Shown here in pieces: positions 1 through 64,000 of a DNA stretch of 64,000 nucleotides (position 1 is the first letter of the stretch; the number at the start of each line of letters is the position of its first letter). The position numbers and the translations under genes are program-made. This stretch comes from Streptomyces agglomeratus (GTDB taxonomy: Bacteria > Actinomycetota > Actinomycetes > Streptomycetales > Streptomycetaceae), in assembly GCF_001746415.1 (NCBI RefSeq), contig NZ_MEHJ01000001.1, forward strand, positions 1,427,001 through 1,491,000. Direction: 5' to 3'. The notes below the pieces were generated by a model. The model was not told the origin of the DNA. It saw only the letters and a program-made list of their open reading frames with translations, and did not search any database.

Positions 1-47
1 GGGCCCCGACGCTTCCCGACGTACTGACCAGTCGGTAGCGTACGGAC

Positions 48-908
48 ATGACTTCCCTTCCCGCGCGCGCCGGCCGCCGCTGCCACAACGCCCTCAATCC
101 GCTCCACTCGACCGTGTACTTCTCCCCGGACTTCACGAAGGAGCTGGCGGGGGTGGGTATCGAGGACAGCAACGCCGCCTACTTCGCGGGCCGCGGCGCC
201 GCCATGGGCGCGGTCGGGGCGGGTGTGATCACCGCCGCCTTCTACAACTTCAACCACGAGCTCGTGGCGCGTCACGTCCCCGAGGTGTGGCGCACCGCCT
301 CGCCCGGCGTCGTACTGGAGGCGCGCCTGCGCGCCGTCGACACCACCCTGCGCCGGCTGCTCGGCGCGGAGGCGCTCGCCTCCGACGAGATGGCGGAGGC
401 CGCCGGGCTCGCCCTGCGCGCCGCCGAGGCGTGCACCCGCCACGCGCGCCCGCTGTACGCCGCGCACGCCGACCTGCCGGTCCCGGAGCGGCCCCACCTC
501 GCGTACTGGCACGCCGCCACTCTGCTGCGCGAGCACCGCGGGGACGGCCACCTGGCCGCGCTGCTCGCCGCGGGGCTCGACCCGCTGGAGGCGCTGGTGA
601 GCCACACGGCGACGGGCAAGGGCATGTCGCCGCGCTGGACGCTGGCGACGCGCGGCTGGAGCCGTACGGACTGGGAGGCGGCGTCGGCGCGGCTGCGGGA
701 TCGCGGGCTCCTGGATGCCGGGGGCGGGCTGACCGAGGCGGGCACCGCGCTGCGCGCCGAGCTGGAGGAGGTGACGGACCGGCTCGACTCGGCGCCGTAC
801 GAGCACCTCGGCGCGCAGGGCACGGAGCGGCTCACCGAGCTCGGCCGGGGGTTCCTCGCGGTCGCGCTGGGGGCGGGCGCGTTCCCCGCGGATCTCACCG
901 GCCAGTGA
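48..908 (+). CDS. SCO6745 family protein (SalK-like, winged-helix)
   Basis: A 286-aa protein of the actinobacterial SCO6745/SalK family. Recognised by the N-terminal block around HSTVYFSPDF (about residues 20-30), the glycine-rich stretch with FAGRGAAMG, and the C-terminal winged-helix-like part (about 190-260) containing WTLATRGWSRTDW and GLTEAGTALR. No signal peptide or membrane segment is seen. The family is conserved in Streptomyces; its biochemical role is not established, so I assign none. The gene begins 47 bp from the window edge and its upstream partner is not visible. No good ribosome binding site is seen before the ATG, so transcripts may be leaderless. Codon use is typical of the window. 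Confidence 0.8.
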   Translation: MTSLPARAGRRCHNALNPLHSTVYFSPDFTKELAGVGIEDSNAAYFAGRGAAMGAVGAGVITAAFYNFNHELVARHVPEVWRTASPGVVLEARLRAVDTTLRRLLGAEALASDEMAEAAGLALRAAEACTRHARPLYAAHADLPVPERPHLAYWHAATLLREHRGDGHLAALLAAGLDPLEALVSHTATGKGMSPRWTLATRGWSRTDWEAASARLRDRGLLDAGGGLTEAGTALRAELEEVTDRLDSAPYEHLGAQGTERLTELGRGFLAVALGAGAFPADLTGQ

Positions 909-1034
909 CGTCACCGTGACCCCGCCCGGAACAGCACCCGCTGCTCAGGGCGTTTGGGCGACGCGATGACGGACACCCGTGCTGTGTCGGACAACGTGAT
1001 GTGTGTCGGACACCGAGACAGCAGGAGGTTCAAC

Positions 1035-1181
1035 GTGTTGCGTGCGATTGCAGATGGACTGCGGATGATCGGCTCGGCCATCGCGACAGTGGTGACTCTG
1101 CCCTTCCGGCTGGTCGCCAAGCTCTTCGGAGGCGCGTCGAGCACCGCGTCCCGCGGCGGCGGACGCGCGCGGCGCGCCTGA
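1035..1181 (+). CDS. LPFR-motif small protein
   Basis: A 48-aa protein starting at a GTG six bases after a perfect AGGAGG (1023-1028), which fixes the start; an ATG further upstream in frame lacks a binding site. The sequence has an amphipathic or hydrophobic N-terminal helix (residues 2-22), then the LPFRLVAKLFGG motif that names the LPFR small-protein family of Streptomyces, then a basic Ser/Gly/Arg tail. Function unknown; the helix plus basic tail suggests peripheral membrane association, which is inference. It stands alone between two + strand genes, 97 bp before tex. Confidence 0.7.
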   Translation: MLRAIADGLRMIGSAIATVVTLPFRLVAKLFGGASSTASRGGGRARRA

Positions 1182-1277
1182 CGGCCCCGCCGCAGGGCGC
1201 GCGCGACAGAAGGCCCGGCAACGCTGCACAATGCAGGCTCAAGCACAGCCCGCAGGAGAAGGCGAGTCGGGAACATC

Positions 1278-3707
1278 GTGACGACGTCCATCGAAGGCAG
1301 GATCGCCGAGGAGCTCGGCGTAAAGGAGCGGCAGGTCCGGGCCGCCGTCGAGTTGCTCGACGGCGGCTCGACCGTGCCGTTCATCGCTCGCTACCGCAAG
1401 GAAGCGACCGAGATGCTCGACGACGCGCAGCTGCGCACGCTCGAGGAGCGGCTGAGGTATCTGCGGGAGCTGGAGGAGCGGCGGACCGCCGTCCTGGAGT
1501 CCGTACGCGAACAGGGCAAGCTGGACGAGGCCCTGGAGGCGCGGATCCGGGCCGCCGACACCAAGGCGCGGCTGGAGGACATCTACCTGCCGTTCAAGCC
1601 CAAGCGCCGTACGAAGGCGCAGATCGCGCGGGAGGCGGGGCTCGGACCGCTGGCCGAGAGGCTGCTGGCCGACCCTTCGGTGGAACCGACGGCCGCCGCC
1701 GCCGCGTTCGTGGACGCGGAGAAGGGCGTCGCCGACGCGCAGGCCGCCCTGGACGGTGCCCGCTCGATCCTGACGGAGAACTTCGCGGAGGACGCCGATC
1801 TGATCGGTGAACTGCGCGAGCGCATGTGGTCGCGCGGGCGGCTGGTCGCGAAGGTCCGGGAGGGTAAGGAGGAGGCGGGCGCCAAGTTCGCCGACTACTT
1901 CGATTTCGCCGAGCCGTTCACCGCGCTGCCGTCGCACCGGGTGCTCGCCATGCTGCGGGGCGAGAAGGAGGACGTACTGGATCTGGTTCTGGAGCCCGAG
2001 GAGCCGTCGGCTTCGGAGGCGACCGGGCCTTCCACGTACGAGAACATGATCGCCCGGCGGTTCGGGGTCTCCCAGCAGGGCCGTCCCGGCGACAAGTGGC
2101 TGGGCGACACGGTGCGGTGGGCGTGGCGGACCCGGATCCTGGTGCACCTCGGGATCGACCTGCGGCTGCGGCTGCGTACGGCGGCGGAGGACGAGGCGGT
2201 GCGCGTCTTCGCGGCGAACCTGCGTGACCTGCTGCTGGCGGCCCCGGCCGGGACGCGGGCGACGCTCGGGCTCGACCCCGGGTTCCGTACGGGCGTGAAG
2301 GTCGCCGTCGTGGACGCGACCGGCAAGGTCGTCGCGACCGATGTGATCTACCCGCATGTGCCCCGGAACAAGTGGGACGAGTCGCTGGCGACGCTGGCGC
2401 GGCTCGCCAAGAAGCACGACGTCGAGCTCATCGCGATCGGCAACGGCACCGCGTCCCGCGAGACCGACAAGCTCGCCGGTGAGCTGTGCGACAGGCACCC
2501 CGAACTGAAGCTCACCAAGGTGATGGTCTCGGAGGCGGGTGCGTCGGTGTACTCGGCGTCCGCCTTCGCCTCGCAGGAGCTTCCGGACATGGACGTGTCG
2601 CTGCGCGGCGCCGTGTCCATCGCGCGGCGGCTCCAGGACCCGCTCGCCGAGCTGGTGAAGATCGACCCGAAGTCGATCGGTGTCGGGCAGTACCAGCACG
2701 ACCTGGCGGAGGTGAAGCTGTCGCGCTCGCTCGACGCGGTGGTCGAGGACTGCGTCAACGGTGTGGGTGTCGACGTCAACACGGCTTCCGCGCCGCTGCT
2801 TTCGCGGGTGTCGGGCATCAGCTCGGGGCTGGCGGAGAACATCGTCGCGCACCGGGACGCCAACGGCCCGTTCCGGTCCCGCAAGGGGCTGAAGGATGTG
2901 GCGCGGCTCGGCCCCAAGGCGTACGAGCAGTGCGCGGGCTTCCTGCGGATCCAGGGCGGCGAAGACCCGCTGGACGCGTCGAGCGTGCATCCCGAGGCGT
3001 ATCCGGTGGTGCGGGCGATGGTGAAGACGGCGGGCAGCGGGGTCGGCACGCTCATCGGCAACACCGCCGTGCTGCGGTCGCTGCGGGCCGCCGATTTCGT
3101 GAACGACAAGTTCGGGCTGCCGACGGTGTCGGACATCCTGAAGGAGCTGGAGAAGCCGGGGCGCGACCCCCGGCCCGCGTTCAGGACGGCGACCTTCAAG
3201 GAAGGTGTCGAGAAGATCGGTGACCTGGAGCCGGGGATGATCCTGGAGGGTGTGGTGACGAACGTCGCCGCGTTCGGGGCGTTCGTGGATGTGGGCGTCC
3301 ACCAGGACGGGCTCGTCCATGTCTCGGCGCTGTCGAAGACCTTCGTCAAGGACCCGCGCGACGTCGTGAAGCCGGGTGACGTGGTGCGGGTGAAGGTCAT
3401 GGATGTCGACATTCCGCGCAAGCGGATCTCGTTGACGCTGCGGCTGGAGGACGAGGTGGCGGCGACGGCGCCCGGCGGCGAGGCGAAGCGGGATCGGGGC
3501 GGTCCGGGTGGCCGTCCGCCGGCGCAGCGGCAGGGCGGCCGAGAGCGTCGCGGTGGCGGTGGCGGCGAACGGCGTGGCGCTGGTGGTGCCGGTGAACGGC
3601 GTGGCGGTGGCGGTGGCGGTGGTGCGCGGCAGGCGCCGGCGCCGTCGAACAGTGCCATGGCGGACGCGCTGCGGCGGGCGGGGCTGACGGACCCGAAGCG
3701 GGGCTGA
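1278..3707 (+). CDS. tex: Tex family RNA-binding transcription accessory protein
   Basis: An 809-aa Tex homologue. Order of domains: helical Tex N-terminus (1-190) with the typical VPFIARYRKEATEMLDD block, central helical region, a YqgF/RuvC-like fold beginning near residue 330 (LGLDPGFRTG), helix-hairpin-helix repeats (about 480-580; VNTASAPLLSRVSGI), and an S1 domain (about 648-720; GVVTNVAAFGAFVDVG). Tex proteins bind RNA and act in transcription and translation quality control. Unusual is the tail after the S1 domain: about 80 residues rich in Gly and Arg (repeated ERRGG units), absent from most Tex proteins and resembling an RGG RNA-binding tail. The start is a GTG after GGGA; an AGGAG lies further upstream. 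Confidence 0.93.
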   Translation: MTTSIEGRIAEELGVKERQVRAAVELLDGGSTVPFIARYRKEATEMLDDAQLRTLEERLRYLRELEERRTAVLESVREQGKLDEALEARIRAADTKARLEDIYLPFKPKRRTKAQIAREAGLGPLAERLLADPSVEPTAAAAAFVDAEKGVADAQAALDGARSILTENFAEDADLIGELRERMWSRGRLVAKVREGKEEAGAKFADYFDFAEPFTALPSHRVLAMLRGEKEDVLDLVLEPEEPSASEATGPSTYENMIARRFGVSQQGRPGDKWLGDTVRWAWRTRILVHLGIDLRLRLRTAAEDEAVRVFAANLRDLLLAAPAGTRATLGLDPGFRTGVKVAVVDATGKVVATDVIYPHVPRNKWDESLATLARLAKKHDVELIAIGNGTASRETDKLAGELCDRHPELKLTKVMVSEAGASVYSASAFASQELPDMDVSLRGAVSIARRLQDPLAELVKIDPKSIGVGQYQHDLAEVKLSRSLDAVVEDCVNGVGVDVNTASAPLLSRVSGISSGLAENIVAHRDANGPFRSRKGLKDVARLGPKAYEQCAGFLRIQGGEDPLDASSVHPEAYPVVRAMVKTAGSGVGTLIGNTAVLRSLRAADFVNDKFGLPTVSDILKELEKPGRDPRPAFRTATFKEGVEKIGDLEPGMILEGVVTNVAAFGAFVDVGVHQDGLVHVSALSKTFVKDPRDVVKPGDVVRVKVMDVDIPRKRISLTLRLEDEVAATAPGGEAKRDRGGPGGRPPAQRQGGRERRGGGGGERRGAGGAGERRGGGGGGGARQAPAPSNSAMADALRRAGLTDPKRG

Positions 3708-3738
3708 ACCGGGGGCTCGCCCCCGGGGCCCCGGCCCT

Positions 3739-3781
3739 CCGGTCGCCGGACAGACGCGCCACGAGTCCGTCCGGCGACCGG
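3739..3781. terminator. Bidirectional hairpin between convergent genes
   Basis: A perfect 13-bp stem (CCGGTCGCCGGAC at 3739-3751 with its complement at 3769-3781) with a 17-nt loop lies between the stop codons of tex (+) and the ABC-F gene (-). A second short palindrome, CCGGGGGC-TC-GCCCCCGG, lies at 3709-3726. There is no T-tract, as is common for Streptomyces terminators. Confidence 0.7.
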
Positions 3782-3823
3782 GGACACGCCCGAAGAGCTC
3801 CGGGGGCCGGGGGGGCCGTTGCC

Positions 3824-5461
3824 TCAGAGTTCGGTGACCTTGCCGTCCGCCACTTCGATGCGGCGGGTCGTACGGACCGCGTCCAGCATGCGGCGGTCGT
3901 GGGTGACCAGGAGCAGCGTGCCCTCGTACGAGTCCAGTGCGGACTCCAGCTGCTCGATCGCCGTCAGGTCCAGGTGGTTCGTCGGCTCGTCGAGGACGAG
4001 CAGGTTCACGCCCCGGCCCTGGAGCAGTGCGAGCGCGGCGCGGGTCCGCTCCCCCGGCGAGAGCGTGGTGGCGGGGCGCAGTACGTGCGCGGCGCGCAGG
4101 CCGAACTTGGCCAGGAGGGTGCGTACTTCCGCCGGTTCCGTGTCGGGCACCGCGGCGCAAAAGGCGTCCAGAAGCGACTCGGAGCCGTAGAACAGGCCGC
4201 GTGCCTGGTCGACCTCGCCGACGACGACGCCGGGGCCGAGTGACGCGTGGCCCCCGTCCAGCGGAAGGCGGCCGAGCAGGGCGGCCAGCAGCGTGGACTT
4301 GCCCGCGCCGTTGGCCCCGGTGATCGCCACGCGGTCGGCCCAGTCGATCTGGAGGGACGCCGGGCCGAAGTCGAAGTCGCCGCGCGCGACGGTCGCGTCG
4401 CGCAGCGTTGCCACCACCGCACCGGAGCGCGGGGCCGCGGCGATCTCCATGCGCAGCTCCCACTCCTTGCGGGGCTCCTCCACGACGTCGAGGCGCTCGA
4501 TCATGCGCTGCGTCTGGCGCGCCTTGGCGGCCTGCTTCTCACTCGCCTCGCTGCGGAGGTTCTTGCCGATCTTGTCACTGTCCGTGGCCTTGCGGCGGGC
4601 GTTCCTGACGCCCTTGTCCATCCAGCCGCGCTGCATCTGCGCCCGGCCTTCCAGCGCGGCCTTCTTGTCCGCGAACTCGTCGAAGTCCTCGCGGGCATGG
4701 CGGCGCGCGGTCTCGCGCTCCTCCAGGTAGGCCGCGTAGCCGCCGCCGTACAGCTTGATCTGCTGCTGGGCCAGGTCCAGCTCCAGGACCTTGGTGACGG
4801 TGCGGGTGAGGAATTCGCGGTCGTGGCTGATGACCACCGTGCCGGCCCGCAGACCGGAGACGAAGCGCTCCAGGCGCTCCAGGCCGTCCAGGTCCAGGTC
4901 GTTCGTGGGCTCGTCGAGGAGGAACACGTCGTAGCGGGACAGGAGGAGCGAGGCCAGTCCGGCGCGGGCCGCCTGGCCGCCGGACAGGGCGGTCATCGGC
5001 TGGTCGAGTCCGACGGTCAGGCCCAGGGTCGCGGCCACCTCTTCCGCCCGCTCGTCGAGGTCCGCGCCGCCCAGTTCGAGCCAGCGGTCGAGGCTGTCCG
5101 AGTACGCGTCGTCCGCACCCGGGGTCTCGTCGACGAGCGCCTGCGTGGCCGCGTCGAGGGCGCTCTGGGCGGCCGCCACTCCGGTACGCCGGGCCAGGAA
5201 GGCCCGTACCGTCTCGCCTTCGCGGCGCTCGGGCTCCTGCGGGAGGTGCCCGACGGTGGCGGTGGGCGGCGAGAGCCGCAGCTCGCCCGCCTCGGGGGTG
5301 TCGAGTCCGGCGAGCAGGCGCAGCAGCGTGGACTTGCCCGCGCCGTTCACGCCCACGAGGCCGATCACGTCGCCGGGGGCGACCACCAGGTCGAGCCCGG
5401 CGAAGAGGGAACGGTCGCCGTGGCCTGCGGCGAGATCTTTGGCGACGAGAGTGGCAGTCAT
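3824..5461 (-). CDS. ABC-F family ATPase
   Basis: A 545-aa protein with two ABC ATPase domains and no membrane segments, hence an ABC-F translation factor rather than a transporter. Domain 1 (1-240) has Walker A GVNGAGKST, signature LSGGQAARAGL and Walker B FLLDEPTNDLD. A charged linker (about 245-320, KKAALEGRAQMQRGW) follows. Domain 2 has GANGAGKST, LSPGERTRAAL and LLVLDEPTNHLD. ABC-F proteins bind the ribosomal E site and rescue or tune translation; some give antibiotic resistance. This linker and its position beside tex suggest a housekeeping type, but that is inference. The gene is convergent with tex across a long hairpin. Confidence 0.9.
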   Translation of the reverse strand: MTATLVAKDLAAGHGDRSLFAGLDLVVAPGDVIGLVGVNGAGKSTLLRLLAGLDTPEAGELRLSPPTATVGHLPQEPERREGETVRAFLARRTGVAAAQSALDAATQALVDETPGADDAYSDSLDRWLELGGADLDERAEEVAATLGLTVGLDQPMTALSGGQAARAGLASLLLSRYDVFLLDEPTNDLDLDGLERLERFVSGLRAGTVVISHDREFLTRTVTKVLELDLAQQQIKLYGGGYAAYLEERETARRHAREDFDEFADKKAALEGRAQMQRGWMDKGVRNARRKATDSDKIGKNLRSEASEKQAAKARQTQRMIERLDVVEEPRKEWELRMEIAAAPRSGAVVATLRDATVARGDFDFGPASLQIDWADRVAITGANGAGKSTLLAALLGRLPLDGGHASLGPGVVVGEVDQARGLFYGSESLLDAFCAAVPDTEPAEVRTLLAKFGLRAAHVLRPATTLSPGERTRAALALLQGRGVNLLVLDEPTNHLDLTAIEQLESALDSYEGTLLLVTHDRRMLDAVRTTRRIEVADGKVTEL

Positions 5462-5529
5462 CAGGGGACGATCCTACCGAGCGCCCGGCGCGGGACCGTC
5501 GGCAGATGTGGTCCGAGGGGTGCGCCCCG

Positions 5530-6558
5530 TCAGTGGATCATGGGGGCTGTCAGTACCGCACCGGCCGTTCGGGCCACGACGAACGACTGGCCCTTCGTCG
5601 CCCGGCCGTCCAGCGGGATCCGGTGCTCCCCCGGTTCCAGCACGCCGTCGAAGACCTCCTGGGTGTGGGTCCGGTACAGCCGGTCCAGGCGGTACGCGAT
5701 GAGCTGTACCCGGCAGGTGGACGTCACCACGACGTCCGCTTCGCCGCGCCGCGCCGCCAGCCGGGCGAGACGGCGCCGCTCCGGTGGGCTGCGGTCCAGG
5801 GCCGCCTCTATCTGGGCGACGAGGAGCGGGGTGATGGGGGCGAGGCCGTCCACGTAGACGACGTCGGCGCCGGCGCCCTCGAACGCCTGCCGCACCGAGG
5901 CGCGTACGCGCTCGTCGACGGCCCTGCCGAAGGCCACCGCTCCGTACGCCCGCAGCTCTTCGGGCGGTACGCCGGCCGCGTCGCCGGTGATGTCCGCGCC
6001 GATGTTGATCGTGCGCAGCGCGGCGGCGAGCTTCGCCAGAACGTCCACTCTCGCGCCGATCAGGAGAACCCTGCGGCGGGGTGGCGGCTCCTCGTCGCCG
6101 GCCGCGAGGAGGAGCTCCAGCGCCGTCCGGTACTCCCGGCCACGGAAGCGGAAGGGACCGATCCCGTGGTAGCCGTTCCGGTCGAGGTCCGCCACCTCGG
6201 ACGTCTGCCAGGCGAAGTCCCGCCAGACGAAATCGTCCCCGGACCGTTCGATCACGGCGGTGACCGCGCCGCACTCCAGGCTTTCGCACTCGGGGCAGCC
6301 GTAGATGACGTACCTGCTCTGCGGGAGGGGCGCGTCCGCTTCCAGCAGCAGACCGCGCACCTGGGCGGTGAAGACGGCGGGCGGTACGTCGGCCGCCAGC
6401 GGTGACACCGCGTCCAGGTCGGAGAGCTGGTGGAGCAGCGGGCGGCCGTCGATGACGAAGTCCATGAAATCGCGGTGCACTTGGTAGTCCCCGTTGACGA
6501 GAACACCACCGGCCCGCATCGCCGGAGACAGCCCGAAAGTCGCGTAGTCGGCAGACAT
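5530..6558 (-). CDS. Conserved hypothetical protein
   Basis: A 342-aa protein I do not recognise by function. Visible features: an N-terminal part with FVIDGRPLLHQL, a Cys pair in a metal-site-like setting (YGCPECESLECGA, about residues 93-105), an aromatic block DFVWRDFAWQTSE, and a C-terminal half beginning RRVLLIGARVDVLAKLAAAL (about 170-190) that looks like a Rossmann-type or response-regulator-like fold. No signal peptide or membrane helices. The ATG at 6558 is preferred: the upstream in-frame extension is Arg-rich and unconvincing. It is transcribed away from the DUF899 gene on the same strand and ends 68 bp from the ABC-F start. Confidence 0.55.
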   Translation of the reverse strand: MSADYATFGLSPAMRAGGVLVNGDYQVHRDFMDFVIDGRPLLHQLSDLDAVSPLAADVPPAVFTAQVRGLLLEADAPLPQSRYVIYGCPECESLECGAVTAVIERSGDDFVWRDFAWQTSEVADLDRNGYHGIGPFRFRGREYRTALELLLAAGDEEPPPRRRVLLIGARVDVLAKLAAALRTINIGADITGDAAGVPPEELRAYGAVAFGRAVDERVRASVRQAFEGAGADVVYVDGLAPITPLLVAQIEAALDRSPPERRRLARLAARRGEADVVVTSTCRVQLIAYRLDRLYRTHTQEVFDGVLEPGEHRIPLDGRATKGQSFVVARTAGAVLTAPMIH

Positions 6559-6717
6559 GTCCTGAGTATCCCCACGTATGACCCGATGTGAGCACACGCC
6601 GCGGAATTGCGTCGGGTGCGACGTGCGCCCACTCGTGGACCGCCGGTGGTCGCGGCGCGTTGACCGTGCCCTTCCGCGCGGCCGCCGAACGGGCCGCACG
6701 GCCGGAGCCGGTTCGAG

Positions 6718-7479
6718 CTAGCTCTGGTACTCGTCGTGGCGGCGCAGCCAGAAACTGGTCTCGTTGCGACCGAGTGGCGCGCGGTCGAGCCACTGGTACA
6801 TGCCCCAGAGGCTGTCGACCCCGCGCGCGTACGCGGAGTAGGTGTGGTGGACGACGCCGTCCCGGAGCACGAACGCGCTCATGCCGGCCCCTTCTCGCCA
6901 GTACGTCGCCCAGTCCGTTCCCACGCTCAACGCGATCTCGTCGAACCCCGCGCTCTCGGCGCCCTCCGGCAGCCGGAAGTCCGTCGTGCGGAAGTTGTAC
7001 TCGACGGCCCCCGCGTGCCACTCCTCCTCCGTGTGCGACGCCTGGAAGTCGTAGGTGAAGTCGCCACCGGACGTGGAGGCCCACGGGAAGCTCCAGCCCA
7101 TCCGCCGCTTGTACGCCTGGAGCTTCTCCAGCGGGGCCTGCGACACCGCGCAGAGCGTCACGTCGTGGTTCGCGAGGTGGACGACGGCGCCGTCGAAGCC
7201 GTCCGCGATCGCCGAGCAGAACGTGCACCCTGCCGTGTAGTCGAGTCCGAACATGAAGTGGTAGACGAGCAACTGCGAGCGCCCCGCGAAGAGATCGGTG
7301 AGCGATGCCCCGCCCTCGTCGGTCTCGAAGCGGTACTCCTTGACGATGGGAACCCAGGGCAGTTCCTGTCGCCGGCGCGCCAGTTCGTCACTGCGCCGCG
7401 TCAGGTCCTTCTCGGCTTCGAGCAGTTCCAGCCGAGCCGCCAGCCATGCTTCCCGGGTTCCGGTTCTGTTGTCCGACAC
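6718..7479 (-). CDS. DUF899 family thioredoxin-like protein
   Basis: A 253-aa protein of the DUF899 family. The core is a thioredoxin-like fold: YHFMFGLDYTAGCTFCSA around residue 70-90 carries a CxxC pair, followed by HLANHDVTLCAVSQAP, which resembles the AhpC/thioredoxin strand order. The C-terminal WGMYQWLDRAPLGR block is typical of the family. DUF899 proteins are predicted oxidoreductases; no substrate is known. The GTG start follows GGGGGGAG. A 16-bp palindrome lies 18 bp upstream and may control it. No partner gene is evident. Confidence 0.8.
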   Translation of the reverse strand: MSDNRTGTREAWLAARLELLEAEKDLTRRSDELARRRQELPWVPIVKEYRFETDEGGASLTDLFAGRSQLLVYHFMFGLDYTAGCTFCSAIADGFDGAVVHLANHDVTLCAVSQAPLEKLQAYKRRMGWSFPWASTSGGDFTYDFQASHTEEEWHAGAVEYNFRTTDFRLPEGAESAGFDEIALSVGTDWATYWREGAGMSAFVLRDGVVHHTYSAYARGVDSLWGMYQWLDRAPLGRNETSFWLRRHDEYQS

Positions 7480-7496
7480 TGTTTCTCCCCCCGCTC

Positions 7497-7512
7497 CGTT
7501 GCCTCAGCAACG
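7497..7512. promoter_or_regulatory. Palindrome before DUF899 gene
   Basis: CGTTGC-CTCA-GCAACG, a perfect 6-bp inverted repeat with a 4-nt centre, lies directly upstream of the ribosome binding site of the DUF899 gene. It could be an operator or a 5' UTR hairpin; no regulator is identified. Confidence 0.35.
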
Positions 7513-7987
7513 CGCTTCGTGTTCTCCGGCCGCTCCTTTGCTGGTCGGCCGCGAGTACGGCCACATACCGCGGCGATTCGTTCACTGCCGCGGAAGCCGA
7601 ACACGCTACCCACCTTCCGTCAGTTTCTGGCCATGATTCGCGCATTCAGTTTCCGGCCCTACTGCGCGCGGTGATGGTCGTGGGCGGCGGGTTGGCTCCG
7701 CCGGCCACCGGTTCGTGTCGGCGGAGCGGGGGCGGCCGGTGCGGACGTGGGGCCGCCGCCCCGCGGAACGGACGTGCCCGGCCGTGACGGAAGCGCTGGT
7801 GGGGGCCCTACGGCATCGATTCAGCGGAAGTCGTGGGCGAGTGGTCGCCGGACTCGCTGCGGGTCCGGGAGCGCATGGCCCGTACGCCCGGAACCACCGG
7901 TGTGCGGCTGCGGGGCGGGGTCCGGCAGGGTGCTGTGCGGTACGGCCCCTGCCGCGTGCGGCGGCGGGAGGCGTCCTGCCGGCGCTG
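7513..7987. other. Intergenic stretch without recognised gene
   Basis: Several open frames cross this stretch, but none has a convincing start, binding site or recognisable protein. The first 150 bp are less GC-rich than the surroundings and hold a near-direct repeat (TCAGTTTCTGGCC near 7620, TCAGTTTCCGGCC near 7647). It may be promoter DNA for the DUF899 gene or remnant sequence. Confidence 0.4.
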
Positions 7988-8019
7988 CCCCTCCCCGCAC
8001 CGTGACGTGTGGGGAGGGG
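7988..8019 (-). terminator. 13-bp stem hairpin after BCCT gene
   Basis: CCCCTCCCCGCAC (7988-8000) pairs with GTGTGGGGAGGGG (8007-8019) with one G-T wobble and a 6-nt loop. It lies 65 bp beyond the stop of the BCCT transporter gene, the only transcript expected to enter it. Confidence 0.65.
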
Positions 8020-8083
8020 GGCGTTCCGCACCCCTGCGGGCACCCCCTGCCGGCACTGGGGGTGCGCCAGGGGACTCGCGGGG

Positions 8084-9823
8084 TCAGGGAGTCTTCTTGC
8101 CGTCGTTCCCCTCTTCCGCTTCCGGCCCCGGACCCGGACCCGGACCGATGCGGATCTCGAATTCGCCCGCGTACTTCTCGTGGCCCGCGATCACCGCGCT
8201 CTCGACCGCCTCCTCCGCGATCTCCCCGCGGACGATCAGCGGGTCCTGGCGAAGGTCGCGCATCAGGGCCAGGCACATGCCGATCATGACGAGTACGAAG
8301 GGCGCCGCCACGAGGATGGTGAGGTTCTGGAGGCCGGCCAGCGCGTCCCCCTTGCCGTCGCCCACGAGCAGCATCACCGCTGCCACGGCGCCGGTCACCA
8401 CGCCCCAGAAGATGACGACGAACCGGGCCGGTTCGAAGGTGCCCCGCTGGGAGAGCGTGCCCATCACGATGGAGGCGGCGTCGGCACCGGAGATGAAGAA
8501 GATGCCGACCAGGATCATCACCAGGAGGCTCATCGCGCCGGCGATGGGGAACTGCTGGAGTACGTCGAAGAGCTGGCCCTCCGGCGTCGTCTCGTCACCG
8601 AGCTGCCTGCCCTCCTGGAGCTTCATCGCCGTACCGCCGAAGACGGCGAACCAGACCAGGCTGACGGTGCTGGGGACGAGGATGACGCCGCCGACGAACT
8701 GACGGATCGTACGCCCGCGGCTGATGCGCGCGATGAACATGCCGACGAACGGCGTCCAGGAGATCCACCACGCCCAGTAGAAGACCGTCCAGCTGCTCAG
8801 CCACTCGGAGACCTCGCCGCCGCCGGTCGCGGCCTCGGTACGGCCGGCCAACTGCGGGAGTTCGTCGATGTAGGCGGCGAGGGAGGTGGGGAGGAGGTCG
8901 AGGATCAGGATGGTCGGGCCGGCGATGAAGACGAAGACCGCGAGGATCACCGCCAGGACCATGTTGGTGTTGGACAGCCACTGGATGCCCTTCTCGACGC
9001 CGGAGACGGCCGAGAAGACGAACGCGGCGGTGAGGACTCCGATGATGGAGATCAGGAGTCCGGTTCCGGCCTTCTCCATCCAGCCCAGTTCGCGGAAACC
9101 GCTGCCGATCTGGAGGGCGCCCAGGCCGAGGGAGGTGGCCGAGCCGAAGAGGGTGGCGAAGATGGCGAGGATGTCGATCACCCGGCCGGGGGTGCCGTCG
9201 GCGCGCTTCCTGCCGATGAGCGGTACGAAGACGGCGCTGATGGTCTGCCGCCTGCGGCGCCGGAAGGTGCTGTACGCGATGGCGAGGCCGACCACCGCGT
9301 AGATCGCCCACGGGTGGAGCGTCCAGTGGAAGAGGGTGGTGGCCAGGGCCGTCTGCATGGCGTCCGCCGAGTCGGCGGGGTCGGTGCCGGGCGGCGGGGT
9401 GATGTAGTGCGCGAGCGGCTCGCTGACGCCGTAGAACATGAGGCCGATGCCCATGCCGGCGCTGAACATCATCGCGACCCAGGAGACCGTGCGGAACTCG
9501 GGTCCCTCGTGCTCCTGGCCGAGCGGAATCCTGCCGTAACGGCTGACGGCCAGCCAGAGAGCGAAGACCACGAAGCCGGAGGCGGCCAGGACGAAGGCCC
9601 AGCCGCCGTTGTGCATCAGGCCGCTCAGCATGCTGTCGGAGACTCGCTCCAGCGTCCCGGTGAAGACGGAGCCCCAGAGCACGAAGGCCAGGGTGAGCAC
9701 GGCCGTCACGCCGAACACCACCCGGTCGGTCCGGGGCGTCTCGTCCTCGTGCGGGTGGCGGCCCGGGAGAGCCGCCCTCACCGGCAGGCGAAGCCGTTGA
9801 GCCGGTTTCTGTTCGTGCGACAC
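8084..9823 (-). CDS. BCCT family betaine/choline/carnitine transporter
   Basis: A 579-aa membrane protein of the betaine-choline-carnitine transporter family, with about 12 transmembrane helices. Family signatures include MMFSAGMGIGLMFYGVSEP, the helix TLFHWTLHPWAIYAVVGL and the highly conserved YWAWWISWTPFVGMFIARIS. These transporters import osmolytes with sodium or protons. The C-terminus is acidic and basic and contains a (PG) repeat, GPGPGPGP, encoded by a short hexamer repeat. The GTG at 9823 follows GAAAGGTG and is preferred to an ATG 24 codons upstream. Substrate cannot be set from sequence. No osmolyte-synthesis gene is adjacent. Confidence 0.9.
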   Translation of the reverse strand: MSHEQKPAQRLRLPVRAALPGRHPHEDETPRTDRVVFGVTAVLTLAFVLWGSVFTGTLERVSDSMLSGLMHNGGWAFVLAASGFVVFALWLAVSRYGRIPLGQEHEGPEFRTVSWVAMMFSAGMGIGLMFYGVSEPLAHYITPPPGTDPADSADAMQTALATTLFHWTLHPWAIYAVVGLAIAYSTFRRRRRQTISAVFVPLIGRKRADGTPGRVIDILAIFATLFGSATSLGLGALQIGSGFRELGWMEKAGTGLLISIIGVLTAAFVFSAVSGVEKGIQWLSNTNMVLAVILAVFVFIAGPTILILDLLPTSLAAYIDELPQLAGRTEAATGGGEVSEWLSSWTVFYWAWWISWTPFVGMFIARISRGRTIRQFVGGVILVPSTVSLVWFAVFGGTAMKLQEGRQLGDETTPEGQLFDVLQQFPIAGAMSLLVMILVGIFFISGADAASIVMGTLSQRGTFEPARFVVIFWGVVTGAVAAVMLLVGDGKGDALAGLQNLTILVAAPFVLVMIGMCLALMRDLRQDPLIVRGEIAEEAVESAVIAGHEKYAGEFEIRIGPGPGPGPEAEEGNDGKKTP

Positions 9824-9901
9824 AAGCGGCACCTTTCGGGAATTACTGAGCTTGATTTCGCTCCCGTACCCCCTACCACATGTGTTGCACGTCACAACTG
9901 C

Positions 9902-11182
9902 CTAACAGCTGGTGTCGGGCCTCCCGGTTGTCAGGTGGTACGCCGCCCGGTCGTCGAGGAGCAGGACGGCCAGGTCGCGCCGGGACTGCCGAAGGGGTAC
10001 GTACGCGCCCTCGGTGTCCCGGTGAGCGGTGACGCCGTGCAGTGCCAGTTCGTCCCCCACCTCCGCGTACTGCGCCGGGGAGAGGTGGTAGCCGCAGGGG
10101 GGATTCTGGATCGTCTCGGCGGGTTCGGGCGGGTCGTTGTCGGCGCCGCCGAGGTGGACGGGGCCGCGGTCCGCGAAGCCTTCGAGGCGCGCGAGCGCGG
10201 TCGCGGCCCGGATGCTCGGGCGCCGCTCGTCGATGAACGTGAACGCGCCTGTGAGGGCCGCGAGTTGGGTGTTCACGCGCCGCTTGTTGTTGAGGGCCGG
10301 GTCCTTCTTCTCCTCGTCCGTGAGCGGGTCCACGCGGGTTTCCACCAGGAGGCCGACCGCGTGCTTGATGCCCGCCGTGTTGCGCAGGATGCGCTCCTGG
10401 CCGTCGCCCGCCACCTGTTTGACCGGCTCACCCGTCACCGGGTCCGTCCAGATGCCGTAGATGCCGCTGCTGAATCCCGCGTCCTCGGCGTGCGGGCGCA
10501 CATAGGACTCGGAGAGGGTGCGGGCCTCGGCGTGCACCTTGCTGTGGGTGTTGGGGTTGCGGGGCCAGAGGGAGAGGAGGTCCTTGTCGTAGTAAGGCGG
10601 GGTGGCGCCGTACTCGTGCAGGTCGTAGACGACGTCGGGCCTGTGGTCGCGCATGACGGCGGCCATCGCCCGTCCCTCGGCCGTCTTGAGGGCGATGTGG
10701 TCACGGTTGATGTCGATGTTGTCGGAGTTGGTGCGGGTGCCGGCCGCGCGGCCGTCGGGGTTCGCGGTGGGGATGACGAGGACCGTGGTGCGGGCGAGGA
10801 AGTCGCGGGTCTTCTTGTCCCTGGCGTACGCGAGGTCCCTGACCGTCGTCAGGCACGCCTCACGTCCGGACGGTTCGTCGCCGTGCTGGGAGCAGATCAG
10901 GAGGACGGTGGTGGAGGTGTGCCGCTGGGCGGCGATGCGTACGAGTCGAAGCGGGCGGTCGAGTTTCGTCGTGCCGATGGTGGACATCGTGACGCGCTCG
11001 CTGGCGCGGTCGACCGCGGTCAGGAAACTCTGCTCCTCCGGCTGCGTCGTCCAGCGGGCGCCGCCGGTGGCCTCGAAGCCCGTGCGGGGCGGGGCCGGGG
11101 ACGCCTGGGCGGTGGTCGTGGCCAGGGGTGCGGCGAGGGTCGCGGCGGCGGCGAGTGCGAGGGCGCGGATACGCGGGTGCAT
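9902..11182 (-). CDS. Secreted M14 family zinc carboxypeptidase
   Basis: A 426-aa secreted peptidase. Signal peptide about residues 1-27 ending AQASPA. Zinc ligands of the M14 family are visible: SQHGDEPSGRE (His and Glu of HxxE) and YDLHEYG (the third His); NIDINRDH is the substrate-binding Asn-Arg block and LVETR holds the probable catalytic Glu. It removes C-terminal residues outside the cell. The ATG shares one base with the stop of the upstream Xaa-Pro dipeptidyl-peptidase gene (TGATG), so the two are translationally coupled and probably work together in peptide degradation. Confidence 0.88.
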   Translation of the reverse strand: MHPRIRALALAAAATLAAPLATTTAQASPAPPRTGFEATGGARWTTQPEEQSFLTAVDRASERVTMSTIGTTKLDRPLRLVRIAAQRHTSTTVLLICSQHGDEPSGREACLTTVRDLAYARDKKTRDFLARTTVLVIPTANPDGRAAGTRTNSDNIDINRDHIALKTAEGRAMAAVMRDHRPDVVYDLHEYGATPPYYDKDLLSLWPRNPNTHSKVHAEARTLSESYVRPHAEDAGFSSGIYGIWTDPVTGEPVKQVAGDGQERILRNTAGIKHAVGLLVETRVDPLTDEEKKDPALNNKRRVNTQLAALTGAFTFIDERRPSIRAATALARLEGFADRGPVHLGGADNDPPEPAETIQNPPCGYHLSPAQYAEVGDELALHGVTAHRDTEGAYVPLRQSRRDLAVLLLDDRAAYHLTTGRPDTSC

Positions 11183-13164
11183 CAGCGGGTGGCTCCCGGG
11201 ATCGGGCGGACGGGGCGGGGTTCGGCCACGCCGTCGAGGCGGGCGCCCCGCGCGGTGGCGGCGGGCGATCCGGCGGTGGCGCCCGCGAATGCCTTGGCGC
11301 CGCCGACGACGGGCAGCTCCGCGGCCGTACGGGACAGATCGACGGCGAGGGTCGGGGTGGAGGCGGGCGGGTCGATGAGACCCGCGTCGGTACCGCCGAC
11401 GATCAGGGCGAGCCGGTGTCCGGCGGGTACGACGTGGTCGCTCGCGTGGAGGTCCAGGGTGATCGTGTACCGCTTGCCCGGGGTGAGCGGGCGGCCCTTG
11501 CCCGCGTCGGCGTAGGTGCCGAGATCGGCCCAGCCGCGGCTGAAGACGGTGTAGTCGACGTTCGCCGTACGGGCCGACGTCTCCTTGAAGCAGGAGCTGT
11601 CACCGGCGGTGCTCGGCCCCCAGCAGGTGCGGTTGGCGAGTGTGGTGATGCCCTCGCCCGAGGCGGTGTAGTCGCGGATCGTGTCGGGGCCGAGGTCGAC
11701 GAGAACGGCGGAGAGGTGAGCGGTGGAGGTGGAGGGCGTCGCCGTCACCGTCACCGCGGAGGAGCCGGAAAGGCGCAGGTCGCGGGTGAGCGGCTGGGTG
11801 GTGAAGCCGGCCTTGGATGGGGTGGGTGTGTCGATCGCGGCCGCCCAGTCGCTCTCGGAGAGCTTCGGGTCGTCGGTGAAGGTCTCCGTGGCGCCGGGGG
11901 CCGCGCGCTTCAGCGACAGGGTGCCGACGCCGGGCGCGGAGCCCTTGCCGGGGCGCAGTGTGGTGGCGTCGGTGGAGCGGGGCGGCCAGACCTTGTCGGT
12001 GGACCACTGGTCGGGAGCGCGCTCGATGTCGGCCATCGGCTCGCGGTCGATGCCGTTGTCGTAGCCGAGGAGTTCGTGGTCGAACCAGCGGTGCAGAGTC
12101 CGCACCCAGTCCGCCCGGCGGAAGTCGAACGGGTCGACGTGGCCGGTCTGCGAGAGCCAGATCTTGCGGTCCACGCCCGCCTCGGCGAGGGCGTCCCACC
12201 ACTGGCCGAAGTGCTTGGCGCGGACGTTGAGGTCCTGCATGCCGTGTACGACGAAGACGCTGGCGTTCACGTCCCCCGCGTCCGGTACGTAGTCCCGCTC
12301 GGCCCACAGGGGGGTGAAGTCGCCGTTGCGCGGAGCCTCGTCGACGAGGCGCTTTTGCACCGCCTGGCAGCGGGCGCGGGCCTCGGGGCTCTCGACGTAG
12401 TCCGACAGCCACTCGGGGCCGCTATCGTAGAGGGGCGCGCCCTGCGCGAAGTAGTAGTCGTACCAGGAGGAGATCGCGCCGATCGGGACAATGGTCTTCA
12501 GGCCCTCGACGCCGGTCGCCGCGACGCCGTTGGCGACGGTTCCGTCGTAACTCTTGCCGATCATCCCGGTGTTGCCGGTGGACCAGCGGGCCATGGCGCG
12601 CTCCGTTCCGGTGCGGGTCGTGTACGCCTTGCCGCGGCCGTTCAGCCAGTCGACGACCGCCTTGGCCGACTGGACGTCGGAGTGGCCGCCGACGTCCACG
12701 CAGCCGTCGGAGCGGTTGGTGCCGGCCAGATCGACGGCGACGAACGCGTAGCCGCGGGGTACGAAGTAGTTGTCGTAGTAGAGGGGGAACCGGACCGGGT
12801 TCCCGTCGGCGTCGTACGTCTTCTTCTGGCTCTCGTTGCCGCGCCCGCAGCAGGCGTAGTACGGGCTGGCGTCCATGATGACGGGGATCTTCCTGCCCTG
12901 CTGGGCGGGTTCCCGGGGGCGGACGATGTCCACGGCGACGCGGTCGGTCCTGCCGTCGGCGTCCGCGTCCGTCCTGGTGTCGACCCATACGGCTTCGCGG
13001 ATCGCGTTGTCGTAGGAGTAGACCGGTCTGCTCTCCTTTGGCGCGGCGCCCGCGGCGCCCTCCGCGACGCCCGCCGGGGTCAGTGCGACCGCCATCAGGG
13101 CGGCCGTGGCCACCGGTATGAGCCTTCGCCACTTCAAGCGGGATCTCCGCGCAGGTATGGGCAT
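11182..13164 (-). CDS. Secreted Xaa-Pro dipeptidyl-peptidase (CocE/NonD, S15-like)
   Basis: A 660-aa secreted alpha/beta hydrolase. After a basic start and hydrophobic signal segment (about 12-34) comes the hydrolase fold with nucleophile motif GKSYDGTVANG, the Asp in VVHGMQDLNV and the His in SQTGHVDPF. The C-terminal third is the jelly-roll domain of the CocE/NonD and S15 family. It cleaves Xaa-Pro dipeptides from peptide N-termini. The ATG at 13164 is preferred to an in-frame start 91 codons upstream, since the extension reads through the divergent promoter; a TTG 12 codons further in, with GGAGAT before it, is an alternative. Coupled to the M14 gene. Confidence 0.87.
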   Translation of the reverse strand: MPIPARRSRLKWRRLIPVATAALMAVALTPAGVAEGAAGAAPKESRPVYSYDNAIREAVWVDTRTDADADGRTDRVAVDIVRPREPAQQGRKIPVIMDASPYYACCGRGNESQKKTYDADGNPVRFPLYYDNYFVPRGYAFVAVDLAGTNRSDGCVDVGGHSDVQSAKAVVDWLNGRGKAYTTRTGTERAMARWSTGNTGMIGKSYDGTVANGVAATGVEGLKTIVPIGAISSWYDYYFAQGAPLYDSGPEWLSDYVESPEARARCQAVQKRLVDEAPRNGDFTPLWAERDYVPDAGDVNASVFVVHGMQDLNVRAKHFGQWWDALAEAGVDRKIWLSQTGHVDPFDFRRADWVRTLHRWFDHELLGYDNGIDREPMADIERAPDQWSTDKVWPPRSTDATTLRPGKGSAPGVGTLSLKRAAPGATETFTDDPKLSESDWAAAIDTPTPSKAGFTTQPLTRDLRLSGSSAVTVTATPSTSTAHLSAVLVDLGPDTIRDYTASGEGITTLANRTCWGPSTAGDSSCFKETSARTANVDYTVFSRGWADLGTYADAGKGRPLTPGKRYTITLDLHASDHVVPAGHRLALIVGGTDAGLIDPPASTPTLAVDLSRTAAELPVVGGAKAFAGATAGSPAATARGARLDGVAEPRPVRPIPGATR

Positions 13165-13330
13165 GGGGCTGGAAGGTACTCCGGTCAACTGCCGTGCAAA
13201 AGAGGGCAGGAGGGGGACTCGTGTCGGCCGGATGGCAGTCGTGTGACAGGAGCGACCATGGACATGACTGGTGGCAGGTGGGCTGAATAGGGTGCGAACA
13301 GATCCTTCGGACTGACCACTTGGAGCATCC

Positions 13331-14845
13331 GTGCACCGCAGATTTCTCGTCCCGGGCGCCCTGGCGGCCTCACTTCTGCTGGCGATCCCGGCATCGGCCG
13401 CGAGTTTCGGCCCAGGCGCTCCGGGCATCGGGGACACCTACTACCCGGCCAGCGGCAACGGCGGCTACGACGTGTCGCATTACGACCTCCGCCTCAAGTA
13501 CCAGCCCACGACGGACCTGCTGGAGGGGACGGCGACGATCCTCGCCACCGCCACGCAGAACCTCTCGCGCTTCAACCTGGACTTCGGTCTGGGGGTGAGC
13601 GAGGTGCGGGTCAACGGGAAGAAGGCCACGTTCGTCAAGGAGGGCGACCAGGAGCTCGTCGTCACCCCGGCGGCCCCGCTGGAGAAGGGCCGCTCCGTCT
13701 CGGTCGTCGTGCGGTACGCCGGAAAGCCATCGCAGCTGAAGATCGCCGGTTACACCGCCTGGCACCGCACCCCGGACGGCGGCGTCGCCGCGCAGGAACC
13801 CGACTCGGCCGTCTGGTGGTTCCCTAGCAACGACCACCCGCTGGACAAGGCGACGTACGACGTCTCCGTTTCGGTGCCGGACGGCACGCAGGCCATCAGC
13901 AACGGCGTCCTCCAGTCGCAGAGTTCGCGGCTCGGATGGACCCGCTACAACTGGCGCTCGAACAAGCCGCAGGCCAGCTACCTCGCCACCCTGGCGGTCG
14001 GCAAATTCGACATCACGACGGACAGGACGGCCGACGGGCTGCCCGTGCTGAACGCCTACAGCAAGGACCTGGGGCACAACGCCGGGGCCGCGCGCGCCAG
14101 CGTCGAGCGGACCACCGAGGTCGCCGAGTACCTGAGCGAGGTCTTCGGCCCGTACCCCTTCAACGCGCTCGGCGGGTATGTCCCGAACGTGACCAGCGGA
14201 TACGCGCTGGAGACGCAGACCCGGCCGTTCTACAGCCCCCGCCAGTTCGCGAACGGCGCGAACGTCTCGGTCGTCGTCCATGAGCTGGCCCACCAGTGGT
14301 ACGGCGACAGCGTCGCGGTCAAGGGCTGGAAGGACATCTGGATCAACGAGGGCTTCGCCCGCTACAGCCAGTGGCTGTGGTCCGAGAAGGAGGGCGAGGG
14401 CACGGCGCAGGAGCTGGCCGACTACGTCTACGGGACGCGCGCGGCCGACGACCCCTTCTGGACGGTCGCGCCGGGCGACCCGGGGCCGGACAACCAGTTC
14501 CACGCCGCCGTGTACGACCGGGGCGCGCTGGCCGTGCAGGCGCTGCGCAACGAGGTCGGCGACGAGGACTTCTTCACGATCCTGAAGGGGTGGCCGGCCA
14601 AGTTCGCCCACGGCAACGCGAGTGTGGCCGACTTCGTGAAGTACGCCGAGAGCGTCTCGGGCAAGCCGCTGGCCGGACTCTTCGACACCTGGCTGTACCA
14701 GCCGTCGAAGCCGGCTGCCCCGGCCGCGGCCGGGTCCCGGATCGCGGGTTCGTACGCCGGTGAGAGCGCGAAGCCCGTACAGCCCAAGTCGTGGAAGAAG
14801 ATCGCCGCGACGAACTCGGTCCACGAGCACGACGACCACCACTGA
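13331..14845 (+). CDS. Secreted M1 family metallopeptidase
   Basis: A 504-aa secreted aminopeptidase-like enzyme. Signal peptide residues 1-23 (cleavage near ASA-ASF). The zinc site is intact: HELAHQWYG at residues 317-325 and the third ligand Glu in NEGFA near residue 340. It has the N-terminal M1 beta-domain and catalytic domain but lacks the long C-terminal helical domain of PepN, as is usual for small actinobacterial M1 proteins. The tail ends in a His/Asp-rich HEHDDHH, a possible metal-binding end. The GTG start follows GGAG. Divergent from the Xaa-Pro peptidase gene, forming a three-gene secreted peptidase block. Confidence 0.9.
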   Translation: MHRRFLVPGALAASLLLAIPASAASFGPGAPGIGDTYYPASGNGGYDVSHYDLRLKYQPTTDLLEGTATILATATQNLSRFNLDFGLGVSEVRVNGKKATFVKEGDQELVVTPAAPLEKGRSVSVVVRYAGKPSQLKIAGYTAWHRTPDGGVAAQEPDSAVWWFPSNDHPLDKATYDVSVSVPDGTQAISNGVLQSQSSRLGWTRYNWRSNKPQASYLATLAVGKFDITTDRTADGLPVLNAYSKDLGHNAGAARASVERTTEVAEYLSEVFGPYPFNALGGYVPNVTSGYALETQTRPFYSPRQFANGANVSVVVHELAHQWYGDSVAVKGWKDIWINEGFARYSQWLWSEKEGEGTAQELADYVYGTRAADDPFWTVAPGDPGPDNQFHAAVYDRGALAVQALRNEVGDEDFFTILKGWPAKFAHGNASVADFVKYAESVSGKPLAGLFDTWLYQPSKPAAPAAAGSRIAGSYAGESAKPVQPKSWKKIAATNSVHEHDDHH

Positions 14846-14853
14846 GCGCCGGT

Positions 14854-14895
14854 ACGCCGCCGCGCCCCTTTGTGCGGGTGGGGGCGCGGCGGCGT
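14854..14895 (+). terminator. 15-bp stem terminator after M1 peptidase
   Basis: ACGCCGCCGCGCCCC (14854-14868) is perfectly complementary to 14881-14895 around a 12-nt loop, starting 9 bp after the M1 stop codon. It is a strong intrinsic-type hairpin without a U-tract. Confidence 0.7.
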
Positions 14896-14910
14896 CGTGG
14901 CAGGCGCGTC

Positions 14911-14984
14911 GCGGTGGTTCGCGGCTCGTCGTGGCGGGTGCGCGGTGGTTCGCGGCGTCGACGCGGGTGCGCGGTGGTTCGCGG
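14911..14984 (+). repeat. Three copies of GCGGTGGTTCGCGG
   Basis: The 14-mer GCGGTGGTTCGCGG occurs at 14911-14924, 14942-14955 and 14971-14984, spaced 31 and 29 bp apart, with a degenerate fourth copy near 15017-15030. The rest of the 308-bp gap before the LacI gene holds only the M1 terminator and the operator-like site at 15072. I see no gene here. Confidence 0.65.
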
Positions 14985-15071
14985 TGTCGTCGTGGTGTAG
15001 TCGTGATGGGTGCGAGTGGTGGATTCGCGGCTGGTCGCTGCGGGTCGCCGCCGCCGGTTGCCGCGGGTTGC

Positions 15072-15085
15072 TGAAAGCGCTCTCA
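15072..15085. promoter_or_regulatory. LacI-type operator before regulator gene
   Basis: TGAAAGCGCTCTCA is a near-perfect palindrome of the AGCGCT-centred LacI/CebR class. It lies 82 bp before the TTG start of the LacI-family gene and matches the sites before the GH81 glucanase, suggesting autoregulation. Confidence 0.65.
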
Positions 15086-15153
15086 CGCGGTCGGAGCGGC
15101 AGATATCCTCCCCCCAGCACCCCTCTCCGCCGACCCGCCGAGGAGCACCCGCC

Positions 15154-16182
15154 TTGCCCGGACAGCCCGCTGGCTACCGCCCCACTCTGGAAGCCGTCGC
15201 CGCCCGCGCCGGAGTCTCGCGGGCCACCGCCTCCCGTGTCGTCAACGGGGGTGCGGGCGTCCGGCAGCCCCTGGCCGACAAGGTGCGGGAGGCCGTCGAG
15301 GCGCTGGGATACGTCCCGAATCACGCGGCCAGGTCATTGGTGACCCGGCAGAGCGGCGCGGTGGCCGTGATCATCGCCGAGCCCGAGTTCAGGATCTTCT
15401 CGGACCCCTTCTTCGAGCAGCAGGTACGCGGCATCAGCAGGGAACTGACAGCGAACGACTCGCAGTTGGTCCTGTTGTGGGTGGAAGGCACCGGCGACTA
15501 CGACCGCATCGCCCGCTACCTCGGCGGCGGCCACGTCGACGGCGCGCTCGCCTTCTCGCTGCACGCCGACGACGGTCTGCCCGCCCTCATCGGCCGCGCC
15601 AAGGTACCGACCGTCTTCGGCGGCCGGCCCGGCTCCGGCGCCGCTGCGGTCCCGTACGTCGACTGCGACAACCGGGGCGGCGCCCGCAGCGCCGTACACC
15701 ACCTCGTCGGCCTGGGCCGCCGGCGCGTCGCGCACATAGCGGGCCCCCGCGACCAGACCTCCGCCACCGACCGCGCCGACGGATACCGCGACGTACTGTT
15801 CGACGCCGATCCCGCGCTCACCGCACAGGGCGACTTCACCGTGGACAGCGGTGCGCGGGCGATGGCGGAGCTGCTGGACCGCAGACCGGATCTGGACGCC
15901 GTCTTCGCCGCGAACGACCTGATGGCGGCGGGTGCGCTGCGGGTCCTGCGGGAGCGCGGCCGACGGGTGCCGCAGGACGTCGCGGTCGTCGGGTTCGACG
16001 ACGTGGCGGGTGTCGCCGAGGCAACCGATCCCGCGCTGACCACCGTCCGTCAGGACATCGAGGGGATGGGCCGGCTGATGGTCAGGCTGCTGATGCGGGT
16101 CCTGGGCGACGGCGGAGGGGAAGGGGCCGCGCCCGCCTCGGTCGTCATGCCGACGGAACTGGTGCGGCGGGCCTCGGCCTGA
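15154..16182 (+). CDS. LacI family transcriptional regulator
   Basis: A 342-aa LacI-family regulator. N-terminal helix-turn-helix at residues 10-35 (TLEAVAARAGVSRATASRVV), hinge helix near 50-60 (PNHAARSLVTRQS), then a periplasmic-binding-protein-like effector domain (65-335) with VFAANDLMAAGALRVL and VVGFDDVAGV. The TTG start follows AGGAG by 8 bp; the in-frame ATG upstream has no binding site and would read through the operator. It converges on the GH81 glucanase gene, and matching palindromes stand before both genes, so it probably represses the glucanase and itself. The inducer is likely a beta-glucan oligosaccharide, by inference only. Confidence 0.9.
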   Translation: MPGQPAGYRPTLEAVAARAGVSRATASRVVNGGAGVRQPLADKVREAVEALGYVPNHAARSLVTRQSGAVAVIIAEPEFRIFSDPFFEQQVRGISRELTANDSQLVLLWVEGTGDYDRIARYLGGGHVDGALAFSLHADDGLPALIGRAKVPTVFGGRPGSGAAAVPYVDCDNRGGARSAVHHLVGLGRRRVAHIAGPRDQTSATDRADGYRDVLFDADPALTAQGDFTVDSGARAMAELLDRRPDLDAVFAANDLMAAGALRVLRERGRRVPQDVAVVGFDDVAGVAEATDPALTTVRQDIEGMGRLMVRLLMRVLGDGGGEGAAPASVVMPTELVRRASA

Positions 16183-16247
16183 GCGGCCGGGCCCGCCGCG
16201 GTGGGGGGCGGTGCCGTGGGGGTGCGCTGCGGTCGGGTGCGCTGCGG

Positions 16248-19025
16248 CTACTGGAAGGGAATCACCAGCACCGAATCGCCCGTGCCGGTACGGAGCTTCG
16301 CCGTGCCGTTGCCGATGGCGCTCCACACTTCGAGGCGTACGGTGCCGCCCTTGAGGTCGCCGAGTGTGCCCGTCGCCGACTTGAGGCCGCGTGCCTGGGT
16401 GTACTCCTCCCAGCCCGCCACCGGATCGGTCGCGAAGTACTGGTAGGTCTCCGTCCGGTCGTACGTGCCGTCGCCGGTCAGGTCGTAACTGACCCGGGCC
16501 TGCTGGCCCAGGCCGACCGCCGTGCCCGCGTCGACCTGGAGCCGGAAGGCCGTCGGCGTACCGGACTTGAGCGTGCCGTTGACCCCCTTGGCGGTGTACG
16601 TCAGCGGCTGGTGCGGGGTGCCGTCGTGGTTGGCGCCGCCCGCCGAGGCGATGGTGTCGGTGGCGGCGGTGGTTCCGGTGGCCGTGGTGAGGGTGCCGCC
16701 GGTGCGCAGCTGGAAGGTGTTCCCGGTGGGCGGGTCGGGGTCGGGGTCCGGGTCGGTGCCTCCGGTGCCGGTGCCGGTCGCGGCCGAGCGGGCCGGGACG
16801 GTCAGTTTCGCCCCGTCGGAGAAGGTGACCGTACGGGCGGTGGAGGTGTGGTTGTGGGCGGCGTACGTCCGTACCGTTCCCTTGGTGAAGACGGCGGACG
16901 TCGGGATGTCGCCGCTGATCGTCGCGTCGGGGGCGCCGAGCGTGTCGAGGGTGCTGATCCAGTGGTAGGTGTGCGCCTTCGACTCGCCCTGCTCGGGGGT
17001 GTAGCCCGCGTGGCCCGCGTCCCACTTGGCCTTGGCGGCGCCCGGGTCGGCCAGTGACTGGAACTCCCAGAGGATGTCGCGCCATTCGACGGCCGGTCCC
17101 CCGTTCTCGCGTTCCATCTCGGCGAGGTTGCGCCGGATGGCGGCCTTCTCGCCGCCCAGGTGGAGTGAACCGCCGGTCACCGGGAGGACGTTGATGCCGT
17201 GGATCTCCTCCGGGTTGGCCGTCCACCAGGTGGCGTACGCCCCGCCGCTCCCCCACACCATGCCGACCGTGTCATGGCCGAAGGAGGACGGGAAGACCTG
17301 CTCGTCGGCGTCGAACCAGTACTGCGCGATCGCCTCCGACTCGGTGGTCAGGAGGTACGTGCCGAGGTCGCGCAGGGCCGTGTCACCGGTCGCCGCGCCC
17401 CACAGGACGAGTCCGGCGCTGAGGTTGGTGGACTCCGACGACGACTCCTGGTTGTTGCCGGCCGCGAAGCCCTGGTGGCCGGAGGCCCAGCTGTGGCCCG
17501 CATACACGTCGAAGCCGCGCAGGAAGGGGAAGGCGGTGTCGGTGCGGCTGGGGTTGGCGGCGTCCCGTACGAGCGTCTTGACCATGCCGCCCCACGCGGA
17601 ATCGGCGGCCCAAGCCGGGTCGTACTGGGCGACGATCGCGGCGGCGTAGACGTAGTAGCTGTAGTGGAAGTGGTGGTCGTTCAGCTCGGTGTCGCTGCCG
17701 TACGACGCCGGGTAGCCGGTCAGGGTCTTCCAGGTCCTGTCGTACGAGAACTCGTTGGCTCCGCCGGCCGTGAACCAGTCCTGGAGACGGCCCTTCATCA
17801 GGCCGAGCAGCTTGTCGCGTACGGCGGTCTCCCCGATCTGGTCGGCGACGGGCACGAGCTGGGCGAGGCGGCCCAGCGCCTTGCCCGTCCAGTAGGTGTC
17901 GGTGGCGCCGGAGAAGGGGTCGGCGGCGTTCGCGGCCTCGTTGAGGTAGCCACGGAGCCGCGCCTTGTCGACGCCGCTCGACTGCGGCAGCGCGGGCAGC
18001 ACGCCGGAGGCCCGCTGGCTGGTGGTGAAGGAGGCGCCCTCGCGGACCTTCATCGTGCCGCGCGGCGAGACGTAGGTGTACGGGGTGAGCGGGTCGGAGG
18101 TGTGCAGCCACTGGTGGCGGTAGAGGGCCTGGAGCGTGCCGGTCTCGCTGCCCTCCTTCGCCTCGGTGGTGAGGGTGTACGTCGCCTTCACGGTGCCGCC
18201 GGTGGTGTTCCAGCTCGCCTTCGAGCCCGTCACGAAGCTGTAGGCGTACTTCTTGTACGTCGCGAGGGCGTCGGTGGAGGGGAGCACGGCGAGCGAGAAG
18301 TAGTCCTTGGCGCCCAGACCCGCGCTGAGGGTGGAGCCGGCGATGTTCCAGTCGCTGCCGGTCGGTGCGAAGAGGGCGTAGTGGTGGCCGGCGACGGTGA
18401 TGCCGAGGACGTTGCCCTGGTCGGAGAAGACGGTGGGCGCGGCGGCGGTGGTGATCTGGGCGCCGGCGCCCGAGCCCTTGGCGTACACGAAGGGCATGCC
18501 GTGGCCGATGGTGGTGCGCAGGGTGCGGGCGCCGTCGGACCAGTAGGGCGTGACGGTCCAGTCGGACCAGTCGTCGGCCTTGGTGTCGGGCGAGTTCAGG
18601 CCGGTCAGGCCGAGCGTGAGGTCGCGCTTGTGGGCGTACTCGTACTGGCGGCCGTCCCCGACGACGGCGGGAGTCGTCGGGTAGCCGACCTCCAGGCCGG
18701 CGGCGGTGGACTGGTAGGTGAGCGGGTGGCCGTACATCGGTGTGGAGTGCGGGTTGTCGCCGTACCGCTGGAAGGCGAGGGAGGACCACCAGTCGTTGGT
18801 GGGGAGCGGCTTGTCCTTCGCGGCGGGGGTGAGCTTGGGGGTGACGGGTGTGCCGGTGTTGGTGGTGGGGCCGGAGGTTCCCGCGGGGCGTACGTCGGAG
18901 TAACTGCCCGCCCCTACGGGGACGGTGGCGGCGGCGGCCGGGGAGGCGGCAGACCCGAGGCCGAGGGCGGTCAGGGCGGAGACGAGGACCAGCGCGGACA
19001 CGGTTCTGAAGGGAGGAGCTGACAT
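16248..19025 (-). CDS. Secreted GH81 endo-beta-1,3-glucanase with C-terminal binding domain
   Basis: A 925-aa secreted enzyme. Signal peptide residues 1-34 ending AAAATV. The GH81 catalytic region (about 40-720) shows the family blocks NDWWSSLAFQ, DTELNDHHFHYSYYVYAA (catalytic Asp, about residue 445) and AAGNNQESSSESTN (catalytic Glu region, about 525). A TGTGGTDPDPDPDP linker (about 760) leads to a C-terminal domain of about 150 residues that looks like a CBM56 beta-1,3-glucan-binding module. The enzyme breaks fungal wall or storage laminarin-type glucan. Start at ATG 19025 is set by GAGGTG six bases upstream. Promoter and two LacI-type operators lie upstream. Confidence 0.9.
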   Translation of the reverse strand: MSAPPFRTVSALVLVSALTALGLGSAASPAAAATVPVGAGSYSDVRPAGTSGPTTNTGTPVTPKLTPAAKDKPLPTNDWWSSLAFQRYGDNPHSTPMYGHPLTYQSTAAGLEVGYPTTPAVVGDGRQYEYAHKRDLTLGLTGLNSPDTKADDWSDWTVTPYWSDGARTLRTTIGHGMPFVYAKGSGAGAQITTAAAPTVFSDQGNVLGITVAGHHYALFAPTGSDWNIAGSTLSAGLGAKDYFSLAVLPSTDALATYKKYAYSFVTGSKASWNTTGGTVKATYTLTTEAKEGSETGTLQALYRHQWLHTSDPLTPYTYVSPRGTMKVREGASFTTSQRASGVLPALPQSSGVDKARLRGYLNEAANAADPFSGATDTYWTGKALGRLAQLVPVADQIGETAVRDKLLGLMKGRLQDWFTAGGANEFSYDRTWKTLTGYPASYGSDTELNDHHFHYSYYVYAAAIVAQYDPAWAADSAWGGMVKTLVRDAANPSRTDTAFPFLRGFDVYAGHSWASGHQGFAAGNNQESSSESTNLSAGLVLWGAATGDTALRDLGTYLLTTESEAIAQYWFDADEQVFPSSFGHDTVGMVWGSGGAYATWWTANPEEIHGINVLPVTGGSLHLGGEKAAIRRNLAEMERENGGPAVEWRDILWEFQSLADPGAAKAKWDAGHAGYTPEQGESKAHTYHWISTLDTLGAPDATISGDIPTSAVFTKGTVRTYAAHNHTSTARTVTFSDGAKLTVPARSAATGTGTGGTDPDPDPDPPTGNTFQLRTGGTLTTATGTTAATDTIASAGGANHDGTPHQPLTYTAKGVNGTLKSGTPTAFRLQVDAGTAVGLGQQARVSYDLTGDGTYDRTETYQYFATDPVAGWEEYTQARGLKSATGTLGDLKGGTVRLEVWSAIGNGTAKLRTGTGDSVLVIPFQ

Positions 19026-19059
19026 GGACGGCACCTCTGGGTGGTGGGGGAAGGGCGTC

Positions 19060-19073
19060 CGAGAGCGCTCTCA
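19060..19073. promoter_or_regulatory. LacI-type operator O1 of GH81 gene
   Basis: GAGAGCGCTCTC is a perfect 12-bp palindrome (19061-19072) just downstream of the predicted transcription start and about 35 bp before the glucanase ATG, a position expected to block transcription. Confidence 0.75.
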
Positions 19074-19083
19074 GATAGCAGGG

Positions 19084-19113
19084 AACGTAAAACTCCTGAA
19101 ACAGAAGTGTCAA
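19084..19113 (-). promoter_or_regulatory. Predicted GH81 promoter
   Basis: On the minus strand a consensus -35 TTGACA (19108-19113) and a -10 TACGTT (19084-19089) are separated by 18 bp. Transcription would start near 19077, immediately before operator O1. Confidence 0.55.
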
Positions 19114-19125
19114 TACATGTGACAC
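19107..19125. promoter_or_regulatory. GTGTCA-N7-TGACAC dyad over the -35 box
   Basis: Perfect 6-bp arms with a 7-nt spacer overlap the predicted -35 element of the GH81 promoter. This could be the site of a second regulator. Confidence 0.4.
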
Positions 19126-19212
19126 AGACGGCAGTTGAGGGCGTCGCAAACCCCGGAGCGTTCAAGTGTTTACGGATGAGGGCATGCGGCGGCATGCTCG
19201 GAGCAGGGTTGC

Positions 19213-19226
19213 AGGGAGCGCTCTCA
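19213..19226. promoter_or_regulatory. LacI-type operator O2 (upstream, in oxygenase stop)
   Basis: AGGGAGCGCTCTCA matches 12 of 14 positions of O1 and lies 153 bp centre-to-centre upstream of it, overlapping the stop codon of the MpaB-like gene. The pairing resembles auxiliary LacI operators that act by looping. Confidence 0.6.
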
Positions 19227-20093
19227 CTTGCCGTGGGCGACCTGTTCGCGGCGCCGCGCCCTGGCCTCGCGCGCCAGGGGCAGGTAGCGCAGCCGCTCGG
19301 GCAGCATCGGAACCACGGCGCGTACGGCGCGGCTGAACCGGCGCAGCCTGCGCTCCTGGACGTCGCTCCACTCCAGCCCCAGCGCCTCCCGCGCGTCCGG
19401 CGGCATGTACCCGACGGTGACGAACGCCCTGAAGCGGGCCAGCGGCGGCAGCAGGACCGGCCACAGGGCGCGCAGGACGACCCGCACCGGCAGCGGCCCC
19501 CGGTCGGGGGCGGGCACCGGGCTGTCGGTGGCGATCAGCTCGCGCACCACCACGGTCCGTTCCAGTTCCCCGGCCAGCATCTCGCGGTAGTACGGCCAGA
19601 AGGCGTCGACGGTCTGCGGCATGTCCCGGTCGTCGATGCCGAGGATCCGCCCGACCTGGAGCCACTCCGCGTACAGCTGCCGCTCCTGCGCTTCGGTGAG
19701 GGGCCGGAAGAGGTAGCCCAGCGCGTGCCGGTAGCAGGGGAAACCGGTGGCGTGGACCCAGGAGTAGTGGGCCGGGTCGAGCGCGTGGTACGGGCGGCCG
19801 TGCGCGTCGATGCCCCGGACGGTCCTGTGGAGCCGGCGGAGCCGGCGGCCCTCCTCGGCGCCCGCCGCTCCCCCGTACACCCACAGCTGCAAGGAGCGCA
19901 GCGACCGTTCGCCGCGTCCCCACGGGTCCGTGCGGAAGACGGAGTGCTGGTCGACGCCCGCGCCGACGGCCGGGTGCGCCACCTGGAGGGTGAGCGCGGC
20001 GGGCAGCATGAGCAGCGCGCGCACGTCACCGGCGACCGACCACAGGACGCCGTCGGGCGGAGGCGGCGCGGGGTCCTGCCCGCTGATCTTCAT
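19224..20093 (-). CDS. MpaB-type oxygenase (DUF2236)
   Basis: A 289-aa protein of the DUF2236/MpaB oxygenase family, related to latex-clearing protein Lcp. Family features seen: LPAALTLQVAHPAVGAGVDQHS near the N-terminus, RTVRGIDAHGRPYHALDPAHYSWVHATGF (contains the conserved His and WVHAT block) and the C-terminal FVTVGYMPPDAREALGLEW. MpaB relatives are heme or metal oxygenases; substrate unknown. The ATG at 20093 has GGAGG only one base before it, so spacing is poor; the upstream in-frame GTG has no binding site. Its stop codon overlaps operator O2 of the glucanase downstream. Confidence 0.8.
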   Translation of the reverse strand: MKISGQDPAPPPPDGVLWSVAGDVRALLMLPAALTLQVAHPAVGAGVDQHSVFRTDPWGRGERSLRSLQLWVYGGAAGAEEGRRLRRLHRTVRGIDAHGRPYHALDPAHYSWVHATGFPCYRHALGYLFRPLTEAQERQLYAEWLQVGRILGIDDRDMPQTVDAFWPYYREMLAGELERTVVVRELIATDSPVPAPDRGPLPVRVVLRALWPVLLPPLARFRAFVTVGYMPPDAREALGLEWSDVQERRLRRFSRAVRAVVPMLPERLRYLPLAREARARRREQVAHGK

Positions 20094-20346
20094 GCCTCCA
20101 GTATGCGATTCGGAGCGGGGGCGTGCGATCAGCACGGGAGGCCGTACGACCGGCGCGCACGGACCGGGAGGGGCGGGGCCGGGTCAGAGCCGCCGGCCGG
20201 CCAGGCGGCCAGCCTGCCGGAAGAAGGAGTTGGGGAGATCGTGTGCGCGCCGCAAGGCATTCGCCGTCCAATGGCTACCGGAAGGTAACTCCGGCTGATT
20301 TGATGTGCCGCGCCGATCCTTGCCCCCACCCCGAACGGGAGACCCC

Positions 20347-21360
20347 GTGCCGTACTCCGCGCTCCGCCGCACCCCTGGCGCAGCCCTGGCCACCGCACTC
20401 GCGGCCGCCACCCTCACCGCGACCGCACCGGCCGCCACGGCGGGGCCGGTGACCCCGGCCGCCGCGTCCGCGTCGGCCGAGGTGCCCTCGCTGAAGGTCC
20501 TGTCGTACAACACGTTCCTCTTCAGCAAGAACCTTTACCCGAACTGGGGCCAGGACCACCGCGCGAAGGCCATACCCGCGGCATCCTTCTTCCGCGGCAA
20601 CGACGTCGTTGTCGTCCAGGAGGCGTTCGACAACAGCGCCTCCGACGCGCTGAAGAGCAACGCCGCGGCGCAGTACCCGTACCAGACGCCGGTGATGGGC
20701 CGCGGCAGGACAGGCTGGGACGCGACCGGCGGGTCGTACTCCTCCACGACGCCGGAGGACGGCGGGGTCGCGATCCTCAGCAAGTGGCCGGTCGTCCGCA
20801 AGGAGCAGTACGTCTACAAGGACGCCTGCGGCGCCGACTGGTACTCCAACAAGGGCTTCGTGTACGCCGTACTGGACGTGAGCGGCACGCGCGTCCACGT
20901 CGTCGGCACGCACGCCCAGTCCACCGACCCGGGCTGCGGCGCGGGCGAGGCCGCCCAGATGCGCAGCCGGCAGTTCAAGGCGATCGACGCCTTCCTCGAC
21001 GCGAAGAGCATCCCCGCCTCGGAGCAGGTGATCGTCGCGGGTGACTTCAACGTCGACTCGCACAGCCCGGAGTACGCCACGATGCTCACCGACGGGGGCC
21101 TGACCGGCGACGACGCGCGCACCGGCCACCCGTACTCCTTCGACACCGCCGACAACTCGATCGCCTCCGAGCGCTACCCCGACGACCCGCGCGAGGACCT
21201 CGACTACGTCCTGCACCGCGCCGGGCACGTCAAGCCCGCGGGCTGGACGAACGAGGTGATCAAGGAGCAGAGCGCGCCCTGGACCGTGTCCAGCTGGGGC
21301 AAGCAGTACACGTACACGAACCTGAGCGACCACTACCCGGTGGTGGCGGCCGGCCGCTGA
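20347..21360 (+). CDS. Secreted sphingomyelin phosphodiesterase
   Basis: A 337-aa secreted enzyme of the bacterial neutral sphingomyelinase type (DNase I-like fold). Signal peptide residues 1-33 (ATAPAATAG). Metal and catalytic motifs are intact: LSYNTFLF (Asn), VVVQEAFD (Glu), VGTHAQST (His), VIVAGDFNVD (Asp, Asn) and LSDHYPVVA (Asp-His). DPREDLDYVL is also typical. It hydrolyses sphingomyelin or related phospholipids to phosphocholine outside the cell. The GTG start follows GGGAGA; an upstream ATG would add 14 residues before the signal peptide. Single-gene unit ended by a strong hairpin. Confidence 0.88.
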   Translation: MPYSALRRTPGAALATALAAATLTATAPAATAGPVTPAAASASAEVPSLKVLSYNTFLFSKNLYPNWGQDHRAKAIPAASFFRGNDVVVVQEAFDNSASDALKSNAAAQYPYQTPVMGRGRTGWDATGGSYSSTTPEDGGVAILSKWPVVRKEQYVYKDACGADWYSNKGFVYAVLDVSGTRVHVVGTHAQSTDPGCGAGEAAQMRSRQFKAIDAFLDAKSIPASEQVIVAGDFNVDSHSPEYATMLTDGGLTGDDARTGHPYSFDTADNSIASERYPDDPREDLDYVLHRAGHVKPAGWTNEVIKEQSAPWTVSSWGKQYTYTNLSDHYPVVAAGR

Positions 21361-21373
21361 GCCACGCCCTCCG

Positions 21374-21411
21374 GCCGGGCCCGCCGTGCTGCGCCGCGCG
21401 GCGGGCCCGGC
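21374..21411 (+). terminator. 13-bp stem terminator after sphingomyelinase
   Basis: GCCGGGCCCGCCG (21374-21386) pairs perfectly with 21399-21411 around a 12-nt loop, starting 13 bp beyond the stop codon. Confidence 0.7.
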
Positions 21412-21508
21412 ACCGGGGCCCACGACGCAATCGCAACTCGTTCGCACCTGGTCACAGGCGGTTTTTCGGCAGTGGCCGCAGGGGAGTTGATGTGCCACGG
21501 TGGTGCCC

Positions 21509-22708
21509 ATGACGGGTCGCGAACACGGGCACGGAGACGTACGCGGAGACGTACGCGGAGACGGACGCGGGGACCGGCACGAACACGGTCGGGACCATGG
21601 TCATGATCATGGAAATGGGCACGACAACGGGCGCGGGCGGCGGCGCTGGAACCGCCATCACCATCACTCCCACGACCGGATCGACTCCGCCCTGGAAAGC
21701 TCGGCGGCGGGGATGCGGACCCTCTGGTTCTCCTTCGCCGTCCTCGCGGCCACCACCGCAGCGCAGGCCGTCGTCGCCGCGCTGTCCGGTTCGGTGGCAC
21801 TGCTCGGTGACACCGTGCACAACGCCGCGGACGCCCTGACAGCCCTCCCCCTCGCCGTCGCCTTCCTGCTGGGACGGCGTGCGGCGACCCGCCGCTACAC
21901 CTACGGCTTCGGGCGGGCCGAGGATCTGGCAGGTGTCTTCGTGGTCCTGGTGATCGCCGCCTCGGCGGTGTTCGCCGGGTACGAGGCACTACAGCGCCTG
22001 TTCGAGCCACAGGAGGTCAGTCATCTCCCGGCGGTCGCCGCGGCCGGGCTGATCGGCTTCGCGGGCAACGAGTGGGTGGCGCGGGCCCGTATCCGCACCG
22101 GGAGGAGGATCGGTTCCGCCGCCCTGGTGGCCGACGGGCTCCACGCCCGCACCGACGGCTTCACCTCCCTCGCCGTCCTGCTGGGCGCGGGCGGCTCCGC
22201 ACTCGGATGGCGTTACGCCGACCCGCTGATCGGGCTGGTGATCACGGCCGCGATCGCGCTGGTGCTGCGCGGCGCGGCAAGGGAGGTCTGGCACCGGCTG
22301 ATGGACGCGGTGGATCCGGCTCTGGTGGACGCGGCCGAGCACGCGCTCTCCCACGTCGATGGCGTACGGGCGGTGGGCGCCGTCCGCATGCGGTGGCTCG
22401 GCCACAGTCTGCGCGCCGAGACGTCCGTCGTGGTGGACCCGGGGCTGACGGTGGTCGAGGCGCACGCGGTGGCGGTGGCGGCGGAGCACGCGCTGCTGCA
22501 CGCGGTGGGACGGCTGAGCGGCGCGACGGTCCATGTCGACCACGCGCCCCGGCCCGCGGCGCCCGACCCGCACGCGCCCCTGGCCCACCACAGCGCACAG
22601 GGCGCGACTTCGGCGCCTCGACCGCTGGCCCGCGCAGGCCGCGGGACGCCGGCACATTCACCCGAACGGGTTCGTAACTCTTCGCGCACGACTGATAACT
22701 TGGAGTGA
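21509..22708 (+). CDS. CDF family cation efflux transporter with His-rich N-terminus
   Basis: A 399-aa cation diffusion facilitator. The first 55 residues are Gly/His/Asp/Arg-rich (for example RRRWNRHHHHSHDR), a likely metal-binding sensor. Then come about six transmembrane helices; HNAADALTALPLAVAF in TM2 and DGLHARTDGFTSL in TM5 carry the metal-binding His and Asp residues. The C-terminal cytoplasmic domain (about 260-350, VHVDHAP) is followed by a disordered 45-residue tail. It exports divalent metal, typically zinc or cobalt. The ATG at 21509 is chosen; a GTG at 21500 in frame is equally possible. Confidence 0.88.
   Translation: MTGREHGHGDVRGDVRGDGRGDRHEHGRDHGHDHGNGHDNGRGRRRWNRHHHHSHDRIDSALESSAAGMRTLWFSFAVLAATTAAQAVVAALSGSVALLGDTVHNAADALTALPLAVAFLLGRRAATRRYTYGFGRAEDLAGVFVVLVIAASAVFAGYEALQRLFEPQEVSHLPAVAAAGLIGFAGNEWVARARIRTGRRIGSAALVADGLHARTDGFTSLAVLLGAGGSALGWRYADPLIGLVITAAIALVLRGAAREVWHRLMDAVDPALVDAAEHALSHVDGVRAVGAVRMRWLGHSLRAETSVVVDPGLTVVEAHAVAVAAEHALLHAVGRLSGATVHVDHAPRPAAPDPHAPLAHHSAQGATSAPRPLARAGRGTPAHSPERVRNSSRTTDNLE
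21533..21568 (+). repeat. 12-bp tandem repeat inside CDF gene
   Basis: GGAGACGTACGC is repeated twice exactly and a third time with one change, coding for GDVR-GDVR-GDGR in the metal-binding N-terminus. Slippage here would change the length of the charged tail in frame. Confidence 0.75.
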
Positions 22709-22743
22709 GTGCCTGAAGCTCTGATCTGCCCCGGGGGGAAGCC

Positions 22744-23867
22744 GTGACTGCGCATCCGATCGAAGTGGGACCCAAGGACGCGCGGTACGACGCGCTGCGC
22801 CGGGGCTTCAACCAACGCTGGATCGCCGACCCGGCCTACGTCGTGGTGGCCACGTCGGCCGACGACGTGGTGAAGGCGGTCGGCAAGTTCGTCGCCGACC
22901 CGGCCAACTCCCAGCGCCGGATCACCGTGCGCTCGGGCGGTCACTGCTACGAGAACTTCGTCTCCTCCGCGAACGTCGGGGTCATCATCGACGTGAGTCA
23001 GATGAACCGGGTCTATTACGACCCGGAGATGAGCGCGTACTGCATCGAGGCCGGTGCCACGAACTGGCACAGCACCACTCAGCTCTACCGGTCGACCGGC
23101 CTTGCCCTGCCCGGCGGCTCCTGCTACTCGGTGGGGCTGGGCGGTCACGTCTCGGGCGGCGGTTACGGGCTGCTCTCCCGGTACTTCGGCCTGACGGTGG
23201 ACTACCTGCACGCCGTGGAGGTGGTCACCGTCGCCGACAGCAGGACCCCCAAGAAGACCGTGGCCCGCAAGGACTCGGCCGACGAGGCGCTGCGCACAAG
23301 TCGGCGTACATGACGAAGGGGTTCACCGAGCACCAGATCGAGGCGATCCACCGCCATCTCACCGACGCGGAGTACAAGAACCCGGAGGCGGTGCTCCAGG
23401 TCGATTCGTACGGCGGGGCCGTCAACGACGTGCGGTCGGAGGAAACTGCTGTGCCGCAGCGCTCCTCGGTCATGAAACTCCAGTACCAGACGTACTGGAC
23501 CTGGGGCACGGACGCCGACAAGAACGGGTTCTTCGATTACCGGGACGCCGAGAAGGACCCGGAGATCGCCGGTCCGCATCTGCGCTGGATCCGGAACTTC
23601 TACCAGGACGTCTACAAGCCGACCGGCGGAGTGCCGGCGGTGGTGGATCCGGCCTTCCCCGCGACCAAGGACGCGAACACGGACGGCTGTTACATCAACT
23701 ACCCCGACGTCGACATCTCCGATCCCACACTCAACACGCTGGGCCAGCCGTGGCACCAGCTGTACTACAAGAACAGCTACCAGCGTCTGCAACGGGCCAA
23801 GAAGCTGTGGGATCCGCACAACGTCTTCCGCCACGAGCAGTCCGTCGCCGTGCCCGCGGCCAAGTAG
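22744..23867 (+). pseudogene. BBE-type FAD oxidoreductase with internal deletion and frameshift
   Basis: Two adjacent frames make one broken berberine-bridge-enzyme-like oxidase. The 5' part (22744-23313) has the full FAD-binding front, with RSGGHCYENF (His) and LPGGSCYSVGLGGHVSGGGYG (Cys), the residues for bicovalent flavin attachment. It changes frame near 23290-23298, and the 3' part picks up at KSAYMTKGFTEHQIEAIH and ends with the conserved BBE block (YYKNSYQRLQRAKKLWDPHNVFRHEQS). The expected substrate-binding middle, roughly 130-150 residues including the usual WWAHTGGGGGNFG-type block, is missing. The parts total about 374 residues against about 500 in the family. Probably non-functional. 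Confidence 0.8.
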
Positions 23868-23925
23868 GCAGCAGGCCGCCGGGCCGCCCCGGACGTGATG
23901 TGAGCGGCGAGCAGCGCGCCCGCGT

Positions 23926-24402
23926 TCAGTCGTGGTCGTAGACCGTGACCGCGATCCCGCGCCGCACCAGCCGCTCCTCTATCAGCGGTTCGACGCGCGA
24001 CCACTTTCCGCCCGCGAGTCCGCAGCCGATGCGGGGCAGGTGAACCGAGGCGCCCAGTTCGGCCGCCTTGGCCGCCACCGCGTCGAGCGCCGTGCCGATG
24101 GCCTCGTACCGGACCGGCACCCCCTTGCTGCCGGTGCGGATGCCGCGCTGGCCGACCATGTTGGCCACCCACACGTACGGCTCGGCCTGTACGAACTGAA
24201 CCGCGCCCAGGCCGAAGTCGTTGGCGGCCCGCTCCCGGTGCCAGCGGCGGTAGGCCGCCTCCGGTCCGGGCCAGCGGCGCGACAGCGCCACCACGAAACC
24301 CTTGCCCCAGCCGCCCAGGTCGTTGCAGACATGCGCGATGATCTTGACGCCCTTGCCCTGTGGGGCGGTGGCGTCCCCCCGTACGTAACCGATCTCGGAC
24401 AT
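23926..24402 (-). CDS. Macro domain protein (Poa1/TARG1-like ADP-ribose hydrolase)
   Basis: A 158-aa single macro domain. It begins with YVRGDATAPQG and IIAHVCNDLGGWGKGFV, the ADP-ribose-binding loop 1, and has the second loop LPRIGCGLAGGKWSRVEPLI. This GCG-L-W pattern is like the Poa1p/TARG1 (OARD1) branch that removes ADP-ribose from Glu residues or hydrolyses ADP-ribose-1''-phosphate. Family assignment is clear; the reaction is inferred. It is divergently transcribed from a MerR regulator with a 120-bp gap, so shared control is possible. No good binding site precedes the ATG. Confidence 0.82.
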   Translation of the reverse strand: MSEIGYVRGDATAPQGKGVKIIAHVCNDLGGWGKGFVVALSRRWPGPEAAYRRWHRERAANDFGLGAVQFVQAEPYVWVANMVGQRGIRTGSKGVPVRYEAIGTALDAVAAKAAELGASVHLPRIGCGLAGGKWSRVEPLIEERLVRRGIAVTVYDHD

Positions 24403-24522
24403 GGCACAACCGTACGGGCCACCACTGACAGCCCGGCGGTGCCGGACGCTTTCACAACAATGGTGAGACAGCAATACTGTTGCACCGGAGAGCCGCACAG
24501 CAGTGGGAAGCGAGGCGCAGAC

Positions 24523-25251
24523 ATGACGACGGACACCGACGAGCCGACGCTCACGGTAGACGAGCTGGCCGCACGGGCCGGGGTCACGGTGCGTACGGTC
24601 CGCTTCTACAGCACCCGAGGGCTCCTGCCGCCGCCCGTCATCGGACCCCGCCGCGTCGGCCACTACGGTCCCGCCCACCTGTCGCGGCTGGCGCTCATCG
24701 AGGAACTCCAGCACCACGGCATGACGCTCGCGGCGATCGAGCGCTACCTGGAGCAGTTGCCGGCCGATCTGAGCGCCCATGACCTGGCGATACACCGTGC
24801 GCTGGTGGCGAGTTGGGTGCCGGACTCGGCGGAGGACGCGACACGGGCGGAGCTGGAGCGCCGGGCGGGCCGTGCGCTGTCGGAGGAGGACATCGACCGG
24901 CTCGCCGCGATGGAGGTCCTGGAGCGGGCGGACTCCCCCGACGCCTTCCGGGTCGACCCGGGCCTGCTGGCCCTCGGCGTACAGCTTCTCGGCGTGCCCA
25001 TAGCCCACGAGACGATCCTCGCCGCCCGCACGATTCTGCTGGAGCACACACGCTCGGCCGCGCACGCCCTGACGAACCTTTTCAAGGACGAGGTGTGGGG
25101 TCCGTACCGCGAGCGCGAGTCGGATCCCGAGCATGTGAAAGCGATGAAGTCGCTGTCGGCGCACATGCAGCCGATGGTGGTGCAGGCACTGGTAACGGCA
25201 TTCCAGCGCTCGCTGAAGGAAGAGCTGCGGGCGGCGTTCACCGCGGAGTGA
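24523..25251 (+). CDS. MerR family transcriptional regulator
   Basis: A 242-aa MerR-type regulator. Winged helix at residues 9-80: LTVDELAARAGVTVRTVRFYSTRGLLPPP, then GHYGPAHLSRLALIEELQHHGM, and the dimerisation helix AAIERYLEQLP. The C-terminal 150 residues are helical and lack Cys or His clusters, so a metal ligand is unlikely. It may sense an organic compound or protein. The promoter region shared with the macro-domain gene holds a loose dyad CAACA-N-TGTTG near 24455-24483. The gene converges on the fatty-acid operon with two hairpins between them. Confidence 0.88.
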   Translation: MTTDTDEPTLTVDELAARAGVTVRTVRFYSTRGLLPPPVIGPRRVGHYGPAHLSRLALIEELQHHGMTLAAIERYLEQLPADLSAHDLAIHRALVASWVPDSAEDATRAELERRAGRALSEEDIDRLAAMEVLERADSPDAFRVDPGLLALGVQLLGVPIAHETILAARTILLEHTRSAAHALTNLFKDEVWGPYRERESDPEHVKAMKSLSAHMQPMVVQALVTAFQRSLKEELRAAFTAE

Positions 25252-25259
25252 GGGCTGAG

Positions 25260-25300
25260 GGGCCGCCGCCGGGCGGGGAGCCCCCGGTCGGCGGCGGTCC
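25260..25300 (+). terminator. 12-bp stem hairpin after MerR gene
   Basis: GGGCCGCCGCCG-like arm at 25260-25271 pairs with 25289-25300 (one G-T wobble), loop 17 nt, starting 8 bp after the MerR stop. Confidence 0.6.
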
Positions 25301-25341
25301 TCGGCCCCGCACCATCCGGCGCCGCCCCTCACCGCCCCGCA

Positions 25342-25382
25342 CCGTCCGGCGCCGGCCCGCGCGAGGGACCGGCGCCGGACGG
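25342..25382 (-). terminator. 14-bp stem terminator of beta-oxidation operon
   Basis: CCGTCCGGCGCCGG (25342-25355) pairs perfectly with 25369-25382 around a 13-nt loop, 5 bp beyond the stop of the FadJ-like gene. A shorter near-copy, CCATCCGGCGCCG, lies at about 25311-25323. Confidence 0.7.
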
Positions 25383-25387
25383 CGGGA

Positions 25388-27562
25388 TCACGCGTCGCTG
25401 AACTTCTCGCCCCGCTCCGCCTTCTCCACCAGCAGCGCGGGCGGCGTGAAGCGCTCGCCGTACGTCGCCGCCAGTTCGCGCGCGCGGGCCACGAAGCCGG
25501 GCAGGCCGCCCTCGTACCCGTTGATGTACTGGATCGCGCCGCCCGTCCAGGCGGGGAAGCCGATGCCCATGATGGAGCCGATGTTGGCGTCGGTCACGGA
25601 AGTGAGTACGCCCTCCTCGAAGCAGCGCACGGTGTCCAGCGCCTCGGAGAAGAGCATCCGCTCCTTCATGTCGGCGAAGGGGATCTCCGCGCCGGGCTTC
25701 GCGAAGTGCTCGCGCAGGCCCGGCCACAGACGCGTGCGCTTCCCGTCCTCGCCGTACTCGTAGAAGCCCGCCCCGCCGCTCCTGCCCGTACGACCGAACT
25801 CGTCGACCATGCGGTCGATGACCGCGTCCGACGGGTGGCCCGGCCAGGTGCCGCCCGCTTCCTCGACCGCCCGCTTGGTCTCGTTGCGGATCTTGCGCGG
25901 GAGGGTGAGGGTCAGCTCGTCCATCAGGGAGAGGACCTTCGCGGGGTAGCCGGCCTGGGCCGCCGCCTGCTCGATGGACGCGGGCTCGATGCCCTCGCCG
26001 ACCATCGCGACGCCCTCATTGATGAACTGGCCGATGACGCGCGAGGTGAAGAAGCCGCGCGAGTCGTTGACGACGATCGGCGTCTTCTTGATCTGGCGTA
26101 CGAGGTCGAAGGCGCGGGCCAGCGCCTCGTCGCCCGTCCGCTCGCCCTTGATGATCTCGACGAGCGGCATCTTGTCGACGGGCGAGAAGAAGTGCAGGCC
26201 GATGAAGTCGACGGGGCGCGAGACACCTTCGGCAAGGCCGGTGATGGGCAGCGTGGAGGTGTTGGAGCACAGCAGCGCGTCCGGCTCCACGATGTCCTGG
26301 ATCTCCTGGAACACCTTGTGCTTGAGCGAGGTGTCCTCGAACACCGCCTCGATCACCGCGTCGCAGCCCGCCAGGTCGGCGGGGTCGGCGGTCGGCGTGA
26401 TGAGTGCCAACAGCGCGTCCCGCTTCGCCTCGGTCGTACGGCCGCGCGACAGGGCCTTGGCGAGCAGCTTCTCGGAGTACTCCTTGCCCCGGGCGGCGGC
26501 TTCGGCCGTCACGTCCTTGAGGACGACCTCGATGCCGGCGCGGGCGCAGGAGTACGCGATCCCCGCACCCATCATCCCGGCGCCGAGGACGGCGACCTTG
26601 CGGACGGGGCGGGGCTCGATGCCCTTGGGACGGTTGGCGCCGGAGTTGACGGCCTGGAGGTCGAAGAAGAACGCCTGGATCATGTTCTTGGCGATCTGCC
26701 CGGTGACCAGCTCGGTGAAGTACCGGGCCTCGATGGTCAGCGCGGTCTCGAAGTCGACCTGCGAGCCCTCGACGGCCGCCGCGAGGATGTTGCGCGGGGC
26801 CGGGTAGGGGGCGCCTGCCGTCTGCTTCTTGAGATTGGCCGGGAAGGCGGGCAGGTTCGCCGCGAAGCGGGGGCTGGCGGGGGTGCCGCCGGGGATCTTG
26901 TAACCCTTGACGTCCCAGGGCTGGTGCGATTCCGGGTTCGCGTCGATGAACGCGCGGGCCTTGGCCAGCATCTCGTCGGGCGTGGCGGCGACTTCGTGGA
27001 CCAGGCCGTTCTCCATGGCCCGCTGCGGGCTGTACTGGGTGCCCTGGAGCAGGACCTTGAGGAGCGCGTCCGCGATGCCCATGAGGCGTACCGTGCGGGT
27101 GACGCCGCCACCCGCGGGGAGCAGGCCGAGCGTGACCTCGGGCAGGCCGATCTTGGAGCCGGGCGCGTCGAGGGCGACACGGTGGTGGCAGGCGAGGGCG
27201 ATCTCGTAACCGCCGCCGAGGGCCGCCCCGTTGATGGCGGCGACGACGGGCTTGCCGAGGGTCTCGATGCGGCGCAGGGATGCCTTGATCGCCGTACCGG
27301 TGTCGAAGACCTGCTGGGCGTTCTCCGGACCGACCTTGATCATGTCCTTGAGGTCGCCCCCGGCGAAGAAGGTCTTCTTGGCGGAGGTGAAGACGATGCC
27401 GCGGATGGAGTCCTTCTCGGCCTCCGCACGGTCGGCGATGACGGCGATGGAGTCCTTGAACGCCTGGTTCATGGTGTTCGCGGACTGGTTGGGATCGTCG
27501 AGGACGAGGGTGACGACACCGGTCTCGTCCTGTTCCCAGCGGATGGTGGTGCTCTCGCTCAT
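25388..27562 (-). CDS. fadJ: Bifunctional enoyl-CoA hydratase/3-hydroxyacyl-CoA dehydrogenase
   Basis: A 724-aa multifunctional beta-oxidation enzyme. Crotonase domain (residues 1-290) with KKTFFAGGDLKDM and AINGAALGGGYEIALA (oxyanion hole) and the catalytic Glu region LPEVTLGLLPAGGG. NAD-binding domain (about 340-520) with VAVLGAGMMGAGIAYS, CSNTSTLPIT and GLHFFSPVDKMPLVEII (catalytic His). C-terminal helical domain to the end. It hydrates enoyl-CoA and oxidises 3-hydroxyacyl-CoA. It lies 35 bp after the thiolase gene, giving the usual pair of beta-oxidation activities. The ATG follows GGAGAAG. Confidence 0.93.
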   Translation of the reverse strand: MSESTTIRWEQDETGVVTLVLDDPNQSANTMNQAFKDSIAVIADRAEAEKDSIRGIVFTSAKKTFFAGGDLKDMIKVGPENAQQVFDTGTAIKASLRRIETLGKPVVAAINGAALGGGYEIALACHHRVALDAPGSKIGLPEVTLGLLPAGGGVTRTVRLMGIADALLKVLLQGTQYSPQRAMENGLVHEVAATPDEMLAKARAFIDANPESHQPWDVKGYKIPGGTPASPRFAANLPAFPANLKKQTAGAPYPAPRNILAAAVEGSQVDFETALTIEARYFTELVTGQIAKNMIQAFFFDLQAVNSGANRPKGIEPRPVRKVAVLGAGMMGAGIAYSCARAGIEVVLKDVTAEAAARGKEYSEKLLAKALSRGRTTEAKRDALLALITPTADPADLAGCDAVIEAVFEDTSLKHKVFQEIQDIVEPDALLCSNTSTLPITGLAEGVSRPVDFIGLHFFSPVDKMPLVEIIKGERTGDEALARAFDLVRQIKKTPIVVNDSRGFFTSRVIGQFINEGVAMVGEGIEPASIEQAAAQAGYPAKVLSLMDELTLTLPRKIRNETKRAVEEAGGTWPGHPSDAVIDRMVDEFGRTGRSGGAGFYEYGEDGKRTRLWPGLREHFAKPGAEIPFADMKERMLFSEALDTVRCFEEGVLTSVTDANIGSIMGIGFPAWTGGAIQYINGYEGGLPGFVARARELAATYGERFTPPALLVEKAERGEKFSDA

Positions 27563-27597
27563 GAGTTTTCTTCTCCGTAAGGGGTGGGACGGGACGG

Positions 27598-28812
<1,215 letters not shown>

Positions 28813-28884
28813 GACAGCAGCCTTTCGAGGGGTACTAACAGAAGTCGGCGATCAGGAGCCGGGCGGCATGACCCGGGCGGGGCT

Positions 28885-30027
28885 TCAGGCGAGGAGCGAA
28901 CGGCCGATGATCTCCTTCATGATCTCGGTCGTGCCGCCGTAGATCGTCTGGATGCGGCCGTCGGTGAAGGCCCTGGCGACGCGGTACTCGCTCATGTAGC
29001 CGTAGCCGCCGTGCAGTTGCAGGCAGCGGTCGGCGACCCGCTTCTGGAGTTCGGTGGCCCACCACTTGGCCATCGACGCGTGGACCGCGTCGAGTTCCCC
29101 GTTCGAGTGATCGACGATGCAGCGGTCGAGGAACGTACGGGTGACGGCGCACTCGGTGGCCATCTCCGCGATCTCGAAGCGGATGTGCTGGAGCTTCGAC
29201 AGCGGCCGCCCGAACGCCTCGCGCTCCTTGACGTACGTCGTGGTGATCTCCAGCAGGTACTCGGCGGCGGCGATCCCGGCGACCGCGATGCCCATGCGCT
29301 CCTGGGCGAGGTTGGTCATCAGGTGGACGAAGGCCCCGTTGAGCTCCCCGAGCAGGTTCTCCTTGGGGACGCGTACGTCGTTGAAGAACAGCTCGGCGGT
29401 GTCCTGGGACTTCTGGCCGATCTTGTCGAGGTTGCGCCCGCGCTCGAACCCTTCGGCGCCGCGCTCCACGACGAGCAGGGACAGGCCCTTGGCGCCGCCC
29501 TCGGGCGACGTCTTGGCGACGACGATCACCAGGTCGGCGAGGATGCCGTTGGAGATGAAGGTCTTCGAGCCGTTGAGCAGCCAGTGGTCGCCCCGGTCCT
29601 CGGCCGTCGTACGGATGCCCTGGAGGTCCGAGCCCGCGCCCGGCTCCGTCATCGCGATGGCGGTGATCGTCTCGCCGGTGCAGAACCCGGGCAGCCAGCG
29701 CCGCTTCTGCTCGTCGGTGGCGAGGCCGGTAAAGTACGGGCCGATGATGTCGTTGTGCAGGCCGAGGGCGAGCCCCGCGGCGCCCGCGCGGGTGAACTCC
29801 TCGGCGAGTACGGCGCTGTAGCGGAAGTCGGCGTTGCCGCCGCCCCCGTACTCCTCCGGTACGGCGAGTCCGAGCAGGCCCTGCCTGCCCGCCGCAAGCC
29901 ACGCCTCACGGCTGACGATGCCGTCCTTCTCCCACTGCTCGTAGTACGGCGTCACCTCCTTCGCCAGGAAGGTGCGCACCGTCTCCCGGAATGCCTCGTG
30001 CTCCACGGTGAAGATCTGACGCTTCAA
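28885..30027 (-). CDS. Acyl-CoA dehydrogenase
   Basis: A 380-aa flavin dehydrogenase of the acyl-CoA dehydrogenase family. Visible family motifs: AIAMTEPGAGSDLQGI and TFISNGILADLVIVV in the FAD/substrate region, EREAFGRPLSKLQHIRF, LQLHGGYGYMSEY and the C-terminal RIQTIYGGTTEIMKEIIGR, whose Glu is the likely catalytic base. It introduces the alpha-beta double bond, the first step of beta-oxidation. The TTG start has AGGAGG nine bases upstream. Second gene of the four-gene operon. Confidence 0.92.
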   Translation of the reverse strand: MKRQIFTVEHEAFRETVRTFLAKEVTPYYEQWEKDGIVSREAWLAAGRQGLLGLAVPEEYGGGGNADFRYSAVLAEEFTRAGAAGLALGLHNDIIGPYFTGLATDEQKRRWLPGFCTGETITAIAMTEPGAGSDLQGIRTTAEDRGDHWLLNGSKTFISNGILADLVIVVAKTSPEGGAKGLSLLVVERGAEGFERGRNLDKIGQKSQDTAELFFNDVRVPKENLLGELNGAFVHLMTNLAQERMGIAVAGIAAAEYLLEITTTYVKEREAFGRPLSKLQHIRFEIAEMATECAVTRTFLDRCIVDHSNGELDAVHASMAKWWATELQKRVADRCLQLHGGYGYMSEYRVARAFTDGRIQTIYGGTTEIMKEIIGRSLLA

Positions 30028-30073
30028 CTGACTCTGCCTCCTGGGTCCGGCCCTGATATTTCGGTCGGTTCCA

Positions 30074-31222
30074 TCAGCCGTCGCCGTCCTTGCCGATGGT
30101 CCTCGCGATGCTCGGTACGTCCCAGTCGCGCGCCACTTCGGCGGTGTCCGCGCCGGGCCGGGCGGGGCCGCCGCGCACGGTGCCCGGTGTGGCCGAGAAG
30201 CGCGGTGCGGGCGCGGGCTGGGTGATGCCGCTGTGAGTGAGGAAGGTGGAGCGGGCGGCGAGGTGCGGGTGGGAGGGGGCCTCGCCCAGGGAGAGGACAG
30301 GAGCGACGCAGGCGTCCGAGTCCTCGAACACGGCGGTCCACTCGTCGCGGGTCCTCGTCCTGAAGCGGGCGGCGATCGACTCGCGCAGTTCGCCCCAGCG
30401 CGCCATGTCGCGGCGGGCGTCGGCCGCGCTCTCCTCCAGCCCCAGCAGCCGTGTGAACTCGGCGTAGAACTGCTGCTCCAGCGCGCCCACGGCCATGTAC
30501 TGGCCGTCGGACGTCTCGTAGGTGCCGTAGAAGGGGCAGCCGCCGTCGAGCAGGTTCGATCCGCGCCGGTCCTGCCAGCCGCCGGCGGCCAGCATGCCGT
30601 GGATCATCGTGGCGAGGTGGGCGGCGCCGTCCACGATGGCGGCGTCGACGACCTGGCCGGCGCCGCCCTCGGAACGGGCGTGCTGAAGGGCGGCGAGGAC
30701 GCCGATGACGAGGTACAGCGAGCCGCCCGCGTAGTCGCCGACGAGGTTCGCGGGGACGGTGGGCGGCTCGTCGGGCCTGCCGAACATGCCGAGGGTGCCG
30801 GTGAGGGCGATGTACGCGATGTCGTGCCCGGCGCGCCGGGCGAGCGGCCCGTCCTGGCCCCAGCCGGTCATCCGCCCGTACACGAGACGCGGGTTGCGGG
30901 CCAGGCAGGCGTCGGGGCCGACACCGAGGCGCTCGGCCACACCGGGACGGTAGCCCTCGATGAGTACGTCGGCGCGCTCGGCCAGGTCGATGACCTGGGC
31001 CGGTCCGTCCGCCGCCTTGAGGTCGACGATCACCGAGCGCTTGTTGCGGTTGGTGAGGTCGTACGCCGGATCGATGCCCAGCCCCGCGCCACCGGGACGG
31101 TCCACGCGCACCACGTCGGCGCCGAGGTCGGCGAGGAGCATGGCGGCGAACGGGCCGGGACCGATGCCCGCCAGTTCCACCACGCGCACTCCGGCGAGCG
31201 GGCCGTTCCCTGTCCCTGCCAT
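30074..31222 (-). CDS. CaiB/BaiF CoA-transferase family protein
   Basis: A 382-aa class III CoA-transferase or alpha-methylacyl-CoA racemase-like protein. N-terminal LAGVRVVELAGIGPGPFAAM, LADLGADVVRVDRPGG, NRNKRSVIVDLK, the conserved GHDIAYIALTGTL block containing the probable catalytic Asp region, and VGDYAGGSLYLVIGVLAALQ. Racemases of this family allow degradation of branched acyl-CoAs; transferases swap CoA between acids. As first gene of a beta-oxidation operon either role fits. ATG at 31222 follows GGGGG; 29 further in-frame residues upstream read through the promoter dyad and are rejected. Confidence 0.88.
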   Translation of the reverse strand: MAGTGNGPLAGVRVVELAGIGPGPFAAMLLADLGADVVRVDRPGGAGLGIDPAYDLTNRNKRSVIVDLKAADGPAQVIDLAERADVLIEGYRPGVAERLGVGPDACLARNPRLVYGRMTGWGQDGPLARRAGHDIAYIALTGTLGMFGRPDEPPTVPANLVGDYAGGSLYLVIGVLAALQHARSEGGAGQVVDAAIVDGAAHLATMIHGMLAAGGWQDRRGSNLLDGGCPFYGTYETSDGQYMAVGALEQQFYAEFTRLLGLEESAADARRDMARWGELRESIAARFRTRTRDEWTAVFEDSDACVAPVLSLGEAPSHPHLAARSTFLTHSGITQPAPAPRFSATPGTVRGGPARPGADTAEVARDWDVPSIARTIGKDGDG

Positions 31223-31247
31223 CAAGCCCCCAGCGATGTGACACAAC

Positions 31248-31260
31248 TGATGTAACATCA
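31248..31260. promoter_or_regulatory. TGATGT-A-ACATCA operator candidate
   Basis: A perfect 6+1+6 palindrome 26 bp upstream of the CoA-transferase ATG, between it and the divergent dehydrogenase gene. Its position at the head of the beta-oxidation operon suggests a TetR- or GntR-type fatty-acid regulator; none is encoded next to it. Confidence 0.5.
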
Positions 31261-31354
31261 ATGATGCTAAGAACGTGTTCCACTCAGCACAAGCCCTTGG
31301 GGCGAGCAAGCGCTTAGTTCTTTTTACCGGTGTTCACCGCTACCCTCTGCCCCC

Positions 31355-32566
31355 ATGACCGAGACCGTTCAAGGCAGTGGCGCGGGCAGCGCGGAGCGCC
31401 CGTACGACATCGTGCTCTTCGGGGCGACAGGCTTCGTCGGGGAGCTGACCGCGCGCTACCTCGCGGCGCACGCACCCGCCGACTGCCGATGGGCGATCGC
31501 CGGGCGCAACCGGGCGAAACTGGAGAAGCTGCGCGAGCGGCTCATCTCGGTCAATCCGGCCTGCGCGACCCTGCCCGTCCTGCGGGCCGACGCGGCCGAC
31601 CCGGGCTCCTTGCGCGCCCTCGCCGCCGGCACCCGTGTCGTGGCGACGACCGTCGGACCCTATGTCTGGTACGGCGAGGGGCTCGTCGCGGCCTGCGCCG
31701 ACGCGGGCACGGACTACGCGGATCTGTCGGGCGAGCCGGAGTTCGCCGACCGGATGTATCTGGCGCACGACGCGCGGGCCCGCGAGACCGGGGCGCGGAT
31801 TCTGCACGCGTGCGGCTTCGACTCGGTCCCGCACGACCTCGGTGTGTACTTCACGGTCCAGCAGCTGCCGGAGGGCATACCCCTGCGCGTCGACGGATAC
31901 GTACGGTCGAACGCGATGTTCTCGGGCGGTACGTTCGCGTCCGCGATGACCGCTTTCGGGCGCGGCCGGCAGACGCTGCGGGCCGCGAAGGAACGGCGGC
32001 TGTCCGAGCCGAGGCTGGTGGGGCGGCGGGCGCGGGCACCGATCGGCGCACCGCGACGCAGCCGCGAGACGGGGACCTGGGCACTGCCGCTGCCGACCAT
32101 TGATCCGCAGGTGGTGGCACGTTCGGCGGCCGCGCTGGAGCGGTACGGGCCAGACTTCCGCTACCGGCACTACGCGGCGGTGAAGTGGCTTCCGGTGGCG
32201 GCCGGCGGGGTCGCGGCGGTGGGGGCCGCGTTCGGGCTGGCCCAGATTCCGGCGGCCCGCGCGTGGCTGATGAGCCGGTACACGGCGGGCTCGGGCCCCG
32301 ACGAGGAGCGCCGGGCGCGGAGCTGGTTCTCGGTGCGCTTCGTCGGCGAGGGCGGCGGGCGCCGGGTGTTCACCGAGGTGTCGGGAGGCGACCCCGGTTA
32401 CGACGAGACGGCGAAGATCCTGGCCGAGTCGGTACTCTGCCTGGCCTTCGACGAGCTGCCCAGGACGTCGGGTCAGGTGACCACGGCGGCGGCGATGGGC
32501 GACGCACTGCTGGAGCGACTGGTGGCGGCCGGCCTGCGGTTCCGCGTGGCGGCCGTGCGGGAGTGA
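31355..32566 (+). CDS. Saccharopine dehydrogenase-like / trans-acting enoyl reductase family protein
   Basis: A 403-aa NAD(P)-binding protein. Rossmann start YDIVLFGATGFVGELTARYL, then WAIAGRNRAKLEKL, TVGPYVWYGEGLVAACADAGTDYADLSGE and HACGFDSVPHDLG, the signature of saccharopine-dehydrogenase-like proteins that include the mycobacterial trans-acting enoyl reductases. A hydrophobic stretch near residue 290 may be a membrane anchor. Substrate unknown. No Shine-Dalgarno is visible; a TACCCT hexamer ends 8 bp before the ATG, so the mRNA may be leaderless. Divergent from the beta-oxidation operon, which hints at a lipid role. Confidence 0.82.
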   Translation: MTETVQGSGAGSAERPYDIVLFGATGFVGELTARYLAAHAPADCRWAIAGRNRAKLEKLRERLISVNPACATLPVLRADAADPGSLRALAAGTRVVATTVGPYVWYGEGLVAACADAGTDYADLSGEPEFADRMYLAHDARARETGARILHACGFDSVPHDLGVYFTVQQLPEGIPLRVDGYVRSNAMFSGGTFASAMTAFGRGRQTLRAAKERRLSEPRLVGRRARAPIGAPRRSRETGTWALPLPTIDPQVVARSAAALERYGPDFRYRHYAAVKWLPVAAGGVAAVGAAFGLAQIPAARAWLMSRYTAGSGPDEERRARSWFSVRFVGEGGGRRVFTEVSGGDPGYDETAKILAESVLCLAFDELPRTSGQVTTAAAMGDALLERLVAAGLRFRVAAVRE

Positions 32567-32585
32567 GGCGCGCGGGTCGCGTGCG

Positions 32586-32768
32586 TCAGCCGGAGAACCA
32601 GCCCGCCAGGGTGTAGATCATCCCGCCGGTCCAGCCGAGCGCGGCCAGGCCGCCGACCAGGATGACCATGTTCGTACGGCGGCCCGCACGGTGGACGGTG
32701 ACGGATTCGGCCGCCGGCCTGGGGGTCCTGGGGTGAGTGGGGTGCTCCGGGTGCGTGTATGCGGTCAT
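32586..32768 (-). CDS. Small single-pass membrane protein
   Basis: A 60-residue protein with a His/Pro-rich N-terminus, a basic patch (HRAGRRTN) and one transmembrane helix (MVILVGGLAALGWTGGMIYTL, split here at residues about 34-54) followed by AGWFSG. Length and charge pattern predict a cytoplasmic N-terminus. Convergent with the preceding dehydrogenase gene (19 bp). No function can be given; a small conserved membrane protein is the best reading. Confidence 0.5.
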   Translation of the reverse strand: MTAYTHPEHPTHPRTPRPAAESVTVHRAGRRTNMVILVGGLAALGWTGGMIYTLAGWFSG

Positions 32769-32819
32769 ACGATCACTCTGTCCGATTACGGCAGTTCAAA
32801 CATCCGTACAGATACTCAG

Positions 32820-33521
32820 TTACGTGGTTGTGCCGAAACCGGTGCCAATCGCCTCGTGCAGGGCGCGCCGGCACAGGGTGTCCGCAGCGCGCGTCGACTC
32901 CGGGAGCCGGAAGGCGGGCGCCAGGCGCAGGGCGTGCGCGCACGCGTTGTCCAGGCTCACGCGGTGGCCGACGGAGACGAAGACCGGCTTCACCCCGTCC
33001 TGGGTGCGCAGCGCGCGTCCCACTTCCTCTCCCGTCCCGTCGAGCAGGGGCGACACGGCGCCGCGGTGGTGGTCCGGCTGCTCGTACGTGAAGGTGAAGG
33101 GGTTCTTGGCCACGCCCATGGCCGCGAGGCCCGTCACGACGCCGAGGTGGCTGGCCAGGCCGAAGCGGCGCGGGTGAGCCTGCCCGTATCCGTCGCAGAC
33201 GACCAGCCCCGGGTCCGTCGTCAGGGATTCGAGGGCGGCGACGACCGTCGGCAGCTCCCGGAAGGCGAGCAGCCCGGGAACGTACGGAAAGGCGACGCGG
33301 CCGACGGCCGTGGCCTCCTCCACGACGGCGAGCGTCGCGGCGTCGATGACCACGGCCGCCGCGGCCACCAGATCGCGCTCGTCGTCGTATGCCACGTCCA
33401 CGCCCGTGACGAAACCGGTTCCCGGGGGCGGGCCGGGCTCGTCGAGCACGACGCGCGTGCGCAATTCGTCCTGGATCGCGCAGGCTTCGGCTTCGTCGGC
33501 GGGAGTGCGCAGGCTCTTCAT
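32820..33521 (-). CDS. nfi: Endonuclease V (deoxyinosine endonuclease)
   Basis: A 233-aa endonuclease V. Catalytic acidic residues align: Asp in VTGVDVAY, Glu in YVPGLLAFRE, Asp in VVCDGYGQAHPRRFGLASHLG; the conserved Lys in MGVAKNPF and His near GHRVSLDNA are also present. It nicks DNA (or RNA) next to deaminated adenine, starting inosine repair. Length is normal. ATG at 33521 chosen; an in-frame ATG 12 codons upstream overlaps the divergent YciI gene. Divergent start sites lie only about 35 bp apart. Confidence 0.9.
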   Translation of the reverse strand: MKSLRTPADEAEACAIQDELRTRVVLDEPGPPPGTGFVTGVDVAYDDERDLVAAAAVVIDAATLAVVEEATAVGRVAFPYVPGLLAFRELPTVVAALESLTTDPGLVVCDGYGQAHPRRFGLASHLGVVTGLAAMGVAKNPFTFTYEQPDHHRGAVSPLLDGTGEEVGRALRTQDGVKPVFVSVGHRVSLDNACAHALRLAPAFRLPESTRAADTLCRRALHEAIGTGFGTTT

Positions 33522-33555
33522 AGTGATCAAAAGGGTACGGGGTAGCCTGGCGATC

Positions 33556-33855
33556 ATGTTCGTAATGGAGTTGACCTACACCGCACCCGTCGAGCGCGTC
33601 GACGAGTTGCTGCAAGCGCACGTGGAGTGGCTGGACGCGCAGTACGAGGCGGGTGTTTTCATCGCCTCGGGGCGCAAGCAGCCGCGTGACGGCGGCGTGA
33701 TCCTTGCCGTCGCGGACGACCGGGCCCGGATCGAGGAGATCGCGGCCGCCGATCCGTTCACGGTGGCGGGCGTCTGCGCGTACCGGATCACGGAGTTCGT
33801 GGCGACCAAGACCGCGCCCGCACTCGCCCCGTACCGCCAGCAGCTTCCGGCGTAG
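33556..33855 (+). CDS. YciI family protein
   Basis: A 99-aa YciI/YCII-related protein with the ferredoxin-like alpha-beta fold: MELTYTAPVERVDELLQAHVEWLDAQYEAGVFIASGR (beta-alpha-beta), the conserved DGGVILAVADDRARIEEIAAADPF block and its catalytic-type His/Asp pattern (HVEWLD, DPF). Homologues have weak hydrolase or dehalogenase-like roles; the function is unknown. A second in-frame ATG three codons in is also possible. Divergent from endonuclease V. Confidence 0.85.
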   Translation: MFVMELTYTAPVERVDELLQAHVEWLDAQYEAGVFIASGRKQPRDGGVILAVADDRARIEEIAAADPFTVAGVCAYRITEFVATKTAPALAPYRQQLPA

Positions 33856-33890
33856 GGGGCGCGGCGCAGGGGCGGGCGCGTGGCGCCGCC

Positions 33891-34394
33891 CTAGCCCTGC
33901 GTCACCTTCGCCACGAAGGCGTCCAGGTTCGCGAGCGTGCGCGCGATCCGCTCGTCCTGGGTCAGGCTCTCCTCGTACCGGCCGCTGCGCAGCTTGGGCT
34001 GCCGCTTGCCCCGTACGTACAGGGAGCAGGCGAGGTCGGCGCAGACGTAGATGCCGACCGTGTTGCCCGCGCGGCCCCGGGCGCCCGCCAGAGGGGCCGC
34101 GAGAAGGGTGACGCCGGAGGAGGCGTGCCCGGTGAGGCAGAGCTGGCAGAGGCTGGACTTCACCGCGCTGGTGCGGGTCGCGCCGGGCACCCGCAGGGTC
34201 ATCCCGAGCGGTCCGTCCGGGCGCGGCAGGACGAGATGCGCGCGCAGCGGCGCGCCCGGATCGACCCAGCCGAGGAAGTCCAGGTCGCCCCAGGGCAGTT
34301 CGGCGAAGTCGAGCGGCAGTTTCAGGCGCGACGCCTCGCCCTTGGTGCAGTTCACGAAGGACGAGCGGATCTGGTTCTCACTGAGCGGTTCCAC
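33891..34394 (-). CDS. FBP domain (treble-clef zinc finger) protein
   Basis: A 167-aa protein of the actinobacterial FBP family. A conserved N-terminal part (MEPLSENQIRSSFVNCTKGE) is followed by the treble-clef zinc finger with SSLCQLCLTGH and YVCADLACSLYVRG supplying four Cys. The C-terminal region matches elongation-factor-G-binding-type domains named FBP. Role unknown, possibly ribosome- or translation-related by homology to fusidic-acid-resistance FusB-type proteins; that is inference. No operon partner; ends near the YciI stop in convergence. Confidence 0.8.
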   Translation of the reverse strand: MEPLSENQIRSSFVNCTKGEASRLKLPLDFAELPWGDLDFLGWVDPGAPLRAHLVLPRPDGPLGMTLRVPGATRTSAVKSSLCQLCLTGHASSGVTLLAAPLAGARGRAGNTVGIYVCADLACSLYVRGKRQPKLRSGRYEESLTQDERIARTLANLDAFVAKVTQG

Positions 34395-34475
34395 GGGCGT
34401 CGACCGTACGGGCAGTCCGCCGCACCCGCATCCGATTATCCCGGCGTATCCCGGCGCGCGGGGGCCGCTCGGGGG

Positions 34476-35573
34476 TCAGAACTCCAGGCGCGCCACCCGG
34501 CCCTTCTCGCCCGAGGCCCAGCAGCCGAAGTCGCCGGCGCAGTCGACCGTGTCGTACGAGCCGGTGTCGATGGTCCGCCAGGTGCGGCCGCCGTCCAGGG
34601 TGAGGTCGGTCCCCGTGGGGCCGACCGCCAGCGCGCCGGACCTGGTGTGCGGCAGCCAGGTCACGCCCGAGCGGTACGCCGGCGGCGGGGTGCCGGCCTG
34701 CCGCCAGCTCGCGCCGCCGTCGCCGGTCACGGCCGCCGCCTTCGGCGACGCCTGCCCTGTGCGGTAGTCGCCGCCGACCGCGATGCCGTGGTGGCGGTCG
34801 CGGAAGGCGAGGCCGAAGACACCCCGCGCCGGGTCGCCCGCCGGGACCGTTGAATCCGCGGCGGCCCAGGTGAGGCCGCGGTCGGCGGAGTGCAGCACCC
34901 GGCCGGTGGCGCCGCCGCCGGTGGCGAGCCAGACGTCCCGCGGCCCGGAGCTGACCAGGCACTGGCCGCTCGCGGCGAAGCCCGCCTCACCGCTCTGCGC
35001 GGCGGGCATGCCGGCGTCCGGGAGGATCTTCCACGACCTGCCGCCGTCGCCGGTGGACAGGATGCGGAACTTGCCGTCGACCGGGTCGCTCATCGCGAGG
35101 CCGTTGCGGCTGTCGAAGAAGGTGACGCAGTCGTAGAACGCCTTCGGGTCGGTGTTGCGGAAGCTCTCGGTCCAGGTCGCGCCGCCGTCCCCGGTACGGA
35201 AGATCCGGGACGCCTCCCCCTCGCCGATCGCCAGCACCACCGCGCGCTGGCTGTCGAACGCCTCGATGTCACGGAACTCCATACCCTGCGCGCCCGCCGG
35301 CGAGACATCGAGCCAGCCGCGTCCCCCGTCGGCCGTACGCAGCACCGTCCCCCTGGAGCCCGCCACCCACGCGGTCTTCCTGCTGACCGCCGCGAGTCCG
35401 CGCAGCCGTACGTCCTTGCCGGTGTCCTTCAGCCGCCAGCCGGGCGGTGCTGTCTCCGCCGCCTCCGGCGGTGCGGGTGCGTCCGCCTGCGCGGGCGCGG
35501 CCAGGGCGGCGGCCAGCGCCGCCCCGCACAGGCCCAGCGACACCATTCGTCTCGTCTTCCCCATGCCCCTCAT
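34476..35573 (-). CDS. Secreted YCF48/BNR-repeat beta-propeller protein
   Basis: A 365-aa secreted protein. Signal peptide residues 1-28 (ALAAPAQADA). It contains at least five BNR/Asp-box-like repeats such as TADGGRGWLDVSP, TGDGGATWTESF, TGDGGRSWKIL, ADRGLTWAAAD, TGDGGASWRQ and TLDGGRTWRTI, giving a beta-propeller like YCF48/sialidase folds. No sialidase catalytic set is seen, so it is more likely a binding or scaffold propeller. The ATG at 35573 precedes another at 35564; both retain the signal peptide. Divergent from the ssgD-like gene. Confidence 0.8.
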   Translation of the reverse strand: MRGMGKTRRMVSLGLCGAALAAALAAPAQADAPAPPEAAETAPPGWRLKDTGKDVRLRGLAAVSRKTAWVAGSRGTVLRTADGGRGWLDVSPAGAQGMEFRDIEAFDSQRAVVLAIGEGEASRIFRTGDGGATWTESFRNTDPKAFYDCVTFFDSRNGLAMSDPVDGKFRILSTGDGGRSWKILPDAGMPAAQSGEAGFAASGQCLVSSGPRDVWLATGGGATGRVLHSADRGLTWAAADSTVPAGDPARGVFGLAFRDRHHGIAVGGDYRTGQASPKAAAVTGDGGASWRQAGTPPPAYRSGVTWLPHTRSGALAVGPTGTDLTLDGGRTWRTIDTGSYDTVDCAGDFGCWASGEKGRVARLEF

Positions 35574-35686
35574 GGCGCTGGAAGCTAGCCCAGAGCACCG
35601 GCCCCGTCCAGGGTGCGTCGCCCGCTGCGCGCCCGGGTACCGGGGCGGGCACGGCACCGCGCGGCACGGCACGTCGCGGCGCGGGG

Positions 35687-35719
35687 TGCGACGGTGACGC
35701 AGGTCACATCACCGTCGCA
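35687..35719. promoter_or_regulatory. Large dyad upstream of ssgD-like gene
   Basis: TGCGACGGTGA (35687-35697) and its exact complement TCACCGTCGCA (35709-35719) flank an 11-nt centre in the divergent promoter region of the propeller and ssgD-like genes. Confidence 0.5.
35694..35707. promoter_or_regulatory. Crp-like site GTG-N6-GTCAC
   Basis: GTGACGCAGGTCAC fits the GTG-N6-GNCAC pattern given for Streptomyces Crp. It lies inside the larger dyad, 87 bp before the ssgD-like start. Confidence 0.45.
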
Positions 35720-35793
35720 TGCACGGATTCCCGCGTTCTTACGTCTGTCCCTGTGACAGGACGCAACAACCGAACCGTGAGAGGGAGCAGGAC

Positions 35794-36210
35794 GTGTCTC
35801 CCGTGATTGAGCAAGCCGTGCAGGCCCGTCTGGTCTCGTCGACACCCGGGACGGAGACGGTCTCGGCGACCTTGCGGTACGACCGCGCGGACCCGTTCGC
35901 CGTACGCATGGCCTCCCCCCCCGACGCCACCCTGGAGGGCACCGAGGTGTCCTGGGCCTTCGCCCGCGAACTGCTGGAGACGGGCACGGACCGGCAGGCC
36001 GGCCTGGGCGACGTACAGGTGCGGCCTTACGGGTACGGGCGGACCGTGCTGGAGTTCCATGCCGCGGAGGGCACCGCGATGGTCCACATCCGCACCGCCG
36101 ACCTGCGCCGCTTCCTCAAGCGCACGCACGCGCTCGTCCCGGCCGGCGGCGAACACCTGCACCTCGACGTCGACCACGACTTGGCCGAACTCCTGCGTGA
36201 CGCGCTGTGA
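35794..36210 (+). CDS. ssgD: SsgA family sporulation/cell-division regulator (SsgD-like)
   Basis: A 138-aa SsgA-like protein (SALP), a family found only in sporulating actinomycetes that controls septum placement and wall remodelling. Family positions: ATLRYDRADPFAVRM, VSWAFARELLETGT, GDVQVRPYG, FLKRTHALVPAGGEH and the C-terminal acidic helix. The GTG start has AGGGAG six bases upstream. The SsgD subtype is suggested by gene context as I remember it (next to an ABC-F gene in the laccase region of S. coelicolor), not by a diagnostic residue. A Crp-like site and large dyad lie upstream. Confidence 0.75.
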   Translation: MSPVIEQAVQARLVSSTPGTETVSATLRYDRADPFAVRMASPPDATLEGTEVSWAFARELLETGTDRQAGLGDVQVRPYGYGRTVLEFHAAEGTAMVHIRTADLRRFLKRTHALVPAGGEHLHLDVDHDLAELLRDAL

Positions 36211-36507
36211 AACAGGCTCGGTAAAAACAGCTTGGCATCCCGCAGGGCCGCGACGTACTTTGGTCGTGGCCCTGTTGTCGTCGATCGGAGTGGACGTTGC
36301 TCGTCTGAGGTCCTGAGACACCATGTCGCACAGCTCTCGTCTGTGCGCCCGTGTGCGACCTCGGCACCTGAGCCGTCCACCCCCTGACCGGGGCTGTTTC
36401 GCCGTCCCGGTCCCGGCGCGGGACTCCCCTCTCCGGCCGTACGCCGCCCACGCTCCCGGTGTCTCCACCCGTTGCCCTTGCTCGCACCCAGCAACCGGGA
36501 GGCCACC
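36211..36507 (+). promoter_or_regulatory. Structured leader of ABC-F gene
   Basis: A 297-bp untranslated region before the ABC-F gene. It holds a 12-bp stem (36243-36274), a short frame MALLSSIGVDVARLRS starting at a GTG inside that stem and ending near 36316, a second ATG frame from 36323, and a further 7-bp inverted repeat GACCGGG/CCCGGTC (36386-36392, 36406-36412). This arrangement resembles ribosome-mediated attenuation leaders of resistance ABC-F genes, but no terminator/antiterminator pair is proven. Confidence 0.4.
36243..36274 (+). terminator. 12-bp stem: ssgD-like terminator or ABC-F attenuator
   Basis: CAGGGCCGCGAC pairs with GTCGTGGCCCTG (one G-T pair) around an 8-nt loop, 33 bp beyond the ssgD-like stop and 234 bp before the ABC-F start. 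Confidence 0.6.
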
Positions 36508-38142
36508 TTGTCCACCTTCCCCACCCATCTCACCTGCTCCGGGCTCACCTTCGGCTGGCCCGACGGAACGCCCGTCTTCGACGGGTTCCAAATGGCCGTC
36601 GGCCCCGGCCGAACGGGGCTCATCGGCCTCAACGGCTCCGGAAAGTCGACCCTGTTGCGGCTGGCCGCCGGTGAACTCACCCCCACCGCGGGAAAGATCC
36701 AGGTGGCCGGCGAAGTCGGCTACCTCCCGCAGGATCTCGTCCTCGACACCAGGCTGCGCGTCGACGAAGCACTCGGCATCGCCGACGCGCGCACCGCCCT
36801 GCACGCCATCGAGGCGGGCGAGGCCACGGAGGAGAACTTCACCGCCGTCGGCGACGACTGGGATGTCGAGGAGCGCGCCCGCGCCACCCTCGACCAGCTC
36901 GGGCTCCACCGTGTCGGCCTCGACCGGACCATCGGCGAGGTGTCGGGCGGCGAGTCGGTGCTGCTGCGGCTGGCCGCGCTGCTGCTGCGCCGGCCCGGCG
37001 TACTCCTCCTCGACGAGCCGACGAACAACCTGGACCGATGGGCGCGCGGGCGCCTTTACGCCGCCGTCGAGTCGTGGTCGGGCGTCATGATCGTGGTCAG
37101 CCACGACCGTGAACTGCTGGAGCGTGTCGACCAGATCGCCGAGCTGCGGGACGGTGAAGTCCGCTGGTACGGCGGCAACTTCTCGGCGTACGAGGAGGCG
37201 CTCGCCGTCGAACAGGAGGCGGCCGAACGCATGGTGCGGGTCGCGGAGGCCGATGTGCACCGGCAGAAGAAGGAGCTGGCTGACGCGCAGGTGAAGCTGG
37301 CCCGCCGCAAGCGGTACGGGCAGAAGATGTACGACACCAAGCGCGAGCCGAAGATCGTCATGAACGCACGCAAGCGCGCCGCGCAGGAGTCGGCGGGCAA
37401 GCACCGCATCATGCACGCCGAGAAACTGGCGGAGGCCAGGGAGCGGCTGAGCGGCGCGGTGGACGCGGTGCGCGACGACGACGAGATCAGCGTCGAACTG
37501 CCGTGGACGACCGTGCATCCCGGGCGCAGGGTGTTGACGCTGTGTGACCTCGGACTCCGGTACGGGTCCTCGGTCGCCGGCGAGTTCGAGATCCGCGGAC
37601 CGGAGCGGATCGCACTGACCGGGCGCAACGGCGCGGGCAAGACGACGCTGCTGCGCACGATCACCGGGGAGCTGGAACCGGTCGCGGGCGAGGCGGTCGC
37701 TCATGTGCCGCTGCGCTTCCTGCCCCAGCGGCTCGACGTACTGGACGACGCGCTGACGGTGGCCGAGAACGTGGCGAGGTTCGCGCCGTCGGCGACCAAC
37801 AACGCCATCAGGGCGCGGCTGGCGCGCTTCCTGTTCAAGGGGGCCCGAGCGGATCAGCCGGCCGGGACGCTGTCCGGCGGCGAGCGGTTCCGGGCGACGC
37901 TGGCGGCGCTGCTGCTGGCCGAACCGGCGCCGCAGCTGCTCCTGCTGGACGAGCCGACGAACAACCTGGACATGGCGAGTGTGCGGAGGCTGACGCAGGC
38001 GCTGGAGTCGTACGAAGGGGCGCTGATCGTGGCGAGCCACGACGAGCCGTTCCTGGAGTCCATCGGGATCACGCGGCGGCTGGAGCTGGGGCGGACGGGC
38101 GACGAGGAGGACGGCGAGGACCGGGAGGAGTCTTTGGGCTGA
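36508..38142 (+). CDS. ABC-F family ATPase (ARE-type candidate)
   Basis: A 544-aa soluble protein with two ABC domains. Domain 1: GLNGSGKST, VSGGESVLLRL, LLLDEPTNNLD; linker about 230-330 with many Lys/Arg (AQVKLARRKRYGQKMYDTKREP, a long P-site-tRNA-interacting type linker, shown here in part); domain 2: GRNGAGKTT, LSGGERFRATL, LLLLDEPTNNLD. The TTG start five bases after GGGAGG is preferred to a GTG or ATG further up. Sequence and leader suggest it may be a ribosome-protection (antibiotic-resistance) type; this is inference. It is the second ABC-F gene in the window. Confidence 0.88.
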   Translation: MSTFPTHLTCSGLTFGWPDGTPVFDGFQMAVGPGRTGLIGLNGSGKSTLLRLAAGELTPTAGKIQVAGEVGYLPQDLVLDTRLRVDEALGIADARTALHAIEAGEATEENFTAVGDDWDVEERARATLDQLGLHRVGLDRTIGEVSGGESVLLRLAALLLRRPGVLLLDEPTNNLDRWARGRLYAAVESWSGVMIVVSHDRELLERVDQIAELRDGEVRWYGGNFSAYEEALAVEQEAAERMVRVAEADVHRQKKELADAQVKLARRKRYGQKMYDTKREPKIVMNARKRAAQESAGKHRIMHAEKLAEARERLSGAVDAVRDDDEISVELPWTTVHPGRRVLTLCDLGLRYGSSVAGEFEIRGPERIALTGRNGAGKTTLLRTITGELEPVAGEAVAHVPLRFLPQRLDVLDDALTVAENVARFAPSATNNAIRARLARFLFKGARADQPAGTLSGGERFRATLAALLLAEPAPQLLLLDEPTNNLDMASVRRLTQALESYEGALIVASHDEPFLESIGITRRLELGRTGDEEDGEDREESLG

Positions 38143-38269
38143 TTTCGGGTGGTCCGGCGAAACGATGTGGGCGTGACATGGCTCTCGGTCCACCCGGGTG
38201 ACCTGGTGTCATAACTGACGGTAAGGGGACATTACCGCCGGGGACTTGGCTCAACTCTTACGACCCCCT

Positions 38270-38305
38270 TAACCTACGGTCACGTAACCTACGAAGCCGT
38301 AGGTA
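38270..38305. promoter_or_regulatory. TAACCTACG repeats before acyl-ACP desaturase
   Basis: TAACCTACG occurs at 38270-38278 and 38285-38293 as a direct repeat, followed by inverted CGTAGGT at 38298-38304. The cluster ends 35 bp before the desaturase start and is likely a binding site for a TetR-type lipid regulator. Confidence 0.5.
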
Positions 38306-38339
38306 CTTCATGCCCCCGCCCCCGTCCCCAGGAGCACCA

Positions 38340-39314
38340 GTGACGATCACCTCTCCCCAACTCGGCAGTTCGGACGCGTGGACCGACGCCCGACTGCTGT
38401 ACGCGCTGGAAGAGGTGGTGGAGAAGGAACTCAACCGCCATCTCAAGGTCGCCAAGGACTGGATGCCGCACGAGTACGTGCCGTTCTCCGACGGCAGGAA
38501 CTTCCCCGGCATCTTCGACGACGGTCAGGCTTGGGAGCCCGAGCAGTCGAAGGTCACGGACATCGGCAAGATCGCGCTCGTGGTGAACCTCCTGACCGAG
38601 GACAACCTCCCCAGTTACCACCACGAGATCGCCTCCCTCTTCGGCCGCGACGGCGCCTGGGGCACCTGGGTGCACCGCTGGACGGCCGAAGAGGGCCGGC
38701 ACGGCATCGTGATGCGGGACTACCTGCTGACGTCCCGTGCCGTTGACCCGGACAAGCTCGAGGCGTTCCGTATGCAGCACATGTCGGAGGGCTTCGAGTC
38801 CGACAACCGCCACTCGATGCTGCACTCGGTCGCGTACGTCGCCTTCCAGGAGCTCGCGACCCGCGTCTCGCACCGCAACACCGGCCACCAGTCGGGCGAC
38901 CCCGTCTGCGACCGCATGCTGGCGCGTATCGCGACCGACGAGAACCTGCACATGGTCTTCTACCGCAACCTGCTGGGCGCGGCCTTCGAGATCGCTCCCG
39001 ACCTGACGATGCAGTCGGTGCGCGACGTCGTCGTCGACTTCCGGATGCCCGGTCACGGCATGCCCGGCTTCGAGCGCGCCGCCGCCCAGATGGCGATCGG
39101 CGAGATCTACAACATGCGCATCCACCACGACGACGTGCTCCAGCCCGTCCTGCGCTACCTCAAGGTCCTGGAGATCGACGGGCTCGGCCCGGAGGGCCTC
39201 AAGGCACAGGAGGAGCTCGGCCTGTACATGAACGGGCTGGATGCCGAGGCGAGCAAATTCGACGAGAAGCTGGCCGCGCGCAAGGCCCGGATGGCCGCCC
39301 GCGCCGCCTCCTGA
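38340..39314 (+). CDS. desA: Acyl-ACP desaturase (ferritin-like diiron)
   Basis: A 324-aa soluble diiron desaturase. Iron-binding motifs TAEEGRHGIVMRDYL (ExxH) and ATDENLHMVFYRNLL (ExxH) are in the expected places about 100 residues apart, plus the upstream Glu in TEDNLPSYHHEIASL. The helical bundle makes unsaturated fatty acyl-ACP by adding a double bond. The GTG start has AGGAG five bases upstream; an ATG 10 codons earlier lacks one. An operator-like repeat cluster upstream suggests membrane-fluidity regulation. Single gene. Confidence 0.9.
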   Translation: MTITSPQLGSSDAWTDARLLYALEEVVEKELNRHLKVAKDWMPHEYVPFSDGRNFPGIFDDGQAWEPEQSKVTDIGKIALVVNLLTEDNLPSYHHEIASLFGRDGAWGTWVHRWTAEEGRHGIVMRDYLLTSRAVDPDKLEAFRMQHMSEGFESDNRHSMLHSVAYVAFQELATRVSHRNTGHQSGDPVCDRMLARIATDENLHMVFYRNLLGAAFEIAPDLTMQSVRDVVVDFRMPGHGMPGFERAAAQMAIGEIYNMRIHHDDVLQPVLRYLKVLEIDGLGPEGLKAQEELGLYMNGLDAEASKFDEKLAARKARMAARAAS

Positions 39315-39458
39315 CCCGCCGCGCTTCCCGGCGCTCCCCCTTGTCGGCTGTACGCCGTCACCACGGCACAGGCCGCGTCACGTACGCCCTGTACCGGGTG
39401 GCGGCGCGGCTGTTTCCGCAGGTCGGGCAGGTTCAGCGGGCCAGGCTGTCCCCGCGGG

Positions 39459-41078
39459 TCAGGAAGCCGGCCGCCGCACCCGGGCGTCCTCGCGGACGAG
39501 TTCCGCCGCCTTCTCGGCGATCGCCACCGTGGGTGCCTGCGTGTGCCCCCGCGTGATCCGGGGCATCACCGAGGCGTCCACCACGCGCAGCCCCTCCACT
39601 CCCCTGACCCGCAGCCCCGGATCGGTCACCGACCCCTCGTCGGACCCCATCCGGCACGTGCCGACCGGGTGGTAGAGCGTTTCGCAGGACTCCCGCACCG
39701 ACCGGGCCAGCGCCTCGTCGTCGACGATGCCGGGATAGGGCGCCATCGGGCCCGCCGTGTACGGCGCGAACGCGCTGTCCGCGAACAGGGCCTCGGCCGT
39801 GCGCACGCCCGCCATCAGCCGCCGCAGGTCGGACACGTCCGTCAGATACCCGGGGTCGATGCGGGGCGCGGTGGCCACCCGCGCGTCGGTGAGGGTGACG
39901 CGTCCCTCGCTCGCCGGCTGGAGCAGGACGACCCCTATGGTGACGCCGTGCTCGGCCGGCGGCGTGAGGCCGTGCTCGAGGAAGGGCACCGGGGCGTAGA
40001 TCAGCTCGATGTCGGGGGCGGCCAGTCCGGGCGTACTGCGCACGAACGCGACGGCCTCTCCGACGTTGGAGGTGAGCGGCCCGCGCCCGGACAGCAGGAA
40101 GCGGCCCACGTTGGCGAGCGTGTCCGCGCCCGTCAGGGTCACGGGCAGCGGGCAGCGCATGGCGACCGCGGTGGACAGGTGGTCCTGGAGGTGGCGGCCG
40201 ACGTCCGGGGATTCCGCCCGCGGCTCGATCCCGGCCTCCCGGAGGTGGTCCGGGTCGCCGATGCCGGAGAGCATCAGCAGGTGCGGCGACCCGATGGCGC
40301 CCGCGCTCAGGATCACCTCCCGCCGGGCCCGCAGCACCGCGCCGCCCTCCGTGACCACGCCGTTGGCCCGGGTGCCGTCGAAGGTCAGCCGCCGTACCCG
40401 CGCGCCCGTGACCACGTCCAGGTTCCGGCGCCGCGCGGCCGGTTTCAGGTAGCCGTCGGCCGTACTCCACCTGCGCCCCGCGCGCTGGTTGACCGGAGTC
40501 GGGGAGAACCCGCTGGGGTCGGGACCGTTCAGCTCCGGGAGTTCCGTCAGCCCCGCTCCCCGGCAGGCCGCGAGGAAGGCCGCGGTGGTCGGATTCGGGT
40601 CGCGCGGCGGCGCGACGAACATCGGCCCGGCCGTCCCGTACACCGAGCGGCCGCCGACGGCCGACGTGTCGCCCGTCCACCGCTCCGCCCGCCGGAAGAA
40701 GGGTTCGATCCCGTCGTACGACCACTCGGCCCCGGCCGCCTCGCCCCAGGCGTCGTAGTCGTCGCGGTGGCCGCGCACCCACATCATCGCGTTGAGCGAC
40801 GAGCAGCCGCCCAGCCCGTGGCCGCGCGGCCAGTACAGCTCGCGGTCGCCCAGCTCCGGTTGCCCGGCGGTGGTGAAGTCCCAGTCGTACGGCGTCTTGA
40901 AGAGCTTGGGGAACGCCGCGGGGATCCGTATCTCGGCCTTGCGGTCCCGGCCGCCCGACTCGACCAGCGCGACGCGCACGGTGGGGTCCTCGGAGAGGCG
41001 GGCGGCGAGCACACAGCCTGCCGATCCGGCCCCCACGACGACGTAGTCGTACGCCCTCATGTCGCCGTTGCTGCTCAA
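39459..41078 (-). CDS. GMC family FAD-dependent oxidoreductase
   Basis: A 539-aa glucose-methanol-choline oxidoreductase. FAD motif YDYVVVGAGSAGCVLAARLSE near residue 10-30; GHGLGGCSSLNAMMWVRGH (second FAD block); SAGAIGSPHLLMLSGIG (PROSITE GMC-2 type); and the catalytic His in ETLYHPVGTCRMGSDE. These enzymes oxidise alcohols; substrate cannot be read from sequence. The TTG start follows GGGGGAGA. No betaine aldehyde dehydrogenase or transporter is adjacent, so a choline dehydrogenase label would be a guess. Upstream lies a WhiB gene on the same strand. Confidence 0.9.
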   Translation of the reverse strand: MSSNGDMRAYDYVVVGAGSAGCVLAARLSEDPTVRVALVESGGRDRKAEIRIPAAFPKLFKTPYDWDFTTAGQPELGDRELYWPRGHGLGGCSSLNAMMWVRGHRDDYDAWGEAAGAEWSYDGIEPFFRRAERWTGDTSAVGGRSVYGTAGPMFVAPPRDPNPTTAAFLAACRGAGLTELPELNGPDPSGFSPTPVNQRAGRRWSTADGYLKPAARRRNLDVVTGARVRRLTFDGTRANGVVTEGGAVLRARREVILSAGAIGSPHLLMLSGIGDPDHLREAGIEPRAESPDVGRHLQDHLSTAVAMRCPLPVTLTGADTLANVGRFLLSGRGPLTSNVGEAVAFVRSTPGLAAPDIELIYAPVPFLEHGLTPPAEHGVTIGVVLLQPASEGRVTLTDARVATAPRIDPGYLTDVSDLRRLMAGVRTAEALFADSAFAPYTAGPMAPYPGIVDDEALARSVRESCETLYHPVGTCRMGSDEGSVTDPGLRVRGVEGLRVVDASVMPRITRGHTQAPTVAIAEKAAELVREDARVRRPAS

Positions 41079-41158
41079 CGCGTCTCCCCCTGGCGGTTCG
41101 CGGACGGTGCGGATCTCAGCATGTACGGCGGTGAGCCGACGTGCCAGGGGGCGTACGG

Positions 41159-41407
41159 TCAGCGCGTCGCGCCGCGCCTGAGGCCCAGTCTTTCCTTCTC
41201 GGAGAGTCCGCCCCAGACGCCGAACCGCTCGTCGTTCGTGAGCGCGTACTCCAGGCAGGCGACCCGCCCTTCGCAGGCGCCGCAGAGCTGCTTGGCCTCA
41301 CGGGTGGAGCTGCCGGGGGCCGGGAAGAAGAACTCGGGCCCGGCCTGAGCGCACAGTGCGCTCTCCTGCCAGGAGAGTTCGGGCTCGTGAGTGATGTTGA
41401 TGGACAT
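41159..41407 (-). CDS. WhiB family iron-sulfur transcription factor
   Basis: An 82-aa WhiB-like protein. Four Cys for the 4Fe-4S cluster are visible: one in ESALCAQAGPE, then LCGACEGRVACLEYAL. The turn motif FGVWGGLSEKERLGLRRG is the family's DNA-binding hallmark. WhiB proteins work with sigma factor to control development, stress or resistance genes. The exact subtype is not determined. ATG at 41407 is chosen; a GTG three codons earlier also has a purine-rich upstream. It lies 81 bp upstream of the GMC gene in the same orientation. Confidence 0.9.
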   Translation of the reverse strand: MSINITHEPELSWQESALCAQAGPEFFFPAPGSSTREAKQLCGACEGRVACLEYALTNDERFGVWGGLSEKERLGLRRGATR

Positions 41408-41497
41408 GCTCCCCACCCTTCCCCCGATGGATCAACATCCGCTCAACGTCTTCTCAACGTCCGGTCAACGCCCCCCGCAGGCCGGAATCAGCCGGTC

Positions 41498-42472
41498 CTA
41501 GTGCGCGTGCTCCGGCGGGTGGTGGGGTTCGTGTCCCGGGATCGTCCCGTCGGGTTTCGCCACGAGGAAGAGTCCGGCCATCCCCATGTCGGAATGGCTC
41601 TGCACATGGCAGTGGTACATCCAGGCTCCCGCGCCGACGTGTTCCCCGGCGGTGATCTGGAAACCGAACGAGTCGGCCGGCCCCGTGATCTTGTTGTCGA
41701 CCACCCGGCTGGGATCGTCGGGGCCGGTGAGCAGGCCGGTGCGGTTGTCGGCCCAGCGGTGACCGTGCATGTGGAACGTGTGGTAGAACTCGCCGTGCGT
41801 GATCATGACGATCTCGACGCGATCCCCCACGGTGGCCCGGAAGTCGGGGCTCTGGTGCGCCGGCCTGTTGTTGATCGTCATGTCGTTGAAGACGATGGTG
41901 AAGGTCTTGTCCGGCAGGATGTCGCCCTTGCGCCGGACGATCACTCCGCCGTAGAGCCCTTTGCGGATCCCACCCGTTCCGTGATCCGTGCCCACCACAT
42001 GGTCGTGGTAGTGCCAGTACCCCGCGCTGCCGCTCCGCCAGGTGCCGTCCTTGCGCCGGCCCGGGAGATGCGTGCGCCAGGTGTACGTCCGGGTCCCGCC
42101 GGGCTCGACATGACTCCTGCTCAGTCTGGTGCCGTCACTGGCGATGTCGTAGTCGACGCCGTGCACATGGAGACTCGCGGGCACGTCGAGCGTGTTCTCG
42201 AACTCGATGTGCACGGTGTCGCCCTCGACGATGTCGATCAGCGGCCCCGGCACCGACGCCTTGCCCTTTTCGAAACCGTAGCCCAGCTGCCCGTCGGGGA
42301 GCTTCTCGGCGTACATCTTCAGCCGGTGGACCCGACCGCCGGCCGGAGCGGTCCTCGGCGGGCCCTCCGCCGCCGCGGAGCTCGCGGAGCCCGCGAGCGA
42401 CAACGATGTCACGCCGGTCGCCGCGACGGCTCCGCCTGCCAGCAGCCGCCGGTTGAAGCTTCGTCTGTCCAT
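41498..42472 (-). CDS. Two-domain multicopper oxidase (small laccase)
   Basis: A 324-aa laccase of the two-domain type found in Streptomyces. Tat-like signal ([13 protein letters not shown], hydrophobic segment, cleavage near residue 35). Copper ligands: LHVHGVDYD and WHYHDHVVG in domain 1; FHMHGHRW and [16 protein letters not shown] in domain 2, the latter giving the type 1 Cys-His-Met. Such enzymes form homotrimers and oxidise phenols with oxygen. Divergent from a gene for a ThuA/sugar-dehydrogenase fusion, so the two could share control. Start ATG at 42472. Confidence 0.92.
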
Positions 42473-42575
42473 GGTCCGAACTCCCCACGCGCGTACCGGA
42501 GATTGACGGGCACACCGTAGCGGGAGCGCCCCAGTTCATCCACACCAAGGACAAAGTTGGCGGCATTACGGTCAT

Positions 42576-42609
42576 ACCTCTTGGCGCGTCGCGAAAAGAG
42601 GTCTAGCTT
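42576..42609 (+). promoter_or_regulatory. Dyad and promoter before ThuA gene
   Basis: ACCTCTT (42576-42582) and its complement AAGAGGT (42596-42602) overlap a plausible promoter: TTGGCG (42581-42586), 17-bp spacer, TAGCTT (42604-42609). Transcription would begin about 25-30 bp before the start codon. Confidence 0.4.
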
Positions 42610-42649
42610 CATCGGCTGTTCCTGTGACCACTGAGGGATGGGTGAACAC

Positions 42650-45138
42650 ATGCAGCGCGCACCACATCACCGGTCAAGACGCCGAAGCGGCCTGACGGCC
42701 TTGCTGACAGCGGGAGTTGTCGCAACCGGCCTGCTCGGCGGCGCCTCGGCCGCCGCCAGGCCGTACCCGGAGCCTCCGCCCACGACAACGTTGTCGCTCC
42801 CCGCACTGCCGTCTCCGCCCGGCGGCGCGAACGTCCGTGTGCTCGTCTTCCACGGTTCGGCGGGCGCCGACGAGCCACCGACCGTCAACGCCGGCATCGA
42901 GGCCATCGAGGCCATCGGCCGGTCCGGCCCGGCGGCGCAGCGCTTCCGCGTCGAAGCCACGGACGACGCGAGCGTCTTCACCGCCGCCCGACTGGGCAAG
43001 TTCAACGCCGTCGTGTTCCTGACCGGCAGCGGCGACGTCCTTGATCCCGAGCAGGAGGCGGGGCTGGAGGCGTACATGGAGGCCGGCGGCGGCTTCCTCG
43101 GGATTCACGACGCGGCGCGCACCGAACCGTACTCCGACTGGTTCGGCGGCCTGATCGGGGCGCGGCCCGCCTCGGGCGGGCCCACCGGCGTACAGCGCGC
43201 GACCGTGGAGGTCGGCGACCGGCAGCACCCGGCGGCCAAGGCTCTCCCGCTCCAGTGGAAGCGCCCCGACAAGTGGCTGAACTGGACGAAGAACCCGTCC
43301 GGGGACGTCCACACCGTGGCGCGCGTCCGTGAGGCGACGTACAAGCCCGGGACGAGCGCGAACGGCTGGGACCACCCGGTCTCCTGGTGCCGGGACTACG
43401 ACGGCGGCCGGTCCTTCTACACCGGCATGGGCGGTACGGCCGAGTCCTTCCAGGAGGCGGACTTCCGCGACCACCTGCGCGGCGCCCTCCAGTGGACGAC
43501 GCGCCTCGTACGGGCCGACTGCAAGGCGGGCGTCAACGCCCACTACAAGGCCGAGCGCCTCACCGCGCCCAACCAGCCCGGCCAGTCGGACCAGATCGGT
43601 GAGCCGCACGGCCTGGTGACCGCGAAGGACGGCCGGGTCATCTACATCGGCCGGGGCGGCGGCGACGGCAACGCGCCGGTCGTCACCGACTGGAACAACC
43701 CCGACATCGGCAAGGGCCAGGGCCAGATCCACGTCTACGACCCGAAGACGAAGAAGGTGACGCTCGCGGGCGCCCTCACCGTCTTCGGCAACAAGGGCGG
43801 CGGCGACGAGCTGGTCAAGAACGAGGAGGGGCTGCTCGGCGTCGAGACGGACCCGGACTTCCTCACCAACGGCTGGGTGTACCTGCACTACACACCCCAC
43901 TCGCGGATCAACCGCGACACGCACATGGCCGAGCGCCGCGTCTCCCGCTTCACGCTCGACCTCGCCACCAACAAGCTGGACCTCGCCTCCGAGAAGGTCC
44001 TGCTGAAGTGGCCGGTGCAGATCCACAGTTGCTGCCACTCCGGAGGCGGCCTGGCGTGGGACTCGAAGCAGAACCTCTACATCGCCACGGGTGACAACAA
44101 CTCCTCGCGCTTCAGCGACGGTTACTCCGGCAACAACCCGGAGCCGAACTTCAAGGGCGTGTCCTTCGCGGACGCCCGCCGTACCGCCGGCAACACGAAC
44201 AACCTCAACGGCAAAATCCTGCGGATCCACCCGAGGACGACGGTACGTACACGCTCCCCGAGGGCAATCTCTTCACGGGCAGGGAGCCGGACGAGGGCGG
44301 CGGCAAGACGCGCGGCGAGATCTATGTGATGGGCGTGCGCAACCCGGCGCGTATCGCGGTCGATCCGAAGACCGACATCCTGTACGCCGGTTGGGTCGGC
44401 CCGGACGCCGGGGCGCCCAGCACCACCTGGGGCCCTGCGAAGTACGACACCTTCGCCGCGATCACGAAGCCGGGCAACCACGGCTGGCCGTACTGCATGG
44501 GCAACAACCAGCCGTACCGCGACCGCAATCTGCCCGACCCGGCCAAGCCGCTGGGCTGGTACGACTGCGCCAAGCCGAAGAACGAGTCCCCGAACAACGA
44601 CGGCCTGGTCAACCTCCCGCCCGTCACGCCCAACACCATCTGGTACTCGCCCCAGGGTGGCGGCGTGGACTACCCGCGCGATGCCAACGGCGTGCCGAGC
44701 TACAAGCAGGAGGAACAGAAGATCCTCCTGCCGTGGCTCAAGGGCGGCGGCCAGGCGACGATGAACGGCCCGGTCTACCGGTACGACGCGGCGAGCGACA
44801 GCGAGGGCAAGTGGCCGTCGTACTGGGACGGCAAGTGGTTCGTCGGGGACTTCTACGACGGCGACCAGCCGCGCCACGCGGTGCTGACCGACCCTAAGAC
44901 CGTGGGCAACGGCGGGCTTCCCACGCACGCCGAGTCCCTGAAGAAGATCATTCCGGTGGGCGCGGACGGCATCCGCAACCTCATGGACTGGAAGTTCGCG
45001 CCGGACGGCTCGCTCTACGTCCTCGACTACGGGCGCGGGTTCTTCACCTCGGACGCCAAGTCGGCGCTGTGGCGCGTGACGTACAAGGGCGGCGAGCCGA
45101 CGCCGGCCGCCGCCGACCTGGCCAGGAAGGCGGAGTAG
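42650..45138 (+). pseudogene. Secreted ThuA-sugar dehydrogenase (PQQ/soluble GDH-type), frameshifted
   Basis: Two frames make one protein of about 830 residues. The 5' part (to 44232) has a signal peptide (residues 1-40), a ThuA domain (about 50-290: VLVFHGSAG, GGGFLGIHDAARTE, SWCRDYDGGRSFYTGMGG) and the start of a glucose/sorbosone-dehydrogenase propeller (IQIHSCCHSGGGLAWD-like region). At 44231-44233 the frame shifts by one base (CCGAGG where the intact family reads P-E-D-D), and the 3' frame continues GTYTLPEGNLF through DKFAPDG-type propeller blades to 45138. The two halves together cover the full family length. Either a recent loss of one base, a sequencing error or, less likely, programmed shifting. 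The cupredoxin protein follows 3 bp later. Confidence 0.75.
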
Positions 45139-45141
45139 GCA

Positions 45142-47361
45142 GTGAAGCTGAAACGAAGAGCTCCTCACCTGTGGACGGCGCTCGCGGCCGCCCTGCTGAT
45201 GGTCCTCGGCCTGACGTCGACGGCGGCGTACGGCCGCGAGGACGGCGGGGCGGCGACGCGGGCCGCCGCCGCTCAGACCCTCACCTGGACCGCCGGCGAC
45301 CCGATCGACCGCTACCTGACCTTCCCGAGGACGGCGGTGGCAGGCGAGACGACGATCGTCTTCGAGAACAGCGCGGCGACCGGCAACACGACCGGGATGC
45401 CGCACACGCTGACGTTCGACGTCTCCGACCCCGAGTACAACAACGACGTACAGCTGAACATGCTCGCCAACCCGAGTGACGCCCAGGGCGGCCGGCACAC
45501 CGCCACCGTCACCCTCACCCCCGGCCGGTACTTCTACCACTGCACGATCCCGGGGCACGGCTCGATGCAGGGCATTCTCACCGTCACCGAGGGCGGCGGC
45601 GAGGACACCACGGCGCCGGAGACCTCCGCGAAGGTGGAGGGCGAGAAGAACGCCGACGGCGCGTACGTCGGACACGCCTCGGTGACGCTGGCGGCGACCG
45701 ACGCGGGCTCGGGCGTGGACAGGATCGAGTTCGCGGTCGGGGCGGACGGCGCGTGGCAGCCGTACACCGCGCCGGTCATGGTCCACCAATTCGGTACGCA
45801 CAAGATCCGGTACCGGGCCACCGACAAGGCGGGCAACACCGCCGCCGAGAAGGCCGTCGACTTCACCGTCGTCGCCCCGCCGACCGACGACAAGACCCCG
45901 CCGGAGACCTCGGCGACGGTGAGCGGTGAGAAGAATCCCGAGGGCCGCTACCTGGGCATGGCGACGGTCACGGTGACCGCGTCCGACGCCGGTTCGGGCG
46001 TCAACACGATCGAGTACGCGCTCGGGGCGTCCGGTGCCTGGACGGCGTACAGCGGCCCGGTCATGGTCCACCAGGTCGGTACACACAAGATCCGGTACCG
46101 GGCCACCGACAAGGCGGGCAACACCGCCGCCGAGAAGGCCGTCGACTTCACCGTCGTCGCCCCGCCGACCGAGGACAAGACCCCGCCGGAGACGACGGCG
46201 ACGGTGACCGGCGACAAGAACGCCGACGGCGCGTACATCACCAGCGCCAAGGTGGCGCTCGCCGCGACGGACGCGGGCGGCTCGGGCGTCGACAAGGTCG
46301 AGTACTCGCTGGACGGCGGCCCGTACCTGGCGTACACCGTGCCGGTGATCGTCGACCGCGTCGGCCGGCACACGGTCTCCCACCGCGCGACCGACAAGGC
46401 GGGCAACACGTCCGTCGCCAAGCAGGTGGCCTTCACGGTCGCGGAGGGCGGCGGCGTACCCGCGCCGAACTGCCCGGAGCACGACGAGCGGCTGACCGTC
46501 ATCGTCGGCACGGTCGACACGGGCGTACCGAATCGCATCACGCGCAGCCGGTGCACCATCAACGAGCTGATCGAGGACGAGCGGGAGTGGACCTCCCAGG
46601 CCCTGTTCCTCAAGCACGTCGACAAGGTCCTCGACAAGCTGCTGTACGACGGTGTGATCGACGAGCGGGAGCACCGGAAGATCTACCGCGCCGCCAGGCA
46701 GTCCGGCATCGGCAAGCCGGGTCAGACGGCCGGGTACCGCGACCTGTTCGACGGAACGCGGTCCTCCTTCGCCAAGTGGCAGCAGGTGGGCGGCGGTTCG
46801 TTCGGCCTGAACGCGGACGGCTCGATGACGAGCAGCACGACGACGCCCGGCATGGGCATGCTGTGGTTCCCGGAGCGCCGCTACGAGGACTTCTCCCTCA
46901 AGCTGCGCTGGCGCGACGACGCCCCCGGCACGGGCAACGCCAACGCCGGTGTCTTCGTCCGCTTCCCGCAGGTCCACGACCATCCGGAGGAGCCGCGTCC
47001 GGAGTGGGTCGCCATCAAGTACGGGCACGAGGTGCAGATCCTGGACCGCCCGGACGGCGACATGTACAAGACCGGCTCGGTGTACGGCTTCGACCGGGTG
47101 GGCCTGGGCGGGGCGGGCGTCACGCCCAAGGGCACCTGGAACGACTACGAGATCCGGGTGGAGGGCCAGCACTACTCGGTCTTCAGGAACGGTGTCCTGA
47201 TCAACGAGTTCGACAACAACGGCGGGCAGGACTTCTCCCCGCCGCGCGCCGACGACCCGGGGACGGACGGCCGGCGGTACGCCTCCGGCTACATCGGCCT
47301 CCAGGTCCACGGGACCACCGACGTGATCTCGTACCGCGACATCCGCGTCAAGGAGCTGTAG
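45142..47361 (+). CDS. Secreted cupredoxin / Ig-like repeat / DUF1080 protein
   Basis: A 739-aa secreted protein. Signal peptide residues 1-29 (AAYG). Then a plastocyanin-like cupredoxin domain (about 44-150) with copper ligands His in GMPHTLTF and Cys, His, Met in YFYHCTIPGHGSMQG. Next three about 95-residue OmpL47/Ig-like repeats (about 155-430), each with GEKN and a THKIRYRATDKAGNT-type strand. The C-terminal third (about 520-739) is a DUF1080/3-keto-disaccharide hydrolase domain (FDGTRSSFAKWQQ, GYIGLQVHG). The gene follows the frameshifted ThuA-dehydrogenase by three bases, so both are probably one operon for extracellular redox/carbohydrate chemistry; that role is inferred. Confidence 0.85.
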   Translation: MKLKRRAPHLWTALAAALLMVLGLTSTAAYGREDGGAATRAAAAQTLTWTAGDPIDRYLTFPRTAVAGETTIVFENSAATGNTTGMPHTLTFDVSDPEYNNDVQLNMLANPSDAQGGRHTATVTLTPGRYFYHCTIPGHGSMQGILTVTEGGGEDTTAPETSAKVEGEKNADGAYVGHASVTLAATDAGSGVDRIEFAVGADGAWQPYTAPVMVHQFGTHKIRYRATDKAGNTAAEKAVDFTVVAPPTDDKTPPETSATVSGEKNPEGRYLGMATVTVTASDAGSGVNTIEYALGASGAWTAYSGPVMVHQVGTHKIRYRATDKAGNTAAEKAVDFTVVAPPTEDKTPPETTATVTGDKNADGAYITSAKVALAATDAGGSGVDKVEYSLDGGPYLAYTVPVIVDRVGRHTVSHRATDKAGNTSVAKQVAFTVAEGGGVPAPNCPEHDERLTVIVGTVDTGVPNRITRSRCTINELIEDEREWTSQALFLKHVDKVLDKLLYDGVIDEREHRKIYRAARQSGIGKPGQTAGYRDLFDGTRSSFAKWQQVGGGSFGLNADGSMTSSTTTPGMGMLWFPERRYEDFSLKLRWRDDAPGTGNANAGVFVRFPQVHDHPEEPRPEWVAIKYGHEVQILDRPDGDMYKTGSVYGFDRVGLGGAGVTPKGTWNDYEIRVEGQHYSVFRNGVLINEFDNNGGQDFSPPRADDPGTDGRRYASGYIGLQVHGTTDVISYRDIRVKEL
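45799..46172 (+). repeat. 89-bp exact internal repeat in Ig-like region
   Basis: The 89 bases at 45799-45887 and 46084-46172 are identical at every position, including silent sites, while flanking repeat parts differ. The copies are 285 bp (95 codons) apart. Confidence 0.85.
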
Positions 47362-47372
47362 GGGACCGCGGC

Positions 47373-48461
47373 CTACGCCCCGGCGGGCTCGGCGGCGTGC
47401 GCGGGCACGCGGTCGCGTCCGCCGGGGTGACGGTGGCGGTAGACCCAGAAGACCGTGCAGGAGACCAGGGACCAGGCGGCCAGCACCAGGAAGGGGAAGA
47501 GGTGCTGGTGGCCCTGGAAGTACACGGCCGTGTGCTGCGCGTTGACGGAGGCGCCCGGCGGCAGCCACCGGCCGATGTGGCCGAGTGCGGACGGCAGCAG
47601 CGGCCAGGACACCGCGCCGCCCGACGACGGGTTGCCGAGGAGCACCATCAGCCCCCAGGTGGGGACCATCGCCCAGCGGCCCATGAGGGTGTTGAACATC
47701 GTGAAGACCATGCCCGATGTGAACATCGTCAGCGCCAGGATGAACCACGACTCGGCGAACGGCAGGTCGAGCGCCCCGAGCAGCCAGTCCACCGTGGCGG
47801 CGATCGCGAACGCGCCCAGGAGCGCGTAGGCGAGGGTGAAGGCGATGCGCTCGGCCGGATTCAGGCCGCGGGCGTGGACGCTGAGCTGGATGGCACCGAC
47901 GAACCCGATGATGACGGCCGCGAGCGAGATGTAGAAGAGGGCGAGCCCGCGCGGGTCACCGTCCTGGAGGGGCTTGATGTCCCTGATCACGACGGGTACG
48001 CCGGTCCGTTGACCTACCTCCGCGCCCGTTTCGGCGAGGACCTGCGCGACGGAGGCGCCGGACGCGCCCGCCACGTCGAGTTCCACGCCCGGGCCCCGGG
48101 GCCGCAGGATCGCGAACTCGTCCTGCTCGTCGACGGCGTCGCGCGCCCCGGCGTACGTGGCGTAACGGGTCAGCACGAGTGAGGTGTTGAGCGCCTTCTC
48201 CATGCCGGTGACGAACGCCCGCCCGCCGCCGCTCTCCAGGCTCCCGACCACCGCGGTGGGAATCCGGTGCGGCGTGGGGTTGGCCATCGTGTACGTGTAG
48301 GAGCCGGCGAAGAGCCCGGCGGCGAGGGCGAGGATGAACACCAGGACGAGGGCGGGCAGGAACGGTGACTCTTTGAAGGCCGCCCACTTCTCGGCGCGGG
48401 TCGGCGGTCTGCCGTGCGCACCGTGCGACGCCTCCCCCGCCTCTTCCGGTGCGCCGGTCAT
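47373..48461 (-). CDS. DUF3533 family membrane protein
   Basis: A 362-aa membrane protein of the DUF3533/YhgE-like group. One helix near residues 34-56 (PALVLVFILALAAGLFAGSY), an extracytoplasmic domain (about 60-165) starting MANPTPHRIPTAVVG, then about five helices (170-345). Related proteins belong to ABC-2-like permeases or phage-infection proteins; no ATPase is adjacent, so the role is unknown. It begins 7 bp after the LigD-polymerase gene, so they are co-transcribed, although no functional link is known. Confidence 0.8.
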   Translation of the reverse strand: MTGAPEEAGEASHGAHGRPPTRAEKWAAFKESPFLPALVLVFILALAAGLFAGSYTYTMANPTPHRIPTAVVGSLESGGGRAFVTGMEKALNTSLVLTRYATYAGARDAVDEQDEFAILRPRGPGVELDVAGASGASVAQVLAETGAEVGQRTGVPVVIRDIKPLQDGDPRGLALFYISLAAVIIGFVGAIQLSVHARGLNPAERIAFTLAYALLGAFAIAATVDWLLGALDLPFAESWFILALTMFTSGMVFTMFNTLMGRWAMVPTWGLMVLLGNPSSGGAVSWPLLPSALGHIGRWLPPGASVNAQHTAVYFQGHQHLFPFLVLAAWSLVSCTVFWVYRHRHPGGRDRVPAHAAEPAGA

Positions 48462-48468
48462 CGGTGGC

Positions 48469-49482
48469 TCACGCGTCCTCGTGCTTCGCCCTGCTCGGCG
48501 CGACCCGCTTCGGCTCGCCCGGCATCTTCGGGTAGTCCGGCGGGTACGGCATGTCGCCCAGGCCGTGGTCGTGTTCGTCGCGTTGGGCCAGCTCCAGCAG
48601 GCTCTCCAGCCCGAATGCGTGGTCGTCCATGTCCGCGTGTACGTCGCCGAGCTCGGCGAACCGCACGGGCATGGTGGCGATGTCGAACGCGCGAGGGTCG
48701 GCCTCGTCCAGCTCGTCCCAGGTCAGGGGCGCGGAGACGGGAGCGTGCGGGCGCGGCCGTACGGAGTACGCGGAGGCGATGGTGCGGTCGCGCGCCGTCT
48801 GGTTGTAGTCGACGAAGATCTTCTCGCCCCGCTCCTCCTTCCACCAGGCGGTGGTGACCCGCTCGGGCATGCGCCGCTGAAGCTCGCGGCCGACGGCGAT
48901 GGCGCAGCGGCGTACCTCGGTGAACGTCCACCGGGGCTCGATCGGCACGTACACGTGCAGTCCGCGGCCCCCGGAGGTCTTGGGCCAGCCGCGCAGGCCG
49001 TGCTCGTCGAGCAGCGCGTGGAGTTCGTGCGCGGTCCTGACCGCGTCCGCGAAGTCCGTGCCGGGCTGGGGGTCCAGGTCGATGCGCAGTTCGTCGGGGT
49101 GCTCGGGGCGGTCGCGGCGTACCGGCCAGGGGTGGAAGGTCAAACAGCCCAGGTTCGCGGCCCAGAGCACGGCGGCGGTCTCGGTGGGGCACATCTCGTC
49201 GGCGGTGCGGCCGCTGGGGAAGGCGATCCGGGCGGTGGGGATCCAGTCGGGGAGGTTCTTGGGGACCCGCTTCTGGAAGAAGGACTCGCCGCCGACGCCC
49301 TCGGGGAAGCGTTCGAGGGTGGTCGGGCGGTCGCGCAGGGCGCGGGTGATCCCGTCGCCCACGGCGAGGTAGTACTGCGCCACGTCCCACTTGGTGTAGC
49401 CGGACTCGGGAAAGTAGATCTTGTCCGGACTCGACAGCCGTACGGTCCGCTCTCCGGCATGCAGCTCCACCGCTTCACCCAT
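48469..49482 (-). CDS. LigD-type NHEJ polymerase/primase
   Basis: A 337-aa stand-alone LigD polymerase (AEP primase) domain. Markers: SPDKIYFPESGYTKWDVAQYY, ERFPEGVGGESFFQKRVP, the metal-binding DLDPQPGT, SGGRGLHVYVPI (HxH) and FVDYNQTARDRTIASAYSVRP. It fills gaps with ribonucleotides during non-homologous end joining. The ATG at 49482 is preferred; 39 more in-frame codons upstream overlap the divergent ligase gene. Divergent from the ATP ligase, forming a split LigD-like system; no ku gene is in the window. Confidence 0.92.
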   Translation of the reverse strand: MGEAVELHAGERTVRLSSPDKIYFPESGYTKWDVAQYYLAVGDGITRALRDRPTTLERFPEGVGGESFFQKRVPKNLPDWIPTARIAFPSGRTADEMCPTETAAVLWAANLGCLTFHPWPVRRDRPEHPDELRIDLDPQPGTDFADAVRTAHELHALLDEHGLRGWPKTSGGRGLHVYVPIEPRWTFTEVRRCAIAVGRELQRRMPERVTTAWWKEERGEKIFVDYNQTARDRTIASAYSVRPRPHAPVSAPLTWDELDEADPRAFDIATMPVRFAELGDVHADMDDHAFGLESLLELAQRDEHDHGLGDMPYPPDYPKMPGEPKRVAPSRAKHEDA

Positions 49483-49577
49483 GTCCGCCACGCTAAGCCG
49501 GTCGGGCTTTTGCCGCACACCGGGACACACGGTGTCCATGTCGGGCGATCCGGTGCGAACAGTCGCAGAATCGAGCC

Positions 49578-50654
49578 ATGGATCTCCCGGTGATGCCACC
49601 CGTGAAACCGATGCTGGCCAAGGCCGTGGCCACCATCCCGCCTGGGCCCGGCATGCAGTACGAGGCCAAATGGGACGGGTTCCGCGCGATCGTCCACCGG
49701 GACGGCGACGAGATCGAGATCGGCAGCAGGACGGGAAAGTCGCTGGTCCGCTACTTCCCGGAGCTGGTCGAGTCGCTGCGCGCGGCGCTGCCGCCCCGCT
49801 GCGTCGTGGACGGCGAGATCGTGGTCGTCCACAACGGCCGGCTCGACTTCGACCGCCTGAGCGAGCGCATCCATCCGGCCGACTCGCGCGTGCGGACGCT
49901 GGCCGAGCGGACGCCCGCGAGCTTCATCGCGTTCGACCTGCTGGCCCTGGACGACGAGGCCCTGCTCGACGCCCCGTTCGGGTACCGGCGCAGCGCGCTG
50001 GCCGGGGCGCTGGAAGGCGCGCCGCCGCCGGTCCACCTGGCGCCCGCGACGACGGACATCGAGGTGGCCAGGGAGTGGTTCGAGCACTTCGAGGGGGCGG
50101 GTCTCGACGGGGTGCTGGCCAAGCCGGAGTCCATGCCGTACCGACCCGACACCCGCCTGATGTACAAGATCAAGCACGAGCGCACGGCGGACTGCGTGGT
50201 CGCCGGCTACCGGTTCCACAAGACCGGCGCCGTCGTCGGCTCGCTCCTGCTCGGCCTCTACGACGACGCTGGCCGCCTTCAGCACGTCGGGGTGTGCGCG
50301 GCGTTCCCGATGCGCCGCCGCCAGGAGCTGATCGACGAGCTGGGGCCGCTGCGGATGGAGTCGCCGGAGGCGGAGGGCCACCCGTGGGCGGCCTGGACGG
50401 ACGAGAGGGCCCACGAGAGCTCCCGGATGCCGGGCGCCCCGAGCCGCTGGTCCGGTAAAAAGGACCTGTCGTGGGTGGCGCTGCGTCCGGAGGCGGTGTG
50501 CGAGGTGGCGTACGACCACATGGAGGGCGACCGGTTCCGGCACACGGCCAGGTTCCGCCGGTGGCGTGAGGACCGTACGCCCGAGAGCTGTACGTACGCC
50601 CAGTTGGAGGAGCCGGTGAGCTACGACCTCGCGGACGTCCTCGGGACGCGGTGA
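49578..50654 (+). CDS. ligC: ATP-dependent DNA ligase (LigC-type)
   Basis: A 358-aa ATP-dependent ligase. Adenylation Lys is in YEAKWDGFRAI (motif I, residue about 31), followed by SRTGKSL (Ia), VVDGEIVV (III), FIAFDLLAL (IIIa), LDGVLAKP (IV) and MYKIKHERTADCVV (V); the C-terminal OB domain runs from about 225. Length matches mycobacterial LigC, which handles NHEJ-like or base-excision synthesis. It is divergently paired with the LigD-type polymerase, with 95 bp between starts, supporting joint function. Confidence 0.9.
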   Translation: MDLPVMPPVKPMLAKAVATIPPGPGMQYEAKWDGFRAIVHRDGDEIEIGSRTGKSLVRYFPELVESLRAALPPRCVVDGEIVVVHNGRLDFDRLSERIHPADSRVRTLAERTPASFIAFDLLALDDEALLDAPFGYRRSALAGALEGAPPPVHLAPATTDIEVAREWFEHFEGAGLDGVLAKPESMPYRPDTRLMYKIKHERTADCVVAGYRFHKTGAVVGSLLLGLYDDAGRLQHVGVCAAFPMRRRQELIDELGPLRMESPEAEGHPWAAWTDERAHESSRMPGAPSRWSGKKDLSWVALRPEAVCEVAYDHMEGDRFRHTARFRRWREDRTPESCTYAQLEEPVSYDLADVLGTR

Positions 50655-50667
50655 CGCGGAGCCGGGC

Positions 50668-52110
50668 TCAGGGGGCGGTGATCTTGTCCCACTCCCGGCG
50701 GTCGGGGCCGGCCGCGCTCGGCAGGTAACCGGGGTGCGCGGCCAGCCACGCCTCCACCCGCCGCCTGACCTCGGGGGCTCCGTACGCTTCGGGGGGCGGC
50801 GCCACGAGGTGCCGGACCCTGGCGCGCGCCCGCATCACTTCCGGGTCCTCCTGGGCGCACTCGAAGAGCGCGGCCATATGCCGGGCGGGGCCCGCCGTGA
50901 ACTCCCGGGCGGCGAAACGCTCGCCGATCGCGCGGTCCGCCGTGACCTGGAAGTCGAACCACGGCTTGAGGGTGCGCAGGGCCCAGGCGTAGTGCTCGGC
51001 GACGAAGTCCGGGGACCCGGGGGCCGGGCGGGGCTCCCTGCCGTGGCCCCGGTCGCGCCCCGCGCCCGGGTCCGTCTCCAGGGCGAGCCGGCGGGCCGCC
51101 CACAGCGCGAGCGACATCCCCTGCCCGATGGTCGGGTTGGTGTGCGTGACGGCGTCACCGACGCCGACCATGCCGGTGGCGACGGGTCCCTGTTCGTCGA
51201 CCAGGGCGCTCCAGCGGTTGTCGAGGCCGGCGGTCGCGAGCACCGGGGAGAGCGGCCGGGCTCCCAGCTCCAGCCACGCCTCCCCGGGCGGAAAGGTGCG
51301 GGCCGCCGCCTCGAAGACGGCGGGGTCGCGCAGGGCGCCACGCGTCGGGTCCTCGGTGTGCACGAAAAGGGTGACGGCGAACAGGCCGTTGTCGGCGGGG
51401 AAGACGGCGCAGCCGGCGAAGCTTCCTCCGGAGACGGTCCAGGGCCGGGAGGGGCCGTCCGTACGGCCGGCGGGCAATTGGTACCAGCGGCAGAAGTACG
51501 CGATGCCGGTACGGTGGCGCTCCACGACCGGGGGGCGGCAGCCCGCCGCGGTCAGCCACTCCCCCGAGGCGCACCGGCGGCCGCCCGCGTCGATCACCAG
51601 CTCGGCCTCGTACGCCCCGAGGGGTGTCCGTACGCCGCGTACGCGCGGCGGCGCGCACGACGGGTCGACGAGCAGCCCGGTGACGGGCTCGCCGTAGCGC
51701 AGGGCGGCGCGCGGCTCGGCACGCAGCGCTTCGGTGAGCGCCGTCTCGACGACGATGCGGCGCGCCTGGACCATCACCAGGTGCTCGTCGCCGGCGCGGG
51801 CCGGGGGCCGTTCCTCGAACCAGTCCAGCTCGTGCCGTTCGCGGGCGCCGAGCCGCATGATCGTGGCGTAGACGTCGGGGGCTTCGGCGCGGAGCACGGA
51901 GCGGGCGGCGCCGAGCATCAGGTGCGGCTGGGCGGCCTGGGGTACGCCGGGGCGCCGCCAGCCGAAGAAGTCCTCGTCCAGGGCGGAGCGGCTGCCCCCG
52001 GGGGCGCGGGCGTCGCGTTCGAAGACGGTCACCCGGTGGCCGCGCCGGGCCGCGAAGAGCGCGGTCGCGAGTCCTCCGATGCCGCCGCCGATCACCGCGA
52101 AGTCCGCCAT
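50668..52110 (-). CDS. FAD-dependent monooxygenase/halogenase-like flavoprotein
   Basis: A 480-aa flavoprotein of the tryptophan-halogenase/geranylgeranyl-reductase-like type. FAD motif ADFAVIGGGIGGLATALFAARRG; the second FAD block MVGVGDAVTHTNPTIGQGMSLA; ELVIDAGGR between. The halogenase WxWxIP motif is not evident. Probably hydroxylates or oxidises a small molecule; substrate not predictable. ATG at 52110 follows GAGGGGGG. It converges on the ligase with 13 bp between stops and is divergent from the DHA2 exporter, perhaps sharing its control. Confidence 0.82.
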   Translation of the reverse strand: MADFAVIGGGIGGLATALFAARRGHRVTVFERDARAPGGSRSALDEDFFGWRRPGVPQAAQPHLMLGAARSVLRAEAPDVYATIMRLGARERHELDWFEERPPARAGDEHLVMVQARRIVVETALTEALRAEPRAALRYGEPVTGLLVDPSCAPPRVRGVRTPLGAYEAELVIDAGGRRCASGEWLTAAGCRPPVVERHRTGIAYFCRWYQLPAGRTDGPSRPWTVSGGSFAGCAVFPADNGLFAVTLFVHTEDPTRGALRDPAVFEAAARTFPPGEAWLELGARPLSPVLATAGLDNRWSALVDEQGPVATGMVGVGDAVTHTNPTIGQGMSLALWAARRLALETDPGAGRDRGHGREPRPAPGSPDFVAEHYAWALRTLKPWFDFQVTADRAIGERFAAREFTAGPARHMAALFECAQEDPEVMRARARVRHLVAPPPEAYGAPEVRRRVEAWLAAHPGYLPSAAGPDRREWDKITAP

Positions 52111-52224
52111 GCCGCCCCCCTCAGCCCGGTGTGCCCACCCGTCGCTGAAGCCTGCCCAGTACGAGGACCCATGACCCCGTCGTGGTGCACCGGGCCCTGT
52201 GGGGAAATGGTGTGCGCGGCGCCG

Positions 52225-52239
52225 CCGTACGGCGTACGG
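52225..52239. promoter_or_regulatory. CCGTACG-G-CGTACGG palindrome in divergent promoter
   Basis: A 15-bp perfect dyad between the flavoprotein and MFS genes; an overlapping CGCCGTACGGCG palindrome lies at 52223-52234. Candidate operator for drug-responsive control. Confidence 0.45.
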
Positions 52240-52285
52240 ACCGTCAGCGCGTGCGTGTCGTACTCGCCGGTGTGAGGGTGCAAGG

Positions 52286-54370
52286 GTGACCACCACCCGC
52301 GAGACCAGCCCGGCCACGGCCCCGGTACCCGCACGGGCGGCGGCCTCGGCGCCGCCCGTGCTCGACCGCCGGCAGCGCAACATCGTCTTCGGGACGATCA
52401 TGCTCGGAATGCTGCTGGCCGCTCTGGACCAGACGATCGTCGGCACCGCCCTGCCGACCATCGTCGCGGAACTCGGCGGCGCCGAACACATGTCGTGGGT
52501 GGTCACCGCCTACCTGCTGGCGGAGACCGTCGCCACCGTCCTGGTCGGGAAGTTCGGCGACCTGTTCGGCCGCAAGCTCGTCTTCCAGGTCTCGGCCGTC
52601 GTCTTCATCACCGGTTCGTTCCTGTGCGGCCTCTCCGGCAACATGACCCTCCTGATCGCCTGGCGCGCCCTCCAGGGCGTCGGCGCGGGCGGGCTGATGG
52701 TCACTTCGATGGCGCTGATCGCCGACGTCATCCCGCTGCGCGAGCGCGGGAAGTACCAGGGCGCGATCGGCGCGGTCTTCGGCGTCGCCACCGTCATCGG
52801 CCCGCTGCTCGGCGGCCTGTTCACCGACCACCTGACGTGGCGCTGGGCGTTCTACGTCAACGTGCCGATCGCGATCGTCGTGGTCATCGCCGCCGCCCGC
52901 AACATCCCCGCGGTGCGCTCGGCTGCCCGCCCGGTCATCGACTACCTCGGCATCGCGCTCGTGGCGGTCGGCGCGAGCGCCCTGATCCTGGCGACCAGCT
53001 GGGGCGGCAACGAGTACGCCTGGGGCTCGGCCGTCATCATCGGCCTCTTCGCGGGCGGCCTGATCGCGCTCGCGCTGTTCTGTTACGCCGAGACGCGCGC
53101 CGTCGAGCCCATGCTGCCCATGCGGCTGTTCTCGAACCCGGTCTTCACCGTGTGCTCGATCCTCAGCTTCGTCGTCGGCTTCGCGATGCTCGGCGCGATG
53201 ATCTTCCTGCCGACGTATCTCCAGTACGTCGACGGGGACTCCGCCACGGTCTCGGGCGTCCGTACGCTCCCCATGATCGTCGGGTTGCTCATCGCGTCCG
53301 TCTTCAGCGGCAACGTCGTCAGCAAGACGGGCACGTACCGGATCTTCCCGATCGTCGGCTCGCTCGTCATGGGCATCGGCCTGCTCCTGCTGTCCCTGAT
53401 GGACACCGGCACCAGCACCTGGCTGGAGTCGCTCTACATGTTCGTGCTGGGCGTCGGGATCGGCCTGTGCATGCAGGTCCTGACGATCGCCGTGCAGAAC
53501 ACCGTCGAGTACTCCGACCTCGGGACGGCCACCTCCGGCGTCACCTTCTTCCGTACGCTCGGCATGTCGTTCGGCACCGCCGTCTTCGGCACCATCTACG
53601 CCAACTCCCTGCGGCCCAACCTGACCGCGGGCGTCACCGAGGCCGCCCGCGCCGGCGGGGCGGACCCGGGGGCCCTGACCGGGGCCGCGCAGAGCCCGGA
53701 GGGCGTGCACGCGCTGCCGCCCGCGCAGGCGGAGCCGATCGTGCAGGCGTACGCCGACTCGCTGCACACGGTGTTCCTGTGGACGGTCCCGGTCGCGGTC
53801 GTCGGCTTCGTGGTGTCGCTGTTCCTCAAGCAGGTCAAACTGCGTGACACCGCCCGCGCCGGGTCCACCGACATGGGTGAGGGGTTCGCGTCGCCCATGT
53901 CGGGCGATTCGGCCAAGCTGCTGGAGCTGTCCGTCGCGCAGATCCTCCGCGCCAAGGGGCCGGACACGGCTCGGTGGATCGTCAGCGGCTCCGACACCCG
54001 GCTGGACATCGCGGGCGCCTGGGCGGTCATGCAGGTGGCGCTGCTGACCCGCCTCGTCGGACACGCCAGCCTCGGGCTGATCGCCGCCCGCCGCAATGTC
54101 CCGCCGGAGGTGCTGCTGCCGGTCTTTGACCGGATGGTCGACGAGGGCTACCTCACCCGCGACGGCAACCTGCTCTCGCACACCCCGGCGGGTGAGCGGG
54201 AGGCCGAGGTGATCGGCGCGGCCTGGGGGCGGTGGCTCGGCGACCAGCTGGAGATGGACGGCGGCCGGCCGGGCAACGAGGAGCTGATGGCCGCCGTCGA
54301 CGCGATCGCCAAGCGGCTGCTCGTCGAGGACCTCGCCCAGGGCGAACTCCTGGGAGCCGGCCGCCGCTGA
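52286..54370 (+). CDS. DHA2 family MFS exporter with C-terminal winged-helix domain
   Basis: A 694-aa drug exporter. About 14 transmembrane helices (residues 30-530) with DHA2 marks: [34 protein letters not shown] and [18 protein letters not shown]. After the last helix and a basic stretch comes a cytoplasmic tail of about 150 residues that reads like a MarR-type winged helix ([46 protein letters not shown]). Such fused domains occur in Streptomyces exporters but their purpose is unknown. GTG at 52286 with GAGGG upstream. Exports an unknown drug or metabolite. Confidence 0.88.
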
Positions 54371-54387
54371 ACCGGACCGCTCCGGCG

Positions 54388-55506
54388 TTACGCCGTCGAA
54401 CCGACCCCGGCGTCCGCCGCGTTCCTGGGTGGCGGAACGGGCTCCGGCGGCTTCGTCTCCTCCTCCGGAGCCGCCCGCGCCGTGCGGACCAGCCGCGACG
54501 CGGCGAGCCAGAAGGTGGTCGGCAGGAACACCAGGTCACCGACGATCGTGATGGCCGAGAACATCGGCAGCGCCATCAGCAGGCCGATGCCGATGTGCGT
54601 GCTGAGCATGATGACGAGGATGCAGTACTTGAGCCGCCGGTTGAACACCAGCGCCGGGAACAGCATCTGCGAGAAGACGGTGACGTAGGCCATGAGGGCG
54701 GCGAAGGTGCCGTGACTCGCGACCCAGGCCGAGAGCTCGGGGAAGGTCGAGAAGTCGTCGTACATCATCGAGTAGTAGAGAGCCGTGCCGTTGCGCCACG
54801 ATTCGCCCTGGATCTTGTACATGGCGGCGGAGGCGTAGATCACCATGACCTGGAGCGCGATCATCGCCATGCCGCCGTTGTGCAGGACGGTGACCAGGCG
54901 GCGGCGGAGTTCCTCCGTCTCCTCGCCCCAGAAGACGAACCGCGACCCGGCTGCCTTCTTCCCCTCCTTCGCCCTGCGGGCGCGGCGGCGGGCGTCGAGC
55001 GACCAGTGGCGGCCCGAGGCGATGAAGAGCAGGAAGTTGGCGAACAGCAGGCTCAGCAGCGCCCAGCCGCTGTTGGCCATCGACCCTCGGATGTAGAACG
55101 CCACCACGAGGAACCAGAAGAGCACGGTCACCGCGCGGGTGCGCCAGCCGAGCATCAGCAGCGCGCTGGCGACGACGGCCAGCGCGTACCAGGCCCAGAA
55201 GACGAGAGCGCTGTCGGTGACGAGGAGCGAGTACCACCAGGAGAACGCGCCGTCCAGGCCGCGTGCCTCCATGGTCCGCTCGAAGAGGTCGGCCGTGAAC
55301 GGGGAGCCCGGCCCCCACAGACGGTCGGCGCGTACCGATTCGCGGAGCAGGTGGATCAGGTACAGGCCGCCGAGGCCGATACGGATCGCCGCCGCGCTGT
55401 AGGGCGCGAGCGGCTGGAGGGTCAGCTTCCGGGCGGTGTCCCGGACCTGGCGGCCGAGGCCACCGGCGGACTCCAGCCCCAGGGAGAGTGCTGCGCGTAC
55501 GGTCAT
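54388..55506 (-). CDS. HTTM domain membrane protein (VKOR/gamma-carboxylase-like)
   Basis: A 372-aa integral membrane protein with the HTTM (vitamin K-dependent carboxylase-like) fold. Markers: PYSAAAIRIGLGGLYLIHLLRE, FWAWYALAVVASALLMLGWRTR, AMYKIQGESWRNGTALYYSM (conserved HTTM block) and the late helix pair. About nine transmembrane helices. It shares four bases (ATGA) with the DUF5819 gene upstream, so translation is coupled. Function unknown; bacterial HTTM proteins are often encoded next to DUF5819. Confidence 0.85.
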   Translation of the reverse strand: MTVRAALSLGLESAGGLGRQVRDTARKLTLQPLAPYSAAAIRIGLGGLYLIHLLRESVRADRLWGPGSPFTADLFERTMEARGLDGAFSWWYSLLVTDSALVFWAWYALAVVASALLMLGWRTRAVTVLFWFLVVAFYIRGSMANSGWALLSLLFANFLLFIASGRHWSLDARRRARRAKEGKKAAGSRFVFWGEETEELRRRLVTVLHNGGMAMIALQVMVIYASAAMYKIQGESWRNGTALYYSMMYDDFSTFPELSAWVASHGTFAALMAYVTVFSQMLFPALVFNRRLKYCILVIMLSTHIGIGLLMALPMFSAITIVGDLVFLPTTFWLAASRLVRTARAAPEEETKPPEPVPPPRNAADAGVGSTA

Positions 55507-56129
55507 GGCCGGACCTTCCAGTATCCGAGGGTCTCGTACCGCGGGCGCGTGTCGGCGGCGTCGCCCGGGGTTCCGGGCGGCGGTATGCGGGTGCTCTTCA
55601 GGCGCAGCTGTACGGCCTGTCCCGGCTCCTCGCCCATGTCGTCGAGCCGCACCAGGACGACGTTCAGCAGATAGCGCGCGGAGCGGCCGGTGGCCCGGTC
55701 GGCGTTGGCGCGTGCCGCGTTGGTCCGGTACTGGGACACGGCCCGGCGCAGGACGAGCTGGTCCTCGATGCTGGGGAGCAGTTCACCCCGGTACGCGGCG
55801 TTGTCGTGCGCGGTGAGGTCGATCCACGGGCCGAACTCACCGTCGTCGTTCGCGCGCACTTCGAGGTGCTGGTTGTACTTGGAGGGCTCCGGGGCGAAGA
55901 TGCTCCAGTCCTGCGGGAACAGCGGCCGCATCCACCCGTTGACCTGCTGGGAGTAGGCCCTGGAGAGCGGGAAGTCCGTGGCGACGTAGAGCAGCAGCAT
56001 GCTCGAATGAACGAGCGCGACGAAGGCGACAAAAGCCGCGAACCACCGGACGATCCCGCGCCGCGACGCCCCGAGAGGCGTGCCTCTGGGAGCGAGTGGG
56101 TCGGGCGGCGGTATGACGGACTCGGCCAC
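55503..56129 (-). CDS. DUF5819 family protein
   Basis: A 208-aa membrane-anchored protein with one N-terminal helix (about 25-48, FAAFVAFVALVHSSMLLLYV) and an extracytoplasmic domain containing QDWSIFAPEPSKYNQHLEVRA, typical of DUF5819. The GTG at 56129 is preferred because GAGGAG stands seven bases before it; upstream GTG and ATG lack sites. It precedes and overlaps the HTTM gene. Role unknown, probably a partner of the HTTM protein in the membrane. Confidence 0.82.
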   Translation of the reverse strand: MAESVIPPPDPLAPRGTPLGASRRGIVRWFAAFVAFVALVHSSMLLLYVATDFPLSRAYSQQVNGWMRPLFPQDWSIFAPEPSKYNQHLEVRANDDGEFGPWIDLTAHDNAAYRGELLPSIEDQLVLRRAVSQYRTNAARANADRATGRSARYLLNVVLVRLDDMGEEPGQAVQLRLKSTRIPPPGTPGDAADTRPRYETLGYWKVRP

Positions 56130-56201
56130 TCTGGTTCTCCTCATGGTGCCCACGGATCACAACGGCGCCCAGGGTATCGACCCGCGCGCCGGCCCCCCGC
56201 G

Positions 56202-57260
56202 TCAGATCTCCTTGGCGGGCCATTCCAGCAGCCGGGCGCCGATCACCGCCGTCTGGAGGGTGTAGCGGTGCATGGGGTCGGCCGGGTCGGACCCCGTGAG
56301 CCGGTGGATGCGGTCCAGCCGGTAGGTCAGCGCCCGTACGCTCAGGCTGAGCCGGCGCGCGGCCTCCGCCGACACGCAGCCCGCGTCGAAGTACACGCTC
56401 AGCGTCTCCAGCAGCGGTTCGGCGCCGCCGCGGGCGCACCGCAGCGGTCCCAGCGCGCTGAGCACCAGGTCCGCCATCGCCTGCCGGTCGCGAGTGAGGA
56501 CCGGGAAGACCAGGAGGTCGGCGGCGCGGAGCACCGGGCTGTCGAGTGCCATCCGGTCGGCCAGTTCGAGGGCGTTCAGAGCCTCTTCGTACGAGTGGAC
56601 CACGCCGCCCGCGCCGGGGTGCGCGCGGCCGATCGCGACCCGGCCGCCGTCCGTGGCCGCGTGGGCCTGCTTGGCGAAGTGGTTGAGGACGTCGGTCTGG
56701 TCGCCGGGCACGATGCAGATGAGCCGGCCGTCCTTGGTGGCGAGCAGGATGCGGCGGTCGCCGAAGCGGCCGAGGAGTTCGCGGTCCACCCGGCGGGTGA
56801 CGTGGTCGGTGTCCTCGTACGCCTCCGGCCCTTCGGCCACGGCGACGGCGTGGGCCTGGGACAGGCGCAGGCCGAAGCGTTCGGCGCGGGCGACGAGGCG
56901 GCCGAGGTCGCTGCGGCCGTGGAGGAGATCGTCGATGAACTCGCGGCGGGCGGCCTCCTCCTGGCGTACGGCGAGCCGCTGGGCCCGCTCGTAGCCCTCG
57001 GCGAAGGCGTCGACGACCTGCTCCACCGCCGCGAGCACCCGGTCCGGCGCCGCCGACGCCCCGGGCCAGGCGGCGCGGGTGGCGGCCAGGTGGCGCCCGA
57101 CCAGCGCGCGCAGGCCGTGCCCCGCTTCGGCGGCCTGCTCCCCGAGGGCGCGCCGCGAGTCCAGCTCGTCCCTGGTGAGACGGCGGCCGGTGGCGGAGAC
57201 GTCCGCCAGGATCCGCGCGTACCCGGCCAGATACTCCTCGGATATTTCGGCCTCTGTCAC
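56202..57260 (-). CDS. PucR/CdaR-type transcriptional regulator
   Basis: A 352-aa regulator. The N-terminal half is helical; a GGDEF-like domain follows (about 170-265, RVAIGRAHPGAGGVVHSYEEAL); the C-terminal PucR helix-turn-helix reads YFDAGCVSAEAARRLSLSVRALTYRLDRI. Such proteins control sugar acid, purine or secondary metabolism. The GTG start follows GGGGAAG. It is transcribed toward the DUF5819/HTTM pair with 73 bp between, so it may regulate them or itself; not established. Confidence 0.85.
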   Translation of the reverse strand: MTEAEISEEYLAGYARILADVSATGRRLTRDELDSRRALGEQAAEAGHGLRALVGRHLAATRAAWPGASAAPDRVLAAVEQVVDAFAEGYERAQRLAVRQEEAARREFIDDLLHGRSDLGRLVARAERFGLRLSQAHAVAVAEGPEAYEDTDHVTRRVDRELLGRFGDRRILLATKDGRLICIVPGDQTDVLNHFAKQAHAATDGGRVAIGRAHPGAGGVVHSYEEALNALELADRMALDSPVLRAADLLVFPVLTRDRQAMADLVLSALGPLRCARGGAEPLLETLSVYFDAGCVSAEAARRLSLSVRALTYRLDRIHRLTGSDPADPMHRYTLQTAVIGARLLEWPAKEI

Positions 57261-57414
57261 ACGCTTCCCCGGGTTCCTGACGCCTTCTCGATGGGTCTCG
57301 ATGCGTCTTGGTGCTTGTGGATGCCTGTAGCTGTGCCGTTGACGGCCCCTTGACGGCTCCTCGACGCGGCCACTCGGCATGACAGGAGCATAGGGACCGG
57401 GCCGCACGGCGCTG

Positions 57415-59439
57415 TCAGCGCGACGCCGAGCCGGTGCGCGGCGCGGGCGTACGGCCCAGGAGTTCGGCCAGGCCACGGCGGGTGGCCGCGAGGACGACGC
57501 GGTCGTCGGAGCGCAGGACGTAGCCGGGGTGCAGGTCCCACACCAGGCGCGGCGGTCGTCCCGCGCCCCGGCCCCCGGCGTCGCCGCCGTCCTCGTCGGC
57601 GGCGCGGGCGGAGCCGAGGTCGTCGCGGCGGCCGTCGGGGGCCGCGGTGTCCAGGGCCAGGAGACGCCACGCACCGGAACTGAACGCCTCGGCGACCGTC
57701 CGGCCTTCGAGCTGCGGCAGGCCCGCCACTTCCACGGCGGCGAAGAGCAGCACCGTACGTTCGACCGGTATGGCACCGAGGATCTGACGGCCCATCATCG
57801 CTCCGGCGAAGGCGGGTGCCGCGAGGTGGGAGACGCTGCGGCTGCGGGTCAGGGCGCGGGGGTGGGCGGCGCGCAGGGTGCGGTAGACGGCGGTGGCGAA
57901 GTCGTCGTCGTACAGGCGCAGCGCCACGCGCAGGTCGGCCTTGACCGAGCGGCCGTACAGGGCGGCTTCGAGGTTGGTCGTGTCGGCGCTGGTGAGGGCC
58001 AGCATGGCGTGCGCGCGGTGGATCTTGGCGGCTTCGAGTACACCCTCCTGCGTGACGTCGCCGATCACCGTCGGTACGCGCAGGCGGCGGGCGAGCGCGA
58101 TGCCGCGCGCCTCGGGGTCCTCCTCCACGCACACCACCGGGATGTCGAGTTCGCGCAGCCTGGCCAGTACGCGGGTGCCGACCTTGCCGAGGCCCAGCAG
58201 GACGACGTGGCCGGAGAGTCCCCGGGGCGGGCGGCGCAGTCCGGAGGCGCTGCGCAGGGCGCCGAGGGCCTGGAGGACGGCGGCGACGAGCACGGGCAGC
58301 AGCAGCATCCCGGCCAGTCCGGCGAGGAGTTGAAGGATCTGACGCCCGGGCGGGGCGCCGACCGCCGGGTCGTTGATCGCGAAGAGGTCCAGCAGGGTGA
58401 CGTACGCGGCGTGCAGCGGATGGTCGCCGGTGGTGAGCCAGGACGCGACGGCGAGCCCGAGTACGGCGGCCGCGATGCCGGAGATCGCCCACCGCAGCCG
58501 GCGGGAGAAGAGTTCGGAGAGCGGAAGGCCCCGACCGGCGAGCGGGCCCGGCGGCGGCGTCGTGCCGGTGTGGGAGATCGCTTCGAGCACGATGGTGCCC
58601 CGGCCCGTGGCCTCGGCGACACTGCGGTCGTCGGGCAGCAGACGCGGCGCCTCCTCGCCGCTGCGGTCCGATCCCTCGGCGCCGGCGGGGTCGGTGGTGG
58701 TGGAGGAGAGCAGGGCGAGCGTGCAGATCCCGGGGTCCGCGACCTCACCCCGGGCCGGTGGGTTGCGTTCCACGGCGCGCAGGAGCAGTCCGTCGGCCTG
58801 GACGACCTTGCTGGTGCCCGCGACGGCGGTGGCGGCCAGGGCGGGGGCGGCGGTGTCGGCGTCCGAGAGCACGGTGGTCGCGGCGTCGAGGGCGGCGGCG
58901 TCGAGTCCGGGCGAGGCAAGAGCGGCGGCCTGGTCGAGGAGCTCTTCGAGGTGCTGGCCGAGTTTGCGGTTGTAGAGCCGGATGACCAGCCGCAGACGGG
59001 GGTTGAGGCGGCGGGCGGTCAGCGCGGCGCGGATGTTGGTCTCGTCGTCGTCGTGGACGAGGGCGAGCGCGGCGGCCCGCTCCACGCCCGCCTCCGCCAG
59101 TACGAGGTCGTCGAGCTCCCATGCCTCCACCACGCGTACGGCGTCCGTGGGCCGCTCGTCCTCGGTGTCCGCGCCACGGGCGGTCGGAGGCGCGGCGCCG
59201 GTGCGGTTCACGACGGCGGACACCCGCCCGAAGAGGGCGGACGCCCGGCCCGGCCCGCGTCCTGTGAGGGGTGCGGGGGCGTGACGCGTTTCGCGGGCGG
59301 GCGGCACGAGGAGGGTCACCCGCTCCCCGTACACCTCGCGCAGTTCGGCGGCCAGCCGGTGCGCGAGCGCGTCGTCGCCGCTGACGATCATGTGCTGCTC
59401 GTGGGGGCCGTGTTGCCCCTGGTGGGGAAGTGAGGTCAC
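57415..59439 (-). CDS. TrkA/RCK NAD-binding, ion-channel-like protein
   Basis: A 674-aa protein: N-terminal RCK-type NAD-binding domain (about 15-250, MIVSGDDALAHRLAAELRE and VRVVEAWELDDLVLAEAGV), two transmembrane helices (about 320-345 and 370-400) flanking a hairpin HAAYVTLLDLFAINDPAVG, and a second RCK domain (about 410-640) with VVLLGLGKVGTRVLARL (GxGxxG), ending in a TrkA-C-like part. The layout is that of an RCK-gated potassium channel or a CASTOR/Pollux-type protein, but the pore loop lacks TxGYG. The GTG at 59439 is chosen over the ORF start 44 codons upstream. Confidence 0.8.
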   Translation of the reverse strand: MTSLPHQGQHGPHEQHMIVSGDDALAHRLAAELREVYGERVTLLVPPARETRHAPAPLTGRGPGRASALFGRVSAVVNRTGAAPPTARGADTEDERPTDAVRVVEAWELDDLVLAEAGVERAAALALVHDDDETNIRAALTARRLNPRLRLVIRLYNRKLGQHLEELLDQAAALASPGLDAAALDAATTVLSDADTAAPALAATAVAGTSKVVQADGLLLRAVERNPPARGEVADPGICTLALLSSTTTDPAGAEGSDRSGEEAPRLLPDDRSVAEATGRGTIVLEAISHTGTTPPPGPLAGRGLPLSELFSRRLRWAISGIAAAVLGLAVASWLTTGDHPLHAAYVTLLDLFAINDPAVGAPPGRQILQLLAGLAGMLLLPVLVAAVLQALGALRSASGLRRPPRGLSGHVVLLGLGKVGTRVLARLRELDIPVVCVEEDPEARGIALARRLRVPTVIGDVTQEGVLEAAKIHRAHAMLALTSADTTNLEAALYGRSVKADLRVALRLYDDDFATAVYRTLRAAHPRALTRSRSVSHLAAPAFAGAMMGRQILGAIPVERTVLLFAAVEVAGLPQLEGRTVAEAFSSGAWRLLALDTAAPDGRRDDLGSARAADEDGGDAGGRGAGRPPRLVWDLHPGYVLRSDDRVVLAATRRGLAELLGRTPAPRTGSASR

Positions 59440-59539
59440 GCCACCAGGGTGCCCTGTGGTGTCCTGTCGCGGTGCCCGCCAGGGAAGTTGAGCCGCCGGA
59501 CGCGCGCGCGGGGCGGCTGCATCACCGGCGCCGCGCAGC

Positions 59540-59630
59540 GTGTCCGGGATCAGCCCTCGCCCGCGCGGCATGCCGTGTCCGGGATCAATCCTCGCCCGCG
59601 TGGCGTGTGTCCGGGGTCAGTCCTGGTCGC
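59540..59630. repeat. Tandem repeat at end of EndoIII-like gene
   Basis: GTGTCCGGG(A/G)TCA..CCT.G begins at 59540, 59575 and 59607, giving three units of about 32-35 bp. The last copy overlaps the 3' end of the nuclease-like gene, whose stop codon is within it; the other two are duplicates beyond the stop. Confidence 0.65.
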
Positions 59631-60306
59631 GCAGCTCGGCCGCGATGTGCCGGTCCAGTGCGGCCCGTACCAGCGCCGCCGCCAGCGCGGTCACCTCCCC
59701 CTCGGCGACGAGACCGGCCAGCGCGGCCGGGTCCGGGGGAAGCCCGAGGCGTTCCGCGCCCTGGAGAGCCTTCGCCCCGAAGTGCGGGGCCACCTCCGGC
59801 CACACGGCCTGGACCTCGCGCAGGAAGATGTCCGCGCCCGCCGGACCGAGTCCCGGCACCTCGCGCAGCAGGCGCCGCAGCGCCTCCGGGTCGCCGTCGG
59901 CGGCCTCGCGCAGGCGGCGCAGGTCGCCGCCGTACTTGTCGAGAACCAGCCGCGCCGCGTCTCCGAGTTGTGTCGCGGTCCGCTCGTCGTAACGGCGGTA
60001 CCCGCCCTCGCCGAGGGCGTCCACGCGCTGCTGCCACGTGGCACTCTCCATGCGGCGCGCGTCGCGCATGCCCGCGTCGTTCAGCGCGCGGGCGGCGGCC
60101 ACGGCGATCGGAGCCTGGATACGGGCGCTCAGCAGGCAGGACAGTACGAGCAGGCGGTAGAGCGGCTGTGGTGTGTCGCGCAGCCGGATGCCGGCCTCGG
60201 CCGCGTACGTGCGCCCGTGGGCGTCGAGCAGGTCCCGGACGGTGCGCTGCCGGCCACCGTGGCCACCGCCTCCGGAGCGGGCGCGGGCGCCTGACGCGGC
60301 GGTCAT
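59617..60306 (-). CDS. Endonuclease III-like HhH-GPD protein
   Basis: A 229-aa relative of endonuclease III/HhH-GPD DNA glycosylases. The helix-hairpin-helix LREVPGLGPAGADIFLREV is present near residue 150-170, after the family start YRLLVLSCLLSARIQAPIAVAAARAL. The C-terminal 4Fe-4S Cys cluster of EndoIII is absent, so it is a divergent, cluster-free branch. The expected catalytic Lys/Asp pair is not clearly preserved in the HhH region, so activity is uncertain. The ATG overlaps the end of the DUF3140 gene by four bases. Confidence 0.75.
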   Translation of the reverse strand: MTAASGARARSGGGGHGGRQRTVRDLLDAHGRTYAAEAGIRLRDTPQPLYRLLVLSCLLSARIQAPIAVAAARALNDAGMRDARRMESATWQQRVDALGEGGYRRYDERTATQLGDAARLVLDKYGGDLRRLREAADGDPEALRRLLREVPGLGPAGADIFLREVQAVWPEVAPHFGAKALQGAERLGLPPDPAALAGLVAEGEVTALAAALVRAALDRHIAAELRDQD

Positions 60307-60644
60307 GCCGGCTTGAGGGGGTCGTGCCCCAGCGTCATCAGCCGGCGCCGCCAGACACTGTCGCCCGCCGTGGGTTCGAGGTCGGTGCGCCGCTGGGCGC
60401 TGACGGTCTCCACCACCTGCCGCATGACCGCGACGTCGTCCTCGGTGAGATCCGTGCGCCGCTTGCGCAGGATGGCGAGCACCTGCCGCCCCTTGTCGGT
60501 CCCGGCCCGCTCGGGCAGCGGCTCGCCGCTCTCGTCGGCGCCACTGGTCCGCAGCCAGTCACTCAGCTCCTGCGACGTCATGTTCACCACCCGGTGAAAA
60601 TCGTCCCAGAGCGCTTCGAGTTCCAGCGCGGTGATGCCGTCCAT
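60303..60644 (-). CDS. DUF3140 family protein
   Basis: A 113-aa DUF3140 protein with ALWDDFHRVVNMTSQELSDWLRT at the start, then a basic helical middle (LAILRKRRTDLTEDDVAVMRQVVETVSAQRR) and a C-terminal HDP end. The family is thought to be DNA- or stress-associated but not characterised. ATG at 60644 is set by GGGAGG seven bases upstream. The stop overlaps the start of the EndoIII-like gene by four bases (ATGA), so the two are made together. Confidence 0.82.
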   Translation of the reverse strand: MDGITALELEALWDDFHRVVNMTSQELSDWLRTSGADESGEPLPERAGTDKGRQVLAILRKRRTDLTEDDVAVMRQVVETVSAQRRTDLEPTAGDSVWRRRLMTLGHDPLKPA

Positions 60645-60823
60645 GGCGTGCCTCCCGATGTTCATGGGTGGTGGTGCATGGGGTTCCCGGCGAACCGCCG
60701 CCATTTCGTCCGCAGTACCCCTCCCACGTGACCACAAACACCCCCAGAGCGGGACCAAGGGGACGGCGGGCTCGGGGTGCTCAAGAGCGCTGGTGCGCGA
60801 AGTCCGCTGATGGGTGAAGACCG

Positions 60824-61273
60824 CTAGTGGGTGAAGACCGCGTCGAGGTATACCCAGGCGCCCTCGTGACGTGTGAAGCGGCTCTGTTCGTGCAGGTCGC
60901 CGGGCTCGCCCCGGTGGGTGTAGTGGGCCCGGAAGGTGACCGTACCGGTGGTGTGGAAGGCGCTTCCCTCAGTGGTGGCCAGGATGTCCAGCCCCTGCCA
61001 GCGCATGTCCGGGTCGAGGTCGAGGCTCCGCGGCCTCGTGTCCGGGTGCCACGAGCGCATCAGGTACGCCGCGTCCCGCACGACGAACGCGCTGTAGCGC
61101 GAGCGCATGAGGAGCTCGGCCGTCGGCGCGGCGGCCGCGCCGGAGTGGAATCGGCCGCAGCATTCACCGTACGCGGCGGGGAGTCCGCACGGGCAGGGCG
61201 ATGCGGCGGCGAGGGGCGTGGCGGCGGGCCGGTTCAGGGGGCGGCTCGCACCGCGTGAACTGCGTCGGGACAT
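60824..61273 (-). CDS. YchJ family SEC-C zinc-binding protein
   Basis: A 149-aa YchJ/UPF0225 protein. An N-terminal SEC-C type zinc site CPCGLPAAYGECCGRFHSG (about 27-45) is followed by the NTF2-like domain with LMRSRYSAFVVRDAAYLMRSWHP and DLHEQSRFTRHEGAWVYLDA. Function unknown; YchJ may have roles in stress or thiol handling. The gene has no close partner on its strand; a strong start signal is not visible before the ATG. Confidence 0.85.
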   Translation of the reverse strand: MSRRSSRGASRPLNRPAATPLAAASPCPCGLPAAYGECCGRFHSGAAAAPTAELLMRSRYSAFVVRDAAYLMRSWHPDTRPRSLDLDPDMRWQGLDILATTEGSAFHTTGTVTFRAHYTHRGEPGDLHEQSRFTRHEGAWVYLDAVFTH

Positions 61274-61420
61274 GTCCCCATTGTGCCTGCGACCGGTGCG
61301 GCCCTTTCGCGCCAATGTGCGCGCTGGGCCCGCACGTGCCTTCCGGGCCCTGGGGGCCGCCCGTATTCTCCTGGGCCTGACGCGACAGTTACCGCCGGTA
61401 AGGCGACAGGGGGACGGGCC

Positions 61421-63214
61421 ATGGGAAGTTCCAGACGCACCTTCGTGGCAGGGGCCGCGGCCGCGGGCGGCGCGATCGCGCTGGGAGCGGCGCCGGTGTC
61501 GGCCGCCCCCGCGACAGCCGCCGGTGCCCGCGGCACGGGTGCGGACACCGCACCGGCCGGACAGACGGTCGCCGTACTGGGCGGCGGGGTCGCGGGCCTC
61601 ACGGCCGCGCACGAACTCGCCGAGCGCGGTTTCGCCGTCACCGTGTACGAGAGGCGGGCGCTCGGCGGCAAGGCCCGCAGCATGGACGTACCGAAGAGCG
61701 CGAAGGGCGGGCGCAGGCCGCTGCCCGCCGAGCACGGCTTCCGCTTCATACCCGGCATCTACCACAACCTGCCGGACACGATGCGGCGCATCCCGTTCCC
61801 CGGCAACGCCAACGGCGTGCACGACAACCTCGTGGCGCCGCGCGAGATGATGTTCGCCCGCACGGGCCGCGAGGACCTGCGGATGCCGATTCCCTGGCCC
61901 GGCCACCAGCCGGCCGAGCTCACCCTCGACGACGTGCGCCGCGCGCTGACCGGGCTGCTCGAAACGGCCGCGAACCTCCCCGCGCACGAGAGCGCGTACT
62001 TCGTGAACCGCGCCCTGGTCTTCCTGACCAGCTGCGACGAGCGGCGCGACGACACCTGGGAGCGCACGCCCTGGTGGGAGTTCACCCGGGCCGCGCGCAT
62101 GTCCAAGGACTACCAGCGCATCCTCGCCATCGGCGTCACCCGCAACATCGTCGCGACGAAGGCCGAGGAGGCGAGTACACGCACGGTCGGCACGCTCGGC
62201 GAGGCTTTCGTGCTCAACGCGCTGGGCCGGGGCGCCGACGGCCCGCCGGACCGCATCCTCAACGCCCCGACGAACGAGGCGTGGATCGACCCGTGGGTGG
62301 ACCATCTGCGCGGCCTCGGCGTCGATTTCCGGGTCGGCTGGACCGTACGGGAGATGAGGTACGCCGACGGGAAGATCTCGGCGGCGATGATCGAGGACCC
62401 CGACGGCGTACGCCGGACCGTGACCGCCGGGCACTACGTCTGCGCCCTCCCGGTGGAGCACGCGCGCCCCACCTGGAACGCCGCGATGCGCGCCGCCGAT
62501 CCGCAACTGGCGCGGTGCGATCGGCTCAGGACGGACTGGATGACGGGCATCCAGTTCTATCTGACGGAACGTACGCCGATCCTGCACGGCCACGTGAACT
62601 GCATCGACTCGCCCTGGTCGCTGACCGCCATCGCCCAGGCCCAGCACTGGCCCGGCCGGGACTTCGCCGCCGACTACGGCGACGGCACGGCGGCGGACTG
62701 CCTGTCGGTCGACATCTCCGAGTGGGACAAGCCCGGGATTCTGTACGGGAAGACGGCCAAGCAGTGCACCCGCGAGGAGGTCGCGCGCGAGGTGTGGGCC
62801 CAGCTCAAGGCCGCGCTCAACGACACCGGCAGGACGGTGCTGCGCGACAGCGCCCTGCACTCGTGGTTCCTCGACCCGGGGGTGGACGGCATCGGAACCC
62901 CGAACCCGACCAACGAGGACGAGCTGCTGATCCACCCCGTGGGCACGCTGCACAACCGTCCCTCGGCGGCCACCAGGATCCCCAACTTCTACCTGGCGGG
63001 CGACTACGTGTCCGTCGACATCGACCTGGCGACGATGGAGGGCGCGAACGCGTCGGCCCGCGCGGCGGTCAACGCCCTGCTGGACCGCGCCGGTTCGGCG
63101 GCACCCCGCTGCACGGTCACACCACTGTTCCGGCCGCCGGAGATCGAGTTCCTGAAGCGGCACGACCGGACGCGCTACCGGCTGGGGCTGCGGAACGCGC
63201 TCGATCTCGGGTGA
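61421..63214 (+). CDS. Tat-exported FAD-dependent oxidoreductase (amine oxidase/phytoene desaturase-like)
   Basis: A 597-aa flavoprotein with a Tat-like signal (SSRRTFVAGAAAAGGAIALG, cut near residue 40). FAD motif TVAVLGGGVAGLTAAHELAERGFAVTVYER (partly shown) and the C-terminal FAD block NFYLAGDYVSVDIDLATMEGANASA mark the amine oxidase / HpnE-like superfamily. It probably desaturates or oxidises a lipid or isoprenoid outside the membrane; substrate unknown. ATG follows GGGGGA. No isoprenoid genes are beside it. Confidence 0.82.
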   Translation: MGSSRRTFVAGAAAAGGAIALGAAPVSAAPATAAGARGTGADTAPAGQTVAVLGGGVAGLTAAHELAERGFAVTVYERRALGGKARSMDVPKSAKGGRRPLPAEHGFRFIPGIYHNLPDTMRRIPFPGNANGVHDNLVAPREMMFARTGREDLRMPIPWPGHQPAELTLDDVRRALTGLLETAANLPAHESAYFVNRALVFLTSCDERRDDTWERTPWWEFTRAARMSKDYQRILAIGVTRNIVATKAEEASTRTVGTLGEAFVLNALGRGADGPPDRILNAPTNEAWIDPWVDHLRGLGVDFRVGWTVREMRYADGKISAAMIEDPDGVRRTVTAGHYVCALPVEHARPTWNAAMRAADPQLARCDRLRTDWMTGIQFYLTERTPILHGHVNCIDSPWSLTAIAQAQHWPGRDFAADYGDGTAADCLSVDISEWDKPGILYGKTAKQCTREEVAREVWAQLKAALNDTGRTVLRDSALHSWFLDPGVDGIGTPNPTNEDELLIHPVGTLHNRPSAATRIPNFYLAGDYVSVDIDLATMEGANASARAAVNALLDRAGSAAPRCTVTPLFRPPEIEFLKRHDRTRYRLGLRNALDLG

Positions 63215-63217
63215 CGG

Positions 63218-64000
63218 TCAGGACGCCTCCGGCCGTCCCGGGTACGCGGCGGCCAGGGCGCGTACCCGGGCCGTGGTCTCCGGCGGTACGTCGCGCAGCT
63301 GGTCGCCGGTGAGCCGGTCCAGCACCTGACGGGCCGCGTCGCCGAACCACCCGCTCGCCCACTGCGCCTCACTGGTCGCGGCCCACAGGGCCAGCACCCG
63401 GCCGAAGGCGTCCGCCCCCAGGAGAACGTCCACCGCCGCCTCCCAGCAGGCCCGCAGCGCGGCGCGGTCCTCCCCCGTGGCGCCCGCCTCCAGTGCCCCC
63501 ATGGCGGCCCTGGCCAGCGCTTCCAGGGCGTGCGGCTCGAGCTCCACCGGATACAGCGCGCCCAGCACCCGCGCCACCACGGGCGGGGGGAGTCGGCCCG
63601 CGTCGTCGGCCAGTTGCCCCAGGATGATCCAGGTGGCGCAGCGCCGGGTGGAGGAGTCGAGACCGGAGTACCGCCGCAGGAAGGTGCCGCAGCGCTCGTA
63701 GAGAACGCCCAGTTCGCCGTCCGGGGTGCCGAGTCGGCTCGCCAGCCACAGGTCCGTCAGGCTGTGCGCGACCGAGGTGGCGGTCCCGTCCGGCGTGCCG
63801 ACGAAGGTCGTGACGGCGGAGCCCAGCCGGCGGAACAGCGGGTCGACGGCGTGCAGGACGACGGCGTCGTTCGTGCCGCCCGACACCGCCATCTTGTGCC
63901 GGATCTGGTCCGGGTAGGGCCGGGACCAGCAGATGCCGCCGGTCCGGTCCCCGTGGCCCGGCGGACGGCCGTACAGCCAGTAGGCGTCGACCGGTTCGGG
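63218..64000 (-). CDS. Hypothetical protein, partial at window edge
   Basis: An open frame without a stop to the right end of the window, 260 codons seen. The ATG at 63892 is not the likely start: the 36 codons before it read as protein-like sequence (WLYGRPPGHGDRTGGICWS and YPDQIRHKMAVSGGTND) with no stops, so the gene begins beyond the edge. Visible C-terminal part is mostly helical (LYERCGTFLRRYSG, LARAAMGALEAGATG) with no domain I recognise. It converges on the flavoprotein gene, three bases apart. Confidence 0.65.
   Translation of the reverse strand, partial: PEPVDAYWLYGRPPGHGDRTGGICWSRPYPDQIRHKMAVSGGTNDAVVLHAVDPLFRRLGSAVTTFVGTPDGTATSVAHSLTDLWLASRLGTPDGELGVLYERCGTFLRRYSGLDSSTRRCATWIILGQLADDAGRLPPPVVARVLGALYPVELEPHALEALARAAMGALEAGATGEDRAALRACWEAAVDVLLGADAFGRVLALWAATSEAQWASGWFGDAARQVLDRLTGDQLRDVPPETTARVRALAAAYPGRPEAS

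Follow-up and report, generated by a model that had tools for sequence, protein, structure and literature searches.

Three palindromic sites in a locus of the soil bacterium Streptomyces agglomeratus are very probably docking sites of a sugar-sensing repressor for enzymes that digest β-1,3-glucan, a sugar of fungal walls. Comparing this locus with its relatives, we arrive at a reading to which we give a probability of roughly 87%: the LacI-family protein encoded beside the sites would repress, through TGAGAGCGCTCTCA-type operators, a Streptomyces regulon for the use of β-1,3-glucan, and one of the three sites would stem from an importer operon that has since been lost. According to this reading, LacI would bind TGAGAGCGCTCTCA-type operators a short way upstream of the LacI gene itself and of the genes for GH81, GH64 and a secreted S1 protease, would block transcription while bound, and would be released when a short β-1,3-gluco-oligosaccharide (laminaribiose-like) enters the cell. 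Family knowledge and the content of the regulon together would predict such binding and repression; that the effector is a β-1,3-gluco-oligosaccharide we infer from regulon content only.

The sites and genes of the locus

In the window, by which we mean the whole 64,000-nucleotide stretch of DNA that was analyzed, the predicted operator O1 (15072..15085, TGAAAGCGCTCTCA) begins 82 bp upstream of the TTG start of the LacI gene at 15154. The predicted operator O2 (19060..19073, CGAGAGCGCTCTCA) lies 35 bp upstream of the ATG of the GH81 gene at 19025 on the minus strand, and the third predicted operator, O3 (19213..19226, AGGGAGCGCTCTCA), follows exactly 153 bp past O2. All three are found in the sequence at the positions given by the original prediction. 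The same prediction had put O3 inside the end of the neighboring oxygenase gene, which is right for the stop codon that the site overlaps (19224-19226) and wrong for its remaining 11 bases, which lie past the gene.

Chance occurrence was weighed first. The hexamer AGCGCT on its own occurs 20 times in the window against 19.9 expected, and the 14-mer at up to three mismatches occurs four times against 3.4 expected, which by count is no enrichment. The three best of these four matches are O1, O2 and O3 (with 1, 1 and 2 mismatches to the consensus, respectively), and the fourth, at 55203, carries three. As the window counts are at background, we do not use them as evidence, and the case must rest on the whole genome and on conservation.

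The LacI gene (15154..16182, plus strand) encodes a protein of 342 aa with matches to PF00356 (48.1 bits, cut-off 27) and PF13377 (122.4 bits, cut-off 26.5). An N-terminal LacI HTH and a periplasmic-binding-protein-like sugar-binding domain place it in the LacI/GalR family, and the sites have, as sequence, the form of LacI/GalR operators: palindromes with a central CG close before the regulated genes. The GH81-family gene (16248..19025, minus strand) encodes 925 aa, and its sole Pfam match is to the C-terminal domain model PF17652 (Glyco_hydro81C; residues 372-682, E 2.9e-62, 211 bits). This assigns the protein to GH81 by domain; its role as an endo-β-1,3-glucanase is putative, and secretion was judged by eye from the N-terminus.

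A consensus promoter scan called no promoter in this region, the GH81 -10 included, and the promoter-like elements described here were all read by eye. On the minus strand, a -35-like TTGACA (19108..19113) stands 18 nt from a -10-like TACGTT (19084..19089), which is found as AACGTAAAAC in all 16 aligned sequences. O2 sits just downstream of these elements, and it is at GH81 only, from these elements, that the placement of an operator relative to a promoter was read.

The operator word across genomes

A whole-genome motif search had been asked for beforehand in the original prediction. In the 9.13 Mb genome, TGAGAGCGCTCTCA matches 20 places at up to two mismatches versus 2 for the backward pattern, and only five places carry zero or one mismatch, all of them at LacI, GH81, GH64 or S1 protease genes: O1, O2, two sites at a GH64 β-1,3-glucanase gene and one at an S1 protease gene. 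The GH64 sites (C1:2527238 and 2527391; together C1:2527238-2527404, L017:9239-9405) are, like O2 and O3, 153 bp apart, and the second one already lies in the open frame, near its beginning; in a relative (L205), another GH64 type has paired sites 184 bp apart. The S1 protease site (C1:624431; L016:8432-9640) is perfect. The gene behind it appears frame-broken in the assembly: its open frame does not start until the prodomain, and alignment with an intact relative falls into two pieces; intact genes exist in relatives. None of nine weak two-mismatch places of the same genome, taken as centered pieces, precedes an expected regulon gene. Separately, GGAGAGCGCTCTCC occurs before a short GH3-like frame at C1:1137326 (L018:7327), beside a cluster recognized by eye (L018:6979-12863) with GH16, NPP1-like and GH30-like genes and a LacI gene.

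To follow the site through relatives, we collected ortholog loci by a protein scan with LacI, keeping the best 80 of 549 (70-90% identical). A site at up to two mismatches is present in all 41 loci that bear GH81, and in 39 of these it stands within 260 bp before LacI. Loci with the transporter only have a site in 8 of 8 cases, before LacI in 6. Where neither GH81 nor transporter was seen, 15 of 31 loci have a site and 11 have it before LacI, leaving 20 with none there; some of the 80 loci end at contig ends, so this class and the class with GH81 only are inflated. Among loci without GH81, two (L100:6679-6917 and L108:6672-6917) carry four and five operator copies, respectively, in a row before LacI, about 55-60 bp apart with one gap of 114 bp in L100.

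For the 295 genomes of the genus that were searched, we scored a LacI ortholog as present at E <= 1e-110 and as absent if the top match did not reach 1e-95 or there was no match at all; none had an intermediate value. The exact 14-mer occurs in 250 of 256 genomes with the ortholog (missing in 6) versus 5 of 39 without a close ortholog (Fisher 4e-33, a value that ignores shared ancestry), and the backward-pattern control matches in 1 genome of the 295. Together with the sites before LacI at the GH81 loci, this co-occurrence strongly supports, at the level of sequence, a LacI-glucanase circuit with autoregulation, and so bears out the earlier proposal of one LacI regulator that would control both its own gene and the glucanase.

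The circuit appears to extend well beyond one glucanase. Of 14 genomes in which LacI adjoins neither GH81 nor the transporter, 13 hold sites elsewhere; the remaining one (G307) has no site at up to one mismatch anywhere. From these 14 and from 13 genomes with the full arrangement (27 other genomes in total), we sampled 34 site loci, which are not all the sites of these genomes. Thirty-three lie at an S1 protease (13), a GH64 (12), GH81 with the transporter (6) or a GH16 (2), each 17-157 bp from the projected start of a GH64, GH16, GH81, SBP or S1-protease gene pointing away from it, and one (L170) lies at none of the expected genes. The recurrence of the S1 protease at 13 of the 34 suggests a wall-lysis role. 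GH81 thus keeps the place that the original prediction gave it, while the single-gene circuit becomes a candidate regulon with GH64, GH16 and S1 protease as further members.

O3, the absent importer operon and the spacing of operator pairs

The history of O3 is seen best in those relatives that keep a transporter, which is found in 33 of the 80 ortholog loci. A sugar ABC-transporter/GH1 operon runs divergently from GH81 in 25 of the 41 GH81 loci. It encodes a solute-binding protein and two permeases, followed by a GH1 β-glucosidase in those loci whose sequence is long enough to show it. In these 25 loci, the far palindrome of the pair stands before the operon, beginning 51-121 bp before the projected start of the binding protein. 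S. griseus (L084) is a species with the full arrangement. In L200, the nearest operon-bearing relative found, and in L201, the gene order is M1-LacI-GH81/SBP-PermF-PermG-GH1-MPAB-EEP; in the window it is M1-LacI-GH81-MPAB-EEP. Together with seven operon-less relatives, the window falls into a single clade (support 100/97). No operon was found in this clade, nor a close copy elsewhere in the window's own genome, where the best SBP matches are 48-49% identical as against 75-94% among orthologs. Between the GH81 promoter and O3, the window retains elements of what looks like the former divergent transporter promoter on the plus strand: a -10-like CATGCT (19193..19198) and a decayed -35-like TTTACG (19169..19174), the latter reading TTTACGG in the window and TTGACGG in the other seven of the eight clade members.

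Given the lack of a close operon copy and the conserved gene order, the simplest account of O3 is that of an operator left from a divergent operon since lost, and it probably served the ABC-transporter/GH1 operon that is now absent. In the ancestor, the GH81 promoter and that of an importer operon, coding for a substrate-binding protein, two permeases and a GH1 β-glucosidase, would have stood back to back, one operator belonging to each and the two lying about 152 bp apart. The window's clade has no such operon, and the simplest cause would be a deletion that left a promoter remnant and O3 beside GH81; loss here rather than gain elsewhere is suggested by the gene order that relatives share, by the remnant promoter elements and by the tree. 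The original prediction had read O3 as part of a looping layout for GH81; its origin appears to be a different one.

The same deletion bears on the gene next door. The MPAB/Lcp-type oxygenase (PF09995; 19224..20093, minus strand) has its counterpart on the far side of GH1 in relatives retaining the transporter, so it is probably a neighbor of GH81 by deletion, and we rejected it as a regulon member. We likewise rejected O3 as part of an MPAB promoter, since the MPAB gene ends there. Elsewhere in the genome, a paralogous LacI-transporter-GH1 set (C1:7297369-7303518, L202:5370-11519; 46-71% identical, GH1 71%) is a candidate β-glucoside importer that may do related work; around C1:7298 kb it has no 14-mer at up to two mismatches.

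Whether O3 still does anything is a separate matter, on which several readings compete. That the site has no function today and is just decaying since the operon was lost is a real though minority possibility: the operon is absent from the clade, the former -35 has decayed in the window and the window's O3 carries two mismatches. Against this, an alignment of the eight clade members shows no change in O2 and changes at 3 of the 14 positions of O3 (11 invariant), in a neighborhood that has changed heavily: variable columns number 31 out of 45 in the spacer and 28 out of 36 near the old -10 (p 4e-4). The conservation of O3 amid such a spacer argues for some present role.

One such role would be that of an auxiliary loop operator, kept after the loss of the transporter, with the repressor bound at O2 and O3 folding the 153 bp between them. 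In the E. coli lac operon, a repressor of the LacI fold acts through more than one palindromic operator near one promoter, with looping of the DNA. Besides the conservation of O3 and the equal spacing of the two GH64 sites, the spacing of operator pairs in relatives speaks for this reading. We searched the 295 genomes for pairs with exact GAGCGCTCTC at both ends, a search that misses weaker sites, and sorted the pairs into types by eye from the first 80 bases. The 40 pairs of the GH81 type, with other types excluded, fall into clusters at 151-154 bp (27 pairs: 151, 1; 152, 7; 153, 17; 154, 2) and 163-165 bp (10 pairs: 163, 1; 164, 8; 165, 1), with two more at 172 bp and one at 174 bp; none has any other spacing within 90-213 bp, and control pair searches returned 0. 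Pairs of about 108 bp (21 of the 295 genomes) were kept apart even though they share an AACGTA element with the GH81 type; the two loci inspected, L203 and L204, belong to another LacI locus. These two (spacing 108) and L206 (198 bp) each have a further LacI gene close to a pair of GGAGAGCGCTCTCC/AGAGAGCGCTCTCT-like sites, and a gene that is DUF1996-like by eye. A further site pair, 152 bp apart, lies near the end of locus L060 (L060:14742-14907), where GH81 was not found in the stored stretch.

Read on the LacI tree, seven separate spacing changes (+10, +19.5, +54, -41, +19, +11.5 and +11.5) lie near whole helical turns of 10.5 bp (p 0.002, or 0.015 after a scan of periods). The value is 0.009 (0.05 with the scan) if L058 is counted as +13 against its sister L201, 0.035 without L099 and L114, and 0.00015 (0.001 with the scan) if two changes from genomes outside the tree are added to the first set; L129 (spacing 291, GH81 divergent from LacI) was omitted from the main test and gives 0.006 when included. 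Because the test was devised after the data had been seen, the shift of operator-pair spacing by whole helical turns is suggestive only; the events are also few and the result weaker under some of these choices.

The protein itself argues against the classic loop. Residues 11-339 of LacI align to 5-326 of the 360-residue E. coli LacI, and the protein ends where this alignment stops; the C-terminal segment by which the tetrameric, looping E. coli type is recognized, which we take to lie beyond residue 326, is absent from its 342 aa. LacI is presumably a dimer, and any remaining role of O3 is putative. The system also differs from E. coli lac in that the second operator serves a divergent promoter in relatives. 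Moreover, the window's O3 has its two mismatches, three relatives (L067, L083, L106) have a single site at GH81, and conservation extends to the relic -35 and to some of the -10-like element, so that O3 may persist as a promoter component. Looping by a repressor at O2 and O3 is possible; as the reason why O3 was kept, we consider it rather unlikely.

A remnant promoter that is still active and regulated through O3 would explain why TTGACGG persists in seven of the eight clade members along with GCAT.C of the -10-like element and O3 itself, and might yield an antisense transcript over MPAB or read-through into EEP. We think this unlikely, as the window's own -35 reads TTTACGG and EEP, the next plus-strand gene seen, begins about 1.1 kb from the remnant. 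Also improbable, in our estimate, is the broader proposal that a Streptomyces LacI family without tetramerisation segment uses operator pairs fixed on one helix face for fungal-wall-lysis genes, and that one clade's operator outlived its importer promoter to be kept as an auxiliary of the glucanase.

Related systems and meaning for Streptomyces

We return to the main reading, LacI as repressor of a β-1,3-glucan-utilisation regulon, and to its nearest known relatives. Among solved structures, the closest in sequence is 5ysz, a regulator of the LacI family, which we take to be Thermobifida CelR. In the passages available to us, the CebR/CelR systems of Streptomyces and Thermobifida (PMC4898821, PMC3377646) resemble the present one in belonging to the same broad LacI group, in a 14-bp palindrome with AGCGCT at its center, and in having ABC-transporter and β-glucosidase partner genes; they differ in their main targets, which are cellulose genes, and in the box, given for Streptomyces CebR as TGGGAGCGCTCCCA (PMC4898821), one base per half-site off. 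We therefore rejected the CebR box as the identity of O1-O3, which are TGAGAGCGCTCTCA-like. In the genome studied here, TGGGAGCGCTCCCA occurs at four two-mismatch places, and two of these have a LacI paralog next to them that shares 49-50% identity with the present LacI; as the boxes are so close in sequence, cross-binding of our sites by CebR-like paralogs is possible. That such a paralog, rather than the adjacent LacI, is the protein that binds O1-O3 is very improbable, even with 19 LacI-domain matches in the genome and a CebR-type box so near in sequence (PMC4898821), given that the exact 14-mer follows the adjacent LacI's ortholog genome by genome and that a site precedes that LacI's own gene in nearly all GH81 loci.

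The palindrome itself was predicted earlier, in Catenulispora acidiphila; the Streptomyces circuit is of the same kind, with an unusual history for one of its operators. In the passages seen of that work (Anderson et al. 2012, PMC3377646), TGAGAGCGCTCTCA is predicted twice ahead of an operon for an ABC transporter; further predicted sites precede a LacI gene next to a GH5 gene, as well as two putative endo-1,3-β-glucanases of family GH16. The palindromes are identical and the gene sets agree, TGAGAGCGCTCTCA-type sites standing before LacI and glucanases in our genome and the transporter being present in the 33 ortholog loci. The Catenulispora system differs in belonging to another genus, in being a prediction only, and in having the transporter that the window's clade lacks; GH81, GH64 and S1 protease are not named in its passages on this regulon (PMC3377646). 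In a search of the open PMC literature, the 14-mer was found together with Streptomyces and LacI only in PMC3377646, and a 12-base core also in a paper on sugarcane leaf scald, in the part seen. Streptomyces, laminari-, glucan and CebR are not among the words of PMC4052901, and GAGCGCTC and GH81 are absent from the text of PMC12772271.

The main reading would tie one regulator to one exact operator word throughout the genus. This word could be used to list the genes that Streptomyces probably induces on β-1,3-glucan (fungal walls, callose, laminarin), and it brings in a secreted protease whose connection with them would not be apparent from annotation by itself. The clade without the transporter would further offer a natural experiment on the fate of an operator once the gene it served is gone, and may also bear on how glucan is sensed without that importer.
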